Assembly (NCBI RefSeq): GCF_000724545.1
Contig: NZ_JHBV01000022.1
Coordinates: 1-64,000, forward strand
DNA length: 64,000 nucleotides
From: Aureispira sp. CCB-QB1
Lineage (GTDB): Bacteria > Bacteroidota > Bacteroidia > Chitinophagales > Saprospiraceae
Reading direction: 5' to 3'
Shown here: in pieces, positions 1-64,000 of the stretch
Position numbering within the stretch: position 1 is the first letter of the stretch
Layout: every line of letters begins with the position of its first letter
Translations under genes and position numbers: made by a program
The notes under the pieces: model-generated
What the model was told of the DNA's origin: nothing
Databases searched by the model: none
What the model saw: the letters and a program-made list of their open reading frames with translations, nothing else

Positions 1-129
1 GAACAAGGATGGAATGGAATCTATCGTGGTCGTCCAGCTCCTTCTGGAACATATACTTGGTATGCTGATGTCTTGTTTAAAGATGGACATACAGAGCAAG
101 TGAAAGGGAATATCACCCTTCTCAGGTAA
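1..129 (+). CDS. C-terminal end of a T9SS type B sorting-domain protein (5' truncated)
   Basis: Frame 1 is open from the first base and stops with TAA at 127-129, giving 42 residues. The segment W-N-G-x-Y-R-G-R-P-A-P-S-G-T-Y followed by a final beta strand ending T-L-L-R is the typical end of the gliding-motility-associated C-terminal domain (CHU_C). This domain directs type IX secretion and surface attachment. The same pattern ends the protein at 3621-6635 (W-D-G-T-F-R-G, then D-L-T-L-F-R). Nothing can be said about the passenger, which lies left of the window. Confidence 0.85.
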   Translation, partial: EQGWNGIYRGRPAPSGTYTWYADVLFKDGHTEQVKGNITLLR

Positions 130-157
130 TAATCATTAATATTATTATAAAAAATCA

Positions 158-193
158 GCCACTAGAAAATAAAATCTCTAGTGGCTTTTTTTT
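158..193 (+). terminator. Rho-independent terminator after the partial T9SS gene
   Basis: Perfect 9-bp stem GCCACTAGA (158-166) / TCTAGTGGC (177-185) followed by eight T residues. It lies 28 bases after the stop codon. Confidence 0.9.
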
Positions 194-198
194 ATCTC

Positions 199-276
199 AT
201 AGTGATCAATAATAACAATTCGTTGACTCCTACAATTCTATTACCTGATCGTTCGCTACGCTCATAAGATCACTAT
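199..276. repeat. Dispersed imperfect hairpin element
   Basis: Outer inverted repeat ATAGTGATC (199-207) / GATCACTAT (268-276). The inside contains CGTTGACTC and GTTCGCTACGCTCATAAG, which resemble the core of the other intergenic hairpins in this window. It lies between a terminator and the 3' end of the acyl-CoA dehydrogenase gene. No ORF is present. Confidence 0.5.
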
Positions 277-412
277 TACTTAGTTCTTTAATTTCTATAT
301 TTTGATTTTGTTAAATACCATAAATCCATTTTCAATTGGACAAAAAAAATGCTACACTCTATGAGCATAACATTTTATGATTTATTCTAAGTTAATAGAT
401 TACTCTATCAAA

Positions 413-1594
413 CTACTCGACTTTATGCAAATTTACAACAGGCACATATAACTGTCCTTTTTCGTTGAATCGCCCAATAACGATGCGTTGAACTTCCGAA
501 GTACCTTCATAGATTTGTGTAATTTTAGCATCACGCATCAAACGCTCTACGTGATATTCTTTTACAAAACCATATCCTCCATGCACCTGTACAGCCTCAA
601 CTGTTGTGCGCATAGCTACCTCAGAAGCATATAGTTTAGCTTGAGAACCTGCTAAGTCGTATTCCATGTGTTGGTCTTTTAACCAAGCAGCACGATATAC
701 CAACATTTTAGCAGCTTCTATTTCAGTTGCCATAGTAGCCAACTTAAAGCTAACACCTTGATGCTTAATAATTGGCTTTCCAAAAGCACTGCGCTCTTTG
801 GCATAAGCAGAAGCTAATTCATAAGCACCTCCTGCAATTCCTAACGCTTGTGCAGCAATCCCTATACGACCACCAGAAAGCGTTTTCATAGCAAATTTAA
901 ATCCAAAGCCATCTGCTCCAATACGATTTTCTTTAGGAACTTTAACATCATTGTACATGATAGTGTGCGTATCTGAAGAACGGATTCCTAGCTTATCTTC
1001 TTTAGCTCCAATTACAACACCATCCCAATCTGTTTCAACAATAAAAGCATTAATTCCTCTGTGTCCTTTCTCTACATCCGTTTGTGCAATTACTAAGTGT
1101 ACTCTAGATGTTCCTCCATTTGTAATCCAATTTTTGGTACCATTCAAAACATAATGGTCGCCCATATCAATCGCTGTTGTACGTTGAGAGGTAGCATCAG
1201 AGCCCGCTTCTGGTTCAGATAAACAAAAAGCACCAATCCATTCACCAGTGGCTAATTTTGTCAAATACTTTTGTTTTTGTTCTTCCGTTCCATACTCCTC
1301 TAATCCCCAACAAACCAATGAGTTGTTAACAGACATACAAACAGAACAGGAGTTATCTACTTTAGAAATTTCTTCCATAGCCAACACATAAGAAAGTGCA
1401 TCCATTCCTCCTCCCCCATACTTAGGGTCAACCATCATCCCCAAAAAGCCAAGTTCCCCCATTTTTTTGAGTTGCTCAGTAGCGTGAATCATTTTAGAAT
1501 CGCGCTCAATAACGCCAGGTAATAGTTCTTGTTGTGCAAAATCACGAGCAGCCTCTTTTACTGCTAAATGCTCTTCGGTTAATTCAAAATTCAT
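413..1594 (-). CDS. Acyl-CoA dehydrogenase (short/medium-chain type)
   Basis: FAD-dependent enzyme that oxidises acyl-CoA thioesters to trans-2-enoyl-CoA in fatty-acid or branched-chain amino-acid breakdown, passing electrons to ETF. The 393 residues cover the whole family fold. Visible are the substrate/FAD loop F-C-L-S-E-P-E-A-G-S-D-A, the R-x-G-I-A-A-Q-A-L-G-I-A-x-G helix, Q-V-H-G-G-Y-G-F, and the catalytic base in Y-E-G-T-S-E-V-Q-R. Here that base is Glu363, the position used by short- and medium-chain enzymes. A tail of about 15 residues after the usual end is slightly longer than normal. The ATG at 1594 gives the usual N-terminus. It is most like butyryl-CoA dehydrogenases, but chain length cannot be fixed by reading. 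Confidence 0.93.
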   Translation of the reverse strand: MNFELTEEHLAVKEAARDFAQQELLPGVIERDSKMIHATEQLKKMGELGFLGMMVDPKYGGGGMDALSYVLAMEEISKVDNSCSVCMSVNNSLVCWGLEEYGTEEQKQKYLTKLATGEWIGAFCLSEPEAGSDATSQRTTAIDMGDHYVLNGTKNWITNGGTSRVHLVIAQTDVEKGHRGINAFIVETDWDGVVIGAKEDKLGIRSSDTHTIMYNDVKVPKENRIGADGFGFKFAMKTLSGGRIGIAAQALGIAGGAYELASAYAKERSAFGKPIIKHQGVSFKLATMATEIEAAKMLVYRAAWLKDQHMEYDLAGSQAKLYASEVAMRTTVEAVQVHGGYGFVKEYHVERLMRDAKITQIYEGTSEVQRIVIGRFNEKGQLYVPVVNLHKVE

Positions 1595-1802
1595 AAACCT
1601 TGTGTTCTATATAGCATAGCCTTATGGCTATCACTGGTTAGTAAAAAGGATTGTTTATTATAAAATTTAGTACTTTTAAGAATTAGTCCTCCGTATGCAC
1701 TAAATTTTCGACAAATATAAGATTTTAATTAAAAAATTAAGAATTATTTTCTTTGCTCTATATTGCCCATAGAAAATAACTCTTAACCTTCCCTTAAGTT
1801 AC

Positions 1803-2864
1803 TTAACTTCTTTTCTTAAGTTTTAACAAAGTATGATAAGAATCCCCTATGAGTTCAAATGTATCCACTACTTCAAATCCTGTATCTACAGACATTTTTT
1901 TCATCTCTTCTGAATGATACATTTTACTATTTCCATTAGCAATACAAGTAAAGTAAAGAGATGTTCCTACCAAACAGAATTCACTTGCAGGGAATCGTTG
2001 GTTATTCCAAAATGGCTCTAAAATGTAAACAAAAGCATTTTCGTCTACAGCATCATGTACTCGTTTTAAAATAGATAAAATTTCATCCGAACTAAAACAA
2101 TCTAAAAACTGACTCATCCATACCGTATCTGCACCTTTTGGAATCGCTTGTTCTTCATCTAATAGATTGATTTCAAAATAGCTAATTCGATCCGAATAAG
2201 GCTCTTTGGCATTTGTTTCCTTCGCTACATTTAGCTGTCCAGGTAAGTCTAACATTTTTATGTTGACTTGATCGTTATATTCGCAACAAGCTCTTGCCCA
2301 TTTTCCTGTATTGCCTCCAATATCAAATAAATTGTGCACAGGCTCTTTAAATACAAGGTCTAAAGCATAAGGAAAAGCATCATCAGAATAAAAATGATCA
2401 AACTCAAACCAAGATTTTTTGACTTGATCTGGCAATTGAGACAAACCTTCGTATACTGTTGGCCAATCACCAAAGACTTTTAGGCCAGCAGGTTTTCCTT
2501 CTACAATAGACTCTTTTAAATGCTCCAAACCTGCATAACAAACATCTTTAGCAAAATTCATATTAACCTCTGTCATTCGATCCGAACGGATAAAGCGTCC
2601 AACAGTTGTCAATCTATATTTTTTTTCCTCGTCTTGCTCAACAATATTAATGCACAAACCAGCCTCTAAAAGAACTTTTACGCCATAATGTGACAATCCT
2701 GTTTGTTCTGCAATTTCTTCTAAAGTAAGTCCTACTCTAGCTTTAGCTATAACGTCTAAAATATTTAGTTCCTTAAGACATACTGTTGCGTGAAAAAAGA
2801 TAGGTGCAAATGCTATTTTTTGCGCTTCATACTTTGCTTCAATAGCAGACATTCGATTTGCCAT
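1803..2864 (-). CDS. SAM-dependent O-methyltransferase with winged-helix dimerisation domain
   Basis: Class I methyltransferase of 353 residues. The first ~100 residues look like the winged-helix dimerisation domain of plant/polyketide-type O-methyltransferases (T-L-E-E-I-A-E-Q-T-G-L-S-x-x-G-V-K-V-L-L-E). The Rossmann domain shows SAM motif I D-I-G-G-N-T-G-K-W from Asp181, followed by the acidic ribose-binding strand M-L-D-L-P-G-Q. W-M-S-Q-F-L-D-C-F corresponds to the catalytic-region motif of this family. It stands alone, 208 bases upstream of the acyl-CoA dehydrogenase and on the same strand. The substrate is unknown; small-molecule O-methylation is the family role. Confidence 0.8.
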   Translation of the reverse strand: MANRMSAIEAKYEAQKIAFAPIFFHATVCLKELNILDVIAKARVGLTLEEIAEQTGLSHYGVKVLLEAGLCINIVEQDEEKKYRLTTVGRFIRSDRMTEVNMNFAKDVCYAGLEHLKESIVEGKPAGLKVFGDWPTVYEGLSQLPDQVKKSWFEFDHFYSDDAFPYALDLVFKEPVHNLFDIGGNTGKWARACCEYNDQVNIKMLDLPGQLNVAKETNAKEPYSDRISYFEINLLDEEQAIPKGADTVWMSQFLDCFSSDEILSILKRVHDAVDENAFVYILEPFWNNQRFPASEFCLVGTSLYFTCIANGNSKMYHSEEMKKMSVDTGFEVVDTFELIGDSYHTLLKLKKRS

Positions 2865-3620
2865 ATTGTTTCTAATTTTAATCTTTAATGGTTATTTTAT
2901 TTATAATAGTCCACTGTGTTGGCTACTTTATCATTTACAATGCTTTACACCCTATACTGCGTAAAACTTATATGACTTAGCATTAAACGACACCGTGGGT
3001 TATTGTTTATTAGAAAAGTTGTAAAAAACAGGCTAAATAGTTTAAACAAACCCATTCTTTTCACTCTGTATTAAAGGTTTAAAGGTAAAAGAACTATTAA
3101 TTAAGTTGGTTATAATTCCTATATTTTAAGTAATCGTTGAGAAAAGTTATCTCCTTTATTTTTCAGGTTCCACTTATTTAAGAAAAATCATGTTTCAGCT
3201 CTTTGCCTTTCTTATTTGCTTTCATTGGATAGAAATTTCCCCCAAAATAGGTTTTATTATCGTTTTAAGGTATAGTAAATTGCTAATTTTTTAGTTTTTC
3301 AAAGAAAAACATCAAGTGGTGTTCTTTTTCATTTAACAAACCAAGCCCTAACCACTTAATTATCAAAATAAAACACATTAAAAACTAAAAATCATCTACT
3401 ACCCATTGTCTTTTAGACTATAAGTTGTTTTTATTTGTCAATTAATGACTTACAAAGGTAGGGGAAGGCTAAATTAAAACGGTTTTATATGTAAATATAA
3501 AATTATTGCAATGTGGCAATCTTTTTGAGCTTTATAATCGTTCCATTGGTATTAGCACTTATTTTGTGCATTTATCCAAAACATCAATCCAATTTTCCAA
3601 ATATCAATAGTTTATTCGGT
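2865..3620. other. Intergenic region upstream of the SprB-repeat protein
   Basis: 756 bases between divergent genes. Apart from the hairpin at 3125-3183 it holds A+T-rich DNA without a convincing ORF. A GTG at 3513 opens the frame of the next gene, but the signal peptide begins only at the ATG at 3621. Confidence 0.6.
3125..3183. repeat. Dispersed hairpin, family 2
   Basis: Imperfect inverted repeat with left arm TTAAGTAATCGTTGAGAAAA (3126-3145) and right arm TTTTTCAGGTTCCACTTATT continuing to AAG at 3182. Nearly the same arms recur at 26647-26723, and half-arms occur near 23560 and 25153. Confidence 0.55.
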
Positions 3621-6600
3621 ATGTTTCTTCGTTTAATCTTCCTTTTATTTTGCAGTTGTCTTTATCTCGTATCTTTTGCCCAGCCTAGCAATGACGATTG
3701 TCACAATGCGACTCCTTTACCTATTAGTAGCAATTGGTGTTCTCCAGTTGCCGCTTACACCAATGTAGGAGCAACAGCATCCAATTTTCCTACTTCCCCG
3801 TGTTTTAGTAATAATAATGGAGATGTTTGGTTTAGTTTTGTAGCGGTAGGAACTGATATCAATATTACCGTAAACGGGAGTCAAGCACCAACACCAGGAG
3901 GCACACTATTGCGTCCTCAAATTGCTCTTTATACAGGCACTTGTACGAGTAGTGGTGGCACCTTATCACACTTGCAATGTCAAAATGCTTCTGCTGGAAA
4001 TAACATTGTCGACTTGTACAAAGGGGCATTGGTCATTGGGCAAACTTACTTTTTGCGTATAAAAGGAAACTTGGGTAGTACTGGAACATTCCAGATTTGT
4101 GCTCAAAACTATAATGGTCCTGCCCTACCAGGCTCTGATTGTAATTCTGCATCTGTTCTTTGTGATAAATCTTCCTTTGTTGTTCAAAGCGTTGTAGGAG
4201 CTGGCTTAGATCCTGATGAAGCATCCAATAGTTGTCTGGGAGGTTTAGGAGGAAATTCTGAATCCAATTCTACTTGGTTTAAGTGGACCTGTGACCAAAG
4301 TGGCTCTCTGACATTTACGTTGACTCCTAATAATGCCTCTGATGATTTGGATTTTGTTCTTTACGAACTGCCCAATGGAATTAACAACTGTGTAGGAAAA
4401 ACGGTACTTCGCTGTATGGCTGCTGGTGAGGCTGTTGCCAACTACCCCACCCCTTGTCATGGTCCTACAGGACTAAGAGCCACTTCAAACGACACCAATG
4501 AACAACCTGGTTGCTCGCAAGGACAAGACAATTGGCTATCTCCTGCCAATTTAGTGGCAGGAAGGAGTTATGCCTTACTGATTAATAATTTCACCTCCAC
4601 AGGCAATGGTTTTCAAATGGATTTTGGTGGAACAGCAACCTTTCAGGGACCTACTGCTGATTTTAATATCTCTGCTCCTAGTACAAATTGTGCTAGTGAG
4701 ACATGGACCTTTACAGATAATTCTAGTTTTGCCTTTGGAAATATTGCCAATTGGTCTTGGACATTTGGAACTGGTGCAAGCCCTGCAACTGCCAATACAC
4801 AAGGTCCTCATAACGTGACCTATAATACTCCAGGTCAAAAATCGGCTGTTTTATCTGTAGAAACGACAGAGGGCTGTCTAGTGACACATGTTGTTTTGTT
4901 AAATGTCGATTCATGCTGCCAAACAGTCAATGCTTTACAATATACCACCGCCACTACAGATGTTTTGTGTCGAGATAATCCAGATGGTGTAGCAACTATT
5001 ACTCCAACTACCACCCACCTAACGCCTTATTCTTACAGTTGGTCTACTGGTAATACAGGAAATACAATCAATAATTTGTTAGTTGGAAACTATATGGTTA
5101 GTATTTCGAATGGTATTTGTACAGCAGAAGAAACACTGATCATTGGAGGACCACCGCCTTGGGAATTGACAGATAGCATCGTTCGTCCTACCTGTGATGG
5201 AGGAACAGATGGTGCCATTTTAGTACTTAATAGCAATGGGTCAAATGGTGCTCCCTATCTTTATAATTGGGATAATACAGGATTTAGCACCAATACATCT
5301 TATAATAACCTATCAAACGGAACGTACAATTTGACACTTCAAGATAATCAAGGTTGTGATACCATAATTAGTTATCAAGTTCAAGAATTGGTTTTACAAT
5401 TAGATCCTGTTGCGTCAGGGATTGTTCATCCAAGTTGCTTTGGTTATGCTGATGGTAGTATCCAAGTAGTGGCACAAAACGGCTTAGCCCCTTATTCTTA
5501 TATTTGGAATCATAATGCTACAGGAGCACAATTAAATAACCTGCCTGAGGGTACCTATACCTTAGATACCGTATGGGATGCCAATCGCTGTAGGACATGG
5601 GCACCTGTCAATTTTACGCTAACCGCACCTGATTCACTTCAAATTGTACTCGATAGTGTAGAAGTTAGTTGTACGGGAAATCCCAATGGTGCTTTAATTC
5701 CTATTGTATCAGGGGGTACCTATGCTTATCAGTATCAATGGTCAACCTTCCAGTCGGATTCTATTGCCACCAATTTAAGAGCGGGCAACTATCAACTCAC
5801 TGTAACAGATGCTAATGGCTGTACTAAAACCATCCAAACTAGTTTGACGGAACCACCTATTCTTCGAGTCAACTACGATGTTCAAGATGTTAGTTGCTTT
5901 GGATACTCTGACGGACGTATTCGTATTATTGGACAGGGCGGTCGTCCTGGATATACCTATTCTATGGATGGCATCAACTTTAGTTCGGTTGATAGCTTTG
6001 CGGTTCCTGCTGGAACTACGTACAAATTATACCTACAAGATGCTGCTGGCTGTAGAACTGAATATAGTCCTGTTGTTGTCCAAGAACCCGATTTATTAGT
6101 TGTTGATGCTGGACGAGATACTACCATTGAATTGGGTGCCACCTTAGACATAGAAGCAAAACTTAGTTTTTTTGATTATTATACCTATGATTGGTCTGTT
6201 AATACAGGAGACATAACTTGTCCTTCTTGTCGTAAAACAACCATACAACCAGTCGATGATCGTAAGTATTATAGTGTTTTAGTAACAACACAAGCGGGAT
6301 GTATTGCTAGGGATTCTTTTTTAGTGGTTGTTGAAAAAGATCGAGATTTATTTATCCCCAATGCATTTTCTCCTAATAATGATGGGCAGAACGACATCCA
6401 TGATGTTTACAGTGGCAATGATGTGGCAATGATCAAACGTTATTTGATTTTTGATCGATGGGGGGATTTAGTTTGTAACAAAGAAAATATCCCTAGTCAT
6501 TGGAAAAATTTTGGATGGGACGGCACTTTTAGAGGTCAAAAGTTGCAAACAGGAGTTTATGTTTATATGGTTGAGGTAGAGTTTATTGATGGCGCCGTTA

Positions 6601-6635
6601 TTCGATATTCTGGCGACTTAACGTTATTCCGATAA
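3621..6635 (+). CDS. SprB-repeat, PKD-containing T9SS type B cell-surface protein
   Basis: Large exported protein, probably a surface adhesin. The ATG at 3621 starts a clean signal peptide (M-F-L-R-L-I-F-L-L-F...S-F-A-Q), giving 1004 residues; an in-frame GTG at 3513 would add 36 residues before it. Residues ~25-330 hold two beta-sandwich units, each opening with a D-C-x-x-A motif. Residues ~343-438 form a PKD-like domain with W-x-W-x-F-G. About 450-811 are five SprB repeats, each beginning and ending with Cys and containing P-Y-x-Y-x-W and G-x-Y-x-L. From ~910 to the end is CHU_C (I-P-N-A-F-S-P-N-N-D-G-x-N-D, then W-D-G-T-F-R-G and G-D-L-T-L-F-R), the type B T9SS signal. SprB repeats occur in gliding adhesins of this phylum. 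The exact ligand is unknown. Confidence 0.88.
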   Translation: MFLRLIFLLFCSCLYLVSFAQPSNDDCHNATPLPISSNWCSPVAAYTNVGATASNFPTSPCFSNNNGDVWFSFVAVGTDINITVNGSQAPTPGGTLLRPQIALYTGTCTSSGGTLSHLQCQNASAGNNIVDLYKGALVIGQTYFLRIKGNLGSTGTFQICAQNYNGPALPGSDCNSASVLCDKSSFVVQSVVGAGLDPDEASNSCLGGLGGNSESNSTWFKWTCDQSGSLTFTLTPNNASDDLDFVLYELPNGINNCVGKTVLRCMAAGEAVANYPTPCHGPTGLRATSNDTNEQPGCSQGQDNWLSPANLVAGRSYALLINNFTSTGNGFQMDFGGTATFQGPTADFNISAPSTNCASETWTFTDNSSFAFGNIANWSWTFGTGASPATANTQGPHNVTYNTPGQKSAVLSVETTEGCLVTHVVLLNVDSCCQTVNALQYTTATTDVLCRDNPDGVATITPTTTHLTPYSYSWSTGNTGNTINNLLVGNYMVSISNGICTAEETLIIGGPPPWELTDSIVRPTCDGGTDGAILVLNSNGSNGAPYLYNWDNTGFSTNTSYNNLSNGTYNLTLQDNQGCDTIISYQVQELVLQLDPVASGIVHPSCFGYADGSIQVVAQNGLAPYSYIWNHNATGAQLNNLPEGTYTLDTVWDANRCRTWAPVNFTLTAPDSLQIVLDSVEVSCTGNPNGALIPIVSGGTYAYQYQWSTFQSDSIATNLRAGNYQLTVTDANGCTKTIQTSLTEPPILRVNYDVQDVSCFGYSDGRIRIIGQGGRPGYTYSMDGINFSSVDSFAVPAGTTYKLYLQDAAGCRTEYSPVVVQEPDLLVVDAGRDTTIELGATLDIEAKLSFFDYYTYDWSVNTGDITCPSCRKTTIQPVDDRKYYSVLVTTQAGCIARDSFLVVVEKDRDLFIPNAFSPNNDGQNDIHDVYSGNDVAMIKRYLIFDRWGDLVCNKENIPSHWKNFGWDGTFRGQKLQTGVYVYMVEVEFIDGAVIRYSGDLTLFR

Positions 6636-6666
6636 TTCATTCTCTTTTTTAAATGCTTATTCTAAT

Positions 6667-7383
6667 CTATTCTTTCATTGCAATAGGAGTTCCTTTAATC
6701 CAATGGTTCATCAATTCAATGTTATCCAATAAGTTTCCAACAACGAATAACTTTGATTTTCCTAACACAATGGATTCATTCCAAAGTTCTTTACGGACTT
6801 GTTTATTACCAGAATAACTAGCATGTACAAAGTAAAGGTTGTTTTTAGTATTCCACAAATAGCCAACATGTGTGTCTAATCCTACGATATAAATACCGCT
6901 AGGTTGTGTATCCAAATAAGCCTTTAGTTTGTTTAATTGATTAAATGCTTGAATACTTTTCTTCGGACATAGGGTTCTGATAATGATAGAAGCAGCTTGC
7001 TGAGCTAATTTTACTCGTGGTAGTGTAAAACCACAATGTTCAAGTGTTGTGGTTACAAAATAGCCGCAAGCAATTTTACCTTTTCGGGGCTTCTCTGTTG
7101 TACCGTTAAAATCCCAAGTTGTACCATACCAATAAGAAAAAACGCTATCTGTTAAAGTAGTATACAAATAGTTTTTAGCCATTTTTTGAAGCGTTGGTAG
7201 ACGTTGTGGGTGAGATTTCCATTCTTTTTCAAAATCTAGCCGCCTCTTATGAATCGTATGTTTAGCATTGCCATAAGCCAATAAATGTGCTTCAATATCA
7301 AAACTTTTATAAGCTACATATTCCTTTATGGCAATACAAATAGTAATGCTAATGATTGTTGTCCATATCAGTATTCGATTCAT
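6667..7383 (-). CDS. Membrane-anchored NlpC/P60-like cysteine hydrolase (tentative)
   Basis: 238 residues from the ATG at 7383, which follows the upstream stop by one base (TAAcATG), so the two genes are translationally coupled; an earlier in-frame ATG at 7410 lies inside the upstream gene. A hydrophobic N-terminal segment (M-N-R-I-L-I-W-T-T-I-I-S-I-T-I-C-I-A-I) looks like a signal anchor. The body has a Cys motif K-I-A-C-G-Y-F-V-T-T, then D-T-H-V-G-Y-L with His, then F-V-H-A-S. This order and spacing resemble the Cys/His/polar triad of papain-like NlpC/P60 peptidases, which cut peptidoglycan peptides. I do not recognise a named family, so the function is inferred from motif order and the envelope context with the CapA-like partner. 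Confidence 0.5.
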   Translation of the reverse strand: MNRILIWTTIISITICIAIKEYVAYKSFDIEAHLLAYGNAKHTIHKRRLDFEKEWKSHPQRLPTLQKMAKNYLYTTLTDSVFSYWYGTTWDFNGTTEKPRKGKIACGYFVTTTLEHCGFTLPRVKLAQQAASIIIRTLCPKKSIQAFNQLNKLKAYLDTQPSGIYIVGLDTHVGYLWNTKNNLYFVHASYSGNKQVRKELWNESIVLGKSKLFVVGNLLDNIELMNHWIKGTPIAMKE

Positions 7384-7384
7384 G

Positions 7385-8698
7385 TTATTGAATTGTTTTT
7401 GGCGTTGCATCTACTTTTTTCAAAGACTTTATAGAGCCCAAATCTTTTAGAGCAACCTTGCGTTCTTTACTCTGCCATTTGCCTAAGTGGGTACGCATGC
7501 GCTTAGCTACAGATCGCATCGCTTGTACTTGACTTGTTGTTATATCAAAGTAGACTTGAGGACTATCTTCAAATGCTGTCACAGGCAATACTGCATACGT
7601 CCAGTCAAAGCCTTCTCTTAAATCCATATTATAACGTCCTTGTATATAGCGCCAAGCTAAAATATAATCATGCGCTCCAATTGTAGTTTGGTTTGTTTGG
7701 CTATTTTTTACTAATTCTAATTCAAAGATAAGACCAATATCCGTATTTGTTCGGTATTGATTAGAGATAAAATTTCCTAAAGAGTAGGTAACCAATACTT
7801 CTCGAAAAGTAGAAGAATCTTCTTGCCAAATAGTATCTGTCTTAATTGGTTGTATGACATGAGGATGCGCCCCAATAACAACATCTACCCCATTTTCCCA
7901 CAAAAACTGCGTATATTCAACTTGACTTCTATGTTCGTTTAATTTGTATTCTTTTCCCCAATGCATAATGGCAATAATCATATCAGGTTTTGCCGCTTTG
8001 GCTTGTACAATATCCTTATAAATTTGATTTTGCTCGATCATATTGACAATACAAGGCTCTTTGGTTTTAAGCCCATTCGTTGCATAAGTATAATTAATAA
8101 AAGCCAAGCGAAAAGTTGTTCCATCCACTTTTTTCTCTACAATTAAAGGATAAAGAGAGTCTCGCTCTGCTTGGTTTTTGAAGGTTCCTGTATGTTTGAT
8201 TCCTAGAGAATCTAAAACATCTATGGTATGTGTTAAACCGTATTTAAATCCATCGTTGGAATGATTGTTACAAGTTGTCAACAAATCGAAACCTGCATCT
8301 TTTAAGTACGCAGCTAAGATATCTGGCGACCGAAACATTGGATACCCCGTATAACGCCCTTTGTTGCTCAAAGTAAGTTCCAAGTTTCCAATCATCAAGT
8401 CTGCTTCCTCAAAAATAGGTTTAACATACCTAAAACAAGTTTCATAATCAAAATCACTCATATCCCTACTCTTCATCTTAGAAGGCTCGCCAACTGCCGC
8501 ACGAATTTGGTTGTCGTGTCCCATGATATCTCCCACAAAAGTCAACTTTATCCGATGCAAACTATCTACTAACAATACTTCTTTGGTTGAAGTGTCGATT
8601 GGTTGGTTAGCTAAATTTGTAATAGTAGTTGGAGTATCCACATTCGTACACGATAGTGTACAACTTGCCAGTAGAATTAGATAAGAGGTAATTTTCAT
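7385..8698 (-). CDS. CapA/PgsA-family metallophosphatase-like lipoprotein
   Basis: 437 residues with an N-terminal lipoprotein-type signal (lipobox Cys13 or Cys17). The body carries the PGA_cap motifs in order: F-V-G-D-I-M-G-H-D, I-G-N-L-E-L-T-L-S, T-C-N-N-H-S-N-D, M-H-W-G-K-E-Y, V-I-G-A-H-P-H-V-I-Q-P and S-L-G-N-F-I-S-N-Q. The Asp, Asn and His residues of a calcineurin-like metal site are thus present. Family members take part in poly-gamma-glutamate capsule synthesis, but in most Bacteroidota no capsule genes sit nearby, and none do here. It is coupled to the downstream cysteine-hydrolase-like gene, which suggests a shared envelope task. Confidence 0.8.
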   Translation of the reverse strand: MKITSYLILLASCTLSCTNVDTPTTITNLANQPIDTSTKEVLLVDSLHRIKLTFVGDIMGHDNQIRAAVGEPSKMKSRDMSDFDYETCFRYVKPIFEEADLMIGNLELTLSNKGRYTGYPMFRSPDILAAYLKDAGFDLLTTCNNHSNDGFKYGLTHTIDVLDSLGIKHTGTFKNQAERDSLYPLIVEKKVDGTTFRLAFINYTYATNGLKTKEPCIVNMIEQNQIYKDIVQAKAAKPDMIIAIMHWGKEYKLNEHRSQVEYTQFLWENGVDVVIGAHPHVIQPIKTDTIWQEDSSTFREVLVTYSLGNFISNQYRTNTDIGLIFELELVKNSQTNQTTIGAHDYILAWRYIQGRYNMDLREGFDWTYAVLPVTAFEDSPQVYFDITTSQVQAMRSVAKRMRTHLGKWQSKERKVALKDLGSIKSLKKVDATPKTIQ

Positions 8699-9017
8699 AG
8701 TTATTTTATTAAGCAGCTGCCATTAATCATAATTCAATCATACTACTAATACAACAATTCTCAATCAAAAATATTTGGATAAAATACAAAAACATCTGCA
8801 CAGTTCTATCTAAAACAACATAACATTCTAACTTACAAGCATCAACACCTTATAAGTCCATATAAAAAACACCTTGCAAGCAAGACAAAAGTAATTCCTG
8901 TTTTTCAAGAAAAACACTTCCTTTTCTATTTTTTTTGTAAATTCGCAAAGCTTCTGTTTTGAAGCTAATTTTAAACGATAGAAATCCCTCCACTAACATA
9001 AATATATAATTAAGACT
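8699..9017. other. Intergenic region between divergent capA-like gene and biotin carboxylase gene
   Basis: 319 bases, A+T-rich, no convincing ORF, hairpin or repeat. TAAATTCG at about 8938 is a weak match to the TAnnTTTG promoter element and could serve the rightward gene, but no matching upstream element was found. Confidence 0.5.
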
Positions 9018-10502
9018 ATGAAAAAAATACTGGTTGCTAATAGAGGAGAAATTGCCATGCGTGTTATGCGTACTTGCCGTGAAATGGGCATCAAAACGGT
9101 AGCTGTTTATTCCGAAGCTGATAGAAATGCTCCCCATGTTCGCTATGCTGATGAAGCCGTTTGTTTGGGTCCTCCTGCCTCCAACCAGTCTTATTTATTG
9201 GGAGAAAAAATTATTGCTGTTGCCAAAGAGCTAGGGGTTGAAGGCATTCATCCAGGGTATGGCTTTTTGAGCGAAAATGCTACTTTTGCCAAACAAGTTA
9301 CAGATGCTGGTATTACTTTTATTGGTCCCAAACCTCATGCTATTGAGATGATGGGAAGTAAATTAGCTGCGAAAGAAGCTGCGAAGGCAAATGACATTCC
9401 ATTGGTTCCTGGTACAGAAGAAGCCATCGAAGATCCTGAACTAGCAAAAAAAATTGCCCTAGAAATTGGCTTTCCTATTCTAATCAAAGCTTCTGCTGGT
9501 GGTGGTGGAAAAGGAATGCGCGTCGTTGAAAAGGTTGAAGAACTAGACGAGCAAATGGAACGTGCGATCTCTGAAGCGCAATCTGCATTTGGCGATGGTT
9601 CTGTTTTTATTGAAAAATACGTGACCTCTCCTCGACATATCGAAATACAAGTATTGGCCGATACACATGGCAATGTCATTCATTTGTTTGAGCGAGAGTG
9701 CTCCATTCAACGCCGTCATCAAAAAGTTGTAGAAGAAGCTCCTTCTATCGTTTTAACACCCGAATTAAGAGATGCGATGGGTGCTTGTGCCGTACGAGTA
9801 GCTCAATTGTGTGATTATGTTGGTGCTGGAACTGTAGAATTTTTATTAGAAAATAATAAGACGTTCTACTTCTTAGAAATGAATACACGTTTGCAAGTAG
9901 AACATCCTGTAACGGAATTAATCTCAGGTGTTGATTTAGTTAAACAGCAAATTTTGATTGCAAGAGGCGAAAAGCTAAGTATTCAACAAGAAGATTTGAG
10001 TATACAAGGTCATGCCCTCGAACTTCGTGTTTATGCAGAAGATCCTGTTAATAACTTCTTGCCAAGTATTGGAAACTTAAGCACTTACAAAATTCCTAAA
10101 GGAACAGGCGTACGTGTCGATGATGGTTTTGAAGAAGGAATGGATATTCCTATTTATTACGACCCGATGATTTCCAAATTGATCACCTACGGCAAAGATC
10201 GTCAAGAAGCTATCCAAAGAATGCTGCGCGCCATTGAAGAATATCATATTGACGGCTGCGAAACAACACTACCATTTGGAACCTATGTACTGCAACACGA
10301 TGCTTTTGTTTCTGGTAATTTTGATACTAACTTTGTCAAAAAACACTTTGATCCCAATGCACTAGTCCAAGAGGATGATAAAGAGGCAGAATTGGCAGCT
10401 AAATTAGCAGCGTACTTGATGAATTCTAATAAACAACAAAGTACAGCAACAACAACACAAAACACTCAAAAATCTAAGTGGGCGGCTCGCAAATGGAGCT
10501 AA
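9018..10502 (+). CDS. accC: Biotin carboxylase subunit of an acyl-CoA carboxylase
   Basis: ATP-dependent carboxylation of biotin on a carrier protein, the first half-reaction of acetyl- or propionyl-CoA carboxylase. All ATP-grasp landmarks are present. The N-terminus is K-I-L-V-A-N-R-G-E-I-A-M-R, the glycine-rich loop K-A-S-A-G-G-G-G-K-G starts at Lys157, and the metal/ADP site E-M-N-T-R is followed by L-Q-V-E-H-P-V-T-E (Glu287 on). At 494 residues it is about 45 longer than classic AccC. The extra part is a polar tail rich in Gln and Thr ending W-A-A-R-K-W-S, with no biotinyl domain. The style of the N-terminus (V-Y-S-E-A-D-R-N-A-P-H-V) is closer to stand-alone acyl-CoA/propionyl-CoA carboxylase alpha subunits of this phylum, so accC is used loosely. 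No beta subunit lies nearby. Confidence 0.88.
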   Translation: MKKILVANRGEIAMRVMRTCREMGIKTVAVYSEADRNAPHVRYADEAVCLGPPASNQSYLLGEKIIAVAKELGVEGIHPGYGFLSENATFAKQVTDAGITFIGPKPHAIEMMGSKLAAKEAAKANDIPLVPGTEEAIEDPELAKKIALEIGFPILIKASAGGGGKGMRVVEKVEELDEQMERAISEAQSAFGDGSVFIEKYVTSPRHIEIQVLADTHGNVIHLFERECSIQRRHQKVVEEAPSIVLTPELRDAMGACAVRVAQLCDYVGAGTVEFLLENNKTFYFLEMNTRLQVEHPVTELISGVDLVKQQILIARGEKLSIQQEDLSIQGHALELRVYAEDPVNNFLPSIGNLSTYKIPKGTGVRVDDGFEEGMDIPIYYDPMISKLITYGKDRQEAIQRMLRAIEEYHIDGCETTLPFGTYVLQHDAFVSGNFDTNFVKKHFDPNALVQEDDKEAELAAKLAAYLMNSNKQQSTATTTQNTQKSKWAARKWS

Positions 10503-10586
10503 GTAACGATAAAAAATAATCTTTCAATTTGCCTAATCTTTTTGAAAACGTATTTTTTGAACGTCACTAACATCCCCTTTTACAAT

Positions 10587-10630
10587 ACTCCGTATATGCT
10601 TTTGCTATTGTAACAAAACATATACGGAGT
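10587..10630. terminator. Hairpin between convergent genes
   Basis: Perfect 12-bp inverted repeat ACTCCGTATATG (10587-10598) / CATATACGGAGT (10619-10630) with a 20-base loop, between the convergent biotin carboxylase and AraC-family genes. There is no T-run after either arm, so it may be an atypical bidirectional terminator or a REP-like element. ACTCCGT resembles the ends of the dispersed hairpin family. Confidence 0.55.
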
Positions 10631-10691
10631 TATCAATAATGCTCCGACAAGGCATCTACCAACTTATTGGGCTAATCATTGCAACGCACCT

Positions 10692-11522
10692 TTACAGCAT
10701 TTTCTTTATCTCAGAAGGATTTTTTCCAAAATACGTCTTAAATGAACGACTAAAGTGTGCCAAATCTTCAAATCCCACTTCCAAATAAACATCTGAAGGA
10801 GTCTTCTGGGTTTGGATTAACAAGCGCTTTGCCATTTCCAAACGTTGCTGCTTAATCCATTTGTGTGGAGATTGTTGGTAAATAGCCTTAAATTCTCTAT
10901 TAAACGTAGAAAGACTACGCCCTGCCATTCTAGCAAGTTTTTCGAGTGGTATGTTGTATATAAAATTGTGCTGCATAAAACTTTCTAAATCCGCTCGTTC
11001 AGGTCTTGTGTATTCTTTTAAAACAGTCAACAAATCAGGGCGTGATTGAGCAATAGCCATCAACGCTTCCATTGTTTTTAGCTCAACCATTTGACGATCT
11101 AATGTCAAATTGCCTTCTACATATGCCCATATTGAATCCATTAATCCTTTTAGCAACGTATTGTAGGGCAAATGAACAACACACTCTACACGTTCCAAAG
11201 TATTGCTTTGAACAGGTAAGTTTTGTATGACTTTTTGTAGAAATTCATCTTGCAAAACGAAAGCAATCATTCTAGCACAGGACTCCCCTTCGCCCCAAGT
11301 CTTAAAACACTGTCCATTAGTATACTTACGAATTAAAGCAAAAGAGCCTTTGGCAATAATATAAACTTCCTCATTCCGTTCCAAGGTCATTTGCCCTTCT
11401 TGCAAATAAATCAAGACATTGCTAGGATAATAAATTGTGTGCGGTTCTACTAGTAGTGCTTCTACTGATGCTGCAATTTGCATCTGTTCGCACTCGATTG
11501 TTTTCATTATTGTTTTTTCCAT
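10692..11522 (-). CDS. AraC-family transcriptional regulator
   Basis: 276 residues. The last ~100 carry the double helix-turn-helix of the AraC family: L-A-R-M-A-G-R-S-L-S-T-F-N-R-E-F-K, then P-H-K-W-I-K-Q-Q-R-L-E-M-A-K-R-L-L and V-G-F-E-D-L-A-H-F-S-R-S-F-K. The N-terminal ~170 residues look like a cupin-type ligand domain of the kind in ExsA/PchR-like regulators, without a recognisable ligand site. A second ATG lies five codons inside. The gene stands alone and its target cannot be read from the context. Confidence 0.88.
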   Translation of the reverse strand: MEKTIMKTIECEQMQIAASVEALLVEPHTIYYPSNVLIYLQEGQMTLERNEEVYIIAKGSFALIRKYTNGQCFKTWGEGESCARMIAFVLQDEFLQKVIQNLPVQSNTLERVECVVHLPYNTLLKGLMDSIWAYVEGNLTLDRQMVELKTMEALMAIAQSRPDLLTVLKEYTRPERADLESFMQHNFIYNIPLEKLARMAGRSLSTFNREFKAIYQQSPHKWIKQQRLEMAKRLLIQTQKTPSDVYLEVGFEDLAHFSRSFKTYFGKNPSEIKKML

Positions 11523-11986
11523 AGATTCAAATATAATTCATTTACAACCAACTTATTTGCCTTTACTTATCAAAATACTTGCTTTTTTCTGTCAAAAGAG
11601 TTTTAGCTTATTAATAGGAGGAAATAGCCTACTGATTACCTCTTAAAATCCATAGATAAATCTTACTTCTCATTACTCCGTTGAAAAATCGTATTAGTTT
11701 ACTTCGTGAGCGCTACGGGTTCGTAGGAAAACTAAAAAATCAACGGAGTATTAACTTCTATACTTGGCTTTTTAAATTAATGTCTCTATTTTAGTTACAC
11801 ATTGCATCCACTATACATTAATTTCCAACCTATTAAATCTTTTAATTTAATTTATTAATCTACTATATTGTTATGATTAAAAGCAGTACACAGCACACTG
11901 TCATTTGGTAACCTGCTGCTTATTCAACCGTCAATCTACAAAAGTTGGAAAGATTTTTATTCTTAAATAATTAAATAAACAGTACA
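11523..11986. other. Intergenic region with a dispersed hairpin
   Basis: 464 bases between divergent genes. The only clear structure is the hairpin at 11672-11753. The rest is A+T-rich without an ORF. Confidence 0.6.
11672..11753. repeat. Dispersed hairpin, family 1, short form
   Basis: Ends TACTCCGTTGA (from 11674) and TCAACGGAGTA (to 11750) are a perfect 11-bp inverted repeat. Inside are GTATTAGTTT and AAAACTAAAAAA arms and the central TTCGTGAGCGCTACGGGTTC. It is almost identical to the two ends of the longer copy at 25275-25438. Confidence 0.8.
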
Positions 11987-13474
11987 ATGAAAAAACAATT
12001 TCTATCGGTCTGTTTTGTGCTCCTTGCAACCATATCCTACGCACAAAACTACCAACTCATTCTACCGACCAACGAGCAGCACTTTTTATATGCTCACACT
12101 ACAGGAAGTCCCAATTATCATCAAGAAATTCGCTCTATACGAATTGACACTTCGGTCACTCAAGGAGCAGAAACATATTATTATAATCATAAAATATTAG
12201 AAGAAACTCCTACCAGCTCACTCTGCCTTGCAGATCATAACGACTCATCTTGGGTAGGTCATCAAATAATTGCCTCTAATAACGGGGATTATGTTTTTTT
12301 TAACAAGCAATTGGATAGTATTGTCATCAAAAGCTTAGCTCCTTTGAACGATACTTGGACTATATATAAATTTGGAAATGGAGACTATATAGAAGGGACT
12401 TTAGTTAGTATTGATACCGCCACGATATTAAACCATTTAGATAGTATCAAAACAATTCATTTGCAAGTAAAAGATGCAGCCAACAATATTATCGTTCATC
12501 CGATGAATACTAAAGTTTTGCAATTTTCTAAGCAAAATGGTTGGGTGCAATTTTTTGATTTCCATACCTTCCCTAATGATACCATTCCTTACCAGTTGGT
12601 AGGGAGTAGCGCCCAGCCTAATATTGGTATTAACAACCCAACCCACATCGACTTTTTTAATTTTAATGTTGGTGACGAAATTCATACTACTGGTGAGTAT
12701 CGTCCTCAAGCAACTCCTTGGATTTTTGGTAAGCACAAAACTATTCGTACCGTACTTAGCAAAACAGTGTCAACCAATCAAGATACCATTACCTATACGT
12801 ATGAAGATTGCATTGCAAGGATTGACAACGATGCAATGCAAGGAAAACAGGATACTACATTTTTAACAGATACTGTTGTACAAAGAGTTATTGTATCCAC
12901 TGATGTGAATAATTTGGGGCAACTTACCCATGAGCTTGCACCAGATTCTTCTGGTTTTAGTGTGACCTCTGTCAGAAATTTTGCAAGTCTCCGAAGACAA
13001 AAAGTTACTTTCAATTATTTTTATTATGATACGTTCAATAACTGCTGGACATTCTACTTTGACGTTTGGCCCCAAATTTGGATTGAGGGCATTGGCGGTC
13101 CTTTTGTGAATAGTCCTGCTCGAAAAAACATGCCTGTTTATTACAAAAAGGGCAATGAAACATGGGGCATTCCTGTTAACTGCTCGACGTTTCTAAATAT
13201 TCCTACGATTGCGAATGAAGAACAGACCATTCAAATCTTTCCAAATCCATTGACAGAAACTGCGACCCTCCAAATTAAAAACTTTGATGCGATGGACAAT
13301 TGGTCGTTGCGGCTGCTAGATGTAACAGGAAAAGTTGTCCGCTCTACTCCTATCCAAAAAGCAACACATCTATTGCACAAAGGAACGTTACCTTCTGGCG
13401 TCTATTTTTATCAACTTACGAATACGCAACAACAAAAACAATACACAGGGAAATTAATTCTACAAGATAATTAA
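11987..13474 (+). CDS. T9SS type A sorting-domain protein of unknown function
   Basis: 495 residues. A signal peptide (M-K-K-Q-F-L-S-V-C-F-V-L-L-A-T-I-S-Y-A-Q) is followed by a beta-rich region of ~390 residues that I do not recognise. The last ~80 residues form a Por_Secre_tail: I-F-P-N-P-L-T-E, then L-L-D-V-T-G-K-V-V, then L-P-S-G-V-Y-F-Y-Q-L and a final strand K-L-I-L-Q. That domain is cut off during type IX secretion. The protein is therefore expected at the cell surface or outside. It has its own terminator downstream and is probably a single-gene unit. Confidence 0.85.
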   Translation: MKKQFLSVCFVLLATISYAQNYQLILPTNEQHFLYAHTTGSPNYHQEIRSIRIDTSVTQGAETYYYNHKILEETPTSSLCLADHNDSSWVGHQIIASNNGDYVFFNKQLDSIVIKSLAPLNDTWTIYKFGNGDYIEGTLVSIDTATILNHLDSIKTIHLQVKDAANNIIVHPMNTKVLQFSKQNGWVQFFDFHTFPNDTIPYQLVGSSAQPNIGINNPTHIDFFNFNVGDEIHTTGEYRPQATPWIFGKHKTIRTVLSKTVSTNQDTITYTYEDCIARIDNDAMQGKQDTTFLTDTVVQRVIVSTDVNNLGQLTHELAPDSSGFSVTSVRNFASLRRQKVTFNYFYYDTFNNCWTFYFDVWPQIWIEGIGGPFVNSPARKNMPVYYKKGNETWGIPVNCSTFLNIPTIANEEQTIQIFPNPLTETATLQIKNFDAMDNWSLRLLDVTGKVVRSTPIQKATHLLHKGTLPSGVYFYQLTNTQQQKQYTGKLILQDN

Positions 13475-13482
13475 TGACACTA

Positions 13483-13530
13483 AAAAATTGGAGCCTATGA
13501 CATAACAATAGACTCCAATTTTTCTTTTTT
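13483..13530 (+). terminator. Rho-independent terminator
   Basis: Stem AAAAATTGGAG (13483-13493) / CTCCAATTTTT (13513-13523) followed by CTTTTTT. It begins eight bases after the stop of the T9SS type A gene and can work in both directions for the convergent DsbA-like gene. Confidence 0.88.
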
Positions 13531-13562
13531 GACAACCGTATTGAGCAGTTTATTCCCTAAGA

Positions 13563-14288
13563 TTAATCTATTAAAATTGCCTCTATTTTTCGCTCTAGTA
13601 CTTCATAAGAAGTATATCCACTAGACAATATTGTTTTCTTGCCTCCTACTTCCAATACTAGCGCAGGAAATCCACCAATATTCTCTTGGCTTGACAAGCT
13701 AAACTCTTCTAAGGCTTGCTTTTGAAAAACCTCTAGTTGCATTTTCTCATTAAACACAGCTTTATTGATACCCAACTGAGCAGCATAGTCTCCATACATC
13801 TCGATATCTTCAGGGTTTTTCCCATCCACATAGAAAGCTTGATGCAATAACCCCACAAAAGGAATTACCTGTTGAGGGTAATCAGATTTCACCACACACA
13901 ATGCCATTGCAGGACACAAGGAATTCATAATCATATTTCCCTGTTCCAAACCACGCTCAACAAAGCCCTTTCCAAAGATTACTCCTGTTGTAGACTCTAC
14001 CGTTTTGTACGCTCCCGCTTTTATATAAGGAGCAACTTCATTAATAGGTCCTACTCTATCTCCCAAAAACAATCCGCCACTAATTACCTCAAAATCTATT
14101 TTGGCATGGTAGGTTTTATGAATTTCCTTAAAAACAGGGCTAAAACCAAAACACCAACCACATAAGGCATCGTAATAATAAGTTATTTTTATATTTTTCA
14201 TTGTACTATTTTTAGCTTGAAAACTACTGTTCGTTAGCACAACAACTACAAGTATGATTAGTTTTGCTAAGTGATAAATTTTCCCCAT
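13563..14288 (-). CDS. DsbA/FrnE-like thiol-disulfide oxidoreductase
   Basis: 241 residues with a thioredoxin-fold start K-I-T-Y-Y-Y-D-A-L-C-G-W-C-F-G-F. The redox pair C-x-x-C is Cys43/Cys46, and a helical insert follows, as in the FrnE/2-hydroxychromene-2-carboxylate isomerase branch of the DsbA family. The cis-Pro region is likely G-G-F-P-A-L-V-L. The first 29 residues contain a hydrophobic stretch (L-I-I-L-V-V-V-V-L), suggesting an exported or anchored protein. If translation instead began at the ATG at 14201 (M-K-N-I-K-I-T), it would be cytoplasmic like typical FrnE proteins. The longer form is kept because the added residues look like a real signal. Confidence 0.82.
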   Translation of the reverse strand: MGKIYHLAKLIILVVVVLTNSSFQAKNSTMKNIKITYYYDALCGWCFGFSPVFKEIHKTYHAKIDFEVISGGLFLGDRVGPINEVAPYIKAGAYKTVESTTGVIFGKGFVERGLEQGNMIMNSLCPAMALCVVKSDYPQQVIPFVGLLHQAFYVDGKNPEDIEMYGDYAAQLGINKAVFNEKMQLEVFQKQALEEFSLSSQENIGGFPALVLEVGGKKTILSSGYTSYEVLERKIEAILID

Positions 14289-14312
14289 TCTAATTTAATT
14301 ATGCTTACAAGT

Positions 14313-14360
14313 TTAGTAGTTAGCTACGCTGCTACTTCGTAGTTTTAACGAACTATTGAA
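14313..14360. repeat. Dispersed hairpin fragment, family 1
   Basis: Contains AGTAGTTAGCTACGCTGCTA and CTTCGTAGTTTTAACGAACT, the core motif shared with 15814-15865, 22265-22428 and 58556-58683. The ends AGTAGTT and AACTATT are an imperfect inverted pair. Confidence 0.6.
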
Positions 14361-14365
14361 GTTAG

Positions 14366-15319
14366 TTATAGCCATTTTTTTAGTTTAAAAAAGGCAATTG
14401 CTGCCAAGAAACTGCTGCCCATTAATGCTAGAGACAAGGGGTAACCATACTGCCAATGTAATTCTGGCATTTGTTGAAAATTCATCCCATAAATGGCTGC
14501 AATTAATGTTGGCAAGGAAATACAAACCGTTATAATGGTCAGACTCTTAAAAATTCTATTTTGCTCTAGATCAATCTTACTATTAATATTTTCTTTCAGA
14601 TCATCCAATCGTTCAAAATTATATTGCAAATGTTCTGTTATAACGGCAATATCATCTAGTTCTACTCCTATTCGCTGATTAATGATTTTTTCTCGATCAC
14701 CACTACGAATTAATAGTATTAAAATGCGCTGAAAGTTATTAATCGATTCTTTTACCAGTAGATTGTTAAAATTGAGTCTTGTAATCAAATCCAAATCATT
14801 CTCTACAAATTGCTTGGCTTCTAACGTTTTTAAAAAAAGCTGCTTAATTCTTTTTGAAATTAGCTCTGTTAAATCAGCATAGTAATCAGAGATGACACCT
14901 ATCTGAAAAACGAAATGCTCCAAGTGAGAATTAAAATTAATACTATCAAAATCATAACGAGACTTTGTCAAATTTGTCAGATTTCGATCCATTTTTGTGG
15001 TCAAAAAATAAAAGACAACGTTACTTTTGATAATAATAAATACTTCTTCTTCTTCAAAAAACACTTGGGAAGAATAGCTAGGAATTGAAAAATTAAATAC
15101 CAATTGGTTGGACAAATTTAAGAAGTGCGAACTGATTTCTATGTCCTCTTTTTGATTGAATATCGTTAGATTTAATCCAAACTTTTGCGCCAAAGCATTT
15201 AACTCATTTTGAGAAAAATCAATAATTCGTACGTTGAACAAATCTGTTAATTGGTAGGTAATTTCATCTACAGACTGGACCTTCTTAACCTGATTATCTT
15301 TAAAATAAAGTTCTATCAT
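14366..15319 (-). CDS. corA: CorA-family magnesium/cobalt transporter
   Basis: 317 residues. The hallmark is the pore-loop signature Y-G-M-N (Gly278-Met279-Asn280) between two C-terminal membrane helices (I-I-T-V-C-I-S-L-P-T-L-I-A-A-I and L-A-L-M-G-S-S-F-L-A-A-I-A-F-F). The long N-terminal part is the alpha/beta plus coiled-helix cytoplasmic funnel. Length and layout are normal for CorA pentamers, which import Mg2+. The gene starts 19 bases after the DUF2141 gene and is probably in the same operon. Metal preference (Mg, Co, Ni or Zn) cannot be read from the sequence. Confidence 0.92.
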   Translation of the reverse strand: MIELYFKDNQVKKVQSVDEITYQLTDLFNVRIIDFSQNELNALAQKFGLNLTIFNQKEDIEISSHFLNLSNQLVFNFSIPSYSSQVFFEEEEVFIIIKSNVVFYFLTTKMDRNLTNLTKSRYDFDSINFNSHLEHFVFQIGVISDYYADLTELISKRIKQLFLKTLEAKQFVENDLDLITRLNFNNLLVKESINNFQRILILLIRSGDREKIINQRIGVELDDIAVITEHLQYNFERLDDLKENINSKIDLEQNRIFKSLTIITVCISLPTLIAAIYGMNFQQMPELHWQYGYPLSLALMGSSFLAAIAFFKLKKWL

Positions 15320-15338
15320 GGGAGTTGTCTACTTACAC

Positions 15339-15788
15339 TTACATATATTTTAATTTCACGGTAACGGATTTATCTGTATTCCCCACCTCAAAATCAAAAT
15401 CGTTAAACGTTGGAGCCAACACCCCACTGTGATAATAGTCTGAGAAACCAAACCCTTCTATTGGTAATAAAAAACCATAATCCGCTTTACCATTTTTATT
15501 TTCATCATCCAATAAAGCAATGCCATATTTTCCAGCAGGTAAAGGTAATGAAAACTTGACTATTCCGTTTTTCATGGTTGTTTTTTCTACCACTTTACTC
15601 ATAAATGGTGTTCGCTTCGAAAAAGACTTGCCATCTTTATAAAATCCCAAGACCAAGTTTCCTTTATTGTTTCGGATATTGGTAATCACAACTTCTACGA
15701 TGGGGGTATTATCTAAGTAAGACCATGAAAAAGCCGTAGAAAAAAATAAGGCAATAGTAGATAGTAAAAAAATGCAGATTGGTTTCAT
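15339..15788 (-). CDS. DUF2141 secreted protein
   Basis: 149 residues with a signal peptide (I-C-I-F-L-L-S-T-I-A-L-F-F-S-T-A-F-S) and a DUF2141 beta-sandwich. Typical blocks are I-R-N-N-K-G-N-L-V-L-G-F-Y, L-P-A-G-K-Y-G-I-A-L-L-D-D-E-N-K-N-G-K and the C-terminal F-G-F-S-D-Y. The acidic D-D-E-N-K-N-G-K loop resembles a calcium-binding loop. The family is exported and functionally uncharacterised. It is 19 bases upstream of corA on the same strand, so co-transcription is likely. Confidence 0.85.
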   Translation of the reverse strand: MKPICIFLLSTIALFFSTAFSWSYLDNTPIVEVVITNIRNNKGNLVLGFYKDGKSFSKRTPFMSKVVEKTTMKNGIVKFSLPLPAGKYGIALLDDENKNGKADYGFLLPIEGFGFSDYYHSGVLAPTFNDFDFEVGNTDKSVTVKLKYM

Positions 15789-15813
15789 TGTTTTAGAAAT
15801 TATTATGTTTTAA

Positions 15814-15865
15814 TGCTAGTAATAGTTCGCTACGTTGCTACCTTCGTGGTCGTTGAGTGATTGAT
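15814..15865. repeat. Dispersed hairpin fragment, family 1
   Basis: Contains TAATAGTTCGCTACGTTGCT followed by ACCTTCGTGGTCGTTGAGTG. This is the same core as the copies at 14313-14360 and 58556-58683. It sits between the DUF2141 and DUF5615 genes. Confidence 0.6.
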
Positions 15866-15868
15866 AAG

Positions 15869-16234
15869 CTATGCTTGTTGAATTGCTTTTAAGCGTACGT
15901 TTTGTTTTGTTACAGTTGCAAAATTGCCAATCAGTTGTACATCATGATTAGCTATCGCATCCAAGACTACTTTAGCTCTAGCGTGTACATTATCTTCTTT
16001 AACATCAACTAACATAATTCCAGATTGAACCCGTTGGTTTTGATATAAATCTTGCGCAAATTCCTTATCTCCTGTCAAAAAAATATAGCCTTCACCGTTT
16101 GCTTTTTGGCAAAGTTTTTCTTCCGAAGTATCTGCATCTAACTCCGTAGCGTAATATACTTCATGTTTATTATTACGAATAGCCGTAATAACTTCTGACT
16201 CAACAGAACGATATGCAATAAATTTATGTGCCAT
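15869..16234 (-). CDS. DUF5615-type PIN-like protein
   Basis: 121 residues from the ATG at 16234; an upstream in-frame TTG at 16243 would add three residues. The core reads I-F-L-T-G-D-K-E-F-A-Q-D-L-Y, the typical D-x-D/E-F block of PIN-like DUF5615 proteins, followed by S-G-I-M-L-V-D and a final helix. The fold is that of PIN nucleases, and some relatives are toxin-like. No antitoxin-like partner gene lies next to it, so a toxin-antitoxin role is not supported here. Confidence 0.65.
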   Translation of the reverse strand: MAHKFIAYRSVESEVITAIRNNKHEVYYATELDADTSEEKLCQKANGEGYIFLTGDKEFAQDLYQNQRVQSGIMLVDVKEDNVHARAKVVLDAIANHDVQLIGNFATVTKQNVRLKAIQQA

Positions 16235-16337
16235 AGTATACAATAAATATTAAGAGGTTAAGAAATCAATAGGTTCGTTGGCAAACCTTCTCCGTTTTTG
16301 GGGTAAAACGCTATAAAGAACCATCTTATTTAAACAG

Positions 16338-16368
16338 AAAAAGACCGATACTTGTTGCATCAGTCTTT
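16338..16368 (-). terminator. Terminator of the fused E1 gene
   Basis: Read on the minus strand, AAAGAC-T-GAT ... ATC-G-GTCTTT forms a stem (16340-16368) followed by TTCTG. It lies about 30 bases after the stop of the gene at 16398-18824. Confidence 0.7.
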
Positions 16369-16397
16369 AAATTTATCGTATAACTTACTCAGTTTTT

Positions 16398-18824
16398 TTA
16401 CATAAAGTATAATGGAGGAAAACGATCGGGCTGCGCTTCATGCATCAACGCATACACTTTTTCAAATACATCTTCCACACTAGGTTTTGTAAAGTAATCT
16501 CCATCTGATCCATAAGGAGGACGCACATCAGCGGCATGGATATTAACAGGTTCAGAATCCAAGGCATAATATCCTTTTTGTTCTACCAAGATTTTGTGCA
16601 TCATATAAGCCGTTGCTCCGCCTGCAAAATCTTCATCAAACAAAACCAAACGGTTGGTCTTTTTAAGAGAATCTGCAATTAAGTGGTTGACATCAAATGG
16701 CATTAGAGACTGTACATCGATCAACTCTACCGAAATGCCCTCTGCTTCCAATTTCTTCACAGCCGCCTCTGCAATACGCACACAAGAGCCATAAGTCACC
16801 AAGGTGACATCTGTTCCTGCTTTTAATACTTCAGGAACCCCCACAGGTACTGTAAATTCGTGTACATTGTCTGGCAATTGCTCTTTCAAACGATAGCCAT
16901 TCAAACACTCAATAATCAAAGCAGGATCATCTGATTGCAACATGGTATTATAAAAACCAGCTGCCTGTGTCATATTTCTAGGCACCAAAAGACAAATCCC
17001 TTTCAAGCTATTCAACAACAAACCAATTGGTGACCCAGAATGCCAAATTCCTTCCAAACGATGCCCTCTAGTTCGAATAATGGCAGGTGCTTTTTGAATT
17101 GCATTAGAGCGATAGCGTACGGTTGCCAAATCATCCGACAGAGCCGATAAACTATAGATTAGATAATCTAAATATTGAATTTCAGCAATTGGTCTCAATC
17201 CACGCATAGACATTCCTATAGCTTGCCCCATAATTGTCCACTCTCGGATTCCCGTATCAAAGACACGTGCCTCGCCGTGTTTTGCCTGCATTCCAGCAAA
17301 TCCTTGGTTCACATCTCCAATGTTTCCAACATCTTCACCAAAAGCAAATAAGCTCGGATTATTGGTCAAGTGATAATCAAAACACGCATTTAGAATTTCA
17401 AAGCCATTTTTTAAAGGAGCATCATCGCTATACTGAGCGGGTACTTCAGGAATATTTAAAGCAGCATACTTAGAAGCACTGTATAAATTAGAAGTATAAG
17501 AATCTGTATGCTCTGCAATCAATTCATTTGCCCAGTTGCCCAATGCTTGAACAGCAGCGCCTTGTTCATTTTTAACTAAATACAGTGCTTGACGCACAGC
17601 TTTAACCACATCCTTATGGGTTGGGTCCAAGCTTTTAGCTAATTTTTCTTTGATGGCAGCAATTGCTTCTGCTTGTGCACTTTCGTTAACAAGTTGCCCT
17701 AACAACTCTTGTGCTTTGTTTAAATTAAATTGAATAGACGCATTAAACGCATTCCAAGCTTTTTTGATAGAAGCACGAACTTCTTTTTTAGCCTCTTTTT
17801 GGATAGCGTCTAGCTCTTCAAGAGTCGAAATTCCTTCATCAATCAACCATTGCTTCATTTGAACAATGCCATCTTTTTCTTTCTCGAATTTCAAACGCTC
17901 AGCATCCTTGTAACGCTCATGAGACCCAGAAGTCGAATGTCCTTGTGGTTGTGTGACTTCTTCTACATGAAACAAACAAGGTATATGATTTTCTCTGGTT
18001 TTGTCGATTCCTTTTTCAAAAACTGTACGCATTTCAGCATAGTTCCACCCTTTGGTGGTATAGATATCAACCCCTTTTTCACCTTCTTGAGTAGGTTGAA
18101 AACCAGCTAAAGCTTCAGAGATACTTCCTTTGGTTGTTTGATATTCTTTGGGAACAGAAATACCATATCCATCATCCCATACAAAAACGGCTAGAGGTAC
18201 TTGCATCACTCCCGCAGCATTTAAGGTTTCCCAAAATACGCCCTCCGAAGTACTTGCATCTCCAATACAACAAAAAGAAACTTCATTTCCCTCTTTCGAA
18301 AAGTTCGTCCCTGTTGACAAATCAGGAGAAGTTCTATATTTTTTGGAGGCTAATGCTAAACCTAAGGCACGCGCCATTTGTCCTGCCGTTGGAGAAATAT
18401 CTGCACTAACATTTTTGGTAGCAGTATGATCCAGCCACTCTCCTTGTTCATCAACTAAAGGCGTTGCAAAGTGAGAATTCATCTGGCGACCAGCAGAAAA
18501 AGGCTCATGTTTGGGATCTGCATGTGCATACAACTGAGCATATAAATTTTCGACTGTTGCCAAACCAGAAGCCAACATAAATGTCTGACCTCTGTAATAT
18601 CCTGAACGAAAATCACCATTCTTAAACACCCTTGCCATTGCTACTTGAGCAACTTCTTTGCCTGCTCCAAATATGCCAAACTTAGCCTTTCCTGTCAAAA
18701 CTTCCTTGCGTCCTAGCAAACTTGCTTCGCGACTAATACATACTGTTCTGAAATCTTCTAAAGCTTCTTGTTGAAACTTTTTGGAATACTTAGGAGAAGT
18801 ATTTTTTGTTTTAGCTTGACTCAT
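16398..18824 (-). CDS. 2-oxoacid (branched-chain type) dehydrogenase E1, alpha and beta subunits fused
   Basis: Thiamine-diphosphate decarboxylase component of a 2-oxoacid dehydrogenase complex, most like 2-oxoisovalerate dehydrogenase. At 808 residues it joins both E1 subunits. The alpha half (~1-370) has Y-Y-R-G-Q-T-F and the TPP/Mg motif G-D-A-S-T-S-E-G (Gly188 on) ending W-D-D-G-Y-G-I-S. After a helical linker, the beta half (~470-808) has G-E-D-V-G with Glu497, the usual TPP-activating Glu, then D-T-G-I-R-E-W-T-I-M-G-Q and later D-E-D-F-A-G-G-A-T-A. Fused E1 proteins are common in this phylum. No E2 or E3 gene is adjacent. It yields branched acyl-CoAs that the acyl-CoA dehydrogenase type of enzyme can use, but no linkage is visible. 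Confidence 0.9.
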   Translation of the reverse strand: MSQAKTKNTSPKYSKKFQQEALEDFRTVCISREASLLGRKEVLTGKAKFGIFGAGKEVAQVAMARVFKNGDFRSGYYRGQTFMLASGLATVENLYAQLYAHADPKHEPFSAGRQMNSHFATPLVDEQGEWLDHTATKNVSADISPTAGQMARALGLALASKKYRTSPDLSTGTNFSKEGNEVSFCCIGDASTSEGVFWETLNAAGVMQVPLAVFVWDDGYGISVPKEYQTTKGSISEALAGFQPTQEGEKGVDIYTTKGWNYAEMRTVFEKGIDKTRENHIPCLFHVEEVTQPQGHSTSGSHERYKDAERLKFEKEKDGIVQMKQWLIDEGISTLEELDAIQKEAKKEVRASIKKAWNAFNASIQFNLNKAQELLGQLVNESAQAEAIAAIKEKLAKSLDPTHKDVVKAVRQALYLVKNEQGAAVQALGNWANELIAEHTDSYTSNLYSASKYAALNIPEVPAQYSDDAPLKNGFEILNACFDYHLTNNPSLFAFGEDVGNIGDVNQGFAGMQAKHGEARVFDTGIREWTIMGQAIGMSMRGLRPIAEIQYLDYLIYSLSALSDDLATVRYRSNAIQKAPAIIRTRGHRLEGIWHSGSPIGLLLNSLKGICLLVPRNMTQAAGFYNTMLQSDDPALIIECLNGYRLKEQLPDNVHEFTVPVGVPEVLKAGTDVTLVTYGSCVRIAEAAVKKLEAEGISVELIDVQSLMPFDVNHLIADSLKKTNRLVLFDEDFAGGATAYMMHKILVEQKGYYALDSEPVNIHAADVRPPYGSDGDYFTKPSVEDVFEKVYALMHEAQPDRFPPLYFM

Positions 18825-19254
18825 GCTTTTTTTCGTTTTGGTTACAATAACTTATCTCAACAGTTCTTTCTTATAAATACAACTTGTTATTCATAAAAAT
18901 ACCTTGTACACAACAATATTCTAAAATCATTTGTTTTTGATTTCCGAATATGGGTGCAAAAATATAACAAAAAGTTGGACCTATAGAAGCTAATCCAAAA
19001 ATAAATCAAAAAAAATCGACAATTGCAGTTTTTTTGGCATAGCTGTTGGATATAGGAAGTGTAGAAGCATGAGTCAAACTAAAACTTTAGTTAAAATACT
19101 ACTAATTCGCTAGGATTTGACTCAAAATTTTATACCTTTATAATCATATTACATAGATACTTGATGTATGTGTCTATGAAACAATTGAATTAAAATCAAT
19201 ATTTTATATCATTTCACTCGTATAAGTATAAACTATTAAAATAAACTATTTGAC
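18825..19254. other. Divergent intergenic region (E1 / DUF1573 cluster)
   Basis: 430 bases. On the minus strand TATTTTTG (18957-18964) matches the TAnnTTTG promoter element and would give the E1 gene a leader of about 130 bases, though no -33 element was found. The palindrome AACTAAAACTTTAGTT lies at 19077-19092, 162 bases before the first DUF1573 gene. No ORF was found. Confidence 0.5.
19077..19092. promoter_or_regulatory. 16-bp palindrome, copy 1
   Basis: AACTAAA-AC-TTTAGTT, with 7-bp arms and a two-base centre. Similar sites occur at 19791, 20464 and 20968, so one stands before each of the three DUF1573 genes and one after the last. It may be an operator or a trace of the duplication. Confidence 0.4.
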
Positions 19255-19749
19255 ATGAGAAAGCTAATTAATCTATTCGCTATACTAGTACTATTTGCAT
19301 CTACGTCTATGGCTCAAGACATCAAACTTGAGTTGTACCAAGGCGAAAAAGCAGAAGCAAAAGACTTAAAAACGGCTGATGAGCAACAAGGAGCTAAATT
19401 AGTACAAACAGGAACAGCTACAGATTGGAATTATGGAAAAATCGAAAAAGCATCGACTGGTGTTCGTTTCTTTAAGTTTACCAATACAGGATCGGCTCCT
19501 TTAGTTATTTCGGCAGCAAAAGGAAGCTGTGGGTGTACCGTTCCTTCTTATCCCAAAGAGCCAATCATGCCAGGTGAAGCGGGATATATCAAAGTAAAAT
19601 ACGATACTAAACGTGTGGGAGCATTTACCAAATATGTTACCCTAACTACCAATGCAACTTCTAACACAACTACTCGCCTAAAAATTACAGGTACTGTTGA
19701 AGCAGAAGCGGCTCCAACTCCTGCCAAAGAAAAAAGCATGTTTAACTAA
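19255..19749 (+). CDS. DUF1573 exported protein, copy 1
   Basis: 164 residues. A signal peptide (M-R-K-L-I-N-L-F-A-I-L-V-L-F-A-S-T-S-M-A-Q) is followed by one DUF1573 immunoglobulin-like domain. Diagnostic blocks are F-F-K-F-T-N-T-G-S-A-P-L-V-I, K-G-S-C-G-C-T-V-P-S-Y-P-K-E-P-I-M-P-G-E and K-V-K-Y-D-T-K-R. The Cys-Gly-Cys pair could bind metal or form a disulfide. The family is widespread in Bacteroidota, exported and of unknown function. It is the first of three tandem copies and shares ~70 almost identical bases with copy 2 (19505-19575 versus 20154-20224). Confidence 0.88.
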   Translation: MRKLINLFAILVLFASTSMAQDIKLELYQGEKAEAKDLKTADEQQGAKLVQTGTATDWNYGKIEKASTGVRFFKFTNTGSAPLVISAAKGSCGCTVPSYPKEPIMPGEAGYIKVKYDTKRVGAFTKYVTLTTNATSNTTTRLKITGTVEAEAAPTPAKEKSMFN

Positions 19750-19770
19750 GCCTCGTAATCAAACAAATAA

Positions 19771-19836
19771 AAATCCTAGTAGAACTCTTTAACTAAAAAA
19801 TTAGTTAACATACTATTAAAGTACTAGGATTTTTAA
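19771..19836 (+). terminator. Terminator between DUF1573 copies 1 and 2
   Basis: Outer stem AAATCCTAGTA (19771-19781) / TACTAGGATTT (19822-19832) followed by TT. Its loop carries the inner palindrome AACTAAAAAATTAGTT at 19791-19806, copy 2 of the 16-bp motif. Confidence 0.8.
19791..19806. promoter_or_regulatory. 16-bp palindrome, copy 2
   Basis: AACTAA-AAAA-TTAGTT within the loop of the terminator, 101 bases before DUF1573 copy 2. See copies at 19077, 20464 and 20968. Confidence 0.35.
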
Positions 19837-19907
19837 TTCTTTAATTATATCTTCGTATTACAACATTATTACACCAAATTCTTATCAACATAAAAATTGA
19901 CATCAAA

Positions 19908-20402
19908 ATGAAAAAGATATTCTCTCTATTTGCGGTATTATTGGTAGCCGTTTCTTTTGCTTCTGCACAAGAAATTACGTTCTCTAATTATGCAGCTGGT
20001 GACTGTACAAAAGCTTCTTCAGCAGCAGAAAAAGAAGGTGCGCAAATGGATCAACCAGGTACTACTGCAACAGAATGGAACTATGGAAACATTAAAAATG
20101 CTTCTACTGGTTATCGTTACTTCAAATTTACCAACACAGGATCTGGTCCATTGGTTATTTCGGCAGCAAAAGGAAGCTGTGGATGTACCGTTCCTTCTTA
20201 TCCAAAAGAGCCAATCATGCCAGGTGAAAGTGAGTTTATCAAAGTAAAATATGATACTAAACGTACAGGTGCTTTTACTAAATATGTTACTTTGACTACC
20301 AATGCTCAAACAAATACAACTACTCGTTTGAAAATTTTTGGAACAGTAGATGCTCCTGCAAATACTCCTGCTCCTGCGTTGAAAGAACAACCTCAAGGAT
20401 AA
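19908..20402 (+). CDS. DUF1573 exported protein, copy 2
   Basis: 164 residues with a signal peptide (M-K-K-I-F-S-L-F-A-V-L-L-V-A-V-S-F-A-S-A-Q). It has the same DUF1573 domain as copy 1, including K-G-S-C-G-C-T-V-P-S-Y-P-K-E-P-I-M-P-G-E. Differences from copy 1 lie mostly in the N-terminal ~60 residues and the Pro/Ala-rich tail, while the core is nearly identical even at DNA level. This suggests a recent duplication or gene conversion confined to the core. It has its own terminator, so it is probably transcribed separately. Function unknown. Confidence 0.88.
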   Translation: MKKIFSLFAVLLVAVSFASAQEITFSNYAAGDCTKASSAAEKEGAQMDQPGTTATEWNYGNIKNASTGYRYFKFTNTGSGPLVISAAKGSCGCTVPSYPKEPIMPGESEFIKVKYDTKRTGAFTKYVTLTTNAQTNTTTRLKIFGTVDAPANTPAPALKEQPQG

Positions 20403-20420
20403 TAATCAATTATAATCAAT

Positions 20421-20453
20421 CATCCCATTTCTTATTGGAATGGGATATTTTTT
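20421..20453 (+). terminator. Terminator after DUF1573 copy 2
   Basis: Stem ATCCCATT (20422-20429) / AATGGGAT (20439-20446) followed by ATTTTTT. Confidence 0.85.
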
Positions 20454-20463
20454 CACCCCTTAT

Positions 20464-20479
20464 AACTAAATTTTTAGTT
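20464..20479. promoter_or_regulatory. 16-bp palindrome, copy 3
   Basis: AACTAAA-TT-TTTAGTT, 38 bases before the start of DUF1573 copy 3, in the position expected for a promoter or operator. Confidence 0.4.
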
Positions 20480-20517
20480 TTACAACTATCGAATTAGTTT
20501 AAATAATACTTCTACTT

Positions 20518-20925
20518 ATGAAAAGATTAGTTAGCGCAGTGCTTTTTTTTGTTTTAGGCACTCAATTATCAGCTCAAACAATCAGTTTTGATACCGAAAA
20601 AATTGACTATGGTACGATTGCTCAAGGATCTAATGGCGAACGATACTTTTCTTTTACCAATACAGGTACAGCTCCTTTAATTATTCATAATGCTCAAAAA
20701 AGCTGTGGATGTACGGTCCCTACATGGCCCAAAGAGCCTATTTTGCCAGGAGAAAAGGCTAAGATAAAGGTTAAGTATGATACCAATCGTTTGGGTTCTT
20801 TTACAAAATACGTCACTATTACAAGTAACGATTCTCAAAACCCTACCATTCGATTGAATATTGTTGGAACAGTAGACAAGGAAACAGCAGCAACTCCTAA
20901 AAAAGAAGCTTACATTTTTGAATAG
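20518..20925 (+). CDS. DUF1573 exported protein, copy 3 (short)
   Basis: 135 residues. A signal peptide (M-K-R-L-V-S-A-V-L-F-F-V-L-G-T-Q-L-S-A-Q) leads straight into the DUF1573 domain (I-D-Y-G-T-I-A-Q-G-S-N-G-E-R-Y-F-S-F-T-N). It lacks the ~30-residue insert found after the signal in copies 1 and 2. The core reads K-S-C-G-C-T-V-P-T-W-P-K-E-P-I-L-P-G-E. It is the more diverged member and probably closest to the ancestral single-domain form. Function unknown. Confidence 0.87.
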   Translation: MKRLVSAVLFFVLGTQLSAQTISFDTEKIDYGTIAQGSNGERYFSFTNTGTAPLIIHNAQKSCGCTVPTWPKEPILPGEKAKIKVKYDTNRLGSFTKYVTITSNDSQNPTIRLNIVGTVDKETAATPKKEAYIFE

Positions 20926-20967
20926 AAATAGCGTCTATACTATTTAATCTATTTTTTTGCACACTTC

Positions 20968-20983
20968 AACTAAGTTTTTAGTT
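20968..20983. promoter_or_regulatory. 16-bp palindrome, copy 4
   Basis: AACTAAG-TT-TTTAGTT, with one mismatch between the arms, 42 bases after the stop of DUF1573 copy 3. It follows rather than precedes a gene, which favours a duplication trace over an operator for this copy. Confidence 0.35.
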
Positions 20984-21117
20984 AAATAAGTATAAGTAAT
21001 ACGGCAGTTTTTCAAGGTACACAACTGCTTGCTTTGCGTGAAGTAGGTTCATACTATTGATTATCACCCTCCCTAGTATTTGAATCTACTTCTATACTTA
21101 TTCTTGTATTCTTGGTT

Positions 21118-22011
21118 TTATCCTTCTATAGGTTCTAAGGGCAAGATACTTGTATCTATAATTGATAAAATCTCTTGATAAGGAATTTCAAAAGAGATTG
21201 CCCCCAAGGCAAAAGGTCCTAAATCGTATGGATTATAATAAAAATGTAGCCCATCTGTTCCCACCGAAAAGTTAGGTGGCAACATAAATTCTCCTGTACT
21301 AAACTCATAATGGGTTTCCACCAAATTGGTATCTGCATCCAAATTAACAGTTCGCTTAAATGCAGCTTCTGAAATGGTTAACAATTGAGATTCAAAATCA
21401 TCAATAAACAATTCTTTTAGGTCAACTACCTTGCCTGTTGTCAGATCTACCGTTAAATAGTTCGTCCATGAATTGGCATGTGCTCCTCCTGTAAATTCTA
21501 ATTTATTTATTCTTAGAGAAACTAAAGATGGTCTATTGAGCAACACATCAATTTTCATTTCAAATACCCAATTACTAGATGGGAGTTGAAATTCAATCAT
21601 TTCTTGCTTGTGTTCTTTGTATTCTTGTAAAAACTGCGTCATTCGCTCTTCTAAGTTTTCATAACGCACCTCTCCCATCATATCTTGTAACAACAAATCT
21701 TGTACAAGGGTATTCACAGAATCCATAATTACTGTTGCCGAAAAAGAATCTACCTGTGGATAAGTGAATACTATTTTTGTAATGTCATTTTGGGTATAAT
21801 CTTTCGCTTTTTCTTCTAGTTTGTAAGCCAACTGAATGGAATAATGTAATGTATCTGGACCTACCATAATTTGATGTGGCACAGAATCATTTGTCACCAA
21901 GGTTTCAGCTCCTCTTGGTGTCCTTTCTGTATGTACTGTAGTGGTGTCTCTACAAGCAGCAAACAGTGTTATGCATAAAAGTATAGTTCCTATAGAACCC
22001 CATTGATTCAT
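21118..22011 (-). CDS. DUF3298/DUF4163 (RsiV/PdaC-like) lipoprotein
   Basis: 297 residues with a lipoprotein signal (L-L-C-I-T-L-F-A-A-C). Residues ~50-160 match the DUF4163-type region, and the rest matches DUF3298: L-E-F-T-G-G-A-H-A-N-S-W-T-N-Y-L-T-V-D-L, G-K-V-V-D-L-K-E-L-F, then G-L-H-F-Y-Y-N-P-Y-D-L-G-P-F-A-L-G and F-E-I-P-Y. In Firmicutes this domain pair occurs in RsiV and PdaC, which bind lysozyme or act on peptidoglycan. In Bacteroidota the role is unknown. An envelope location is certain from the signal. Confidence 0.82.
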   Translation of the reverse strand: MNQWGSIGTILLCITLFAACRDTTTVHTERTPRGAETLVTNDSVPHQIMVGPDTLHYSIQLAYKLEEKAKDYTQNDITKIVFTYPQVDSFSATVIMDSVNTLVQDLLLQDMMGEVRYENLEERMTQFLQEYKEHKQEMIEFQLPSSNWVFEMKIDVLLNRPSLVSLRINKLEFTGGAHANSWTNYLTVDLTTGKVVDLKELFIDDFESQLLTISEAAFKRTVNLDADTNLVETHYEFSTGEFMLPPNFSVGTDGLHFYYNPYDLGPFALGAISFEIPYQEILSIIDTSILPLEPIEG

Positions 22012-22448
22012 TGTATAATCACTTGTATTGTTGTCAATAAATTACCAAAGATGTTCTAAGAATATCTATTAGCGTCAACTCTGTTTGTTCGGTTAAAATC
22101 AGGTATCCTACAATTTAGGTGATTTTGAAGATAAATAGAAAAATCATACGAAAAACATTTGTTTCGGTGGCAACCACTCCATATTTTTTGCAGATTATAA
22201 GCTATATAAATTGATTATTTACTAAATTTACGTTCTTATTGTTTTGCCCAAAGTAAGCATTTTAATATAGTGGTTAGCAGTGCTGCTAATTACTTGCTCG
22301 TTGCTTGAGCTTTGTATGTGGTTTCAACAAACTACTAATAAAATAATACGATTTACTGCGTGAGCGCTTTGCTTTTAGTTAGCTGCGCTGCTACTGCGTG
22401 GTTTCAACGGAGTAATAGTAAAAAACACTATTGATTTATTACAAAATC
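22012..22448. other. Intergenic region between divergent genes
   Basis: 437 bases. TTTG, 20 bases and TATTTTTTG near 22159-22191 resemble a promoter reading rightward. The right part is filled by the repeat at 22265-22428. No ORF was found. Confidence 0.5.
22265..22428. repeat. Dispersed hairpin, family 1, double copy
   Basis: Two core units in tandem. The first runs from TAGTGGTTAGCAGTGCTGCT to GTTTCAACAAACTACTAATA. The second has TTACTGCGTGAGCGCTTTGC, TTAGTTAGCTGCGCTGCTAC and GTGGTTTCAACGGAGTAATA. The second ends with the same CAACGGAGTA as the copies at 11672 and 25275. It lies just before the gene at 22449. Confidence 0.65.
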
Positions 22449-23024
22449 ATGAAAACAGAAAAAGAAATACAATTAGCAGCTTCCGCATTTTCTAGTGCTT
22501 TTGACAATAATCAAGCCACTACCTTAGAAGGAACATTTATACCATACCAATATGCCTATTTGTATAAAAAACAGCAGTTCTATTTAGGCGCATCTGTTCT
22601 TATAGGCGTTTTGTTTTGCTACTTGGCATATCACGCTTGGTATACAGATGCTGTTTATTATTGGCATATTGATGGTCCAGTTGTTACAGGAATCACAATT
22701 ATTGCCTTGTTTCTTGTTACTTTCTTGTTTTTAGTTAGACAGTATTTTCAAATAGGTTTATATATCAATGACGCTCTAAAAAATCCACGCCAATCTCGTT
22801 ATGGCACGCTTATCACTAAAGAATATTACTTTGAAAACAATCCTCGTGAGTTTCATATTATTCCCAAAGAAAATATTGTTCGAATAGATCATGAAGAAAA
22901 GAGAAAAAATCAAGAGATTTATCTAGAGTTGCTCTTAGATATGGGCAATCGCTATGAACTGCGAGGAATAACGTATCACCCAACTGATTTTGATTTAAAA
23001 ACATGGATAGAGCAAGACAAATAA
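22449..23024 (+). CDS. Two-TM membrane protein of unknown function
   Basis: 191 residues from the ATG at 22449; an in-frame TTG at 22431 would add six. Two membrane helices (~52-72, F-Y-L-G-A-S-V-L-I-G-V-L-F-C-Y-L-A-Y; ~88-110, V-T-G-I-T-I-I-A-L-F-L-V-T-F-L-F) are followed by a soluble C-terminal half that looks PH-like (F-H-I-I-P-K-E-N-I-V-R-I-D ... L-E-L-L-L-D-M-G-N-R-Y-E-L-R-G). That pattern recalls YcxB-type or bPH2 membrane proteins. I do not recognise a family. It converges with the next gene, whose stop is one base away. Confidence 0.65.
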   Translation: MKTEKEIQLAASAFSSAFDNNQATTLEGTFIPYQYAYLYKKQQFYLGASVLIGVLFCYLAYHAWYTDAVYYWHIDGPVVTGITIIALFLVTFLFLVRQYFQIGLYINDALKNPRQSRYGTLITKEYYFENNPREFHIIPKENIVRIDHEEKRKNQEIYLELLLDMGNRYELRGITYHPTDFDLKTWIEQDK

Positions 23025-23025
23025 G

Positions 23026-23331
23026 CTATTTTTGCAACTTTAACGTATCTTTAACAGCAGCTTCTTTTAGATGTGGATTCGGATTTTCGAGGACACTTGC
23101 AGGTTCTTCTTTGTCCAGTTTGTTAAGATCTATTTTGCCTGTATAAATACCATAAAAGGCAACTGCTCCTACCAACGCCAAACCAATAAAAGAGAAGGTG
23201 GAGAACTTCCAACCCCAAATATTTCCAAGATATTCATCTTTAAAATCTCCGAAAATCATCTTTCTAGCCCTGTCTCTGCGCTCTTTGCGGCTTAGTTCAA
23301 TAAATGGTCTTTCATCTTCTTCCTTTTCCAT
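23026..23331 (-). CDS. Small single-TM protein of unknown function
   Basis: 101 residues: a charged N-terminus rich in Arg, Lys and Glu (S-R-K-E-R-R-D-R-A-R-K), one membrane helix at ~49-69 (F-S-T-F-S-F-I-G-L-A-L-V-G-A-V-A-F-Y-G-I), then a short Lys/Glu-rich tail. By the positive-inside rule the N-terminus is cytoplasmic. No family is recognised. Confidence 0.6.
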   Translation of the reverse strand: MEKEEDERPFIELSRKERRDRARKMIFGDFKDEYLGNIWGWKFSTFSFIGLALVGAVAFYGIYTGKIDLNKLDKEEPASVLENPNPHLKEAAVKDTLKLQK

Positions 23332-23648
23332 AAGTTGTATTTCTTACTTTATAGAACGTTTGTTGAAATTTTTCCTTTTTCCATAGAAAACAAAAATTTT
23401 AAACGAACTATTATTTATTATCTACGTATAATTAAAGTTCAAACAATACTTAGTACAATTATTGAAGCATAAAATTAATCAATTGTTTGCTAATAGCGTT
23501 TATTATAAAAAGAAAATAATTAAGTATCTTTTGGTCTCCTTTTAAAATATCTCCCAACAGTTAAGTAATCATTCAAAAAATAAAGAAACGCTGTTTTTCT
23601 TCTTTAAGAGAAGATGAACTACCTAAATAGTACTTGTTAAAAGAAAAT
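23332..23648. other. Intergenic region upstream of the Deg protease gene
   Basis: 317 bases, very A+T-rich. TTAAGTAATCATTCAAAAAA at 23561-23580 is like the left arm of the family-2 hairpin. No promoter match or ORF is convincing. Confidence 0.5.
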
Positions 23649-25100
23649 ATGAAACTTATGAAGAATGTTTTGATGGTCTTAGCCATTTCTATTTTAAGTT
23701 CTGGATTAACATTAGGAATTTACAAATATTATATTGAAGAACCTGTTACCCCTGTTCGGGATGTAATCATCAAGGAAGCTTCTTTTGCCAAGCAAGTAAA
23801 TCACCCCAACTACTATCCAGATATAACCAATGTCAGTTCTTTTAAAGATGCTGCCGACTTAGTTCGCCCAACGGTAGTCCATATTCATAGCAGTAGCGGC
23901 GATCGATACGACCGCTTGTTTGGAGGAGAATCGTCTGGTTCTGGGGTTATTGTTTCTGAAGATGGCTATATTGTTACCAACAATCATGTTATTAGTGGTG
24001 CCAAGGAAGTAACCGTTACCTTAAATAATAAGAGAACCTACGAAGCTAAAATCATTGGTACGGACAAAACAACTGATTTAGCTGTCATCAAAATCAAAAA
24101 ACGAGACCTAAAAGATGTCAAACTGCCGATGTTGCAATTTGGTAATTCGGATGATGTTTCTGTTGGTGAATGGGTTTTGGCAGTTGGTAATCCTTTTAAT
24201 TTAACCTCTACAGTTACCGCTGGGATTGTTTCTGCCAAAGGGAGAAATATTGATATTTTAGATGGTGCTTATGACATCGAATCGTTTATTCAAACCGATG
24301 CTGTTGTTAATCCGGGTAACAGTGGTGGTGCTTTGGTAGATACGGATGGTAATTTGATTGGTATCAATACGGCCATTATTACCCGTTCAGGACGCTATGA
24401 GGGGTATTCTTTTGCTGTTCCAGCCAACTTGGTAAGAAAAGTAATGCAAGATTTGATTGAGTTTGGTGAGGTTCAACGTGGCTTTTTGGGAGTGACCATC
24501 AAAGATATTTCGGACGAAATTGCAGATGAGAACAAGTTAGAATCTATGGATGGTGTTTATATCCAAGGAGTTGGTGAAGAAAGTGCCGCCGAAGAAGCAG
24601 GTTTGCAACGTGGTGATATTATTGTTAAAGTCAATGGTATTGATGTCAAAAGTTCGCCAGAATTGCAAGAACAAGTAGGGCTATTCCGTCCAGGAGAAAA
24701 AATTGCTGTTATTTTCTTGAGAGAAGGAAAATTAAAATCAACTGAAGTGATTTTAAAAAATGGCTCTAATACCATTGCGCTTGGAGAGAAAAGAAGCACA
24801 AGTGGTTTTCTAAATTCAAAAGAAAACTTGTTGGAAAATCTAGGAATTGCTGCCGAGACCTTAGATGACGATGAATTCAAAGATACAGAAGGGGTTATTA
24901 TTACCAAAATTGATAAAGATGGGATCATCGAAGGCACCAATATGGAACGAGAATTTATTATAACTTCCGTTAACAATCAAAAAATCAGCTCCTTAGAAGA
25001 ATTTAAAGATGCGATTGTTGATGCGGAAGGTGAAATTGTCTTAGACGGATTTTACAAAAAATATCCTGGTGAGTACAGCTATGTTTTTGACAAGGACTAA
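23649..25100 (+). CDS. Periplasmic HtrA/Deg-family serine protease
   Basis: Protein quality-control protease of the periplasm. From the ATG at 23649 (a TTG at 23634 is also in frame) there are 483 residues. A signal anchor comes first (V-L-M-V-L-A-I-S-I-L-S-S-G-L), then the trypsin-like domain with the full triad: His113 (T-N-N-H-V-I), Asp143 (T-D-L-A-V-I) and Ser225 (G-N-S-G-G-A-L). The first PDZ follows (R-G-F-L-G-V-T-I), ending in E-E-A-G-L-Q-R-G-D-I-I. A second, more diverged PDZ-like region carries E-G-V-I-I-T-K-I. Layout and length match DegP/DegQ of this phylum. It is followed by its own terminator. Confidence 0.93.
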   Translation: MKLMKNVLMVLAISILSSGLTLGIYKYYIEEPVTPVRDVIIKEASFAKQVNHPNYYPDITNVSSFKDAADLVRPTVVHIHSSSGDRYDRLFGGESSGSGVIVSEDGYIVTNNHVISGAKEVTVTLNNKRTYEAKIIGTDKTTDLAVIKIKKRDLKDVKLPMLQFGNSDDVSVGEWVLAVGNPFNLTSTVTAGIVSAKGRNIDILDGAYDIESFIQTDAVVNPGNSGGALVDTDGNLIGINTAIITRSGRYEGYSFAVPANLVRKVMQDLIEFGEVQRGFLGVTIKDISDEIADENKLESMDGVYIQGVGEESAAEEAGLQRGDIIVKVNGIDVKSSPELQEQVGLFRPGEKIAVIFLREGKLKSTEVILKNGSNTIALGEKRSTSGFLNSKENLLENLGIAAETLDDDEFKDTEGVIITKIDKDGIIEGTNMEREFIITSVNNQKISSLEEFKDAIVDAEGEIVLDGFYKKYPGEYSYVFDKD

Positions 25101-25205
25101 ATGATGTCCCCATAATTGTCTACTAACGACTCTAATACCAAGGTTTTGAATATTTTTTTATGTCCACTTACTTAATGTATTAAAATGTCTTAATAGAACA
25201 ATAAA

Positions 25206-25250
25206 ATCCATTACTCCTGCTTTATTTTTGAGTAGGTGTAATGGATTTTG
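25206..25250 (+). terminator. Terminator after the Deg protease gene
   Basis: Perfect 9-bp outer stem ATCCATTAC (25206-25214) / GTAATGGAT (25238-25246), extended inward by CCTGC/GTAGG-type pairs and followed by TTTTGTATTTTT. The tail also happens to read as a promoter-like pair (TTTTTG, 20 bases, TATTTTTG), discussed under rejected items. Confidence 0.8.
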
Positions 25251-25274
25251 TATTTTTGTGGTAGACAACTCATC

Positions 25275-25438
25275 ATTACTCCGTTGAAAAATCGTATTAG
25301 TTTGATTATCAGAAAGATGCATTTTTATCAACCTTTACACTAAAAGACTGGTAATCAAACTAATACAAGATACTTTTTTACGTTTTTACTTCGTGAGCCT
25401 GCGGGTTCGTAGAAAAACTAAAAAATCAACGGAGTATT
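25275..25438. repeat. Dispersed hairpin, family 1, long form with inner module
   Basis: Outer ends TACTCCGTTGA and TCAACGGAGTA as in the copy at 11672. It has the same flanking inner arms, but about 80 extra bases are inserted at ATTAGTTT. The insert has its own inverted pair TAGTTTGATTATCAG / CTGGTAATCAAACTA. That inner module is shared with the copies at 26727 and 55743. Confidence 0.8.
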
Positions 25439-25494
25439 AACTCATACAATCAATACTAATTCTATAAACCTGTTCTTATTCCTTGATTTACTTT

Positions 25495-25606
25495 TTCAGC
25501 TCGCTTAGTTGAGTTACTTCCTACGCTACGTAAGCTCTTGAGAATGCCAACTTAGTTAACAAAAAATAACGACCACACAGTAACAATCTAGCGAACTACT
25601 AATAAA
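25495..25606. repeat. Degenerate dispersed hairpin, family 1
   Basis: CAGCTCGCTTAGTTGAGTTA, ACTTCCTACGCTACGTAAGC and, at the right end, CTAGCGAACTACTAATAAAC resemble diverged cores of family 1. It lies directly upstream of the lipoprotein gene at 25613, so any promoter must be inside or right next to it. Confidence 0.4.
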
Positions 25607-25612
25607 CACAAC

Positions 25613-25999
25613 ATGAAAAAAATACTAGCATTCAGTTTAATTCTTGCAACTTTATTGGCTTGCGATAGAAACGATACCTTATTTACTAAAAATATCGATA
25701 ACACCAGTTCTAAAACCATTCATTTCTATTTTTATGGTCCTTTTAATCCTATGACTTATGGAGACACTGTAACCGTAGCAGCAGGAGAATTTAAGGAAAT
25801 TCATTTTTACAAAGAGGAAAATAGTAATGTTGATATACGACAAGGTTGTAGCGTTTACGACGACTCTATTCGCGTAGAAATTGTTGGAGGTGGAACATTG
25901 AACAAAGATTTAACGAATGAAGCCGATTGGGACTTTGAAAAAGGTGCTGAAAACAGCCAAAATTGTACCTTTAAAATTACAGATGCGGACATACTTTAG
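25613..25999 (+). CDS. Small lipoprotein of unknown function
   Basis: 128 residues with a lipoprotein signal (M-K-K-I-L-A-F-S-L-I-L-A-T-L-L-A-C). The mature part is mainly beta, with an even spread of aromatic residues and two Cys (Q-G-C and Q-N-C) that may form a disulfide. No family is recognised. The next gene starts seven bases later, so the two probably form an operon. Confidence 0.65.
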   Translation: MKKILAFSLILATLLACDRNDTLFTKNIDNTSSKTIHFYFYGPFNPMTYGDTVTVAAGEFKEIHFYKEENSNVDIRQGCSVYDDSIRVEIVGGGTLNKDLTNEADWDFEKGAENSQNCTFKITDADIL

Positions 26000-26006
26000 A
26001 TAAATC

Positions 26007-26615
26007 ATGTGGAAGGTTATTGGAATTCCTTTAGTACTTTACTTTATTTTTGCCTTGTACATTTACCAACCTGTTCCTACGGTCGATGCGGCAGTAGCAG
26101 AACTCATAGAGGACATGCCTATAGATACTGTCCTACAATATATTGAGCTCAATTACACCTTGGCAGTACAAGAAATGCAACGAGCCAAAATTCCTGCTAG
26201 CATTACACTAGGACAAGCAATCCTAGAGTCAAAATATGGCACAAGTGAATTAGCGATGCAAGCCAATAATCACTTTGGTATTAAAGCAGAGGCTAAATGG
26301 GATAGTACGGATCGCCATTGTATTTATTCTTATGAATGGAATCAAAAAAAGCAACGAATGTATCCTATGCTGTCTTGTTTTAGACGTTACAAAAATATTC
26401 AAGCGTCCTATATTGGTCATTCTAACTTCTTGGTTCAACGAGCTCATTACATGCCTCTTTTTGCCTTAGATATTTATGATTTTGAAGCTTGGGCGCATGG
26501 ATTGCAAAAAGTAGGGTATGCTACAGATCCTAATTATGCCAATAAGTTGATTTCGATCATTCAACGATATCAATTATATCGTTATGACAAAAAGGAAGTC
26601 TTGATCGAATCTTAG
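26007..26615 (+). CDS. Glucosaminidase-domain peptidoglycan hydrolase (GH73-like)
   Basis: 202 residues. An N-terminal membrane segment (V-I-G-I-P-L-V-L-Y-F-I-F-A-L-Y-I) is followed by a FlgJ/LytD-like glucosaminidase domain. Key blocks are P-A-S-I-T-L-G-Q-A-I-L-E-S-K-Y-G-T-S-E-L with the likely catalytic Glu74, N-N-H-F-G-I-K, F-R-R-Y-K-N-I-Q-A-S-Y-I-G-H-S-N-F-L and G-L-Q-K-V-G-Y-A-T-D-P-N-Y-A-N-K-L. The enzyme should cleave the glycan chain of peptidoglycan. It lacks the C-terminal LysM domain common in relatives of this phylum. It is co-oriented with and seven bases after the small lipoprotein gene. Confidence 0.88.
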   Translation: MWKVIGIPLVLYFIFALYIYQPVPTVDAAVAELIEDMPIDTVLQYIELNYTLAVQEMQRAKIPASITLGQAILESKYGTSELAMQANNHFGIKAEAKWDSTDRHCIYSYEWNQKKQRMYPMLSCFRRYKNIQASYIGHSNFLVQRAHYMPLFALDIYDFEAWAHGLQKVGYATDPNYANKLISIIQRYQLYRYDKKEVLIES

Positions 26616-26646
26616 AAAGCCAAACTTTTATTATCTTTGCAGTTAG

Positions 26647-26723
26647 ATAAGTAATCGTTCAGAAAAAACATATAAAAAACAACCTATTTTTTAGCTATAT
26701 TTTTTTCTGCCCACTTACTTAAG
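26647..26723. repeat. Dispersed hairpin, family 2
   Basis: Left arm TAAGTAATCGTTCAGAAAAA (from 26648) and right arm TTTTTCTGCCCACTTACTTA (ending 26721) pair with a few mismatches. The same arms occur at 3125-3183. Together with the next repeat it fills most of the 378-base gap before gldC. Confidence 0.6.
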
Positions 26724-26726
26724 AAC

Positions 26727-26872
26727 AATAGTTCGTTGAAAAACTTTATTAGTTTGATAATCAACAAGTTACACCTTTGCTGTGTTTTGTGTTAAAATTT
26801 TGATTATCAAACTAATATAAATGTGCTTTTTTATCTTTTTGGTAAAAAAGTAAAAAATCAACGAACTACTAT
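26727..26872. repeat. Dispersed hairpin, family 1, long form
   Basis: Ends TAGTTCGTTGA (26729-26739) and TCAACGAACTA (26858-26868) are perfect inverted repeats. Within is the module TTAGTTTGATAATCAACAAG ... TTTTGATTATCAAACTAATA, followed by AAATGTGCTTTTTTATCTTT. Nearly the same module is found at 55743-55935. Confidence 0.75.
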
Positions 26873-26993
26873 TAAGAAAATATCTTTGAATTAATCATGT
26901 AAAAACAAAACCGTAAGTAGTCGTTTATACTTAAATACTAAGAAATACAGTCTATATTCTCTGTACCGACTTACTTATAATTAATACTTAATT

Positions 26994-27359
26994 ATGGAAA
27001 ACAATAACCAAAAAGTGGTTAAGACAAGTGACATCACTTGTAGAATAGGTTTGGATGAGCAAAACGTTCCTGTAAAAATTGAATGGTTGGCACAAGATTC
27101 TCCTGATACACCAGAATTTAAGGAGTCAAAAGCAATGCTATTGGCTTTGTTTGATAAGGACTATAGAGATACGTATAAAATTGATCTTTGGACAAATGAG
27201 TTACAAATAACAGAAATGAATAAATTCATGTACCAAACCCTCCGTGGGCTAGCAGATACGTACTTTCGTGCTACCAACAACAAGGAGATGGCCAATGATA
27301 TGAGAAAATTTGTACAGTATTTTGGAGAAAAAACAGAGGTTACCGCTCCTGAAAATTAG
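26994..27359 (+). CDS. gldC: Gliding motility protein GldC
   Basis: 121 residues, cytoplasmic, with no signal. It matches GldC: S-D-I-T-C-R-I-G-L-D-E-Q-N-V-P-V-K-I-E-W near the start, then K-I-D-L-W-T-N-E-L, E-M-N-K-F-M-Y-Q-T-L-R-G-L-A-D-T-Y-x-R-A-T and a final helix ending Y-F-G-E-K. GldC is conserved throughout Bacteroidota, supports gliding and is non-essential in Flavobacterium; its molecular role is unclear. The gene stands alone behind two intergenic hairpins. Length is normal for the family. Confidence 0.88.
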   Translation: MENNNQKVVKTSDITCRIGLDEQNVPVKIEWLAQDSPDTPEFKESKAMLLALFDKDYRDTYKIDLWTNELQITEMNKFMYQTLRGLADTYFRATNNKEMANDMRKFVQYFGEKTEVTAPEN

Positions 27360-27555
27360 TTATCTCCTGCTTTACTGATACATTTTTGACTACTAGACAT
27401 GTTCTATTAATTTTGAGAATTAAAGAGGAAATTATCCAATCTTTTTTAATTCTCAAATTCTTTTTTAGACCTATTCCATAGCTATCCTTCCTACCAACAG
27501 CCTTTTTGCTAAATTCATATTTAGCAGGATAGGATACCAACACACATCTGCCATT

Positions 27556-28131
27556 ATGGAATTACTTCGCCAAACTCTACATCAACAAATTCCAATCAAT
27601 GATCAAGACTGGGCTAGCCTAATGCAGCATTGGAATCAAGAAAAACACCTTCAACGCAAAGAATATCTTTCGGATATAGGAAGTATTGGGAAACACCTTT
27701 ATTGGGTTTTGGAAGGAACACTAAAAATCTGTGTTCTCAACCAAGGAGAAGAAACCTGCATTGGTTTTGGTTATCCCAATACGGCTATTTGTGCTTATGC
27801 TTCTTTTATTTCTAATCAACCTACCGATTATTATATTCAAGCCATTACTCCCTGTCGATTGATAGGTATTGCTCGGGAGGATTTTTATCAGGTTATTGAA
27901 CAAAATATTCGATTAGAACGGGCTTGGCGTAAGTTGACGGAGCAAGCACTCTTGGGCAGAATTGAACGAGAAGTCTACTTAAACAACTCCAATCCCCAAG
28001 AAAGATTTATACGCTTGTGGAACCACAGTCCACACCTTTTTCAGTTGGTTCCGCAGCGTTACATTGCCTCCTACTTGCAAATGAGTCCCGAAACATTTAG
28101 CAGAATTAAAAAGAAAGTTTGGAAACGTTGA
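27556..28131 (+). CDS. Crp/Fnr-family transcriptional regulator
   Basis: 191 residues. The first ~130 form a cyclic-nucleotide-binding-like jelly roll (Y-W-V-L-E-G-T-L-K-I-C-V ... T-C-I-G-F-G). The C-terminal part is a short helix-turn-helix (Q-R-Y-I-A-S-Y-L-Q-M-S-P-E-T-F-S-R-I-K-K-K). The residues that bind cAMP in Crp are not conserved, as is usual in the Bacteroidota branch. The gene stands alone. Its target is not visible. Confidence 0.87.
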   Translation: MELLRQTLHQQIPINDQDWASLMQHWNQEKHLQRKEYLSDIGSIGKHLYWVLEGTLKICVLNQGEETCIGFGYPNTAICAYASFISNQPTDYYIQAITPCRLIGIAREDFYQVIEQNIRLERAWRKLTEQALLGRIEREVYLNNSNPQERFIRLWNHSPHLFQLVPQRYIASYLQMSPETFSRIKKKVWKR

Positions 28132-28177
28132 TTTCAATCAAGATTTTTTAATTCTTTTTTGTGGACTTTTGTATTGT

Positions 28178-28231
28178 TAATAGTTCGCTACGTTTATGAA
28201 ATAACCAAATACGATTTTAAGCGAACTAACG
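28178..28231. repeat. Dispersed hairpin, family 1, minimal form
   Basis: TAGTTCGCT (28181-28189) and AGCGAACTA (28220-28228) are a perfect inverted pair around CGTTTATGAAATAACCAAAT. It lies between the Crp-like and DinB-like genes. Confidence 0.6.
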
Positions 28232-28258
28232 ATTGACATTAATAATAACAATACACCT

Positions 28259-28837
28259 ATGAAATCGAGTGATTTATTACAACAAGTAGAAGCCACTAGT
28301 AGGGCTATTTTAAAATTAGCAGAAGAACATTTTGCTCCCTTATCTTCAGAAGTCTTAAACTACAAACCCAATGCACAAAAATGGAGTATTGCTGAATGTT
28401 TAGAACACCTCAATTATTACTCGGATTATTATAATAAAGAGGCACAATTAGCCATAGAAAAAGCCAAAAAAAAACAATGGAGAGCAGTTCCTACATTTAA
28501 CTCAACATGGTTGGGCAAAAAATCTATTGAGTCCGTGCATCCTAACAATACCAAACCCACTCAAACTGTCAAAACATTAAATCCTTCTTTGAGTACCGTT
28601 CGCCCAGATGTCGTGCAGCGATTCATTCAAGGGCAAAAAGAATTCTTGCAACTCATTGAAGCGGCTAGACATATTAACCTGAACAAAGCAAAAGTCCGTA
28701 TAGAGGTCTTTAAATTATTAAAATTACGTCTTGGAGATATATTTCTTTTTATGATCGCTCACCACCAACGCCATTGCAACCAAGCGTTGCGTGTTGGTAA
28801 TTTTGAAGCTACTCTACTCTTCAAAACGGTTCACTAA
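28259..28837 (+). CDS. DinB-superfamily protein
   Basis: 192 residues, all-helical, cytoplasmic. It shows the DinB_2 pattern: W-S-I-A-E-C-L-E-H-L-N-Y-Y near the N-terminus and M-I-A-H-H-Q-R-H-C-N-Q-A near the C-terminus. The His residues at these places normally hold a divalent metal. Relatives include metal-dependent thiol transferases (BstA/YfiT-like), but the substrate is unknown. It converges with the TonB-dependent receptor gene, 19 bases away. Confidence 0.82.
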   Translation: MKSSDLLQQVEATSRAILKLAEEHFAPLSSEVLNYKPNAQKWSIAECLEHLNYYSDYYNKEAQLAIEKAKKKQWRAVPTFNSTWLGKKSIESVHPNNTKPTQTVKTLNPSLSTVRPDVVQRFIQGQKEFLQLIEAARHINLNKAKVRIEVFKLLKLRLGDIFLFMIAHHQRHCNQALRVGNFEATLLFKTVH

Positions 28838-28856
28838 GCTTATTAAAACAATCCGT

Positions 28857-31562
28857 TTACCAAGATCTTGTAAAAGAAATTGACGGCATGATTGGCAAAA
28901 TACTCACTTGATATAATTTGAGTGTTCCGTCTTCTTGCTCTTTTGGCACAACCATATAAGGGTTCAGTTGGTTATAAACATTGTACACTCCTATGCTTAA
29001 AGTTTGTGCCCCATGTTTGAGCTGTTTGTGCCAGTTGACAGTTAAGTCCATCCTATGATAAGGCGGCATTCTAAAATTATTTCGATTGACAACATTGGTA
29101 ATATCAGCAATAATAGAACCTGTTGTTGCTATAGGGATATTGCTGTTGTTATAGTGCCCTATTTGAGCTTGAATAGGTGTGTAACGCTCTAAACCTAACG
29201 TAACCGGATGCCCTGTTCCATATACCCAAACTAAGCCAATATCCCAATTTTTATTAAACTTATAATTCAATGCTACACTTACATCATGCCTTCTGTCATA
29301 ACGATATGGGAATGGTTTACCTTGGTTCAGTCGCTCAAATTTTCGCCAAGACCAAGACAAGGTATAGCTAACCCATCCTGTAAATTTTCCTTTTTGGCGT
29401 TGAAACAATACCTCTGCGCCATAACTTTCTCCTTGTCCAATTTCTACCAAAGATTCCCAAGAACCTCTATCTTGTAAAAAGTTTGTACTAGGATTGTATT
29501 CCAATACATTTTCCATCAATTTGTAAAAACCTTCTACTGTAAATTCTAAATTCAAGGGCAAGTCTTGTGTAATTCCTAACGACCACTGATGCGAATGCTC
29601 TGGTGGAATATTTCTAGTTGTTGGCAACCAAAGATCGGTTGGCAAGCCAATCCCTGGATTGGTCAATAAATGGACAAACTGCGACATTCTCGCATAAGAT
29701 GCTTTGATAGAAGTTCGTTTGGCAACCAATAAATTAACCAACAAACGAGGTTGAATAGAGAAATAATTTTTTCCTTTTAAATAAAAATCAGCTAAGTGTA
29801 TCCCTGGGTTAATTTTTAGAATCTTGCCAATTCGAATATCATCTTCGATATAGGCTGTAAATTCATGGATATGATTAAAGCTCTCCACTTCTGATTCCTT
29901 TCCTCCAAAACTAAATGTAGATTTACTTATTTCGGGACGAAATAAGTGATAGGTATACCCTAAACCAAAACGAATGTAATGTTTATTGTGCGGAATATAA
30001 TCAAATGCCATATGTCCTCCAATATCATGAATCGGAGTTTGTCCTTCTGACTCAAACTCTTCCTTCTGAATCATAAAGCCATGACTATCTTTTAACTCTG
30101 AATAGCTCTCTGTCTTCGATTCGTAGAAATAATTACTATATGTAGCCGAAGTACGCATAAATAACTTTTGGCTCAATTCAGTATGCCAATGCAAAGCAAC
30201 AATTTTATTTCCCCATTGCAAATAATCATCGTTGCGAATTGATTTGCTTAATGTTTCTGGTCCTAAATCAAAATTGAGATGATTGGTCTGATTGTAGTTA
30301 AAAATATCATCTCCGAAATAACCATTTAAAATGAGGTAGTTTTTATCTGAGAACTTATGTTTAAGCTTGATATTAATATCGTAAAAACTATAATCAATAA
30401 CATTTCCATTCCCATTATTCCCTTCTACAATAGCTCTTTGAATGGGTACCCCAATTATATCGACCCAAGATCGTCTTGCCGACACAAGAAAAGACGTTTT
30501 TCCTTTCCAAATGGGACCTTCTATCGAAAAACCTCCAGAAAGCAACCCGATTGAAAGTTCGCCATGAAATTTTTGCATATCCCCCGTTCGAGTGTGAATA
30601 TCTAGTACCGAAGACAAACGCCCTCCATAACGAGCAGGGAAACCACCTTTGATAATGGTTGCTTTTTTGATAATTTTGCTATCAAAGATAGAAACAAACC
30701 CAAAAAGATGATTGGCATTATAAACAGGAACACCATCTAACAAAAATAGATTTTGATCAGGACCTCCTCCCCTTACAAACAAACCACTTGCTCCTTCACT
30801 ACCTGATTGTACACCAGGTAGCAACTGCATCGCCTTGACGACATCTGCCTCACCTAACAAACTAGGCAATGCCTTGACGACCTTGATATCCATTGTATTG
30901 CTACTAATGACATTTAACTCATGTCTAGACTCCATATGTTCTGTCGATTCAACAACAATTTCCTCCATTTCTTGTCCTGAATTCAGATTCACATCGAGCT
31001 TTGTATGCTTTACCAAATCTAATATTGTTGTAATAGACTCATAACCGATATAAGAGCAAACAATTTGATGTTTTCCTTTGGGCAAGGTTAAACTATAAAA
31101 GCCTTCTATGTTTGTCGTTGTCCCTCTAGATGTAATCGGTTCAAATATAGTAGCTCCAATTAATGGATCATTAGTTTGATGGTCAATAAGGTATCCACTA
31201 ATAGTAAACTGTGGTACAGGAGGTTGTACCTTATCTGGATTATTAAACAACGTGACTTGTGTTCCAATTACTTTAAAATCTATTGGCGTTCCTGCCAATA
31301 CTTGCTTTAGTATCCAGCTTGTTGATTTGTTTTTTGCAGAGACATTAACACGCTTATCTAAGGAGATTTTGGAAGGGTCAAAAACAAAATGAATATCTGA
31401 ATTTTTTTCTTCCAATAAATTTAAAGCCGCAGCAATTGTTCTATTTTTTATTTCAATTGTAAGCGTCTTTTCTAACAACGGATGTTCTTGTCCCCAAGTG
31501 ACGTGAGTTATTAAACAGAATCCTAGAATAACAAGATTTAATATAAGCTTTTTTGATAACAT
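28857..31562 (-). CDS. TonB-dependent outer-membrane receptor with STN and carboxypeptidase-like domains
   Basis: 901 residues. A signal peptide ends ...V-T-W-G-Q. The STN domain (~30-105; L-T-I-E-I-K-N-R-T-I-A-A-A-L-N-L-L) suggests signalling to an anti-sigma factor or substrate handling. A CarboxypepD_reg-like domain follows (~118-200; I-S-G-Y-L-I-D...T-N-I-E-G-F-Y-S-L). Next come the plug (V-V-K-A-M-Q-L-L-P-G-V-Q, G-L-F-V-R-G-G-G-P-D-Q-N-L-F-L-L-D-G-V-P-V) and a beta barrel ending in an aromatic residue (F-T-R-S-W). It is not followed by a SusD-like gene, so it is a stand-alone receptor rather than a SusCD pair. Ligand unknown. No ECF/anti-sigma pair is adjacent. Confidence 0.92.
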   Translation of the reverse strand: MLSKKLILNLVILGFCLITHVTWGQEHPLLEKTLTIEIKNRTIAAALNLLEEKNSDIHFVFDPSKISLDKRVNVSAKNKSTSWILKQVLAGTPIDFKVIGTQVTLFNNPDKVQPPVPQFTISGYLIDHQTNDPLIGATIFEPITSRGTTTNIEGFYSLTLPKGKHQIVCSYIGYESITTILDLVKHTKLDVNLNSGQEMEEIVVESTEHMESRHELNVISSNTMDIKVVKALPSLLGEADVVKAMQLLPGVQSGSEGASGLFVRGGGPDQNLFLLDGVPVYNANHLFGFVSIFDSKIIKKATIIKGGFPARYGGRLSSVLDIHTRTGDMQKFHGELSIGLLSGGFSIEGPIWKGKTSFLVSARRSWVDIIGVPIQRAIVEGNNGNGNVIDYSFYDINIKLKHKFSDKNYLILNGYFGDDIFNYNQTNHLNFDLGPETLSKSIRNDDYLQWGNKIVALHWHTELSQKLFMRTSATYSNYFYESKTESYSELKDSHGFMIQKEEFESEGQTPIHDIGGHMAFDYIPHNKHYIRFGLGYTYHLFRPEISKSTFSFGGKESEVESFNHIHEFTAYIEDDIRIGKILKINPGIHLADFYLKGKNYFSIQPRLLVNLLVAKRTSIKASYARMSQFVHLLTNPGIGLPTDLWLPTTRNIPPEHSHQWSLGITQDLPLNLEFTVEGFYKLMENVLEYNPSTNFLQDRGSWESLVEIGQGESYGAEVLFQRQKGKFTGWVSYTLSWSWRKFERLNQGKPFPYRYDRRHDVSVALNYKFNKNWDIGLVWVYGTGHPVTLGLERYTPIQAQIGHYNNSNIPIATTGSIIADITNVVNRNNFRMPPYHRMDLTVNWHKQLKHGAQTLSIGVYNVYNQLNPYMVVPKEQEDGTLKLYQVSILPIMPSISFTRSW

Positions 31563-31761
31563 TGATCATTGATTTAGAATCACAAACTTGGGGTGTCTTG
31601 TTTGTAGGATGCAAGATACAAAAAAGTTAGCAGAGCTGTTGTTCTTTTGCTAGTTAATGAGATTGGTGGCTAATAGTCAGCTCTATAAAAAATGGATTGA
31701 TTTAACGGTACTTAAAAATTTAAACCTCAATAAAAAAGAAACCATTTTTCTAACGATGCTT

Positions 31762-32679
31762 TTATTCCTTTATTTTATCCTTCAAAAAATCAACCACCTC
31801 ATCAATTGCTGTTTCAGCATCAATCCAGTGCAAGTCTTTTTCTTTTCGGAGCCAAGTCATTTGGCGTTTGGCATACCGTCGTGTATTGCGCTTCACCAAC
31901 TCTATTGCTTCTTCTAAAGTTGTTTTGCCATCAAAATAATCAAAGAATTCTCGATAACCAACCGTTTGCAACGCATTAAGTGCTCGTTGAGGATATAATG
32001 TTTTCGCCTCTTCTAACAACCCTGCCTCTAGCATTAAATCGACCCTTCTGTTGATGCGATCGTATAGGACTGCTCGTTCCCAATGAATTCCCAATTTGAT
32101 GACTGTAAAAGGACGTTCCACCTTATTTTTGCCTTGAAACGATGAAAATGGCTGCCCCGTTCCTCTACAAATTTCCAAGGCACGAATCAAGCGATGAGGA
32201 TTGGACACATCTACTTTGGCATAATAAACAGGATCTGCCTTTTTTAATTCCTCTTGCAACGCCTCCACCCCTTCTATTTCTAGCAGCTGATTGAGTTCTA
32301 ATCGAATTTTTTTATCTACCTTTGGATAAGTATCCAATCCTTCACAAACTGCTCGTATGTACATTCCCGATCCCCCCACCATGATGGCAATATTCTTTTT
32401 TTGGTAATAATCTTCTAAAAAAGCAAGAACATCCCGTTCATAATCTCCAATATTGTATGCTTCTTCTATAGAAAGGCAATCTATAAAATGATGTACTGCC
32501 GCTGCCAACTCTTCAGCATCAGGCTTGGCAGTCCCTATCGTTGTTTCTTTAAAAAATTGCCTAGAATCGCAAGATAAAATCTCAGCATCGAATTGTTGAG
32601 CCAATTGTATAGCCAAAGCGGTTTTGCCACTAGCCGTAGGACCAGCGATTACAATCAGGTATTTGTTATTTTCTTGCAT
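31762..32679 (-). CDS. miaA: tRNA dimethylallyltransferase
   Basis: Adds a dimethylallyl group to N6 of A37 in tRNAs that read codons starting with U. The 305 residues have the family P-loop G-P-T-A-S-G-K-T (Gly13-Thr20), D-S-R-Q-F-F, G-T-A-K-P, V-G-G-S-G-M-Y-I-R-A and the C-terminal V-G-Y-R-E-F-F-D-Y-F with R-R-Y-A-K-R-Q-M-T-W. Length and order are normal. The gene stands alone. Confidence 0.96.
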   Translation of the reverse strand: MQENNKYLIVIAGPTASGKTALAIQLAQQFDAEILSCDSRQFFKETTIGTAKPDAEELAAAVHHFIDCLSIEEAYNIGDYERDVLAFLEDYYQKKNIAIMVGGSGMYIRAVCEGLDTYPKVDKKIRLELNQLLEIEGVEALQEELKKADPVYYAKVDVSNPHRLIRALEICRGTGQPFSSFQGKNKVERPFTVIKLGIHWERAVLYDRINRRVDLMLEAGLLEEAKTLYPQRALNALQTVGYREFFDYFDGKTTLEEAIELVKRNTRRYAKRQMTWLRKEKDLHWIDAETAIDEVVDFLKDKIKE

Positions 32680-33024
32680 TGGTGGGTAAAACTATTTTTT
32701 GGACAGATTGTATAATTTCTCTTTAATATCCTTCTCATTACTTCGTTGCTTTTTATGTTTTTCTATGAAAAACTAAAAAAGCAACAGAATATTACTTCTA
32801 ACAGTATAAGAGGCTGTTCTCTCTACCGTTAAACTGCTAATGTAAGATTTAATCTTATCAATACCAATATTTAAGTTCGTTGTAAGCATTTTGTCAAAAA
32901 ATTATCTATACTTAATCTAAATAAATATAATTGATTAGAGACTTAATATTTTAAAAACAATTTCGTAACCTTGTGGTTAAATTCATTACCCCATCCCTTT
33001 ATCCACCAAAAAAATTGATGCATT
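32680..33024. other. Intergenic region upstream of feoA
   Basis: 345 bases between divergent miaA and feoA. It contains the hairpin at 32737-32793. Nearer feoA, TAATC and GATTA (about 32914 and 32933) flank an A+T-rich 14-base spacer and could be part of an iron-regulator site, but the match to any known box is weak. TAACCTTG near 32967 resembles a promoter -7 element. Confidence 0.45.
32737..32793. repeat. Dispersed hairpin, family 1, short diverged form
   Basis: ATTACTTCGTTGC (32737-32749) and GCAACAGAATATT (32781-32793) are imperfect inverted arms around TTTTTATGTTTTTCTATGAA and the AAACTAAAAAA arm typical of the family. Confidence 0.6.
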
Positions 33025-33249
33025 ATGGTATTAACAGACTTAAATGTGGGTGAAAAAGCCGTTATCGAAGATTTTAACAACCCCCAAGTAGAATTGGTCA
33101 TGACAGACATGGGCTGCCCGTTGGGAACAACGATAGAACTGTATCGTAAAACGCCATTCAATGGACCGCTTTCTATCAAAACTGCATCTGGTAATTTACT
33201 AGCTATTCGTTCAAACGAGGCTAAAAATTTGATTATCCGCAAACAATAA
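33025..33249 (+). CDS. feoA: FeoA iron transport accessory protein
   Basis: 74 residues forming one SH3-like FeoA domain. L-N-V-G-E-K-A-V-I-E-D-F is followed by L-V-M-T-D-M-G-C-P-L-G-T-T-I-E-L and S-G-N-L-L-A-I-R-S-N-E-A-K-N-L-I. FeoA is a small cytoplasmic partner of the ferrous-iron transporter FeoB. Its TAA overlaps the FeoB ATG by one base (TAATG), so translation is coupled. Confidence 0.92.
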   Translation: MVLTDLNVGEKAVIEDFNNPQVELVMTDMGCPLGTTIELYRKTPFNGPLSIKTASGNLLAIRSNEAKNLIIRKQ

Positions 33250-35375
33250 TGACAGCAACTACTCCAGCACTTGACATAAAAAATATCGCTTTATTAGGAA
33301 ATCCCAATGCGGGCAAATCTTCCTTGTTTAATGCTTTGACGGGCTTGAACCAAAAAGTAGGAAACTACTCTGGTGTTACAATCGACAAAAACACAGGTAT
33401 TTGGACGCTCTCCAATGGTCAGTCTATTGATTTGATTGACCTTCCTGGAATCTACAGTTTGTTTGCCAAATCACCAGACGAACGAGTCGTTTTAGATCCG
33501 CTATTCAATCCTGATCACAAAGAACGTCCAGATTTAATTTTATTGGTCTTGGATGCTAGTAACTTAACTCGTAGCTTATTATTATTAGACCAAATAAGGG
33601 CGTTTAATTTTCCTATTGTTGTTGTATTGAACATGTTAGATGTAGCCAACAATCGAGGCGTTGAGATTGATGTTCAACAACTAGAAAAAGCAATCGGGCT
33701 ACCCCTTGTTTGTATCAATGCTCGTTTGCAACAAGGGTTGAAAGAATTGGAAGATGCCATTCAAAAAGTGAATCCACCTTCCTTTGATACCGCAGCTTCT
33801 CCTGAGTTAACAACAGCGTGGGAAAAAGAGATTCATGCAAATATTCCTTTGCAAAACCCTTTTCATGCCAAGCTATTGCTTAGTCAACAGACGCATTTAT
33901 CTTTTTTAAGTTCTCAGCAACAAACGCTACTAAGTAATATTATTAATAACTATAATATTGACTTATTACAACTTCAAACAACAGACTCTCAAGAACGGCT
34001 AAACCGATTAAATCATAGCTTAGAAGGCATTGTTACGGAATCTAAAAATGTTGTTACTATAACCGAGCGACTAGATAAAATATTGCTTCACAATATTGGA
34101 GGTTATGTTATTTTCTTTACCATTCTCCTACTTATATTTCAAGCTATTTTCAATCTAGCAACCCCTCCAATGGATTGGATTGACAATAGTTTTTCCGATT
34201 TTTCGGACTGGTTAGCTGGCTTGTTACCAGAAAGTTTAATTACTGATTTACTAATAGATGGTATTATTGCAGGCATCGGTGGTATTGTTATTTTTATCCC
34301 GCAGATAGCCATTCTTTTTGCTATTATATCTATTTTGGATGAAACGGGCTATATGGCACGTGTCATGTTCCTGACGGACAAGACAATGAGTCGTTTTGGC
34401 TTAAATGGAAAAAGTATTGTTCCGTTGATTTCTGGTGCTGCTTGTGCTGTTCCTGCAATTATGGCCACTCGAAATATTACTTCTTGGAAAGAACGTTTGA
34501 CGACTATTATGGTCACGCCACTAATGAGCTGCTCTGCTCGTCTACCAGTCTATATTATATTCATCACACTCATTGTTCCCCCTGTAGCTGGTTTCGGACC
34601 TTTTGGTCTGCAATCCCTCGTTTTGGCGGGACTCTATTTAGGAGGCTTTCTGGCTGCGCTCATTTCTGCTGCTATTTTTAACAAACTGCTTTCTAATGAC
34701 ATTCAAGACGATAACTTTTTTATCATGGAATTGCCATCTTATAAGCTCCCTCAATGGAGAAGTGTTGGCATCACTATTTACCAAAAAACTAGTGATTTCG
34801 TTTTTGAGGCTGGTAAAATTATAATTGCCATCTCTATTATTCTATGGGTTTTGGCTACATACGGTCCTCCAAGTGCCATGCAACAAGCAGAACAAGAAGC
34901 AATAGAACTCTATCAAATACAACCCGAAATAGCAGAAAGCGAAGCTGCTTTAATTGCTTCTAAACAACTAGAGGCTTCCTATATAGGTCATATTGGGCAT
35001 TTCATAGAGCCTGTTATTCGTCCATTGGGTTACGATTGGAAAATAGGCATTGCTTTGATTACCTCCTTTGCCGCTAGAGAAGTCTTTGTTTCGACTATGG
35101 CAACCATCTATAGTGTTGGTGATACAGATGGCTCAGAAGGCACTTTATTAGATAAATTGCGCAATGAGCAAAATCCTGAAACAGGAGCGCCTATTTTCTC
35201 AACTGCTACTAGTTTTTCTCTCTTGATTTTTTACCTTTTTGCGATGCAATGCATGGCTACTTTAGCTATTGTACAAAGAGAAACTAGAAGCTGGAAATGG
35301 CCTTTAATTCAACTAACTTACATGACTGCTCTAGCTTACTTTGGAGCCTTGTTAACCTATCAATTATTAAGCTAA
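33249..35375 (+). CDS. feoB: Ferrous iron transporter FeoB
   Basis: Inner-membrane Fe2+ importer with a cytoplasmic G domain. The 708 residues show G1 G-N-P-N-A-G-K-S (Gly17-Ser24), switch I Y-S-G-V-T-I-D, G3 D-L-P-G-I-Y-S-L and a G4-like V-L-N-M-L-D. The helical membrane part carries the two Gate motifs, with G-A-A-C-A-V-P-A-I-M-A-T-R and later A-R-E-V-F-V-S-T-M. Both ends overlap neighbours by one base (TAATG), so the feoA-feoB-small Cys-rich protein genes form a tightly coupled operon. Confidence 0.96.
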   Translation: MTATTPALDIKNIALLGNPNAGKSSLFNALTGLNQKVGNYSGVTIDKNTGIWTLSNGQSIDLIDLPGIYSLFAKSPDERVVLDPLFNPDHKERPDLILLVLDASNLTRSLLLLDQIRAFNFPIVVVLNMLDVANNRGVEIDVQQLEKAIGLPLVCINARLQQGLKELEDAIQKVNPPSFDTAASPELTTAWEKEIHANIPLQNPFHAKLLLSQQTHLSFLSSQQQTLLSNIINNYNIDLLQLQTTDSQERLNRLNHSLEGIVTESKNVVTITERLDKILLHNIGGYVIFFTILLLIFQAIFNLATPPMDWIDNSFSDFSDWLAGLLPESLITDLLIDGIIAGIGGIVIFIPQIAILFAIISILDETGYMARVMFLTDKTMSRFGLNGKSIVPLISGAACAVPAIMATRNITSWKERLTTIMVTPLMSCSARLPVYIIFITLIVPPVAGFGPFGLQSLVLAGLYLGGFLAALISAAIFNKLLSNDIQDDNFFIMELPSYKLPQWRSVGITIYQKTSDFVFEAGKIIIAISIILWVLATYGPPSAMQQAEQEAIELYQIQPEIAESEAALIASKQLEASYIGHIGHFIEPVIRPLGYDWKIGIALITSFAAREVFVSTMATIYSVGDTDGSEGTLLDKLRNEQNPETGAPIFSTATSFSLLIFYLFAMQCMATLAIVQRETRSWKWPLIQLTYMTALAYFGALLTYQLLS

Positions 35376-35560
35376 TGGAATACTTAGAACATACGGTTAT
35401 TCTTATCGTCTTTTTGGCTGCCATTGCTTATTTGGTCTCCATTTTTAGACCTAGCAAAGCTAGTGGTTGTTCCAAAGGTTGTGGCAATCAATGTGCTGTT
35501 GGCAATTTGGAACAAGCAATGCATCAGTTTGAGCAAGATTGGGCAGAAGGGAAGGTTTGA
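35375..35560 (+). CDS. FeoB-associated Cys-rich membrane protein
   Basis: 61 residues from the ATG that overlaps the feoB stop (TAATG at 35373-35377). One membrane helix (T-V-I-L-I-V-F-L-A-A-I-A-Y-L-V-S-I-F) is followed by a Cys cluster G-C-S-K-G-C-G-N-Q-C. This is the layout of the FeoB-associated Cys-rich protein family that replaces FeoC in many bacteria. The three Cys may bind iron or an Fe-S cluster. Position and coupling make a role in ferrous iron uptake very likely. Confidence 0.88.
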   Translation: MEYLEHTVILIVFLAAIAYLVSIFRPSKASGCSKGCGNQCAVGNLEQAMHQFEQDWAEGKV

Positions 35561-35627
35561 GTGCATACTGATTGTTAAAAGATATACTTTTATTTAACAT
35601 TTACACTAAAAAGCAACGGGGCTATTC

Positions 35628-36413
35628 TTATAATAGTAAAAATACTTCTATTTGGTTTGACGCTATGCTCCAATTTTCCTCCCAGTGTATTACTAGTTGA
35701 TTCTTGTCATTATTAAAGGCTATTATTTCAGAATAAAGCTCCTCCTTATTCGGCAAAACTAGTTTCAACCGATCTCCAATTTTATATTTAATTGTTTTAG
35801 TTCGACTTTCTTCTTGATATAAAATAAGTGCGGTTTGTTCTTTTAAAAGATGAATAGAAGTAGTCAAAAATAAGAAAAAGGCTTCTATTCGATCAAAATC
35901 TACCCAAGGTTCTACTTGTTTTAAAAGGTTAATATTATCATCGTCCCCCATTAACTTTAAATGGTAATATAACTCCTCACTTGTTTCTGGTAAATCACAA
36001 AAATGTTCTTTAAAATCACCAGGATAAAAACCTCTTGAAAAAAAAGATTTTATAACTAAATTTTCACAAGTAAAGAAATAAGGCAATAAGTTTTTAATTC
36101 TATTTTTATACTCTATAGCATTATTTTCCCTCCCATCTTCTCCTTTTTCATAGACATAATAAAAGCTATATAAAACATTCATTTTTGTCAAATTATCACC
36201 TCTGTGAAATTTTTTCAAAAGACGTTTACTCACTTCATACACTCCTTCTTGCTGAATACAAGTAGCAAAAAAGTATTTTTTATCCGTTATCTGTTTTTGC
36301 TGAATACCATATTCTATTAATGTTTCTAGTTCTAACTCTTCTAGTTTTTGCTTTCCTCGTTTTCCTTTTAAATAATTCCACCTATACTTTTCTTGATCTT
36401 GCCAGTCCTTCAT
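35628..36413 (-). CDS. Hypothetical protein with C-terminal beta domain
   Basis: 261 residues from the ATG at 36413; an upstream in-frame ATG at 36473 would add 20 hydrophobic residues that do not resemble a normal signal. The first ~190 residues are mostly helical. The last ~55 form a small beta domain (Y-K-I-G-D-R-L-K-L-V-L-P-N-K-E-E-L ... L-V-I-H-W-E-E-N-W) like an SH3/Tudor barrel. No family is recognised. It lies 96 bases after the SPFH gene on the same strand. Confidence 0.6.
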   Translation of the reverse strand: MKDWQDQEKYRWNYLKGKRGKQKLEELELETLIEYGIQQKQITDKKYFFATCIQQEGVYEVSKRLLKKFHRGDNLTKMNVLYSFYYVYEKGEDGRENNAIEYKNRIKNLLPYFFTCENLVIKSFFSRGFYPGDFKEHFCDLPETSEELYYHLKLMGDDDNINLLKQVEPWVDFDRIEAFFLFLTTSIHLLKEQTALILYQEESRTKTIKYKIGDRLKLVLPNKEELYSEIIAFNNDKNQLVIHWEENWSIASNQIEVFLLL

Positions 36414-36509
36414 AAATATACTTACACTTGCATTACCCAATAAACAAAAAAATGGCACAAACGCTCTATGCATTCATGCCATTTCTATTCTAAAAAAAGG
36501 AAAAGAAGC

Positions 36510-37541
36510 TTATAATTTAGCCAATAAATCTTTTTTCTTTTCATTAAATTCATCATCTGTCAAAATGCCCATTTCTTTCAGCTCTCCCAACTCTTTTAAT
36601 GTTTTCATAATTTCTTCTCGTGACATTTTTTCCTCGTTTCCACTATTGTTGTTGTTAGCAGTATTATTTTGGTTGTTCTGATTCTGCATATTTTGCATCA
36701 TTTGCTGCATCATCATTTGCTGCATCAACAACTCATTTTGTGTTCCCTTCATATTCTCATAATTCCCTCGCTCCGCTGCAATTTTGTCAACATCCATTTG
36801 ATTGAATGCCTTCATTTTGTTCAAATTGTCGTTGCTAGTCAAGTTCATTTTAGCAAGCTGCTTCATATGCTCAGTAATTTCTGGAGGCAATGAAACAGAG
36901 GTAATTTGAAACTTCGTCAGTTCTAGTCCAAAATCCTTTAAATCTTCTTGAATAAGAGGTCGAATGGTTTCTCCTAATTCAGAATATTGAGAATAAATAT
37001 CAAACGCTGTAGCGCCACTTTCAGACAATGCCTCTGCAAATTTAGGTACGACTAGACCACGAAAGACATCTTCGAGTTCATCTACAGTCAAGATGCTGCT
37101 TGTTCCTGCATATTCTCTATAAAACTTTTTAGGATCAGCAACACGAATAAAATATGTTCCAAAAGCGCGCACTTCGACACGACCAGCTTCTGGATCTTTT
37201 ACAAAAATAGGGTTTGGTGTTCCCCACTTAAAATTGGTTAATTGTCGAGTGCTAACGAAATAAACATCAGCTTTGAAAGGAGAATTAAATCCATGCTTCC
37301 ATGACTTGAGTTTGGTAAGCACTGGCATATTTTCTGTTTTGAGAATGTGCCTTCCTGGACCATACACATCTGCAATTTGTCCTTCGTTGAGGAAGATTGC
37401 CGCTTGAGATTCTCGAACAGTTAGTTGAGCACCATATTTAATGGCAGCATCTTTATCTGGAAATTTCCAAACAAGGACATCCTTGCTATCTTCTTTCCAT
37501 TCTATAACCTCTAATAATTCATTCTTAAAAAAGCCAAACAT
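36510..37541 (-). CDS. SPFH (band 7) protein with C-terminal SHOCT domain
   Basis: 343 residues. The N-terminal ~230 form an SPFH domain of the YdjI/virion-core-like group, without a membrane helix (R-E-S-Q-A-A-I-F-L-N-E-G-Q-I-A-D-V-Y-G-P-G; F-Q-I-T-S-V-S-L-P). Next is a Met/Gln/Asn-rich low-complexity stretch (~265-300). The last ~35 residues form a SHOCT helix pair (L-K-E-L-G-E-L-K-E-M-G-I-L-T-D-D-E-F). Such proteins build oligomeric scaffolds at membranes, often linked to phage-shock or envelope stress. It is flanked by a START-like and a hypothetical gene on the same strand. Confidence 0.85.
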   Translation of the reverse strand: MFGFFKNELLEVIEWKEDSKDVLVWKFPDKDAAIKYGAQLTVRESQAAIFLNEGQIADVYGPGRHILKTENMPVLTKLKSWKHGFNSPFKADVYFVSTRQLTNFKWGTPNPIFVKDPEAGRVEVRAFGTYFIRVADPKKFYREYAGTSSILTVDELEDVFRGLVVPKFAEALSESGATAFDIYSQYSELGETIRPLIQEDLKDFGLELTKFQITSVSLPPEITEHMKQLAKMNLTSNDNLNKMKAFNQMDVDKIAAERGNYENMKGTQNELLMQQMMMQQMMQNMQNQNNQNNTANNNNSGNEEKMSREEIMKTLKELGELKEMGILTDDEFNEKKKDLLAKL

Positions 37542-37610
37542 AATACGAGCGTGTTTTTTTTGAGGGATTTAAAATATTCTAATTAATACAAATGTGAGTT
37601 AAACAAGCAT

Positions 37611-37991
37611 CTAGCCCCCTGTTGCACGTCTAAGACCTTCCATTTGGGTTGCCCAGAATTGTTTTTCTTGTTCCACCTCATCTGAATCACAAAACGCTGT
37701 AATCTCCAAAATAGTTTCACCAGTTACTTCTGAACGACTCATTTGAAAGTCCAAAAATTCCTCTTCTCCTTCAAATTCTTCCCATTCTAGTTTCAATTGT
37801 TCGTTTTCAATATCTTCTAAAACAACGGCCACTTCTTCTTCTCCATCCCACTCAAATGTAAAACGACCATCAACTACATTGCAGTCATCACAAAACCAGC
37901 GAATCAAACAGTCTGGTGTTGTCAAAAATTTATATATAATAGTTGGCGAGGCTCTAAACAAGAACTCCATAGTGAAAGATACTCTATCCAT
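37611..37991 (-). CDS. START-like (SRPBCC) domain protein
   Basis: 126 residues, cytoplasmic and acidic. The start (F-T-M-E-F-L-F-R-A-S-P-T-I-I-Y-K-F-L-T-T-P) and the Trp-rich middle (L-I-R-W-F-C-D-D-C-N) match the START-like family of Bacteroidota. The end has a long amphipathic helix (Q-F-W-A-T-Q-M-E-G-L-R-R-A-T-G-G). The fold encloses a hydrophobic pocket, but no ligand is known. It lies 69 bases upstream of the SPFH gene, on the same strand. Confidence 0.8.
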   Translation of the reverse strand: MDRVSFTMEFLFRASPTIIYKFLTTPDCLIRWFCDDCNVVDGRFTFEWDGEEEVAVVLEDIENEQLKLEWEEFEGEEEFLDFQMSRSEVTGETILEITAFCDSDEVEQEKQFWATQMEGLRRATGG

Positions 37992-38452
37992 AAAAATAGT
38001 ATTTACGTTGGTTCATCTGATTTTTACAATGATTAAAAGATTAAAATGTATGCCAAAAATAGTCTAGAAGAAAATTTGTGTATTGAGTATTGCAATTTTC
38101 CAACCATTATAATAAAGAATAATACATTCAAAGAAGGCAGATGTTGGCATTATTTGGTTTTGATTTGATGCGTCAATACCTCCTATCTCTTTCCCACAAT
38201 TAATAATAAAAAAACCAATTTTACAAAAAAAAAGAAAAAAATGTAGAGAAATCTGTAAAATTCATTTAAAGTAATGTTATAGAATTGAGAGAAATGGAAC
38301 ATAGTTCTTTTTTAAACGTTAGCATTTGTAGGAATTAAACAATAATAAAAGCAACAAAGCCTTTTGAAGTACAATAATTCTTTGTATTTTTGTGGGTCAG
38401 TTTGTTAATAGCTGTTTAATATTAAAAAAAGTCCAAAAACGAACAGAACTGT
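37992..38452. other. Divergent intergenic region upstream of the first sigma-70 gene
   Basis: 461 bases, A+T-rich. It contains the promoter at 38362-38392. No ORF or repeat was seen. Confidence 0.6.
38362..38392 (+). promoter_or_regulatory. Bacteroidota-type promoter of the first sigma-70 gene
   Basis: TTTTG (38362-38366), 18 bases, then TATTTTTG (38385-38392), a full match to TAnnTTTG. This would place the transcript start near 38400 and give a leader of roughly 50 bases. Confidence 0.6.
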
Positions 38453-39325
38453 ATGAGACAATTAAAAATAACTAAGTCTATAACCAATCGGGAAAGTCAA
38501 TCTTTAGAAAAATACCTTCAGGAGATCGGAAAAGTTGACTTGTTAACACCAGAAGAGGAAGTAGATTTAGCCAAACGTATTAAACAAGGCGATCAAATAG
38601 CACTAGAAAAACTAACTAAAGCCAACTTGCGTTTTGTCGTTTCTGTAGCGAAACAATACCAAAACCAAGGGTTGTCACTAAGTGATTTGATTAACGAGGG
38701 AAATTTGGGTTTGATTAAAGCAGCACAACGTTTTGATGAAACTAGAGGTTTCAAATTTATATCTTATGCTGTTTGGTGGATTCGTCAATCTATTCTTCAA
38801 GCTTTAGCAGAGCAATCTAGAATTGTTCGTCTTCCACTTAATAAGGTAGGTTCTTTGAACAAAATCAACAAAGCTTTTTCTAAACTAGAACAAGAATATG
38901 AACGTGAGCCTTCTTCAGATGAGTTGGCTGATATATTAGAAATACCATCAACAGAAGTAGAAACAACATTGGGTGTCGCTGCTCGCCACGTTTCAATGGA
39001 TGCTCCTTTTGTAGAAGGAGAGGATAATTCTTTGTTGGATGTTTTGGAAAATACCAATACTCCTAAAACAGATTCTCAACTAGAGTACTTAGAGTCTTTG
39101 CGCAATGAAATTGAGCGTTCTTTGTGCTCTTTAACAGATCGTCAAAAAGAAGTTATCAAGCTTTATTTTGGAATTGGTTTTGAGCATCCAATGTCGTTAG
39201 AGGATATTGGTGAGAAATTTGGCTTAACAAGAGAGCGTGTTCGTCAAATAAAAGACAAAGCAATTAATAAACTGCGTACGTCTTCTTCTAAGAGTAAATT
39301 ACTAAAAGCATATTTAGGTAGATAA
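38453..39325 (+). CDS. rpoD: Primary RpoD-type sigma-70 factor, copy 1
   Basis: 290 residues, the size of the Bacteroidota housekeeping sigma factor, which lacks the long region 1.1. In order: region 1.2 ([10 protein letters not shown]), region 2 ([42 protein letters not shown]), region 3 (R-L-P-L-N-K-V-G), region 4 (Y-F-G-I-G-F...[10 protein letters not shown]). The sequence, including [10 protein letters not shown] and D-A-P-F-V-E-G-E-D, is closest to known RpoD of this phylum. A second, more diverged copy lies at 48444. It has a strong promoter and its own terminator. Confidence 0.92.
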
Positions 39326-39348
39326 ACCTATTTTGTTCATAATCTCCT

Positions 39349-39390
39349 AAAAACATTCTATGCAAAAAAATGCATAGAATGTTTTTTTTT
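39349..39390 (+). terminator. Strong terminator after sigma-70 copy 1
   Basis: Perfect 14-bp stem AAACATTCTATGCA (39351-39364) / TGCATAGAATGTTT (39371-39384) followed by a T-run. The remaining bases to 39644 show nothing but A+T-rich DNA. Confidence 0.92.
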
Positions 39391-39644
39391 GCTTTTCTCT
39401 AAACCTTTTTCTTCTTAGCCTGTTGCATTCACATAGGTTGTTATAAAAATATCAAAAACAATAACTTAAGAAGTAGAAAATCACACTTCACTTATTCCTA
39501 AACAAACGAATACAACATACCCTCAATTATAACAGTTCTCAACAAACATTTTCTCCACTCGCTATATTGCCTTGCAGATAATGCCAATAGGAACATCAAA
39601 TTTAATTTCCCAAACATTTTTTAACCAACTAAATACATTGAACT

Positions 39645-40157
39645 ATGATTTTCAAGAACCTTGTAATCAAATCGTTATTTTTATTAGCCCTAGTAATTGG
39701 CTTTATGTCTTGTGAAAAAGAAGCAGAGTTGCAGTCAAAAACGTACAACTACAGTTTTAACACAGGACAGGCAGCTGCGGCTTATGCCTACTCTGGATCG
39801 CATCCTAACACCATCAAAGCAGAATTAAAGTTAGATGAAATGGCTGATGGCACTACTAAAGTAAGTGTTACACTGACAGGAGCACTTGACTCTACCTATA
39901 TGGTACATGCACATGACATGGCGACGGCTTCTTCTACTCCAAACAATACACCTTATCTCGAAACACCCAATGGAAACGTATATGCAACACCAATCATGGT
40001 CTCGGGTGGAACAGGTACAAGTTCTCAAATCTCAACGAAGTCTTTTGAGGATTTAACCACTACTTACGATGGGTTCTTTGTTGTGCATGATCCTACTCAA
40101 GCGATTAATACAGCTGATCCTACAACTTATGTTGTTTTAGGTACTTTTGCTAGATAA
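39645..40157 (+). CDS. Lipoprotein with CHRD-like beta-sandwich (tentative)
   Basis: 170 residues. A lipoprotein signal ends F-M-S-C (Cys23). The mature part has K-V-S-V-T-L-T-G-A-L-D-S-T-Y-M-V-H-A-H-D. This strand plus H-x-H pattern recalls CHRD-domain proteins and copper/zinc superoxide-dismutase-like sandwiches. A second His occurs in F-F-V-V-H-D. I am not sure of the family, and no enzyme site is complete. It is followed by a perfect terminator. Confidence 0.6.
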   Translation: MIFKNLVIKSLFLLALVIGFMSCEKEAELQSKTYNYSFNTGQAAAAYAYSGSHPNTIKAELKLDEMADGTTKVSVTLTGALDSTYMVHAHDMATASSTPNNTPYLETPNGNVYATPIMVSGGTGTSSQISTKSFEDLTTTYDGFFVVHDPTQAINTADPTTYVVLGTFAR

Positions 40158-40186
40158 TATTTTATAATATTATAATAGATAAATAC

Positions 40187-40221
40187 AAGAAGCCCTCTCA
40201 TCAAAAATGAGAGGGCTTCTT
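40187..40221. terminator. Bidirectional terminator
   Basis: Perfect 15-bp stem AAGAAGCCCTCTCAT (40187-40201) / ATGAGAGGGCTTCTT (40207-40221), between the convergent lipoprotein and TetR genes. Confidence 0.88.
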
Positions 40222-40271
40222 AATGTCTTAATACTTCTAAAGCCTATTTAGTAGCCTGTCTTATTCTATTA

Positions 40272-40925
40272 TTAAGGTTTGATGGCATCCAAAACAAATC
40301 GAGTGACTGTTTGTTTGCGTTTAATCATAAAGCGTCTCATACGCTCGTCATCAATTCCTAACGTTTTTTGCAAAACGGTCTGAGACATAATTGGCAACAA
40401 ACAAAGAGACATTATGTTGAGAATTAACTCTGCTGATCGAATCTCAGTTTTGACCGTACCTTTTTCAATCTCTGCTTGAATTTGCTCATTAATCAAAGGA
40501 ATAATTTTTCCAATTAATCCTCCTTCATAATCCAATACGTTCATAAATAGTTTTTCTGGATTTTGGCTTAACTCATTCACAATAAAGTTTGAGAGATACG
40601 GTTCCTCCAAAAAGAAATCTATCAACATTTCAACTAAATGTGCAATTTTGGTGTTTAGCTCCGATTTTTCCAAAAATACATTCATCAACATAGGTGTGAC
40701 GGACTTTACACTCTGTTCGAATACCTTGTCAAAAAGTTTCTCTTTTGACCTAAAGTAGTAATGCAGCATGGCCTTGTTTACGCCAGCATCATCTGCTATT
40801 TCTTGCATTCTAGCACCTTTTAATCCTTTTTGGTAGAATACTTTTTTTGCAGACATTAGAATTTTTTCTTCTGTTGGTGTCTTTTTCAAATCCAGTTGGT
40901 TTTCATTTATAATCAGATCAAACAA
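40272..40925 (-). CDS. TetR/AcrR-family transcriptional regulator
   Basis: 217 residues. The DNA-binding domain is at ~20-70: I-L-M-S-A-K-K-V-F-Y-Q-K-G-L-K-G-A-R-M-Q-E-I-A, then G-V-N-K-A-M-L-H-Y-Y-F-R-S-K-E-K-L-F. The rest is a helical ligand domain. The start is odd: the only in-frame ATG (Met24) would remove part of helix 1, and the ATG at 40930 is out of frame. So TTG at 40925 is the likely start codon. The gene is monocistronic, and no transporter or other usual target is adjacent. Confidence 0.85.
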   Translation of the reverse strand: MFDLIINENQLDLKKTPTEEKILMSAKKVFYQKGLKGARMQEIADDAGVNKAMLHYYFRSKEKLFDKVFEQSVKSVTPMLMNVFLEKSELNTKIAHLVEMLIDFFLEEPYLSNFIVNELSQNPEKLFMNVLDYEGGLIGKIIPLINEQIQAEIEKGTVKTEIRSAELILNIMSLCLLPIMSQTVLQKTLGIDDERMRRFMIKRKQTVTRFVLDAIKP

Positions 40926-41134
40926 TACATAAAGCCGCTATGCTGTTGGGTTTGGCAAAAAAAAGTGGCATTGTTTTGATCTTTTTTAGTGTTGTCATTA
41001 GACAAGATACATGATTGACTATTAAGTGCCTTTTGTATCTTTTCGGTCTAAATTAGGCACATAATTACGACTTTTTTTTCGAGTTTTCAAACTTTCTATA
41101 CCGAATCACGGCTTCTCTTACGCCCCCCATATTC

Positions 41135-41413
41135 TTAAATAATTTCTTCCCATTCGTCTTCATGGCAGTCTAAATACTTATCTAACAAACGCCCACTGCT
41201 CTCGTACATTTCTTTGAACCTATCTTCCACTTGTTTCTGAAACTCAGCATCAATCAAGTTCTTGATGTCGTTAAAGCTACCTACTTTTTCAGATTCTCTA
41301 AACTTAAACGTTTGTTCAAATAAATCTGATTCGAATTTAACGATAAATCGGTCGTTGTTCTTAAATACGGTTGTCTTGTAACCTTTTGTGTCTATATAAC
41401 CAATAATTCTCAT
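41135..41413 (-). CDS. Small hypothetical protein
   Basis: 92 residues, charged and cytoplasmic, with a beta start (R-I-I-G-Y-I-D-T-K-G-Y-K-T-T-V-F-K) and a helical, acidic end (H-E-D-E-W-E-E-I-I). No family is recognised. Normal codon use and a clean ATG after A+T-rich leader DNA support it as a real gene. Confidence 0.55.
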   Translation of the reverse strand: MRIIGYIDTKGYKTTVFKNNDRFIVKFESDLFEQTFKFRESEKVGSFNDIKNLIDAEFQKQVEDRFKEMYESSGRLLDKYLDCHEDEWEEII

Positions 41414-41748
41414 ATATACTATTTTATTATCCTATAATAATGATTTGTCTTCATTACATTAGCTATCTGAATGCCATCCATCGTGGGGTCTCTCTACCAA
41501 ATGGTTCTGTAGTCCACGTTAAATTAAAATGAAACTTTTATAGACCAAGCATTTATTTTGAATAAAACACGCTATAAAAATATATTTTGCACGTTTTTTG
41601 TGGACAAATTTATTATAAATTTTCAGAACTTGCTGTTATTGAACCTCATCTATAAAAAACCTGTCTAATAAAAGTAACAAAATTACAAATACTATCATTA
41701 AGGAAGTATATTTCCCTCAACAATTCAAACTTAAATTATATTATTACT
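41414..41748. other. Divergent intergenic region
   Basis: 335 bases between the small hypothetical gene and the TPR gene. TATATTTTG at about 41580 is a loose -7 match toward the TPR gene. I saw no repeat or ORF. Confidence 0.45.
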
Positions 41749-42348
41749 ATGAAAAAGATTACCAAAACAAGCAATAAAGTGATCAAATTTGGTCGTTTTC
41801 GCTGGGTAGCCGCAGGAGCAATTTTTGCTTTAATTGCTGGGTTGTGTTTTATAAATCCATCCAACGGGGAACAAGTTTTTGATGATAACTTCATGGCTTA
41901 TGAAGATAATATTAGTGCAGAATTAGATTTAATGCTATCCACTCGTAGTGCTGGTGATGATGAAGCTCATGCTTCTTTGCGTATGATTAGAGAAGGAATG
42001 GAGCATTACAACAATAAGGAATACGACAAAGCAATCCCTATTTTTGAAGAATATCTTGAAAAAAATCAAGATGCTAGCGACTATAATCAAATCAAGTTTT
42101 ACCTTGCTGTGTCTTTTTTAGGACAAAACGAAACAGAAAAAAGTGCTAAAATGTTTGAGGAGTTGGCACAGTTAGCAGAACCTGAAATCCAAGAGGATTC
42201 CAAATGGTATTTATCCTTAGCCTATGCAAGAATTGGAAAGACGGCAGAAGCAAAAGCGCAACTAGAAGAGTTGGCTAGTAGTGAAAAATACGGTTCTAAA
42301 GCTGCCAAAATCTTAAATCCATCCAAAACAAAAGTTGCTTTTAGATAA
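41749..42348 (+). CDS. Membrane-anchored TPR protein
   Basis: 199 residues: a basic N-terminus, one membrane helix at ~24-42 (W-V-A-A-G-A-I-F-A-L-I-A-G-L-C-F-I), a linker, then two to three tetratricopeptide repeats. The first is R-E-G-M-E-H-Y-N-N-K-E-Y-D-K-A-I-P-I-F and the last is Y-L-S-L-A-Y-A-R-I-G-K-T-A-E-A-K-A-Q-L. TPRs bind other proteins, here most likely on the periplasmic side. It has its own terminator, 175 bases before the GldN-like pair, on the same strand. Confidence 0.8.
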   Translation: MKKITKTSNKVIKFGRFRWVAAGAIFALIAGLCFINPSNGEQVFDDNFMAYEDNISAELDLMLSTRSAGDDEAHASLRMIREGMEHYNNKEYDKAIPIFEEYLEKNQDASDYNQIKFYLAVSFLGQNETEKSAKMFEELAQLAEPEIQEDSKWYLSLAYARIGKTAEAKAQLEELASSEKYGSKAAKILNPSKTKVAFR

Positions 42349-42380
42349 GAAACCTTTTCTAAAATATAGATATAAATTCT

Positions 42381-42424
42381 AAAAAAGTCTATTTTGAATC
42401 TTACTTTCAAAATAGACTTTTTTT
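42381..42424 (+). terminator. Terminator after the TPR gene
   Basis: Stem AAAGTCTATTTTGA / TCAAAATAGACTTT within 42384-42420, followed by TTTT. Confidence 0.9.
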
Positions 42425-42523
42425 ATTAACTCTAAGTAATTGTTCAACACATAATAGCAACAAAATTCAATCGTAATATTGCATGCTAAGTAGCAACGAA
42501 CACCTACTTATAAAACCTAACAC

Positions 42524-43621
42524 ATGAATCTGTTTTCTATTTTTAACGTATTACTACTCTCATTCTACACTTCTGCTCAATTATTTGCTTTTCAGACAAC
42601 GACAGAAAAATTATTAGCCAATCCCGACATTACTTGGGCTGGAGAAGTCTATGTTGATTATTTGCCCAATATTACTATTCAAGAACCTGTAGACGCACAA
42701 ATCAAAGAACTCTATGGAACATCGGAGTATAATGTTTTTGAAATTCTAAAAATACAAACTTCTCCCCTTGAAGACTGGCTACAACCTACCTCCCACTTAC
42801 TTTCAAATCATTTTCTGCAACTTACATCTAAGCATTTAAATGCATATGCTGATGCAAATTTAACTCAAAAATTAAGTCCTAAAGCTTACTCAAAAGCAGC
42901 AGCTTATCAAGTAGTTGATACTGTTTTGGCCTTTGATCCCGAAACATATGTAGAAATGGTCAAAATTGACACGAATGAGTTGCGTCCTCAAGAGGTACAA
43001 ACGTTCCGAGTAAAACAACTATTAACGTATAACGAAAGCCAAAATCAGCTACAAATTACTCCTATCGCTATTGCTCCTGTGGCAACAATTTATAATAAAA
43101 GCTCTCTTCGTAGAAACGTCCGCAAAGATGTTTTATTTTGGATGCCTGTAAAAGAAGCCTTTAAAGCATTAAACTTGGAAACAACAACGATTACTTGGGC
43201 AAAACGATTGAAAAAAGATGTTTCTTCCGAAACAATCAATACCATTAAAGGAACAGGTAGTATTGCTGATGTTTTTGATAAGATGGTCGCACATTATAAA
43301 ACACAACCTTCTTCAACTAAAATGTACGCCGCCAAAGAAAAACAACTAACTCTGCTTTCTCCTGATGCTGTCAAAAATTTTGGAGATGCTGTGGATACTG
43401 TTGTCACTTTTGATCCAAATACTTTTGAAGAGCGTATTGATGTTGTTCATCGAAATCTTCCCAAAAACTTCGCCACAAAAGTACGACTTATTCAAGATTG
43501 GTACTGGAATGCCCAAACACAGGAGATGCAAATTCGTACACTTGGTTTTGCCCCCATATCATCTCAAACTGATGCCAAAACTAAACATGCTCCCATGTAT
43601 TATATAAAAACAAAAGAATAA
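42524..43621 (+). CDS. GldN-like protein with two GldN domains, copy A
   Basis: 365 residues with a signal peptide (to ~Ala22). Two tandem GldN-type units are seen, of about 187 residues each. Each starts with I-T-W-A (36-39 and 223-226), matching the D-I-M-W-S start of GldN. Each then has a short helical part, a D-T-V-x-x-F-D-P-x-T-x-E block, R-V-K-Q-L-L-T-Y-N or R-L-I-Q-D-W-Y-W-N, and I-x-x-I-A-P or L-G-F-A-P before an aromatic end (L-F-W-M-P; M-Y-Y-I). Known GldN/PorN have one such unit and form the T9SS outer-membrane ring with GldK. No gldKLM genes are nearby. A T9SS accessory or assembly role is inferred, not shown. Confidence 0.6.
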   Translation: MNLFSIFNVLLLSFYTSAQLFAFQTTTEKLLANPDITWAGEVYVDYLPNITIQEPVDAQIKELYGTSEYNVFEILKIQTSPLEDWLQPTSHLLSNHFLQLTSKHLNAYADANLTQKLSPKAYSKAAAYQVVDTVLAFDPETYVEMVKIDTNELRPQEVQTFRVKQLLTYNESQNQLQITPIAIAPVATIYNKSSLRRNVRKDVLFWMPVKEAFKALNLETTTITWAKRLKKDVSSETINTIKGTGSIADVFDKMVAHYKTQPSSTKMYAAKEKQLTLLSPDAVKNFGDAVDTVVTFDPNTFEERIDVVHRNLPKNFATKVRLIQDWYWNAQTQEMQIRTLGFAPISSQTDAKTKHAPMYYIKTKE

Positions 43622-43679
43622 GTACTTTTTAGCAACTGTAACCGTCTAGAATCAACAGCAAAAAGTAGTCTATTATGTA

Positions 43680-43712
43680 AGGTCTCTTGTCTTAATACAA
43701 GAGACCTTTTTT
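43680..43712 (+). terminator. Terminator after GldN-like copy A
   Basis: Perfect 11-bp stem AGGTCTCTTGT (43680-43690) / ACAAGAGACCT (43697-43707) and a run of T. Copies A and B are therefore likely transcribed separately. Confidence 0.9.
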
Positions 43713-43737
43713 AGTCGTTCGTGTAACTAAATTTGAA

Positions 43738-43868
43738 TGGTGCGTTATGAGTACGAACGCTCTTTATTGCTCTTGGTAACAACCAAGTAGACTTTCGCTG
43801 ATAGTACTAAGAAACTATCCACGAACTAAACACCGCACAGTAGCAATACAGCTAACTACTACTAATAA
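43738..43868. repeat. Degenerate dispersed hairpin, family 1
   Basis: TGGTGCGTTATGAGTACGAA at the left and CACAGTAGCAATACAGCTAA, CTACTACTAATAA at the right are diverged parts of the family-1 core. It fills the space upstream of GldN-like copy B. Confidence 0.4.
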
Positions 43869-43905
43869 TAACCATTCATTTTAAAACACTTAATTATTCG
43901 CTGTT

Positions 43906-44994
43906 ATGAAAACCTATCTTAAATTTACTTTTGCCCTAGTACTAAGCACTTTTTACTGCTTCCCATCTTCCGCACTTCACCCTACCAATAATATACTAGA
44001 CAACTCAGATATCACATGGGCAGCAGAGGTATACACAGATTATACGCCCAACGTCAATTACTTTGCCTTAGGCAGAAAAAAGATGCAAAAACAATACGGC
44101 ATTTCTAGAAGCACCTTTAGTACATTAAAAATCCAGCAAGCCTCTAGTGATCACATCAACTTAGACGACCTTACCTTGGCTCGAAAAATACTAAATATGT
44201 CAAACAATTCTAGTTCTTTGTTTAAAGATGCCTCTTTAAGTACTCCTTTGAGTTATGCTGATTATCTCAAAATCACCCAAGAAACAACCTACGATACCAC
44301 CTTTGTATCTCAGCCCGAAGGAACAAAAACAATGCAAATTATTGCTAATAAGATCAACATTAATGAAATTCAACTATTTAGAGTAAAGCAAATTTTACAT
44401 TATAACGAAAAAACCAATGAACTAGGTCTCACTCCAATTGCTATTGCTCCCATTTTGAGTTCTTACGACAAAGAGGGCAAACTGATTGGTACAACTCCCC
44501 TATTTTGGATGTCTGTGCAGGCTATTGCAGAACAACTAGATTTAAACGCCGCTACAATCAATTGGGCAAAACGATTAACACGCTCTATAGATACCGATGA
44601 AGTGACGGTCATAAAAGGGAATCATAGTTTTGCAACTATATTAAACAAAATTCTATATCGTTATACTCAAACACCTAATACATCTAAGCTTTATCATACT
44701 TATGGAAAAATGACTCCTATGAGCCCGCAAGAAATAAAAAAACTCAATAGTGGCCTCGATACGCTAATTACTTTTGATCCCGTCACATTTGAAGAAAAGG
44801 TATCGGTTATTAACAATACTCCTACTCCTGAAACCATGCATACAATTCGCATTGTTCAAGATTGGATTTGGAATGAAGACACCCAAAACATCAGCATTCG
44901 ACTCGTTGCCTTTGCGCCTCTTTTAAAACGTTACGACAACCACAAAAACTTCCTACATTCTGGTCCCATGTTTTATAAAAAACCTAATGAATAA
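43906..44994 (+). CDS. GldN-like protein with two GldN domains, copy B
   Basis: 362 residues, paralogue of the preceding GldN-like gene. A signal peptide (...F-P-S-S-A) is followed by the same two-unit layout. I-T-W-A (36-39) opens unit 1 and I-N-W-A (218-221) opens unit 2. Unit 1 has F-R-V-K-Q-I-L-H-Y-N and P-I-A-I-A-P-I. Unit 2 has D-T-L-I-T-F-D-P-V-T-F-E-E-K, R-I-V-Q-D-W-I-W-N and L-V-A-F-A-P-L. The F-D-P-x-T block of unit 1 is replaced by V-S-Q-P-E-G-T, so unit 1 has drifted in this copy. The gene copies are diverged, so the duplication is not recent. Function as for copy A. Confidence 0.6.
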   Translation: MKTYLKFTFALVLSTFYCFPSSALHPTNNILDNSDITWAAEVYTDYTPNVNYFALGRKKMQKQYGISRSTFSTLKIQQASSDHINLDDLTLARKILNMSNNSSSLFKDASLSTPLSYADYLKITQETTYDTTFVSQPEGTKTMQIIANKININEIQLFRVKQILHYNEKTNELGLTPIAIAPILSSYDKEGKLIGTTPLFWMSVQAIAEQLDLNAATINWAKRLTRSIDTDEVTVIKGNHSFATILNKILYRYTQTPNTSKLYHTYGKMTPMSPQEIKKLNSGLDTLITFDPVTFEEKVSVINNTPTPETMHTIRIVQDWIWNEDTQNISIRLVAFAPLLKRYDNHKNFLHSGPMFYKKPNE

Positions 44995-45032
44995 ACAGTT
45001 GATAGATTTTTATTTTTAATAAAAAAAGCGTG

Positions 45033-45079
45033 AGAGTCATTCTGTTATTATTTTACAGAATGACTTTTTATTTTTTTTG
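45033..45079 (+). terminator. Terminator after GldN-like copy B
   Basis: Perfect 11-bp stem AGTCATTCTGT (45035-45045) / ACAGAATGACT (45055-45065) followed by TTTTATTTTTTTT. Confidence 0.92.
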
Positions 45080-45258
45080 AAAAAAAATATTCTTGAGAAG
45101 CAGCATTCAATTCACAAAGTTCGTTTTGTAGACAAAGATTCTTATATTTATATGTGGAGACTTAAAAATATTTTTTGAATTAAAACAGATAGTAATACGT
45201 TAAACATTCTACACTACCTAAAATATTATTTGAACTCCTAAGAATAAATTATCCAAAT

Positions 45259-45846
45259 ATGGCAATTGCTTTGAATATTTCAACGACAGAACATACCGCA
45301 AAAGACGTTCAGTCTAGCTCTAATGAAGCTAAACTGATTGCAGGTTGTTTAGCAGAAGAACGTTGGGCGCAAAAACAACTTTACGAACAACATTATGGAA
45401 AAATGATGGGAATTTGTTTGCGCTACTCTAATAACTCCGAAGATGCTAAAGACATTCTTAACGAAGGTTTTATTAAAGTTTTTCGTTATCTGCAACGCTA
45501 CAAAATCGGTACATCCTTAGAAGGTTGGATTCGAAGGATTATGATTAATACCTCGATTGATTTTTATAGAAAAGCAATTCGTCATAGAACAGAAGACATA
45601 GAATACGCATCCAATACAACAGCAACAGGTGAAGATGCTATTAGTAAATACTCTGCTAAAGAAATTCTTTCCGTTATTCAAACATTGCCTCCTTCTTATC
45701 GTGCTGTGTTTAACCTTTATGCCATAGAGGGTTATTCTCATCGTGAAGTAGCGAATCAATTGGGAATTTCTGAAAGTACTTCAAGGTCCAATTTGGTAAA
45801 AGCTCGCGCAAAATTGAAAGTTTTACTAACAGAACTTTACAAATAA
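45259..45846 (+). CDS. ECF-type RNA polymerase sigma factor
   Basis: 195 residues with regions 2 and 4 only. Region 2 is A-Q-K-Q-L-Y-E-Q-H-Y-G-K-M-M-G-I-C-L-R-Y, then D-I-L-N-E-G-F-I-K-V-F. Region 4 is L-P-P-S-Y-R-A-V-F-N-L-Y-A-I-E-G-Y-S-H-R-E-V-A, then G-I-S-E-S-T-S-R-S-N-L-V-K-A-R. This is the extracytoplasmic-function group. The gene is 12 bases before a probable membrane-spanning anti-sigma partner, so the two form an operon and the sigma factor is probably held inactive by it. Confidence 0.93.
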   Translation: MAIALNISTTEHTAKDVQSSSNEAKLIAGCLAEERWAQKQLYEQHYGKMMGICLRYSNNSEDAKDILNEGFIKVFRYLQRYKIGTSLEGWIRRIMINTSIDFYRKAIRHRTEDIEYASNTTATGEDAISKYSAKEILSVIQTLPPSYRAVFNLYAIEGYSHREVANQLGISESTSRSNLVKARAKLKVLLTELYK

Positions 45847-45858
45847 CAAAGATATAGA

Positions 45859-47418
45859 ATGAAAAATAAAGATTTTGATAACATAGACAAACTTGCTCAG
45901 GAAGCCTTCGAGAACTTCGAGGTAGAGTTTGACCCAATGGACTGGGCAGATCTACAAAACAAACTGCGTACAGAGTCATCTATAGACCAAGTTGCTAAGG
46001 ACGCATTAGAAGATTACGAGGTTCCTTTTGACAAAAACGATTGGATAAGGCTAGAGAAACAGCTGGATAAAGAACGAGATTTGCTACCACATATTTGGTG
46101 GCTAAAAAGTACAGAAGTTGGCGTTATGGCCTTGTTACTCTTTACCCTGTTCAATTTAAATTCAAACCAAACACCACATACTCATTCAAACCAAAACTAT
46201 GATCAAACAACTACACTAACTCCTTCTGCTGATTTGGATAACGCTACTACTAACAAAGACCAAAATAGTACGTTCCAAATGCCAGAAAAAGATGCATCAA
46301 CTCTATCTAACGATATTAATGCCCCACAGGCATTTCATGAGTCTGCCACTACCACGGTGGGGAAAGCATCTAGTGATAATTTTAGTGATAATAGTTCTAA
46401 TAACAATCCTAGTTTTGATACACCTTCATTGGCTGCCACAAAAACAAAAGAATCCAATCTATCTCGTGCAACCAATGTAGTTACTGATGACAATCAAACA
46501 TCTTCAGTTGTGACAACAGCATCTAACAGCAACGAGGTACCGAATCAGACCAACAACAACGGTTCTACTGGTGAAGATGGTACAGCTAATACGCTAAATG
46601 CAACAACTGATCATGATGTTACTAATAAATTAACAGGGATAGAAAATACGACTAAAAGAAATGAAACAGAAAAAGAAACTAATCGTAGTCGATTTTCTAT
46701 CCTACAAATTCCAACCCTTGATGTCAAGGATGGTATCAAAACAACAGATCCTATTTTTGAACTAAAGAAAGCAAAATTGGAGTTGCCATTCAAAGGTAAG
46801 AGCTATATCGGCGCTGTTGCTCGTATTGGTTCTAATTTTGCCACTAGCATGGGTGGAACGAGTGTTGGATATGGAGCTGGGTTAACATTTACGAATGAAC
46901 TTTCTCGTAAATTTGCTCTCAAAACAGGTGCTATGGTTGCTTATAATAAGTATGATGTCAATGAAGTATTATTAATCGACAACAAGCTTATTGATGGTCG
47001 TGTTTATGAAATTGATCAGTCCAAAACAAGTCACCTAGTTATTTTAGAAGTTCCAGTAGATATCCAGTATACTTTCTTCCAAAGTGAAAAATGGAAAATC
47101 TATGCGACAGCAGGTATCGTTGCGAATGTTATTAGTAGCAGAACTTATACAGGTTCTCAAACTTCAAACGCTAATGGCATTAGTTTAAAAGAAGATCTTA
47201 ATTCTAACAATTTTGATAGAGGTGCCTTTGAAGGTGGTTTAATAAATCAAAATGCCTTTTTATCTGTTGGAGGTGGCTTGGGCTTGGAGCGTCAATTAGG
47301 AGATAAAATTAGTTTGTACATTCTTCCGTCTTATCGACATGCTGTGACACCTTCTGGAGCAAACAAAGATTACATTAGTTCTTTTAGTGTTAATATCGGA
47401 ATAAAAACAGCTTTGTAA
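45859..47418 (+). CDS. Putative dual membrane-spanning anti-sigma factor with outer-membrane beta-barrel
   Basis: 519 residues with an unusual layout. Residues 10-36 and 43-69 are two copies, 33 apart, of a motif A-x-x-A-x-E-x-F/Y-E-V-x-F-D-x-x-D-W-x-x-L. One membrane helix follows (~85-101, G-V-M-A-L-L-L-F-T-L-F-N-L). About 200 residues are then rich in Asn, Thr, Ser and Gln with no predictable fold. From ~312 to the end a beta barrel (S-Y-I-G-A-V-A-R-I-G-S-N-F ... I-L-P-S-Y-R-H-A-V) resembles the outer-membrane barrel family of this phylum. There is no cleaved signal. The same order (cytoplasmic domain, one helix, long linker, barrel), encoded next to an ECF sigma factor, defines the Dma proteins of Bacteroides thetaiotaomicron. 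An anti-sigma role is inferred from this and from gene order. Confidence 0.75.
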   Translation: MKNKDFDNIDKLAQEAFENFEVEFDPMDWADLQNKLRTESSIDQVAKDALEDYEVPFDKNDWIRLEKQLDKERDLLPHIWWLKSTEVGVMALLLFTLFNLNSNQTPHTHSNQNYDQTTTLTPSADLDNATTNKDQNSTFQMPEKDASTLSNDINAPQAFHESATTTVGKASSDNFSDNSSNNNPSFDTPSLAATKTKESNLSRATNVVTDDNQTSSVVTTASNSNEVPNQTNNNGSTGEDGTANTLNATTDHDVTNKLTGIENTTKRNETEKETNRSRFSILQIPTLDVKDGIKTTDPIFELKKAKLELPFKGKSYIGAVARIGSNFATSMGGTSVGYGAGLTFTNELSRKFALKTGAMVAYNKYDVNEVLLIDNKLIDGRVYEIDQSKTSHLVILEVPVDIQYTFFQSEKWKIYATAGIVANVISSRTYTGSQTSNANGISLKEDLNSNNFDRGAFEGGLINQNAFLSVGGGLGLERQLGDKISLYILPSYRHAVTPSGANKDYISSFSVNIGIKTAL

Positions 47419-47561
47419 ACAAAGAAAATGATTTATAGCAGTTTATATATTAAGTTCAAAAAATTAACATTTTGATTTTGCGAACAACAATTTATTTTAA
47501 AAAGCAGTTAGTACCTTCACCATGTATTAACTGTTTTTTTTATCCTTAATTGAATAAACAT

Positions 47562-48209
47562 ATGCAAACACCGTCTATCAAACCTAATCAAAGCAAGCAA
47601 TATTTTGTTACAGGAATTGATACAGATGTTGGAAAAACGATCGTTTCTGCTGTTTTAGTTGAAGCATTACAAGCAGACTACTGGAAGCCCGTACAAGCAG
47701 GAGGATTAGATTTTACAGATACCAATGCTGTTCAAGAACTGGTAAGTAATCCTACGAGTCATTTTTTTGAAGAAGCATACCGTTTAAATACGCCTGCATC
47801 ACCACATTATGCAGCTGAAGTAGATCAACTCACAATTGACTTTCATTCTATTAAAATCCCTGATACAAAGCATAACTTGATTATAGAAGGAGCTGGAGGT
47901 TTATTTGTTCCTTTGAATGATGATTTTTTAATTATTGACCTTATCCAACGATTTAATGTGCCTGTTGTATTGGTTGCAAAATTTTACTTGGGTTCTATTA
48001 ATCATACCCTTAGTTCTATTGATGCGCTTCAAAAAAGAAACATCCCAATTGCTGGAATCATTTTTAATGGTCCTATTACTGAATCGTCAAAAAAATACAT
48101 TTTAAACTATACCAAAATACCTTGTTTGGGCTGTATTCCATGGCTCGATAATTTTTCTAAAAAAGAAGTTGTTAAATATGCAAAAACGGTAAGAAATTTG
48201 CTACTATAA
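47562..48209 (+). CDS. bioD: Dethiobiotin synthetase
   Basis: ATP-dependent carboxylation and ring closure of 7,8-diaminopelargonic acid in biotin synthesis. From the ATG at 47562 (a TTG at 47550 is also in frame) there are 215 residues. The P-loop V-T-G-I-D-T-D-V-G-K-T lies near the start, then Y-W-K-P-V-Q-A-G, E-G-A-G-G-L-F-V-P-L and I-F-N-G-P. Length is normal. No other bio gene is adjacent. The biotin carboxylase at 9018 uses the product. Confidence 0.93.
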   Translation: MQTPSIKPNQSKQYFVTGIDTDVGKTIVSAVLVEALQADYWKPVQAGGLDFTDTNAVQELVSNPTSHFFEEAYRLNTPASPHYAAEVDQLTIDFHSIKIPDTKHNLIIEGAGGLFVPLNDDFLIIDLIQRFNVPVVLVAKFYLGSINHTLSSIDALQKRNIPIAGIIFNGPITESSKKYILNYTKIPCLGCIPWLDNFSKKEVVKYAKTVRNLLL

Positions 48210-48443
48210 ATAGTAATCGTCCCACAACTAATCTAGTTAGTGTTTCATATACTAATTTCTTTCTTTTAAACAAAAAATGGGTAACAATTCTGTACTTTTC
48301 ACATTAATAGAGTGAATTGTATAGGCATTGTAATGTCTAATTTTTTTGCTTATTAAAATATTTATTTATGCGCAAAAAAATGAAACTTTTTCTCGTTTTA
48401 TCTCGTTTTAAAGTTTAGGGAGCATCACAAAACAAAAAGCTAA

Positions 48444-49319
48444 ATGAGACAGTTAAAAATCACACAAAAAATCACCAAAAGAGATAGCTTATCTCTAGAC
48501 AAATATCTTAATGAGATTGGTAAAATCAGCTTGATTGATTCTGAAGAAGAGGCTATCTTGGCAAAAAGAATTCGCCAAGGTGATCAGGAGGCATTGCACA
48601 AAATTACAAGAGCTAATTTGCGTTTTGTTATTTCTGTTGCCAAACAATACCAAAATCAAGGATTGCCATTAATCGACTTGATTAATGAAGGAAATGTTGG
48701 TTTGATTAAAGCTGCAAAACGCTTTGACGAAACCAAAGGATTTAAATTTATTTCTTATGCCGTTTGGTGGATTCGTCAATCTATTCTACAAGCTATTGTA
48801 GAGCAGGCTCGACTAGTTCGCTTACCTCTAAACAAAATTGGTAGCAACAATCGCATCAATGAAGCATATCATTCTTTCATGCAACAATTTGAAAGAGAAC
48901 CTAGCGTTGAAGAGTTAGCAGACTTAGTTGATTTATCTCCTAAGGAGGTACGTAATATTTTACGTATTAGTGGCAAACATGTGTCTGTAGATGCTCCTAT
49001 GACAAGTGAATCTGGAAGCGATGCGATGACCATGTTAGATACCTTAGCATACGATGGCTCTGGCGAAGAACCTGAAGGTGACTTAATGAACGAATCGCTA
49101 AAAGAAGAGGTCAAAAACGGCTTAGCTACCTTGTCTAAAAAAGAAGTGGATGTTATTTGTGCGTACTACGGCTTGAATGGTCAACAACCAATGACCCTAG
49201 AAGAAATTGGGTACCTTTGTGATTTAACCAGAGAGCGTGTTCGCCAAATTAAAGAAAGAGCAATTCGAAGATTAAGAAAGTCAACAAATAGGAATAACCT
49301 ACGATCTTACTTAGGTTAA
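48444..49319 (+). CDS. RpoD-type sigma-70 factor, copy 2
   Basis: 291 residues, paralogue of the primary sigma gene at 38453. It keeps the start M-R-Q-L-K-I-T, region 2 ([32 protein letters not shown]) and region 4 ([18 protein letters not shown]). It differs in region 3 and the linker (V-D-A-P-M-T-S-E-S-G-S-D), and region 2.4 has A-I-V-E-Q-A-R-L-V-R in place of [10 protein letters not shown]. It is monocistronic with a terminator. It could be an alternative group-2 factor for other growth phases. Which of the two is essential cannot be read. Confidence 0.9.
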   Translation: MRQLKITQKITKRDSLSLDKYLNEIGKISLIDSEEEAILAKRIRQGDQEALHKITRANLRFVISVAKQYQNQGLPLIDLINEGNVGLIKAAKRFDETKGFKFISYAVWWIRQSILQAIVEQARLVRLPLNKIGSNNRINEAYHSFMQQFEREPSVEELADLVDLSPKEVRNILRISGKHVSVDAPMTSESGSDAMTMLDTLAYDGSGEEPEGDLMNESLKEEVKNGLATLSKKEVDVICAYYGLNGQQPMTLEEIGYLCDLTRERVRQIKERAIRRLRKSTNRNNLRSYLG

Positions 49320-49354
49320 TCAAGATTAAATATAATATACTCTAATAGTTTTTT

Positions 49355-49388
49355 AAAGCCATCTCAAACGGAGATGGCTTCTTTATTT
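49355..49388. terminator. Bidirectional terminator
   Basis: Stem AAGCCATCTC (49356-49365 region) / GAGATGGCTT (49371-49380) between convergent genes, with T-rich DNA after each arm. Confidence 0.88.
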
Positions 49389-49394
49389 TAAATC

Positions 49395-49967
49395 CTAATG
49401 GGTTACATCAAAGTGTTTAAAAAACCTACTCTCTTCATATTGAGGACTTGCTTTTTGCTTAACTGCTTGTATTTCCAAGTGCCAAGGTTCATTTTCTAAT
49501 CCTCTTCCTGTATTGGTTAGGTCTTCCACCTGTGTAAAGCCAAAATCGATTAAGATATCTTTCATTAACTCAAAGTAGTACCCAAACTTATGCACATCGT
49601 ATTCATCTTGTTGCCAACCAAATAAACTACCCATTCCCCAAAATCGATCATTACTACCAGAAGTTTTGCTATAAAAAGAAGCATGGCTTCCTGATATGAT
49701 TTGCTGAAGGTGCCATAGTAAATTGGGACAAATAATATACACTACTCCTCCTGTCTTTAAAACACGATTCCATTCTGCTAATACTTTCAAAAATTCTTTT
49801 AACGTAAAATGCTCTACTACGTGCCTAGAATAAACTTCATCTACTGTTCCGCTTTCAAAAGGCAATTGATCTGCCGAACATACATAATCTACATTGGGTA
49901 AATCGCGAATATCACAAGTCAAATATCCTGCTCGTGGCTTTTTTCCGCAACCAATTTCTAATTTCAT
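49395..49967 (-). CDS. Class I SAM-dependent methyltransferase
   Basis: 190 residues of the Methyltransf_11 type. It begins directly with motif I (L-E-I-G-C-G-K-K-P-R), then L-P-F-E-S-G-T-V-D-E-V-Y-S-R-H-V-V-E-H and W-N-R-V-L-K-T-G-G-V-V-Y-I-I-C-P-N. Such short stand-alone enzymes often act on polysaccharides or small metabolites. The substrate is unknown. It starts 17 bases after the kelch T9SS gene, so both may share a transcript. Confidence 0.82.
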   Translation of the reverse strand: MKLEIGCGKKPRAGYLTCDIRDLPNVDYVCSADQLPFESGTVDEVYSRHVVEHFTLKEFLKVLAEWNRVLKTGGVVYIICPNLLWHLQQIISGSHASFYSKTSGSNDRFWGMGSLFGWQQDEYDVHKFGYYFELMKDILIDFGFTQVEDLTNTGRGLENEPWHLEIQAVKQKASPQYEESRFFKHFDVTH

Positions 49968-49984
49968 ATCTTTTTAGTTTGTGT

Positions 49985-51316
49985 CTATTGAATCAAAACG
50001 AATTGCCCTCCAATTTTTTCATCTCCCAACAATTGTAAAAAATAAACTCCACCAATTAAATCAGAAACATCTATCCAAGCATCTATGGATGAAATTGTTC
50101 CTTTTTTTAGGCAAACACCAGAAGTGGTCATTAGCTGATACCTCAAATTGAGAGTTTCCGTTGTCGTTTGAATTCGTATACGTTGGGTAGCTGGATTAGG
50201 AGATAAACTAAATTCAATTCTTTCTTTTGGAATTGAAACAACAGAAGTAGGTATTGTGATAGAATCTGCATTTAATCTTAGACGAAGCGTCTCATTCGTA
50301 ACCATCTGCCCTGTTTTCATTCCTCCTACCAAATATTTTACCGTATCACTTACATTTCCTATGCCTCTTAAATCCATTGGCAAATTATAACCATACTCTA
50401 CATCAAAACTATGATTTGACTTATCATAATAGAGACTCCTACCATTAGGTTCTACACCACCAGACCCATTATAAGCCACTCCATCATAATTATACGTTAC
50501 AGTAGAGCCTCCTAACCAAAATACCTTACCCAACGCTGTTGTTGCCGCCATTCGATACCCATTCATTCCCATCCAACTAAAGCTAGACCAACTGATTTGA
50601 GATGGGTTGGTTGGGTTGATAATTCCCCTTCGAAAATAAGCTTGAATATTAAAATTTCCTGCCATAGAAGCTCCTCCAAAGTAATAAATCGTATCTCCTA
50701 TAATTGCCCCCGAGGCACCAAAAGAACGAAAAATATTATTATTACCTACCCCCGTTCCTGCTTGCCAAGTGTCTGTTGTAGGGTTGTAAATTTGCACGGA
50801 AGATACATTTCCTGTATTGCTCCATCCCGTTATCACATAAATCAAACTATCTCTCCAAACCGCTTGTACTTGATCATCTATAGCAACAGGGATATTAGCT
50901 CCATCTGCCAAATAAACGTTGTTGTTTATATCATATATATGTACTTTATTAGACGACGCTTCTCCCCCATTGGCATAAACATGATAACCACCTATAATGT
51001 ATATTTTATCTTTTACACGGCTAGCAGCTGCTGCAATTTTGCCAAGCGTATCAGGTAAAACTGCGATGGTATCCCACACATTGGTGTTCGTATTATAACG
51101 ATACGAACGCAAATGGATTCCAGAATAAAGCTTTGTTGAATCCAATCCTCCAAAGGTATAAATATAAGGCACTCCGTTTACCAATCCTTCAGCAACAGCA
51201 TTATTGGTTATTCGCTCGGGAGCATTTGCCATTGGTGTTACTTCCCAAGCTTGCCCCAAGCTGATGGTTGCTATTATCATCCCCAAAAAACTGGTAAAAA
51301 ATATTTTCATAATCAT
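49985..51316 (-). CDS. Kelch-repeat T9SS type A sorting-domain protein
   Basis: 443 residues. A signal peptide ends ...I-S-L-G-Q. About 30-340 are kelch-like repeats forming a beta propeller: I-Y-T-F-G-G-L-D, K-I-Y-I-I-G-G-Y, I-Y-V-I-T-G-W, T-I-Y-Y-F-G-G-A, V-F-W-L-G-G-S and Y-L-V-G-G-M. The final ~75 residues are a Por_Secre_tail (S-L-S-P-N-P-A-T-Q-R ... I-G-G-V-Y-F-L-Q-L-L). The protein should be secreted by the T9SS. The ATG at 51310 is an alternative start two codons on. Confidence 0.88.
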   Translation of the reverse strand: MIMKIFFTSFLGMIIATISLGQAWEVTPMANAPERITNNAVAEGLVNGVPYIYTFGGLDSTKLYSGIHLRSYRYNTNTNVWDTIAVLPDTLGKIAAAASRVKDKIYIIGGYHVYANGGEASSNKVHIYDINNNVYLADGANIPVAIDDQVQAVWRDSLIYVITGWSNTGNVSSVQIYNPTTDTWQAGTGVGNNNIFRSFGASGAIIGDTIYYFGGASMAGNFNIQAYFRRGIINPTNPSQISWSSFSWMGMNGYRMAATTALGKVFWLGGSTVTYNYDGVAYNGSGGVEPNGRSLYYDKSNHSFDVEYGYNLPMDLRGIGNVSDTVKYLVGGMKTGQMVTNETLRLRLNADSITIPTSVVSIPKERIEFSLSPNPATQRIRIQTTTETLNLRYQLMTTSGVCLKKGTISSIDAWIDVSDLIGGVYFLQLLGDEKIGGQFVLIQ

Positions 51317-51643
51317 CCATTTTTAGTAGCTACGTCCTACAAAGTCACCAACTTTGAAAAAAGGGAAATTACAAGGTAGTTCATTTATATACAAGCCGAC
51401 AGAAATTAATAAAATCTATGTTCAATTTTTACAAAACAAGATACAGAATATTAAAATTTTAGAGGATGAAATGTCTACTTTTTGGTAGAGCTTGCCAAGT
51501 CTCTCTTGGGCTTACTACGGAACAAGTACCAAAAGATTACGGAATAAAATGTATCTTAGAACCTTTAAAGACTTAAAAAAGCTTTTCTCAATAGTTAGCT
51601 GTGCTGCTAACTACTATTTTCAAAAACTGATTAAATAATATCA
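51317..51643. other. Divergent intergenic region with a repeat remnant
   Basis: 327 bases. ATAGTTAGCTGTGCTGCTAA (51592-51611) followed by CTACTATTT is a short family-1 hairpin piece just before the DUF819 gene. Otherwise there is no ORF or clear promoter. Confidence 0.5.
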
Positions 51644-53041
51644 ATGGAACCATTCTTCACTAACGACGCTGTTGTTTTTGGCTTACTAATGCTGCTTTTA
51701 GCTGGTATTTTTCACACTGCCAGTTCTAGTGCCCCTGGTTGGAAAAAATTCTATACCATTGTCCCTTCCTTATTACTTTGTTATTTTTTACCTGCGTTGC
51801 TTAATTATCCTTTGGGACTTATTGCACCAGAGTTTTTTAAGGGAGATGCTTTGATGGCATTCTTGAATGAACGAGGTGTTGACTTGACAGGAGTTAATTT
51901 ACAAGCATTGTCTTTTGAAGGCATTAAAGAATTTTTGGAGCAAGCAGGCATTGAATCCAATGAATACAAGCCCTTTATTCAAAAATCAAAATTATACTTT
52001 GTTGCCTCCCGCTATCTATTACCTGCCAGTTTGATTCTACTCTGCTTAAGCATTGATTTTAAGGGCATCAAAAAATTAGGTCCCAAAGCTTTAATCATGT
52101 TCTTTGCGGCTACGGTTGGAATTATACTGGGTGGTCCGATTGCGCTTTTGGTGACTTCATATATTTTTCCCAATCTGGTTAGTGTTACCCCTGACGAACT
52201 CTGGCGTGGTCTGTCTACGGTTGCAGGAAGTTGGATTGGAGGTGGAGCCAATCAGGCGGCAATGAAAGAAATCTTTGAAGTGAGTGATAACTTGTTTGCA
52301 ACAATGATCATCGTTGATGTTGTGGTAGCTAATATTTGGATGGGTTTCTTGCTGTATGGAGCTAATATTTCTGAAAAAATTGACGCCAAACTCAATGCCG
52401 ATGCCTCTTCAATCGAAGAATTGAAAAAAAGCGTTAGCGACTATCGAGCAAGCGTTGAGCAAATGCCTACCACCACTTCTAACTTTATCTTAGGCGGACT
52501 TGCCTTTGGTGGTGTTGGTTTGGCACACTGGGGAGCCGATGTTATTGTCCCATTCATGGAACAATATAGTACTACATTAAAACAACTTCGATTAAACTCA
52601 CTTCTATCAGGCTTCTTTTGGCTAATTGTCATTTCGACTACTGTAGGGCTGCTTCTTTCTTTTACCAAGGCACGAAAATTAGAAGGTGTTGGAGCCTCTA
52701 GAATAGGCTCTGTGTTTATTTACATTTTGGTTGCAACTATTGGAATGAAAATGAATTTAGGGGAAGTCTGGTCTAATATAGGGCTATTTGCGATTGGTAT
52801 CACTTGGATGTTAGTACATGTGATTATTTTATTAATAACCGCCAAACTCATCAAAGCACCTTTCTTCTTTGTAGCAGTAGGAAGTCAAGCCAATATTGGT
52901 GGTGCCGCCTCTGCACCTATTGTCGCTTCCGCTTTTAGTCCTGCTTTGGCACCTGTTGGAGTATTAATGGCTGTTTTGGGCTATGCATTGGGTACATATG
53001 GAGCTATTATCTGTGCTATCTTAATGCAAGCTTGTACTTAA
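51644..53041 (+). CDS. DUF819 family membrane protein
   Basis: 465 residues with about a dozen membrane helices. Typical family blocks are W-K-K-F-Y-T-I-V-P-S-L-L-L-C-Y-F-L-P, V-A-G-S-W-I-G-G-G-A-N-Q-A-A-M-K-E and V-G-S-Q-A-N-I-G-G-A-A-S-A-P-I-V-A near the end. The two Gly-rich repeats suggest a transporter-like inverted repeat. The family (YjcL-like) is uncharacterised and often annotated as a permease. A central loop (~245-290) is charged and cytoplasmic. The gene is single, with a large hairpin downstream. Confidence 0.87.
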   Translation: MEPFFTNDAVVFGLLMLLLAGIFHTASSSAPGWKKFYTIVPSLLLCYFLPALLNYPLGLIAPEFFKGDALMAFLNERGVDLTGVNLQALSFEGIKEFLEQAGIESNEYKPFIQKSKLYFVASRYLLPASLILLCLSIDFKGIKKLGPKALIMFFAATVGIILGGPIALLVTSYIFPNLVSVTPDELWRGLSTVAGSWIGGGANQAAMKEIFEVSDNLFATMIIVDVVVANIWMGFLLYGANISEKIDAKLNADASSIEELKKSVSDYRASVEQMPTTTSNFILGGLAFGGVGLAHWGADVIVPFMEQYSTTLKQLRLNSLLSGFFWLIVISTTVGLLLSFTKARKLEGVGASRIGSVFIYILVATIGMKMNLGEVWSNIGLFAIGITWMLVHVIILLITAKLIKAPFFFVAVGSQANIGGAASAPIVASAFSPALAPVGVLMAVLGYALGTYGAIICAILMQACT

Positions 53042-53070
53042 CACACCATTTCCCAACAATTGCATAAAAA

Positions 53071-53148
53071 GTTATACACTTAAAATTCACGAAGTGTTGT
53101 TACAATCAAAGCTGTTGATTTTCGAGCTTGTGATTTTAAGTGTATAAC
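53071..53148. repeat. Large intergenic inverted repeat
   Basis: GTTATACACTTAAAATTCAC (53071-53090) pairs with GTGATTTTAAGTGTATAAC (53130-53148), 19 of 20 positions with one bulge, around a 39-base centre. It lies between convergent genes. The arms differ from both other hairpin families, and there is no T-run, so it is either a bidirectional terminator or a third type of MITE-like element. Confidence 0.7.
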
Positions 53149-53187
53149 CTACCTCTATTGTATAGTAATAAATGAAACCATACGAAC

Positions 53188-54339
53188 TTAAAAACTAAAC
53201 TCCATTTCCTGCTTTTCCTCTTCTACACTATTCGCTACGTCTTCTACAAATAAGTCGATTTGCTCCTTTGTTACATTCGGCATACAAATAATATGTGTGA
53301 CGGCTTCTTCTGTTGCCAATTGCCATTTGGATTTAATTTGATCGGATGTCTTAGAAAAAACAACCGTAATTGCTCCTGGATTTGTCCAAGCCTTTATTCC
53401 TATTTCATTTAATTTATCTTTGCAATATTCTGCCACTTCTAAGCTATGTAGATACCTTCTCTTTAGTCCTTCTAATCCTAGTTTTTTTATTGCATACCAC
53501 AAAAACAAAGGACTGTGTCCATTTCTAGATCCTGTTATTGTCGTATCCAAAGAGCCTATATAAGAAATTCCTTTAGATATCTTGTCTCGATAAGATCGCT
53601 TGGTAATCAACACACCTGAAGGCATTGGCGAGCCTATAAACTTATGCCCACTAATCGAAATACTATCCGCACCATCTGCAAAATCAAAGGGTACATACGG
53701 TGTCACAAACCGCCCATAAGCCCCCGACAAAGCGGCATCGCAATGAATATAATGATTCTGAATGGCTAATTTTTTTAGAATCCCTTTTATTTTTGAAACA
53801 TCATCTTTGGCTTCTTTCATGGTCGTTCCAAAAGTGGTCAAAACAATCGCAGGTTTATGACGATTGAATTGCACTGTATTCTCAAAATCTTCATAATCAA
53901 TTTCACCATTCTCTTTAGAACGGATGACAATACTTGGTATGTTCAGCAAGTGTATGTTCTTTCGAACACTATAATGAGTAGATTCAGAATAGTAAACCAT
54001 GGCCTTAGGATACATTTCTCTAGCCAAATAGAGTCCATACAAATTGCTTTCCGAACCACCATTGGTAACATATCCCCAATAATCGTTAGGATTGGCTCTA
54101 AATACTTTCGCGAAAAAAGCAACAATCTCTCGCTCCATTTCGTGCGTTTGAACTTTGTAAGTGCTATTTTCGAATGGATCTCCTAAGTTGTTGATTGGAA
54201 ACTTTAAGAAATCATATAACTCAGAATAATCAAAATCTTTGGACACTGGATAACCCAAAAAGGAATCCCTCGCTTTTTTTACTTCTGTTTTTAACTGAGT
54301 TAACCGCTCTTTATCACAAGTCCGTAAGTTGTTATCCAT
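53188..54339 (-). CDS. hdc: PLP-dependent histidine decarboxylase
   Basis: Converts L-histidine to histamine and CO2. The 383 residues match the PLP-type bacterial histidine decarboxylases in length and sequence. Visible are N-D-Y-W-G-Y-V-T-N-G-G-S-E-S-N, T-H-Y-S-V-R-K, the Asp that contacts the PLP ring nitrogen in H-C-D-A-A-L-S-G, and the PLP Lys233 in I-S-G-H-K-F-I-G-S-P-M-P-S-G. G-S-R-N-G-H-S-P-L also follows. It stands divergent to an Lrp/AsnC regulator gene with 221 bases between. No antiporter for histidine/histamine is adjacent, so an acid-resistance role is not supported; a precursor role is possible. Confidence 0.88.
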   Translation of the reverse strand: MDNNLRTCDKERLTQLKTEVKKARDSFLGYPVSKDFDYSELYDFLKFPINNLGDPFENSTYKVQTHEMEREIVAFFAKVFRANPNDYWGYVTNGGSESNLYGLYLAREMYPKAMVYYSESTHYSVRKNIHLLNIPSIVIRSKENGEIDYEDFENTVQFNRHKPAIVLTTFGTTMKEAKDDVSKIKGILKKLAIQNHYIHCDAALSGAYGRFVTPYVPFDFADGADSISISGHKFIGSPMPSGVLITKRSYRDKISKGISYIGSLDTTITGSRNGHSPLFLWYAIKKLGLEGLKRRYLHSLEVAEYCKDKLNEIGIKAWTNPGAITVVFSKTSDQIKSKWQLATEEAVTHIICMPNVTKEQIDLFVEDVANSVEEEKQEMEFSF

Positions 54340-54560
54340 TTGTTTGTATTTTTTGCAATCGTTCTCTAAAAATTATCTCCAATCACGATCAAAGTTTTGG
54401 AAATAATCAATATTTATTTTCTGTAAAAATACGGCATATCTTCTTTTTTTTCTTACAATATCTTTTTCTCAGAAAAAAATTCTATTATTTTCAAATAAAA
54501 AGTAATGCTTTCTAAATCTTGTTCTTCGATGAAGACAAAAACGAAAAAAATACTGCCGCT

Positions 54561-55013
54561 ATGGATGCTACAGACAAAAAGATACTAAACTTATTACAGG
54601 CTAATGCCAAACAAAATACGAAAGAGATTGCAGGACAAATCAAATTAACGATTTCTCCAACCTTTGAGAGGATAAAAAAATTGGAACAACAAGGGGTTAT
54701 TAAGGCTTATGTAGCTATTTTGGATAGAACTAAAATAGGGAAATCGCTTATGGCACATTGCCAAATATCTCTATTCAAACACTCCAAGGAGTTGATTTTA
54801 AATTTCAGAAAAGAGGTAGCTAAATTGCCTGAAATTATACGCTGCCACCACGTATCTGGCAATTATGACTTTTTGTTGGAAGTTGTCGTTAGTGATATGA
54901 ACGAATACCAACGTTTTGTTGTAGAAAAATTGTCAACAGTAGAGGGCATTTCAAATATACAGAGCTCTTTTGTCATGGAGGAAATAAAAGAAGGATTTGT
55001 CTATCCTTTGTAA
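54561..55013 (+). CDS. Lrp/AsnC-family transcriptional regulator
   Basis: 150 residues from the ATG at 54561; the in-frame TTG at 54519 would add 14 polar residues. The helix-turn-helix is at ~5-50 (D-A-T-D-K-K-I-L-N-L-L-Q-A-N-A, I-S-P-T-F-E-R-I-K-K-L-E). The RAM ligand domain follows (S-G-N-Y-D-F-L-L-E-V-V, V-E-G-I-S-N-I-Q-S-S-F-V). These proteins sense amino acids. Its divergent position to the histidine decarboxylase gene suggests that it controls that gene, perhaps with histidine as effector; this is inference. Confidence 0.9.
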   Translation: MDATDKKILNLLQANAKQNTKEIAGQIKLTISPTFERIKKLEQQGVIKAYVAILDRTKIGKSLMAHCQISLFKHSKELILNFRKEVAKLPEIIRCHHVSGNYDFLLEVVVSDMNEYQRFVVEKLSTVEGISNIQSSFVMEEIKEGFVYPL

Positions 55014-55045
55014 GTAAGATCAACTCCAAACAATCCATAAAAAAC

Positions 55046-55088
55046 ATCAATTCGTTCATTTTTAACAACTCAAAACGAACGAATTGAT
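55046..55088. terminator. Hairpin between convergent genes
   Basis: Perfect 12-bp inverted repeat ATCAATTCGTTC (55046-55057) / GAACGAATTGAT (55077-55088) between the Lrp-like and NqrM-like genes. There is little T-run, so a weak bidirectional terminator is the best guess. Confidence 0.6.
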
Positions 55089-55099
55089 ACGCTCTTTAT

Positions 55100-55312
55100 T
55101 TACGCTGCTGGTAATTCTGGATTTTTACACACCTCATCTCCTTTTTTGCCACAAACAGAACACTCTCCAATCTTTGTTTTTAACAAAGGATTATTTTGCG
55201 CACAAGTTCCTCTAAAATCTTTTCCGACCACAATTTGGCGAATGTTAATAAGCAAGAAAGAGACGAAAAAAATGCCGAATACCAAACCGAAAACGGTTAA
55301 AAAATGTGTCAT
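55100..55312 (-). CDS. NqrM/DUF539-like small membrane protein
   Basis: 70 residues. One membrane helix (F-G-L-V-F-G-I-F-F-V-S-F-L-L-I-N-I) is followed by a Cys-rich tail G-T-C-A-x-N, G-E-C-S-V-C-G-K-K-G-D-E-V-C. The Cys pattern resembles NqrM (DUF539), needed to insert iron in the Na+-translocating NADH:quinone reductase. No nqr genes lie in the window, so this is a family-level call. The position of all four Cys fits. Confidence 0.6.
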   Translation of the reverse strand: MTHFLTVFGLVFGIFFVSFLLINIRQIVVGKDFRGTCAQNNPLLKTKIGECSVCGKKGDEVCKNPELPAA

Positions 55313-56064
55313 AAATATTGCTTTTTAATGAATTAGTAGCCTTTAGTTCAGCTCTTTTGTGTTCTTAAATTATAAACACTTCTAAAGTTGTTTGTGTTTA
55401 AAACAACCTATTTTAGCTCGAATCCAATGACTAGCTCAAAGATACTAATTGTCTATTGATTAATGACCTTTATTAGAAATTTCTTGACAGACTTCTTACA
55501 ATAACAATGCTCTTTGAAAAGCATTTTATTTGTTGTTCGTTTATAATTGTTCTACAAAAAATCGACTACTATCATTTTTAAAACAATTCCTAATTTTTTC
55601 CTTGTATAAATACCAATACCTGAATGCAAAGTAAAATTTTAGACCACAAAAGCATAAAACATAGCCTTTTTTTCAACTCTTTAGTCTTTTTCTAGTAAAT
55701 TGTTAAAAAAAAACAAAAATTTGCCCCATATCTTATCAATCAATAGTTTGTTGAAAAAAATATTTAATTGATAATCAACAAGTTGAAACCCCGTTCAATT
55801 TCAAAAAACTTCTGATTATCAAACTAATATAAATGTACTTTTTTATCTTTTTGCTCAGTAAGCTTGTATTAGTAATACAAAAATGTTGTTTACGAGTATA
55901 GCAAACTAAAAAGTAAAAAAGCAACAAGCTACTAATCCATAAGATTAAGTTATAATACCAACGTTGAAATACGTCCCCCAAAAAGAATCATACACTGTTA
56001 CTCATTCTACATTTAAAAAGTTGTTGTCCTATTTTTTGACAGCTTTTTGAATTAATACTGAATT
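55313..56064. other. Long intergenic region
   Basis: 752 bases, very A+T-rich, between divergent genes. Apart from the hairpin at 55743-55935 I see no ORF, RNA or promoter that can be defended. Confidence 0.55.
55743..55935. repeat. Dispersed hairpin, family 1, long diverged form
   Basis: Left end ATAGTTTGTTGA and right end AGCAACAAGCTACTAAT. Inside it shares with 26727-26872 the module TTGATAATCAACAAG ... TGATTATCAAACTAATATAA and the following AAATGTACTTTTTTATCTTT. A further ~55 bases (TCAGTAAGCTTGTATTAGTA and on) are specific to this copy. Confidence 0.7.
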
Positions 56065-57600
56065 ATGAAGACTCCATCAAACGCACTATTCAAGCTAATC
56101 CGAAAAATGACACCTAGTGAAAAACGTTACTTTAAACGGTTTGGCTTGTTACAACAAAAAAAAGACTCCAATAAATATATTTTACTATTTGATGCCATTA
56201 ACGAACAAGTTGAGTACGATGAACAAGCATTGCTCAAACAATTTAAAGGCTACGACTTTATCAACAACTTTTCGGAGATCAAAAAATATCTTTTTAATCA
56301 AATTCAAAAGGCACTCCGTAACTACCACTCACAAAGCTCTATAGATATTATTTTATACAATTATCTAAGCGATATCAGTGTATTGTATAGTAAAGAATTG
56401 TATGTAGAATGTAGTCGCATTATCAAAAAAGCAAAAAAAATTGCGACGAAACATGAGAAATTTAGTCTGCTACTATTACTGAACGAATGGAAACGCAATG
56501 TGCTTCGAATTAGTCATCATGTCAATGGAATTCAAAATTATTTAGACAATGAAGTGACCAAAGACAAAGAGTACATTGCTTGTGTTGAAAACGAATCTGT
56601 TTACTTCAATAAAAGCCTTGAATTTACACTACACCTACGCAAAAAAGGACCTGACCATGAAATCTCTTCAGAGATAGAATTGCCTGCTGATGGACCAATG
56701 ACATTTAGAGCCAGACGCTATTCCTTCTTACAAAAAAGTATGGAAGGGTACTTAGAATTTGATGGTGAAAAAATATTTGAAGCAAGTAGTGCCGATGTTA
56801 AAATATTTGAAGAAAATCCACATTTTATCAATGCCATTCCCAAACAATACATCATTTCATTAACCAACCTTTTGGATTCTTGTGCCAATAAGATTAAGTA
56901 CAACGATGTATTTGATGAATATATGCTCAAAGTAATCAAAGTCTTAGACTCTTATTCTTTTGATGCTGAATTTATTGCCAAAGAACGGCTACTAGTTTAT
57001 ATTATCAAATGCAAGGTCTATAGCCTAAGAGGCAATCTTCAAGATTTAAAAGATGTCCGCCAAGAACTCAAAGATCAATACGATACCACAAGCAAAAAGG
57101 GGTATAAAACCCCAGATTTAGACATTTATGTCCATGACAATTTAATGCGTTCTGCACTCATTACAGAAGATTTTTCTTCTGCTTTAGAATCTTATAATGA
57201 TATTTTGCAACTAAATCTAGGCAACTATCGAGAAGATCTGCAAATGGAAACGCGTTTGTTGGGTTTAATTCCTCACTATGAACTAGGCAACTGGTTGCTT
57301 CTAGAAAGCATGGTGCGTTCTGCCCTTCGCTTGTTGCAACGCAAACACAGCCACTTTAAGTTGGGAAAATTATTTTTAGAAGCAATCAAAAAGTGTATCG
57401 TCATCCAACAGCAACCCAATCATAATGAAAGTGACATTGTTGATCTTCTTCAGCAACTAAAGTTAGATGCTTTGTCAATTACAAGCAAAAGACGATTGGC
57501 CGATTATATTTTATTTATTGGCTGGATTGATAGCAAAATTTCTAACCAGTCGATTGCAGAGTGTATTTATGAAGCAACAAAAGCAGGTTATAAGGTTTAG
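56065..57600 (+). CDS. Helical-repeat protein of unknown function
   Basis: 511 residues, no signal, almost entirely helical, compatible with TPR-like or ARM-like repeats (F-S-S-A-L-E-S-Y-N-D-I-L-Q-L-N-L-G). The N-terminus S-N-A-L-F-K-L-I-R-K-M-T-P-S-E-K-R-Y-F-K-R-F is a distinctive block that I associate with a group of large uncharacterised Bacteroidota proteins, but I cannot name a family. It is monocistronic, 23 bases before a convergent TonB-like gene. A scaffold role is a guess. Confidence 0.65.
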   Translation: MKTPSNALFKLIRKMTPSEKRYFKRFGLLQQKKDSNKYILLFDAINEQVEYDEQALLKQFKGYDFINNFSEIKKYLFNQIQKALRNYHSQSSIDIILYNYLSDISVLYSKELYVECSRIIKKAKKIATKHEKFSLLLLLNEWKRNVLRISHHVNGIQNYLDNEVTKDKEYIACVENESVYFNKSLEFTLHLRKKGPDHEISSEIELPADGPMTFRARRYSFLQKSMEGYLEFDGEKIFEASSADVKIFEENPHFINAIPKQYIISLTNLLDSCANKIKYNDVFDEYMLKVIKVLDSYSFDAEFIAKERLLVYIIKCKVYSLRGNLQDLKDVRQELKDQYDTTSKKGYKTPDLDIYVHDNLMRSALITEDFSSALESYNDILQLNLGNYREDLQMETRLLGLIPHYELGNWLLLESMVRSALRLLQRKHSHFKLGKLFLEAIKKCIVIQQQPNHNESDIVDLLQQLKLDALSITSKRRLADYILFIGWIDSKISNQSIAECIYEATKAGYKV

Positions 57601-57623
57601 AATGACAATTATTAGGTAGTATC

Positions 57624-58391
57624 TTAACATCCCGTATTGCCTAAAACCAATTCAAAGCCTTGATTAACCCAAAGTCCTGCTGCATTTCTAGCGGCTTGCC
57701 ATTGTGGCATATTCTTAATTACGTTTAATAACATTTGATCAACTTTTGAATTGCCAGTGCTCTCTTTCAACTGTACCAGTTCTATCTTTCCGTGGTTGTT
57801 GACCGTGAACCCTACCCTACCTACTTTTAAATGAACTAAGTCTGTATCTGAAATGTTATCCAACACATTTTCGATCAAATATTCTTGCAAGGCAACTGCT
57901 CCTCCTGGATAGTTCGCTTCCTCGTCAGGTTGTACGACGATGTAAAAACTCAATGTCTTGACTTCAATTTTTTGAGTAGCTGAATTGGTTTGCTTGTATT
58001 TGACTTTAATCGATATGGAGGTATTCAAATCGACCATTTTTAATAGATTTCTTTGCGAGTCTGTCAGTTGAGCATTTACACCATATGCTTTCTGTCTTTT
58101 TCCTTTGTTAATCGCCTCAATTTCGGTAGAAACATAATCTGTAATCCAAGAATTAGGGTATTCTTTTATAAGATCAAGCATAGTTTGAGCTTGACTCAAT
58201 AACATTTTAGACATTGGATGTGCTGGAGTATGTAAGGGATATATTTGGCAACGATAATTATCCCTTAACAACTTTGTTTGCTTTTTTGAGTTTTCTAAAT
58301 AATCCGTCCTAAAAAAGGTATCGCTAAAATTTTGTCCCAAACTAATGGTTGTCATAAAAATAAAGCCTCCTATAAAATAATATCGTTTCAT
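57624..58391 (-). CDS. TonB C-terminal-domain-like periplasmic protein
   Basis: 255 residues from the ATG at 58391, which starts a signal peptide (M-K-R-Y-Y-F-I-G-G-F-I-F-M-T-T-I-S-L-G-Q); the in-frame ATG at 58451 is less likely. The final ~95 residues read like a TonB C-terminal domain: Y-P-G-G-A-V-A-L-Q-E-Y-L-I-E-N-V, V-G-R-V-G-F-T-V-N-N-H-G-K-I-E-L-V and M-P-Q-W-Q-A-A-R. It has no Pro-rich linker or long anchor helix, so it is not a classical TonB and may instead be a soluble relative of unknown role. Confidence 0.7.
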   Translation of the reverse strand: MKRYYFIGGFIFMTTISLGQNFSDTFFRTDYLENSKKQTKLLRDNYRCQIYPLHTPAHPMSKMLLSQAQTMLDLIKEYPNSWITDYVSTEIEAINKGKRQKAYGVNAQLTDSQRNLLKMVDLNTSISIKVKYKQTNSATQKIEVKTLSFYIVVQPDEEANYPGGAVALQEYLIENVLDNISDTDLVHLKVGRVGFTVNNHGKIELVQLKESTGNSKVDQMLLNVIKNMPQWQAARNAAGLWVNQGFELVLGNTGC

Positions 58392-58555
58392 GTGATTTGT
58401 TTTTTTTAATAATGCATAACGTTTACCTTTCAAAGATAGTTTTGAATCCACAAAAGAGCTGTTAGTCAGCCGTTATTGACTTGTTATTGAGTTGTTAATG
58501 CAACACTCTATCCAGTATATCATTCATTATTTTTTAGTTTTTTGTTAGTATTATT

Positions 58556-58683
58556 GGTAGTTAGCTTTGTTACTCCCTACGGTCGTGAGCTCGCATAGCT
58601 CGGTTCGCTGCTACTTCGTGGTCGTTGATTACTTCGTGAGCGCTGCGCTTTTAGTTAGCTATGCTACTACTCTTTCTATCATA
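58556..58683. repeat. Dispersed hairpin, family 1, compound copy
   Basis: Carries the core twice: TAGTTAGCTTTGTTACTCCC, TTCGCTGCTACTTCGTGGTC, GTTGATTACTTCGTGAGCGC and TTAGTTAGCTATGCTACTAC. It fills most of the 312-base gap between the divergent TonB-like and histidine kinase genes, so the kinase promoter is inside or next to it. Confidence 0.65.
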
Positions 58684-58703
58684 AATTTTACAAACAACCA
58701 TTT

Positions 58704-59978
58704 ATGAAACGAACCTACTCTTTTATTGCTTTTTCTTCCCTTGCCTTGTTGACCATTCTAATCATACAAATCAACTGGGTTTTTCAAATGGCAACTATCA
58801 AGGAAAAACTTTTTAGTGAAAAAGCTGATATTGTTCTTGCAAAAACGGTTGCCGCATTGTACAATGACCAAGAAACCTGTCAAAAAATTGAAGCTTCCGC
58901 CGCCGAAAATACTACTGGAACAATCACTCAATTAGGAGTTGTTGAGTCCCAAGTAATCGACTCGCTTTTTGCGCACTATATGGCCTTTTATGATTTTAAT
59001 ATTGATTATTCCTTTGTTATTTCCAAACCGCCCAACAAAGCTCCTGACTACCTAAACTACATTTATAACAAAAATTTAGAAGGCTTCACCCCTAAAAACC
59101 AACTAGAGTTAAAACTCATTTTTGTGGATAAAAAACAATTTATTTGGGCAGAAATGAGTCCCTTGTTCATTACTTCTATCTTGCTAATTTTACTTGTATT
59201 GATATTATTTTGGCGCACAACCTTATCGCTTCTCAAAGAGAAAAGAATATCAGAGCATACAACAGACTTTCTCAATAATATGACCCATGAATTCAAAACA
59301 CCGATTACGAATATCGCTTTAGCCAGTAAAATGTTGGGAAAAAGCAGCAAGCTATCTAAAAAGGAAAAAATACAGCATTATGCTGAAATTATTTCAGAAG
59401 AAAATCAAAAACTAGCCCTCCAAGTAGAACAAATGTTAGGAATGAGTGCCTTAGAACGTGGAGAGATTCCGTTGCAAAAAACAATCTTAGACATGCACTC
59501 GATTATCCAACAAATTATCAAGTCGGCACAGCTGCAAGTTGAAGCTAAACAAGGAAATTTGAATCTACAATTAACAGCTAAACAAGCGGTTATTTTAGGG
59601 GATAAAATACACCTTAGCAATATGCTTTGTAGCCTTATTGATAATGCTATTAAGTATTCTGCTCAAAAAATAGATTTGTCGATCCAAACAACTTCTACTG
59701 CCCAACACCTATCTATTATAGTTGCTGATAAAGGAATTGGAATTGACCCCAAATATCAAAAAAAGGTCTTTGACAAGTTCTTCAGGGTTCCTACAGGCAA
59801 CGTACACAATGTCAAGGGGTTTGGACTTGGCTTAACATACATACAAAGTATTGTTAAACGCCACAACGGACGCATTACCTTGAAAAGCCAAAAAGGACAA
59901 GGAACAGTCTTTTGTATCATCTTGCCACTCCATCCAATACAAGTAAATCAACTTCAATCACCAGTTATTGTAAACTAA
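58704..59978 (+). CDS. Membrane sensor histidine kinase
   Basis: 424 residues: a membrane helix at ~7-28, a periplasmic sensor of ~120 residues, a second helix at ~155-173, then the kinase core. The phospho-acceptor is His195 in N-N-M-T-H-E-F-K-T-P. N-box: L-I-D-N-A-I-K-Y-S. G1: D-K-G-I-G-I-D. F-box: D-K-F-F-R-V. G2: G-F-G-L-G-L. There is no HAMP domain. It is followed after six bases by its response regulator. The sensor resembles no known ligand domain. Confidence 0.94.
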   Translation: MKRTYSFIAFSSLALLTILIIQINWVFQMATIKEKLFSEKADIVLAKTVAALYNDQETCQKIEASAAENTTGTITQLGVVESQVIDSLFAHYMAFYDFNIDYSFVISKPPNKAPDYLNYIYNKNLEGFTPKNQLELKLIFVDKKQFIWAEMSPLFITSILLILLVLILFWRTTLSLLKEKRISEHTTDFLNNMTHEFKTPITNIALASKMLGKSSKLSKKEKIQHYAEIISEENQKLALQVEQMLGMSALERGEIPLQKTILDMHSIIQQIIKSAQLQVEAKQGNLNLQLTAKQAVILGDKIHLSNMLCSLIDNAIKYSAQKIDLSIQTTSTAQHLSIIVADKGIGIDPKYQKKVFDKFFRVPTGNVHNVKGFGLGLTYIQSIVKRHNGRITLKSQKGQGTVFCIILPLHPIQVNQLQSPVIVN

Positions 59979-59984
59979 TCAAGC

Positions 59985-60680
59985 ATGCACAAAATACTAT
60001 TAGTAGAAGATGACCTCAACTTGGGACTCCTCTTAATGGACTACTTAGAAGAAGAAGGCTTTGAGGTCAAGCTTTGTAGAGATGGGCGCAAAGCTTTAAC
60101 GGCATTTCAACAACAACGTTACGATATATGCTTACTAGATATTATGATGCCATATCTCGATGGATTTTCTGTTGCCCAAGAAATCAGGTTGCAAAACGCC
60201 AATATTCCTATTGTATTCATTAGCGCCAAGTCCTTAAAAGCTGACAAACTAAAAGGGTATACATTGGGTGCTGACGACTATATTACCAAACCTTTTGACG
60301 AAGAAGAGCTACTTTGGAAAATCAAGGCCCTAATTCGTAGAGTTGCTCCCAATTCTATACCGCAACCTCCGATTTTATATGTTGGTAACTATCAATTTAA
60401 TACTCGCAATCAATCTTTGACCATCAATGATAACACTCGAAGGATGACCGAAAAAGAATCCCTTATTTTAAAATATCTCTATCAACATCGAAACAATTTG
60501 ATAAAAAGGGAAGATATGTTAATGGCTTTATGGGGAGAAAATGATTATTTCTTGGGGAGAAGTTTGGATGTTTTTATTACCAAAATAAGAAAATATCTAA
60601 AAAATGATCCTGAGTTAAGTATTGAAAATGTTTTTGGCGTAGGTTTTATCTTTAATGTCCCTACTAAGGAAGAATCCTAA
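59985..60680 (+). CDS. OmpR/PhoB-family response regulator
   Basis: 231 residues. The receiver domain is at 1-120 with the acidic pair E-D-D near the start, the phospho-site Asp52 in L-L-D-I-M-M-P, and Lys in I-T-K-P-F-D. A winged-helix DNA-binding domain (~130-228) ends with L-G-R-S-L-D-V-F-I-T-K-I-R-K-Y-L. It pairs with the kinase six bases upstream. The targets are unknown; the T9SS protease downstream is a possible but untested one. Confidence 0.95.
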   Translation: MHKILLVEDDLNLGLLLMDYLEEEGFEVKLCRDGRKALTAFQQQRYDICLLDIMMPYLDGFSVAQEIRLQNANIPIVFISAKSLKADKLKGYTLGADDYITKPFDEEELLWKIKALIRRVAPNSIPQPPILYVGNYQFNTRNQSLTINDNTRRMTEKESLILKYLYQHRNNLIKREDMLMALWGENDYFLGRSLDVFITKIRKYLKNDPELSIENVFGVGFIFNVPTKEES

Positions 60681-60701
60681 GGATTATACAGAAAAAGGCA
60701 T

Positions 60702-60709
60702 TAACTTTG
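60702..60709 (+). promoter_or_regulatory. Possible -7 element of the subtilase gene
   Basis: TAACTTTG matches TAnnTTTG and lies 56 bases before the ATG at 60765. No good TTTG was found at -33. Confidence 0.35.
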
Positions 60710-60764
60710 TGGATAAAGTTAGTTATTTAAACGTACCCTTAGTTTCTTAATTTCACTTCCTCTT

Positions 60765-62357
60765 ATGCATAAAATTATCCGTTTACTATTGCTTTGTACG
60801 TTCCCCATTTTTCTATTTGCACAATCTTCTTCTACTTCGTATGAGGAATTGATTGTCATGCTATCTCCTAACTCAGACGTGGAATCTCTATTAGCTGATT
60901 ATGGAGCCACTCTAACTTATAAAAAACGCTTATCTACCTCTTTAAATATTCACCTGTTATCTAGTCCTGTCGCATTGAACATGTCGGAAAAATTACAGTT
61001 ACATCCTAGCGTTCAAACAGTTCAAAAGGATGCAATTATTACTTGGCGAAATACTCCCAATGATATTCTATACGATACACAATGGGCATTAGACACCATT
61101 CAAGTTCAACAAGCGTGGCAATACACAACAGGCGGACAAACGGCATTGGGAGATACCATCGTTTGCGCTGTCATTGATGGTTCTTTTTATGTCTCTCACG
61201 AAGATTTGAAAGACAATATTTGGCACAATCATGCCGAAATTCCTAACAACCAGATTGATGATGACAACAATGGTCTCATAGATGATTATACGGGTTGGCA
61301 ATTGGTCTACAACACCGATCGCCACGATTACGGAAGCATCAGCAACCATGGCACTTCTGTTTTGGGTATCATTGGGGCAAAAGGCAATAATAGTGTCGGA
61401 ACAAGTGGCATCAACTGGGATATAAAGCTCATGCTACTAAGTGCTCATACGGCAACTGAAATTACTAAAATCTCTAATATAATTAAGGGCTACTCTTATG
61501 CCCTAGATATGCGTCGAGCTTACAACCTATCTAATGGTCAAAAAGGAGCACTAGTCGTTAGTACCAATTCTTCTTGGGGAATTGATTTTGCTTGGGCTGA
61601 AAACCATCCTATCTGGTGCGCACTGTATGACTCGCTTGGTAGTGTGGGCATTTTGAGCGTTGCCGCTACTACCAATAGTGATACCAATATTGATCGTTAT
61701 GGTGATATGCCTTGTTCTTGCACCTCAGCGTATTTAATCGGCGTAAGCGAAAGCTCTAAAGAAGATCGACAAGTAGCTGGGTATGGACATCAATTCATCG
61801 ACTTGTTTGCCCCTGCTGCTAGCAAAAGTACACGATGGAACGATTATTATGGTGATTTTGGAGGCACTTCTGGTGCTGCTCCTCACGTAACGGGCGCGAT
61901 TGCACTACTCTATAGTTATCCTAATGATCGTTGGGCTGCCATGGTAAAAAACACTCCTCAACAAGCCGCTTTATTAGTCAAATCTATTTTAATCAATAGT
62001 GTAGATAAAAAATCAAGCTTTGAAGCTTCTGTTTCTGGTGGTCGCCTTAATTTGGGTAGAGCAATGCAAGAGCTCGCAGACTATTTTTCTACACCACAAG
62101 AAAACAACCTTTTAGTTGTTTATCCCTCTCCTACTTCTAGCTATCTCCATCTCAAAGCATCGTTAACAGAACAAGGTACTTACCCTGTTCGAATTTATGA
62201 TACATCAGGAAAACTAGTTGCTTCTTGGACTATTCAAACAGAAGCTCCTACCATTCGTTATTGGGAATTTGAGGTTGGAGATTGGGCTAGAGGTATGTAT
62301 ATTGTAGAATTAGAAACTCCCACCTCCAAATTTGTACAAAAGTTTGTAAAATATTAA
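60765..62357 (+). CDS. Secreted S8 (subtilisin-like) protease with T9SS type A signal
   Basis: 530 residues. A signal peptide (...F-P-I-F-L-F-A-Q) is followed by an inhibitor-like prodomain to about residue 105. The protease domain has the full triad Asp138 (A-V-I-D-G-S-F), His195 (S-N-H-G-T-S-V-L-G) and Ser369 (G-T-S-G-A-A-P-H). The usual D-S-G after the catalytic Asp is D-G-S here, a small deviation. The last ~80 residues are a type A T9SS tail (V-V-Y-P-S-P-T-S, Y-D-T-S-G-K-L-V-A, W-A-R-G-M-Y-I-V-E-L). Its stop overlaps that of the convergent next gene by four bases. Confidence 0.92.
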   Translation: MHKIIRLLLLCTFPIFLFAQSSSTSYEELIVMLSPNSDVESLLADYGATLTYKKRLSTSLNIHLLSSPVALNMSEKLQLHPSVQTVQKDAIITWRNTPNDILYDTQWALDTIQVQQAWQYTTGGQTALGDTIVCAVIDGSFYVSHEDLKDNIWHNHAEIPNNQIDDDNNGLIDDYTGWQLVYNTDRHDYGSISNHGTSVLGIIGAKGNNSVGTSGINWDIKLMLLSAHTATEITKISNIIKGYSYALDMRRAYNLSNGQKGALVVSTNSSWGIDFAWAENHPIWCALYDSLGSVGILSVAATTNSDTNIDRYGDMPCSCTSAYLIGVSESSKEDRQVAGYGHQFIDLFAPAASKSTRWNDYYGDFGGTSGAAPHVTGAIALLYSYPNDRWAAMVKNTPQQAALLVKSILINSVDKKSSFEASVSGGRLNLGRAMQELADYFSTPQENNLLVVYPSPTSSYLHLKASLTEQGTYPVRIYDTSGKLVASWTIQTEAPTIRYWEFEVGDWARGMYIVELETPTSKFVQKFVKY

Positions 62358-63061
62358 AATCGTTGTGTCTCGACTTTTTGATCAGCAGTAATCACTCTCA
62401 CGGTTCCACCTTCTTGCAACAAACTAGGCAGCATCAACTCTGAATGCGATTGGTGCTCTATATAAGATTTTATTTTTGCTCCTAAATCATTGTACAGCTC
62501 AATTTCTACAGGAAATTGAGCCATTTCTAAGGCTAATTCTACACGCAATTTAGAAAACTGGCAGGTAGATTTAACGAACAACCATCCTTCAGAACTATTG
62601 TCTATGTCTACTTCTTTTGGAGGACTATTATAATAAGTTCCATCCTTATAGAGTTGCTTTAGACGGTAATAAATGCGTTGCTTCGCTGGAAAATGGTCAA
62701 TATAACTGTAGTGTTTAGAAGCTCCTTGTAGCGCGTCCTCTATTCGCCCTATCGGTACAAAATTTATTTTATCATACGACTTCTCAACTACAAAAGCCTC
62801 TGTTTGCGTATTTTCTTTAATAGACCAAAACACCAGCACCCCTTCCTTATCTTTTGTTGCACCCAATTTTAGGTTTTCTTGAACATACTTCTTTTCTTTA
62901 TCTGCCACCTTCTCTTGTTGATTTTCTTTGATACTACAATGAACAGGATAAATTTTATGCTGTTCCTCTTTTTGTAGCAACGAGTTAGATTTTGTTTTTA
63001 CCTGTTGGCAAGCAACAGTAAATAGCAAAACAAGCATCAATATAACTGGCGTTTTCATCAT
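62354..63061 (-). CDS. Lipoprotein with fibronectin-like beta domain
   Basis: 235 residues. A lipoprotein signal ends F-T-V-A-C (Cys18). After a Lys/Gln-rich linker there is a block resembling a fibronectin type III-like unit (V-L-V-F-W-S-I-K-E-N ... Y-S-Y-I-D-H-F-P-A-K-Q-R-I-Y-Y-R-L-K-Q-L-Y-K-D-G-T). Such W...Y-Y-R-L-K-Q motifs are common in T9SS-exported proteins, just before the sorting tail. Here the C-terminal part is weakly like a sorting tail but lacks its usual P-N-P, so secretion by T9SS is uncertain. It may be a remnant of a larger secreted protein. Confidence 0.6.
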   Translation of the reverse strand: MMKTPVILMLVLLFTVACQQVKTKSNSLLQKEEQHKIYPVHCSIKENQQEKVADKEKKYVQENLKLGATKDKEGVLVFWSIKENTQTEAFVVEKSYDKINFVPIGRIEDALQGASKHYSYIDHFPAKQRIYYRLKQLYKDGTYYNSPPKEVDIDNSSEGWLFVKSTCQFSKLRVELALEMAQFPVEIELYNDLGAKIKSYIEHQSHSELMLPSLLQEGGTVRVITADQKVETQRF

Positions 63062-63217
63062 TAGCTTATTTGGAGATAGAATGGGAAATTATTTATTGTT
63101 TAATAAAATTACAATAGATATATTACCTAATTATTAAGCTGATATAAACTTTTTCGACATTCTTTGTGTTCCTTATTTTTTGCAAATTATAACCACTAAT
63201 ATTTAAAAATACATCTT

Positions 63218-64000
63218 ATGATATATATTGCCTTGTTAATACTAGTAGTTCTATTACTTTATATAGATTTGGCAGTACTTAACAAAAAGCAAGACCACCC
63301 TTCTAATAAAAAGACTGCATTAGAAACATTGTATTGGGTTCTTTTTGCTTTAAGTTTTTCGGGAGTATTGTATTGGGCTTATAGCCATCAACTAGTGGAT
63401 AACCCTAGCCACCTTACCCCTTTAGACGCTACATTCAAATACTTAACAGGCTATTTGATTGAATTATCGCTTAGTGTTGATAATTTATTTGTGATGGCAT
63501 TTATTTTTTCTTCTTTAAAAATTCCTGTCAAGTACCAACATAGAGTATTGTTTTGGGGAATTATGGGTGCTATGTTCTTTAGGGCTGCCTTGATTTTTCC
63601 AGGTACCTTATTGATTAACAAAATAAGTTGGATGACCTATGTTTTTGGAGCATTTTTAATTTATACAGCATTCAAGATGCTAACAGAAGAAGATGAAAAT
63701 GAAGCAGCCCCTAGCAGTCAAATCAAGTTTATAGAACGCTTTGTTCCGCTTACAACTTCTTATAATGGAGAAAAATTTTGGCTAATCGAAGATGGTATTC
63801 GCAAAGCTACTCCTCTATTTAGTGCCTTGGTTGTTATTGAGATTACAGATATATTATTTGCCTTAGATAGCATTCCCGCCATTTTGGCTATTACAACAGA
63901 TCCTTTCATTGTTTTTAGTTCTAATATTTTTGCTATTCTGGGATTAAGAGCCATGTATTTTTTCTTAGTAAATATGCTAGAACAGTTTTACTACATCAAA
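63218..64000 (+). CDS. TerC/Alx-family membrane protein (3' truncated by window end)
   Basis: The frame is open from the ATG at 63218 to the last base (261 codons), so the C-terminus lies outside. Seven or more membrane helices are visible. Signature blocks are I-E-L-S-L-S-V-D-N-L-F-V-M-A-F-I-F, P-V-K-Y-Q-H-R-V-L-F-W-G-I and I-E-I-T-D-I-L-F-A-L-D-S-I-P-A-I-L-A-I-T-T-D. The acidic residues in the membrane helices define the TerC family. Alx-type members export manganese and respond to alkaline pH, and TerC is linked to tellurite resistance. No ter genes are near, so an Alx-like role is more likely. Confidence 0.9.
   Translation, partial: MIYIALLILVVLLLYIDLAVLNKKQDHPSNKKTALETLYWVLFALSFSGVLYWAYSHQLVDNPSHLTPLDATFKYLTGYLIELSLSVDNLFVMAFIFSSLKIPVKYQHRVLFWGIMGAMFFRAALIFPGTLLINKISWMTYVFGAFLIYTAFKMLTEEDENEAAPSSQIKFIERFVPLTTSYNGEKFWLIEDGIRKATPLFSALVVIEITDILFALDSIPAILAITTDPFIVFSSNIFAILGLRAMYFFLVNMLEQFYYIK

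Follow-up and report, generated by a model that had tools for sequence, protein, structure and literature searches.

The question raised by this locus is whether an ECF sigma factor of Aureispira sp. CCB-QB1 is governed by a single polypeptide that reaches from the cytoplasm to the outer membrane, and which genes such a pair would control. An arrangement of this kind is described for Bacteroides thetaiotaomicron, in which Dma1/Das1 and Dma2/Das2 combine a cytoplasmic N-terminus, one helix, a disordered tether and a C-terminal barrel; according to the same account, loss of Dma2 raises vesiculation, a phenotype that needs its sigma gene (PMC13088901). The genus Aureispira is placed in the class Saprospiria by the NCBI taxonomy. 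The window, i.e., the whole stretch of DNA analysed, comprises 64,000 nucleotides, and a sequence-only reading of it had proposed that a Dma-type system is encoded here.

The ECF sigma factor gene (45259..45846, plus strand, 195 aa) matches Sigma70_r2 (E 1.4e-14) and Sigma70_r4_2 (E 4.1e-16), both above cut-off, and scores 93.9 bits with TIGR02985, below the cut-off of 126.4. After 12 nt it is followed on the same strand by a 519-aa open reading frame (45859..47418, plus strand), and both the positions of these frames and the gap between them were given exactly by the sequence-only reading. We assign the second gene to a Dma-type anti-sigma factor from its domain order and its constant sigma neighbour. 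Its counterpart in an uncultured Aureispira MAG (L002) is 72% identical in the best segment, with a match spanning residues 1-519, and that locus carries the same genus label in the genome search (G006/L003). Sigma region 4 (PF08281) has 37 matches in the genome, so other sigma factors exist in this bacterium.

The 519-aa protein was claimed to run from a cytoplasmic segment through one helix and a tether into a barrel, and this order is borne out by sequence and model, with a helix that is weakly hydrophobic. Residues 82-100 (46102..46158, plus strand) form the single hydrophobic peak, whose Kyte-Doolittle mean of 1.42 over 19 residues is weak for a membrane helix by itself; across the family the value ranges from 1.29 to 2.62 and is below 1.6 in 17/104 proteins. 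Within this region K83 and E86 are nearly invariant. Helix and N-terminus were called by hydropathy only, and a 15-residue window rule detected a hydrophobic N-terminus in 0/104 family proteins, in keeping with the proposed lack of a cleavable N-terminal signal. The Thr/Asn/Ser-rich segment at residues 105-290 (46171..46728, plus strand) is the putative periplasmic tether; it contains no hydrophobic segment, and S, T, N, Q, D, E, K, G and P make up 74% of it, disorder being judged from this composition alone. Across the family the length of the tether ranges from roughly 104 to 255 residues, and a second hydrophobic stretch occurs inside the linker in 6/104 proteins.

Residues 315-518 (46801..47412, plus strand) are predicted to form an 8-stranded outer-membrane beta-barrel. 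PF13568 (OMP_b-brl_2) matches residues 332-450 (E 1e-6, 29.5 bits, cut-off 27), and an AlphaFold2 model of residues 290-519, built from an alignment of 68 rows (67 belong to the family and one to a different family in the same order), reached a pLDDT of 93.1 and a pTM of 0.83 with eight long strands and one short strand. Foldseek matches in the PDB were led, in order, by OmpA, Ail, a Legionella porin and NspA, and OmpX and OmpW were also matched; TM-scores reached 0.69 when normalized by target length but did not exceed 0.48 by query length, at an rmsd near 9 A. The number of strands and these matches point to a closed barrel. The two outcomes that the sequence-only reading had itself set against its claim, a C-terminus without a barrel and a cleaved N-terminal signal, did not turn up, and with helix, tether and barrel all predicted and the sigma neighbour in place, the Dma-type reading is supported.

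The pair is widely kept. A search with the single sequence gave a match in 34 of 60 relatives, and a 28-row profile matched 118/120 genomes of the family (E 1e-6) and 69/296 genomes across the phylum (E 1e-4), 14 of the latter belonging to the same phylum and not to the same class. For counting we used 104 family proteins. Those shorter than 360 aa were left out, as were duplicates with the same last 200 residues and, apart from L001, paralogues in the own genome and further copies from the same species. A sigma frame lies directly upstream of all 104 distinct proteins; the 104th is L012, whose sigma gene, read at the contig start (L327), overlaps by 20 nt. The same holds for 24/24 relatives outside the family (25 loci, with L099 excluded as too short). 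The two genes overlap in 76/103 pairs and overlap or lie no more than 20 nt apart in 98/103, overlaps that may be overstated because the first start codon of each frame was used. Conservation of the pair is far beyond chance, and the pair is near-universal in Saprospiraceae. A 458-aa sigma frame at L157 was considered as a fusion and rejected by eye, as the frame reads on upstream.

The genome of CCB-QB1 contains three more pairs of the same order with a PF13568 match, on contigs C23 (L081), C16 (L083) and C2 (L082). On C2 (positions 6000-12000), the ECF sigma gene is followed by the gene of a barrel-like protein, whose signal peptide was recognized by eye, and then by that of a 541-aa protein with a helix, a linker and the PF13568 match. 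Contig C12 (L058) encodes, from position 1667 onward, a candidate sigma-linked protein in which three modules precede a hydrophobic segment; by eye, these are of another type (LW.NIe..L).

The cytoplasmic part of the 519-aa protein revealed a feature that the sequence-only reading had missed, namely that its N-terminal ~80 residues consist of two tandem copies of one module. The module is ~33 aa long with a Trp in its centre and follows roughly the pattern FD..I..KL..lE.py....W..me..LD. Module 1 covers residues 4-40 with W29 (45868..45978, plus strand, 39.9 bits with the module profile) and module 2 residues 38-73 with W62 (45970..46077, plus strand, 46.6 bits); W62 is invariant in the 28-row family alignment. 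The profile was made from 62 segments and run back on the proteins with a threshold of more than 3 bits. By this count one family protein has no copy, 10 have one, 54 two, 29 three, seven four, two five and one nine copies; if the higher of the two counts, by profile or by Trp, is used for each protein, 10 have one, 54 two, 29 three, eight four, two five and one ten, so that 94/104 carry at least two. Outside the family the profile finds one copy in 21/24 proteins and none in three, and adding the Trp count gives one copy in 23/24 and none in one. Real N-termini contain 263 module segments of at least 8 bits, against 0.1 expected from shuffled sequences; the pattern is not due to chance, but it was not found blindly either, since the profile was built partly from the same set.

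Module matches beyond the membrane helix were absent from the 136 proteins scanned, and in the proteins scanned for domains the module itself brought no Pfam or NCBIfam model above its cut-off. Among two-module proteins, mean identity between proteins is 0.27 for first against first, 0.26 for last against last and 0.23 for first against last modules, and inside one protein first and last modules are on average 0.28 identical; most duplications thus look old. The largest array, in L194 (G433:C115, 849-3320), has ten modules before the helix. A joint fold of the sigma factor with the N-terminus of its partner had a pTM of 0.41 and gave no reliable docked pose; pLDDT was 51-63 in module 1 and higher, at 70-87, over module 2 and on into the helix. 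The modules appear in this model as helices with loops between them, module 1 as a helix-loop-helix at low confidence; there is no break between the second helix of module 1 and module 2, nor between the second helix of module 2 and the membrane helix. Each module is probably composed of two helices, as far as this model goes.

After upstream regions shorter than 120 nt had been left out, 97/104 family regions were kept, and among these GCAGCA and CGTTTT are two of the five most enriched hexamers. With a spacing of 15 to 17, the combined motif GCAGCA-N15..17-CGTTTT is found within two mismatches in 73/97 regions, with three mismatches in 11 and with four in 13, whereas base-shuffled regions give 2.2 expected within two mismatches. 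Spacing is the better control, because the motif was derived from the same regions: it is 16 in 67/73 motif-bearing regions, and when single spacings from 10 to 23 were tried at no more than one mismatch, there were 49 matches at 16 and 0 to 5 at the others. At this locus the predicted autoregulatory promoter GCAGCA-N16-CGTTTT (45100..45127, plus strand) is exact and is the sole site without mismatch in the window. Autoregulation of the sigma operon is well supported by these sequence comparisons, and we infer that the sigma factor of this locus reads RGCAGCA-N16-CGTT.

The paralogue pairs of the own genome do not share the motif: the best sites have three mismatches on C12 (L058), three on C23 (L081) and four on C16 (L083), and on C2 (L082) two, in a site at the outer limit of the 300 nt upstream. 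Among sigma genes from outside the family, 3/24 have the motif within two mismatches at a spacing of 16 or 17, which we treated as chance. At no more than one mismatch the own genome has 76 sites against 20 for the reversed motif, an excess that was set aside since it consists partly of a repeated TCAGCAAGTTG... sequence. This genome has, on many contigs, more than ten copies of a repeat that reads TCAGCAAGTTG..CTTT.TTGCGTTTT or similar.

The strict form RGCAGCA-N16-CGTT was then used for predicting further targets. Nine Aureispira genomes yielded 80 listed sites, of which 65 distinct ones were read, identical copies and unfetched sites being left out. Inside genes, where strict sites probably occur by chance, lie 41/65, and 24 are intergenic; a gene follows within 400 nt in 21 of the 24, namely four sigma genes and 17 others. 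By a crude rule a signal peptide is present in 17/17 of these other genes against 52/138 controls, orthologues of different species being counted separately. Among their products are PorZ (309 bits, NCBIfam cut-off 260), PorV2 (449 bits, NCBIfam cut-off 325), two cargo proteins with a T9SS type A sorting domain, and a protein that resembles PorU2 at its start, where 70 residues score 34 bits and thus stay far short of the cut-off set for the whole protein.

As a second test, nine other genomes of the family were searched with the same strict form, setting aside three sites before a sigma gene. This gave 60 sites, 41 inside genes and 19 intergenic, 14 of the latter with a gene, and a signal peptide is present in 13/14 target genes against 26/113 controls; the sole exception encodes a polysaccharide deacetylase. 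The 14 include four SusC/RagA receptors recognized by their signature model, a T9SS cargo protein, a subtilase, an M43 protease, a weak OMP_b-brl match and a BamA-like gene; the last is truncated and scores 252.6 bits, whereas the cut-off of 297 applies to the complete protein. The enrichment in signal peptides persists against site-free genes whose intergenic DNA is 100 nt or longer, both in the genus (16/18 versus 33/68, p 0.0016) and in the other family genomes (11/12 versus 26/54, p 0.005). Sites are fewer than in the reversed control in 4/23 genomes (G022, 21 versus 27; G013, 7 versus 8; G030, 4 versus 6; G023, 4 versus 5).

Individual targets could be followed across species. For a small secreted protein with a CxxC motif, a site within two mismatches precedes the gene in 7/7 loci tested from six species (out of nine loci, with L290 and L291 left out), and three of these seven had escaped the strict search; by sequence it is a good candidate target. 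In the own genome this protein lies on contig C17 (L266, 1747-2145) and has no Pfam or NCBIfam match. The PorV2 site is found within two mismatches in 5/8 Aureispira, 0/10 other genomes of the family and 1/7 genomes from other families, one of 11 family loci and four of 11 from other families having been left out as unparsed, and a PKD protein keeps its motif site in 4/7 loci from three species. The predicted targets differ between genera, and the links of the predicted regulon to type IX secretion and to BamA and SusC are suggestive.

The sequence-only reading had further argued from the neighbours of the pair that secretion or the state of the outer membrane may be the signal. Two tandem GldN-like genes (42524-43621 and 43906-44994) do lie upstream, and both belong to PF19841, so the description of the neighbours stands. 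As an argument about the signal they are weak: a GldN-like gene is directly upstream of the sigma gene in 5/8 Aureispira species (CCB-QB1, L002, L004, L005 and L006), is absent by Pfam from L007, L008 and L009, and no motif within two mismatches precedes either of the two genes here. Outside the genus the upstream frames vary from locus to locus. The GldN-like genes are outside the conserved unit, and the proposed involvement of outer-membrane or secretion state finds its support in the predicted regulon instead.

Taken together, these observations are best explained by an anti-sigma factor tethered to the outer membrane whose tandem modules hold the sigma factor and whose release of it switches on its own operon and envelope genes, an account that we consider probable. 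The protein would be anchored by one uncleaved inner-membrane helix, its disordered tether would cross the periplasm, and its OmpA-like barrel would presumably be inserted in the outer membrane. By analogy with the Dma proteins, the two cytoplasmic tandem modules may hold the ECF sigma factor at the inner membrane, and the barrel would report on the outer membrane. A disturbed outer membrane, or disturbed insertion of the barrel, could serve as the trigger, and the change might run along the tether or lead to cleavage so that the sigma factor is freed. Free sigma factor would then act at RGCAGCA-N16-CGTT sites to switch on transcription of its own operon and of a small envelope set of outer-membrane, secretion and surface proteins.

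This account has to be weighed against others. An ordinary outer-membrane protein with an incidental sigma neighbour might be argued for from PF13568, which covers plain barrels too and has 19 matches in the genome, three of those read (L084, L085 and L086) starting with an apparent normal signal peptide; yet the protein studied here lacks such a peptide, has an internal helix after 80 residues and belongs to a family in which every counted member follows a sigma gene, which makes this reading highly improbable. A closer relative of the favoured account accepts the sigma/anti-sigma couple as real and regards the barrel as a mere anchor or substrate, the protein being cut in the periplasm or the membrane so that no intact dual-membrane form exists. 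The long unstructured linker would be accessible to proteases, and the proteobacterial sigma-E pathway runs by cleavage of RseA; against this, the N-terminal modules and the barrel stay in one chain across the family and the tether keeps to the length range given above throughout. We regard this as unlikely, and it differs from the favoured account in the steady state only, since a protein cleaved upon a signal would still be a dual-membrane sensor.

It is quite conceivable, if somewhat short of an even chance, that only the last, membrane-near module binds the sigma factor and that the others bind other sigma factors or something else: in two-module proteins a distinct consensus (EvPy...HW) marks the last copy, with W62 invariant, upstream modules differ from it, and the many PF08281 matches attest to other sigma factors in the genome. 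Against it speaks that the copies are of one pattern and confined to the cytoplasmic side, and that nine of the ten copies in L194 share one pattern by eye. The bolder idea, that each module clamps one sigma factor and the tethered sensor thus stores from two sigma factors here to ten in L194, is doubtful in our view. Were it true, such a multivalent store would allow graded or all-at-once release, and a tandem-duplicated clamp of ~33 aa would drive a sigma-E-like outer-membrane response in a whole bacterial family.

Within the tethered anti-sigma account, the Dma architecture is already known, and the tandem variable array and the motif go beyond the sequence-only reading. Varying copy number provides natural variants for the effect of anti-sigma valency on a stress response, and with the conserved motif the genes under an outer-membrane-tethered sigma system can be predicted in Saprospiraceae. 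According to a published survey, only 6% of ECF genes in Bacteroidetes have a class I anti-sigma domain nearby, versus 32% in all phyla, and anti-sigma factors of other classes are suggested as possibly dominant in Bacteroidetes (PMC7406223). A short class would fit there, because a two-helix CnrY type exists and class I is rare in this group (PMC7406223). The module described here is a candidate for such a further class, and it can be searched for and tested as an 80-residue peptide. A literature search, with most subscription papers outside its scope, turned up neither a tandem module array of variable length nor RGCAGCA-N16-CGTT, nor any work on Dma-type or ECF sigma/anti-sigma systems of Saprospiraceae; parts may be in print.

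In Escherichia coli, the sigma-E/RseA system places an ECF sigma factor under the control of outer-membrane state, with bamA in its regulon; RseA lacks a barrel, its anti-sigma domain belongs to class I, and outer-membrane faults are sensed via DegS and RseP. The system proposed here resembles it as an outer-membrane-linked ECF sigma system, and a BamA-like gene is among the predicted targets. SigP of Porphyromonas gingivalis is an ECF sigma factor tied to type IX secretion that binds the porT, porV, porP and ruvA promoters and acts with PorX/PorY; the term anti-sigma is absent from the main text of that report, and the motif proposed for SigP differs from RGCAGCA-N16-CGTT (PMC4800418). CnrY, which acts on CnrH, has a class II anti-sigma domain of two helices only, which lie on sigma regions 4 and 2, respectively, and as described it is neither repeated nor barrel-bearing, unlike the array predicted here (PMC7406223). 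The closest comparison is with B. thetaiotaomicron, judged by the published description. As with Dma1/Das1 and Dma2/Das2, the sigma gene adjoins that of a barrel-ended anti-sigma factor; Dma3 is also a barrel-ended anti-sigma factor of the Dma family, but has its sigma factor as an N-terminal domain, whereas here it is a separate gene (PMC13088901). Unlike Dma1 and Dma2 as described, the protein studied here carries tandem cytoplasmic modules, whose copy number was compared within Saprospiraceae and relatives, and the pair has its own conserved motif, with predicted targets that are envelope genes and not NigD1 or PULs (PMC13088901).
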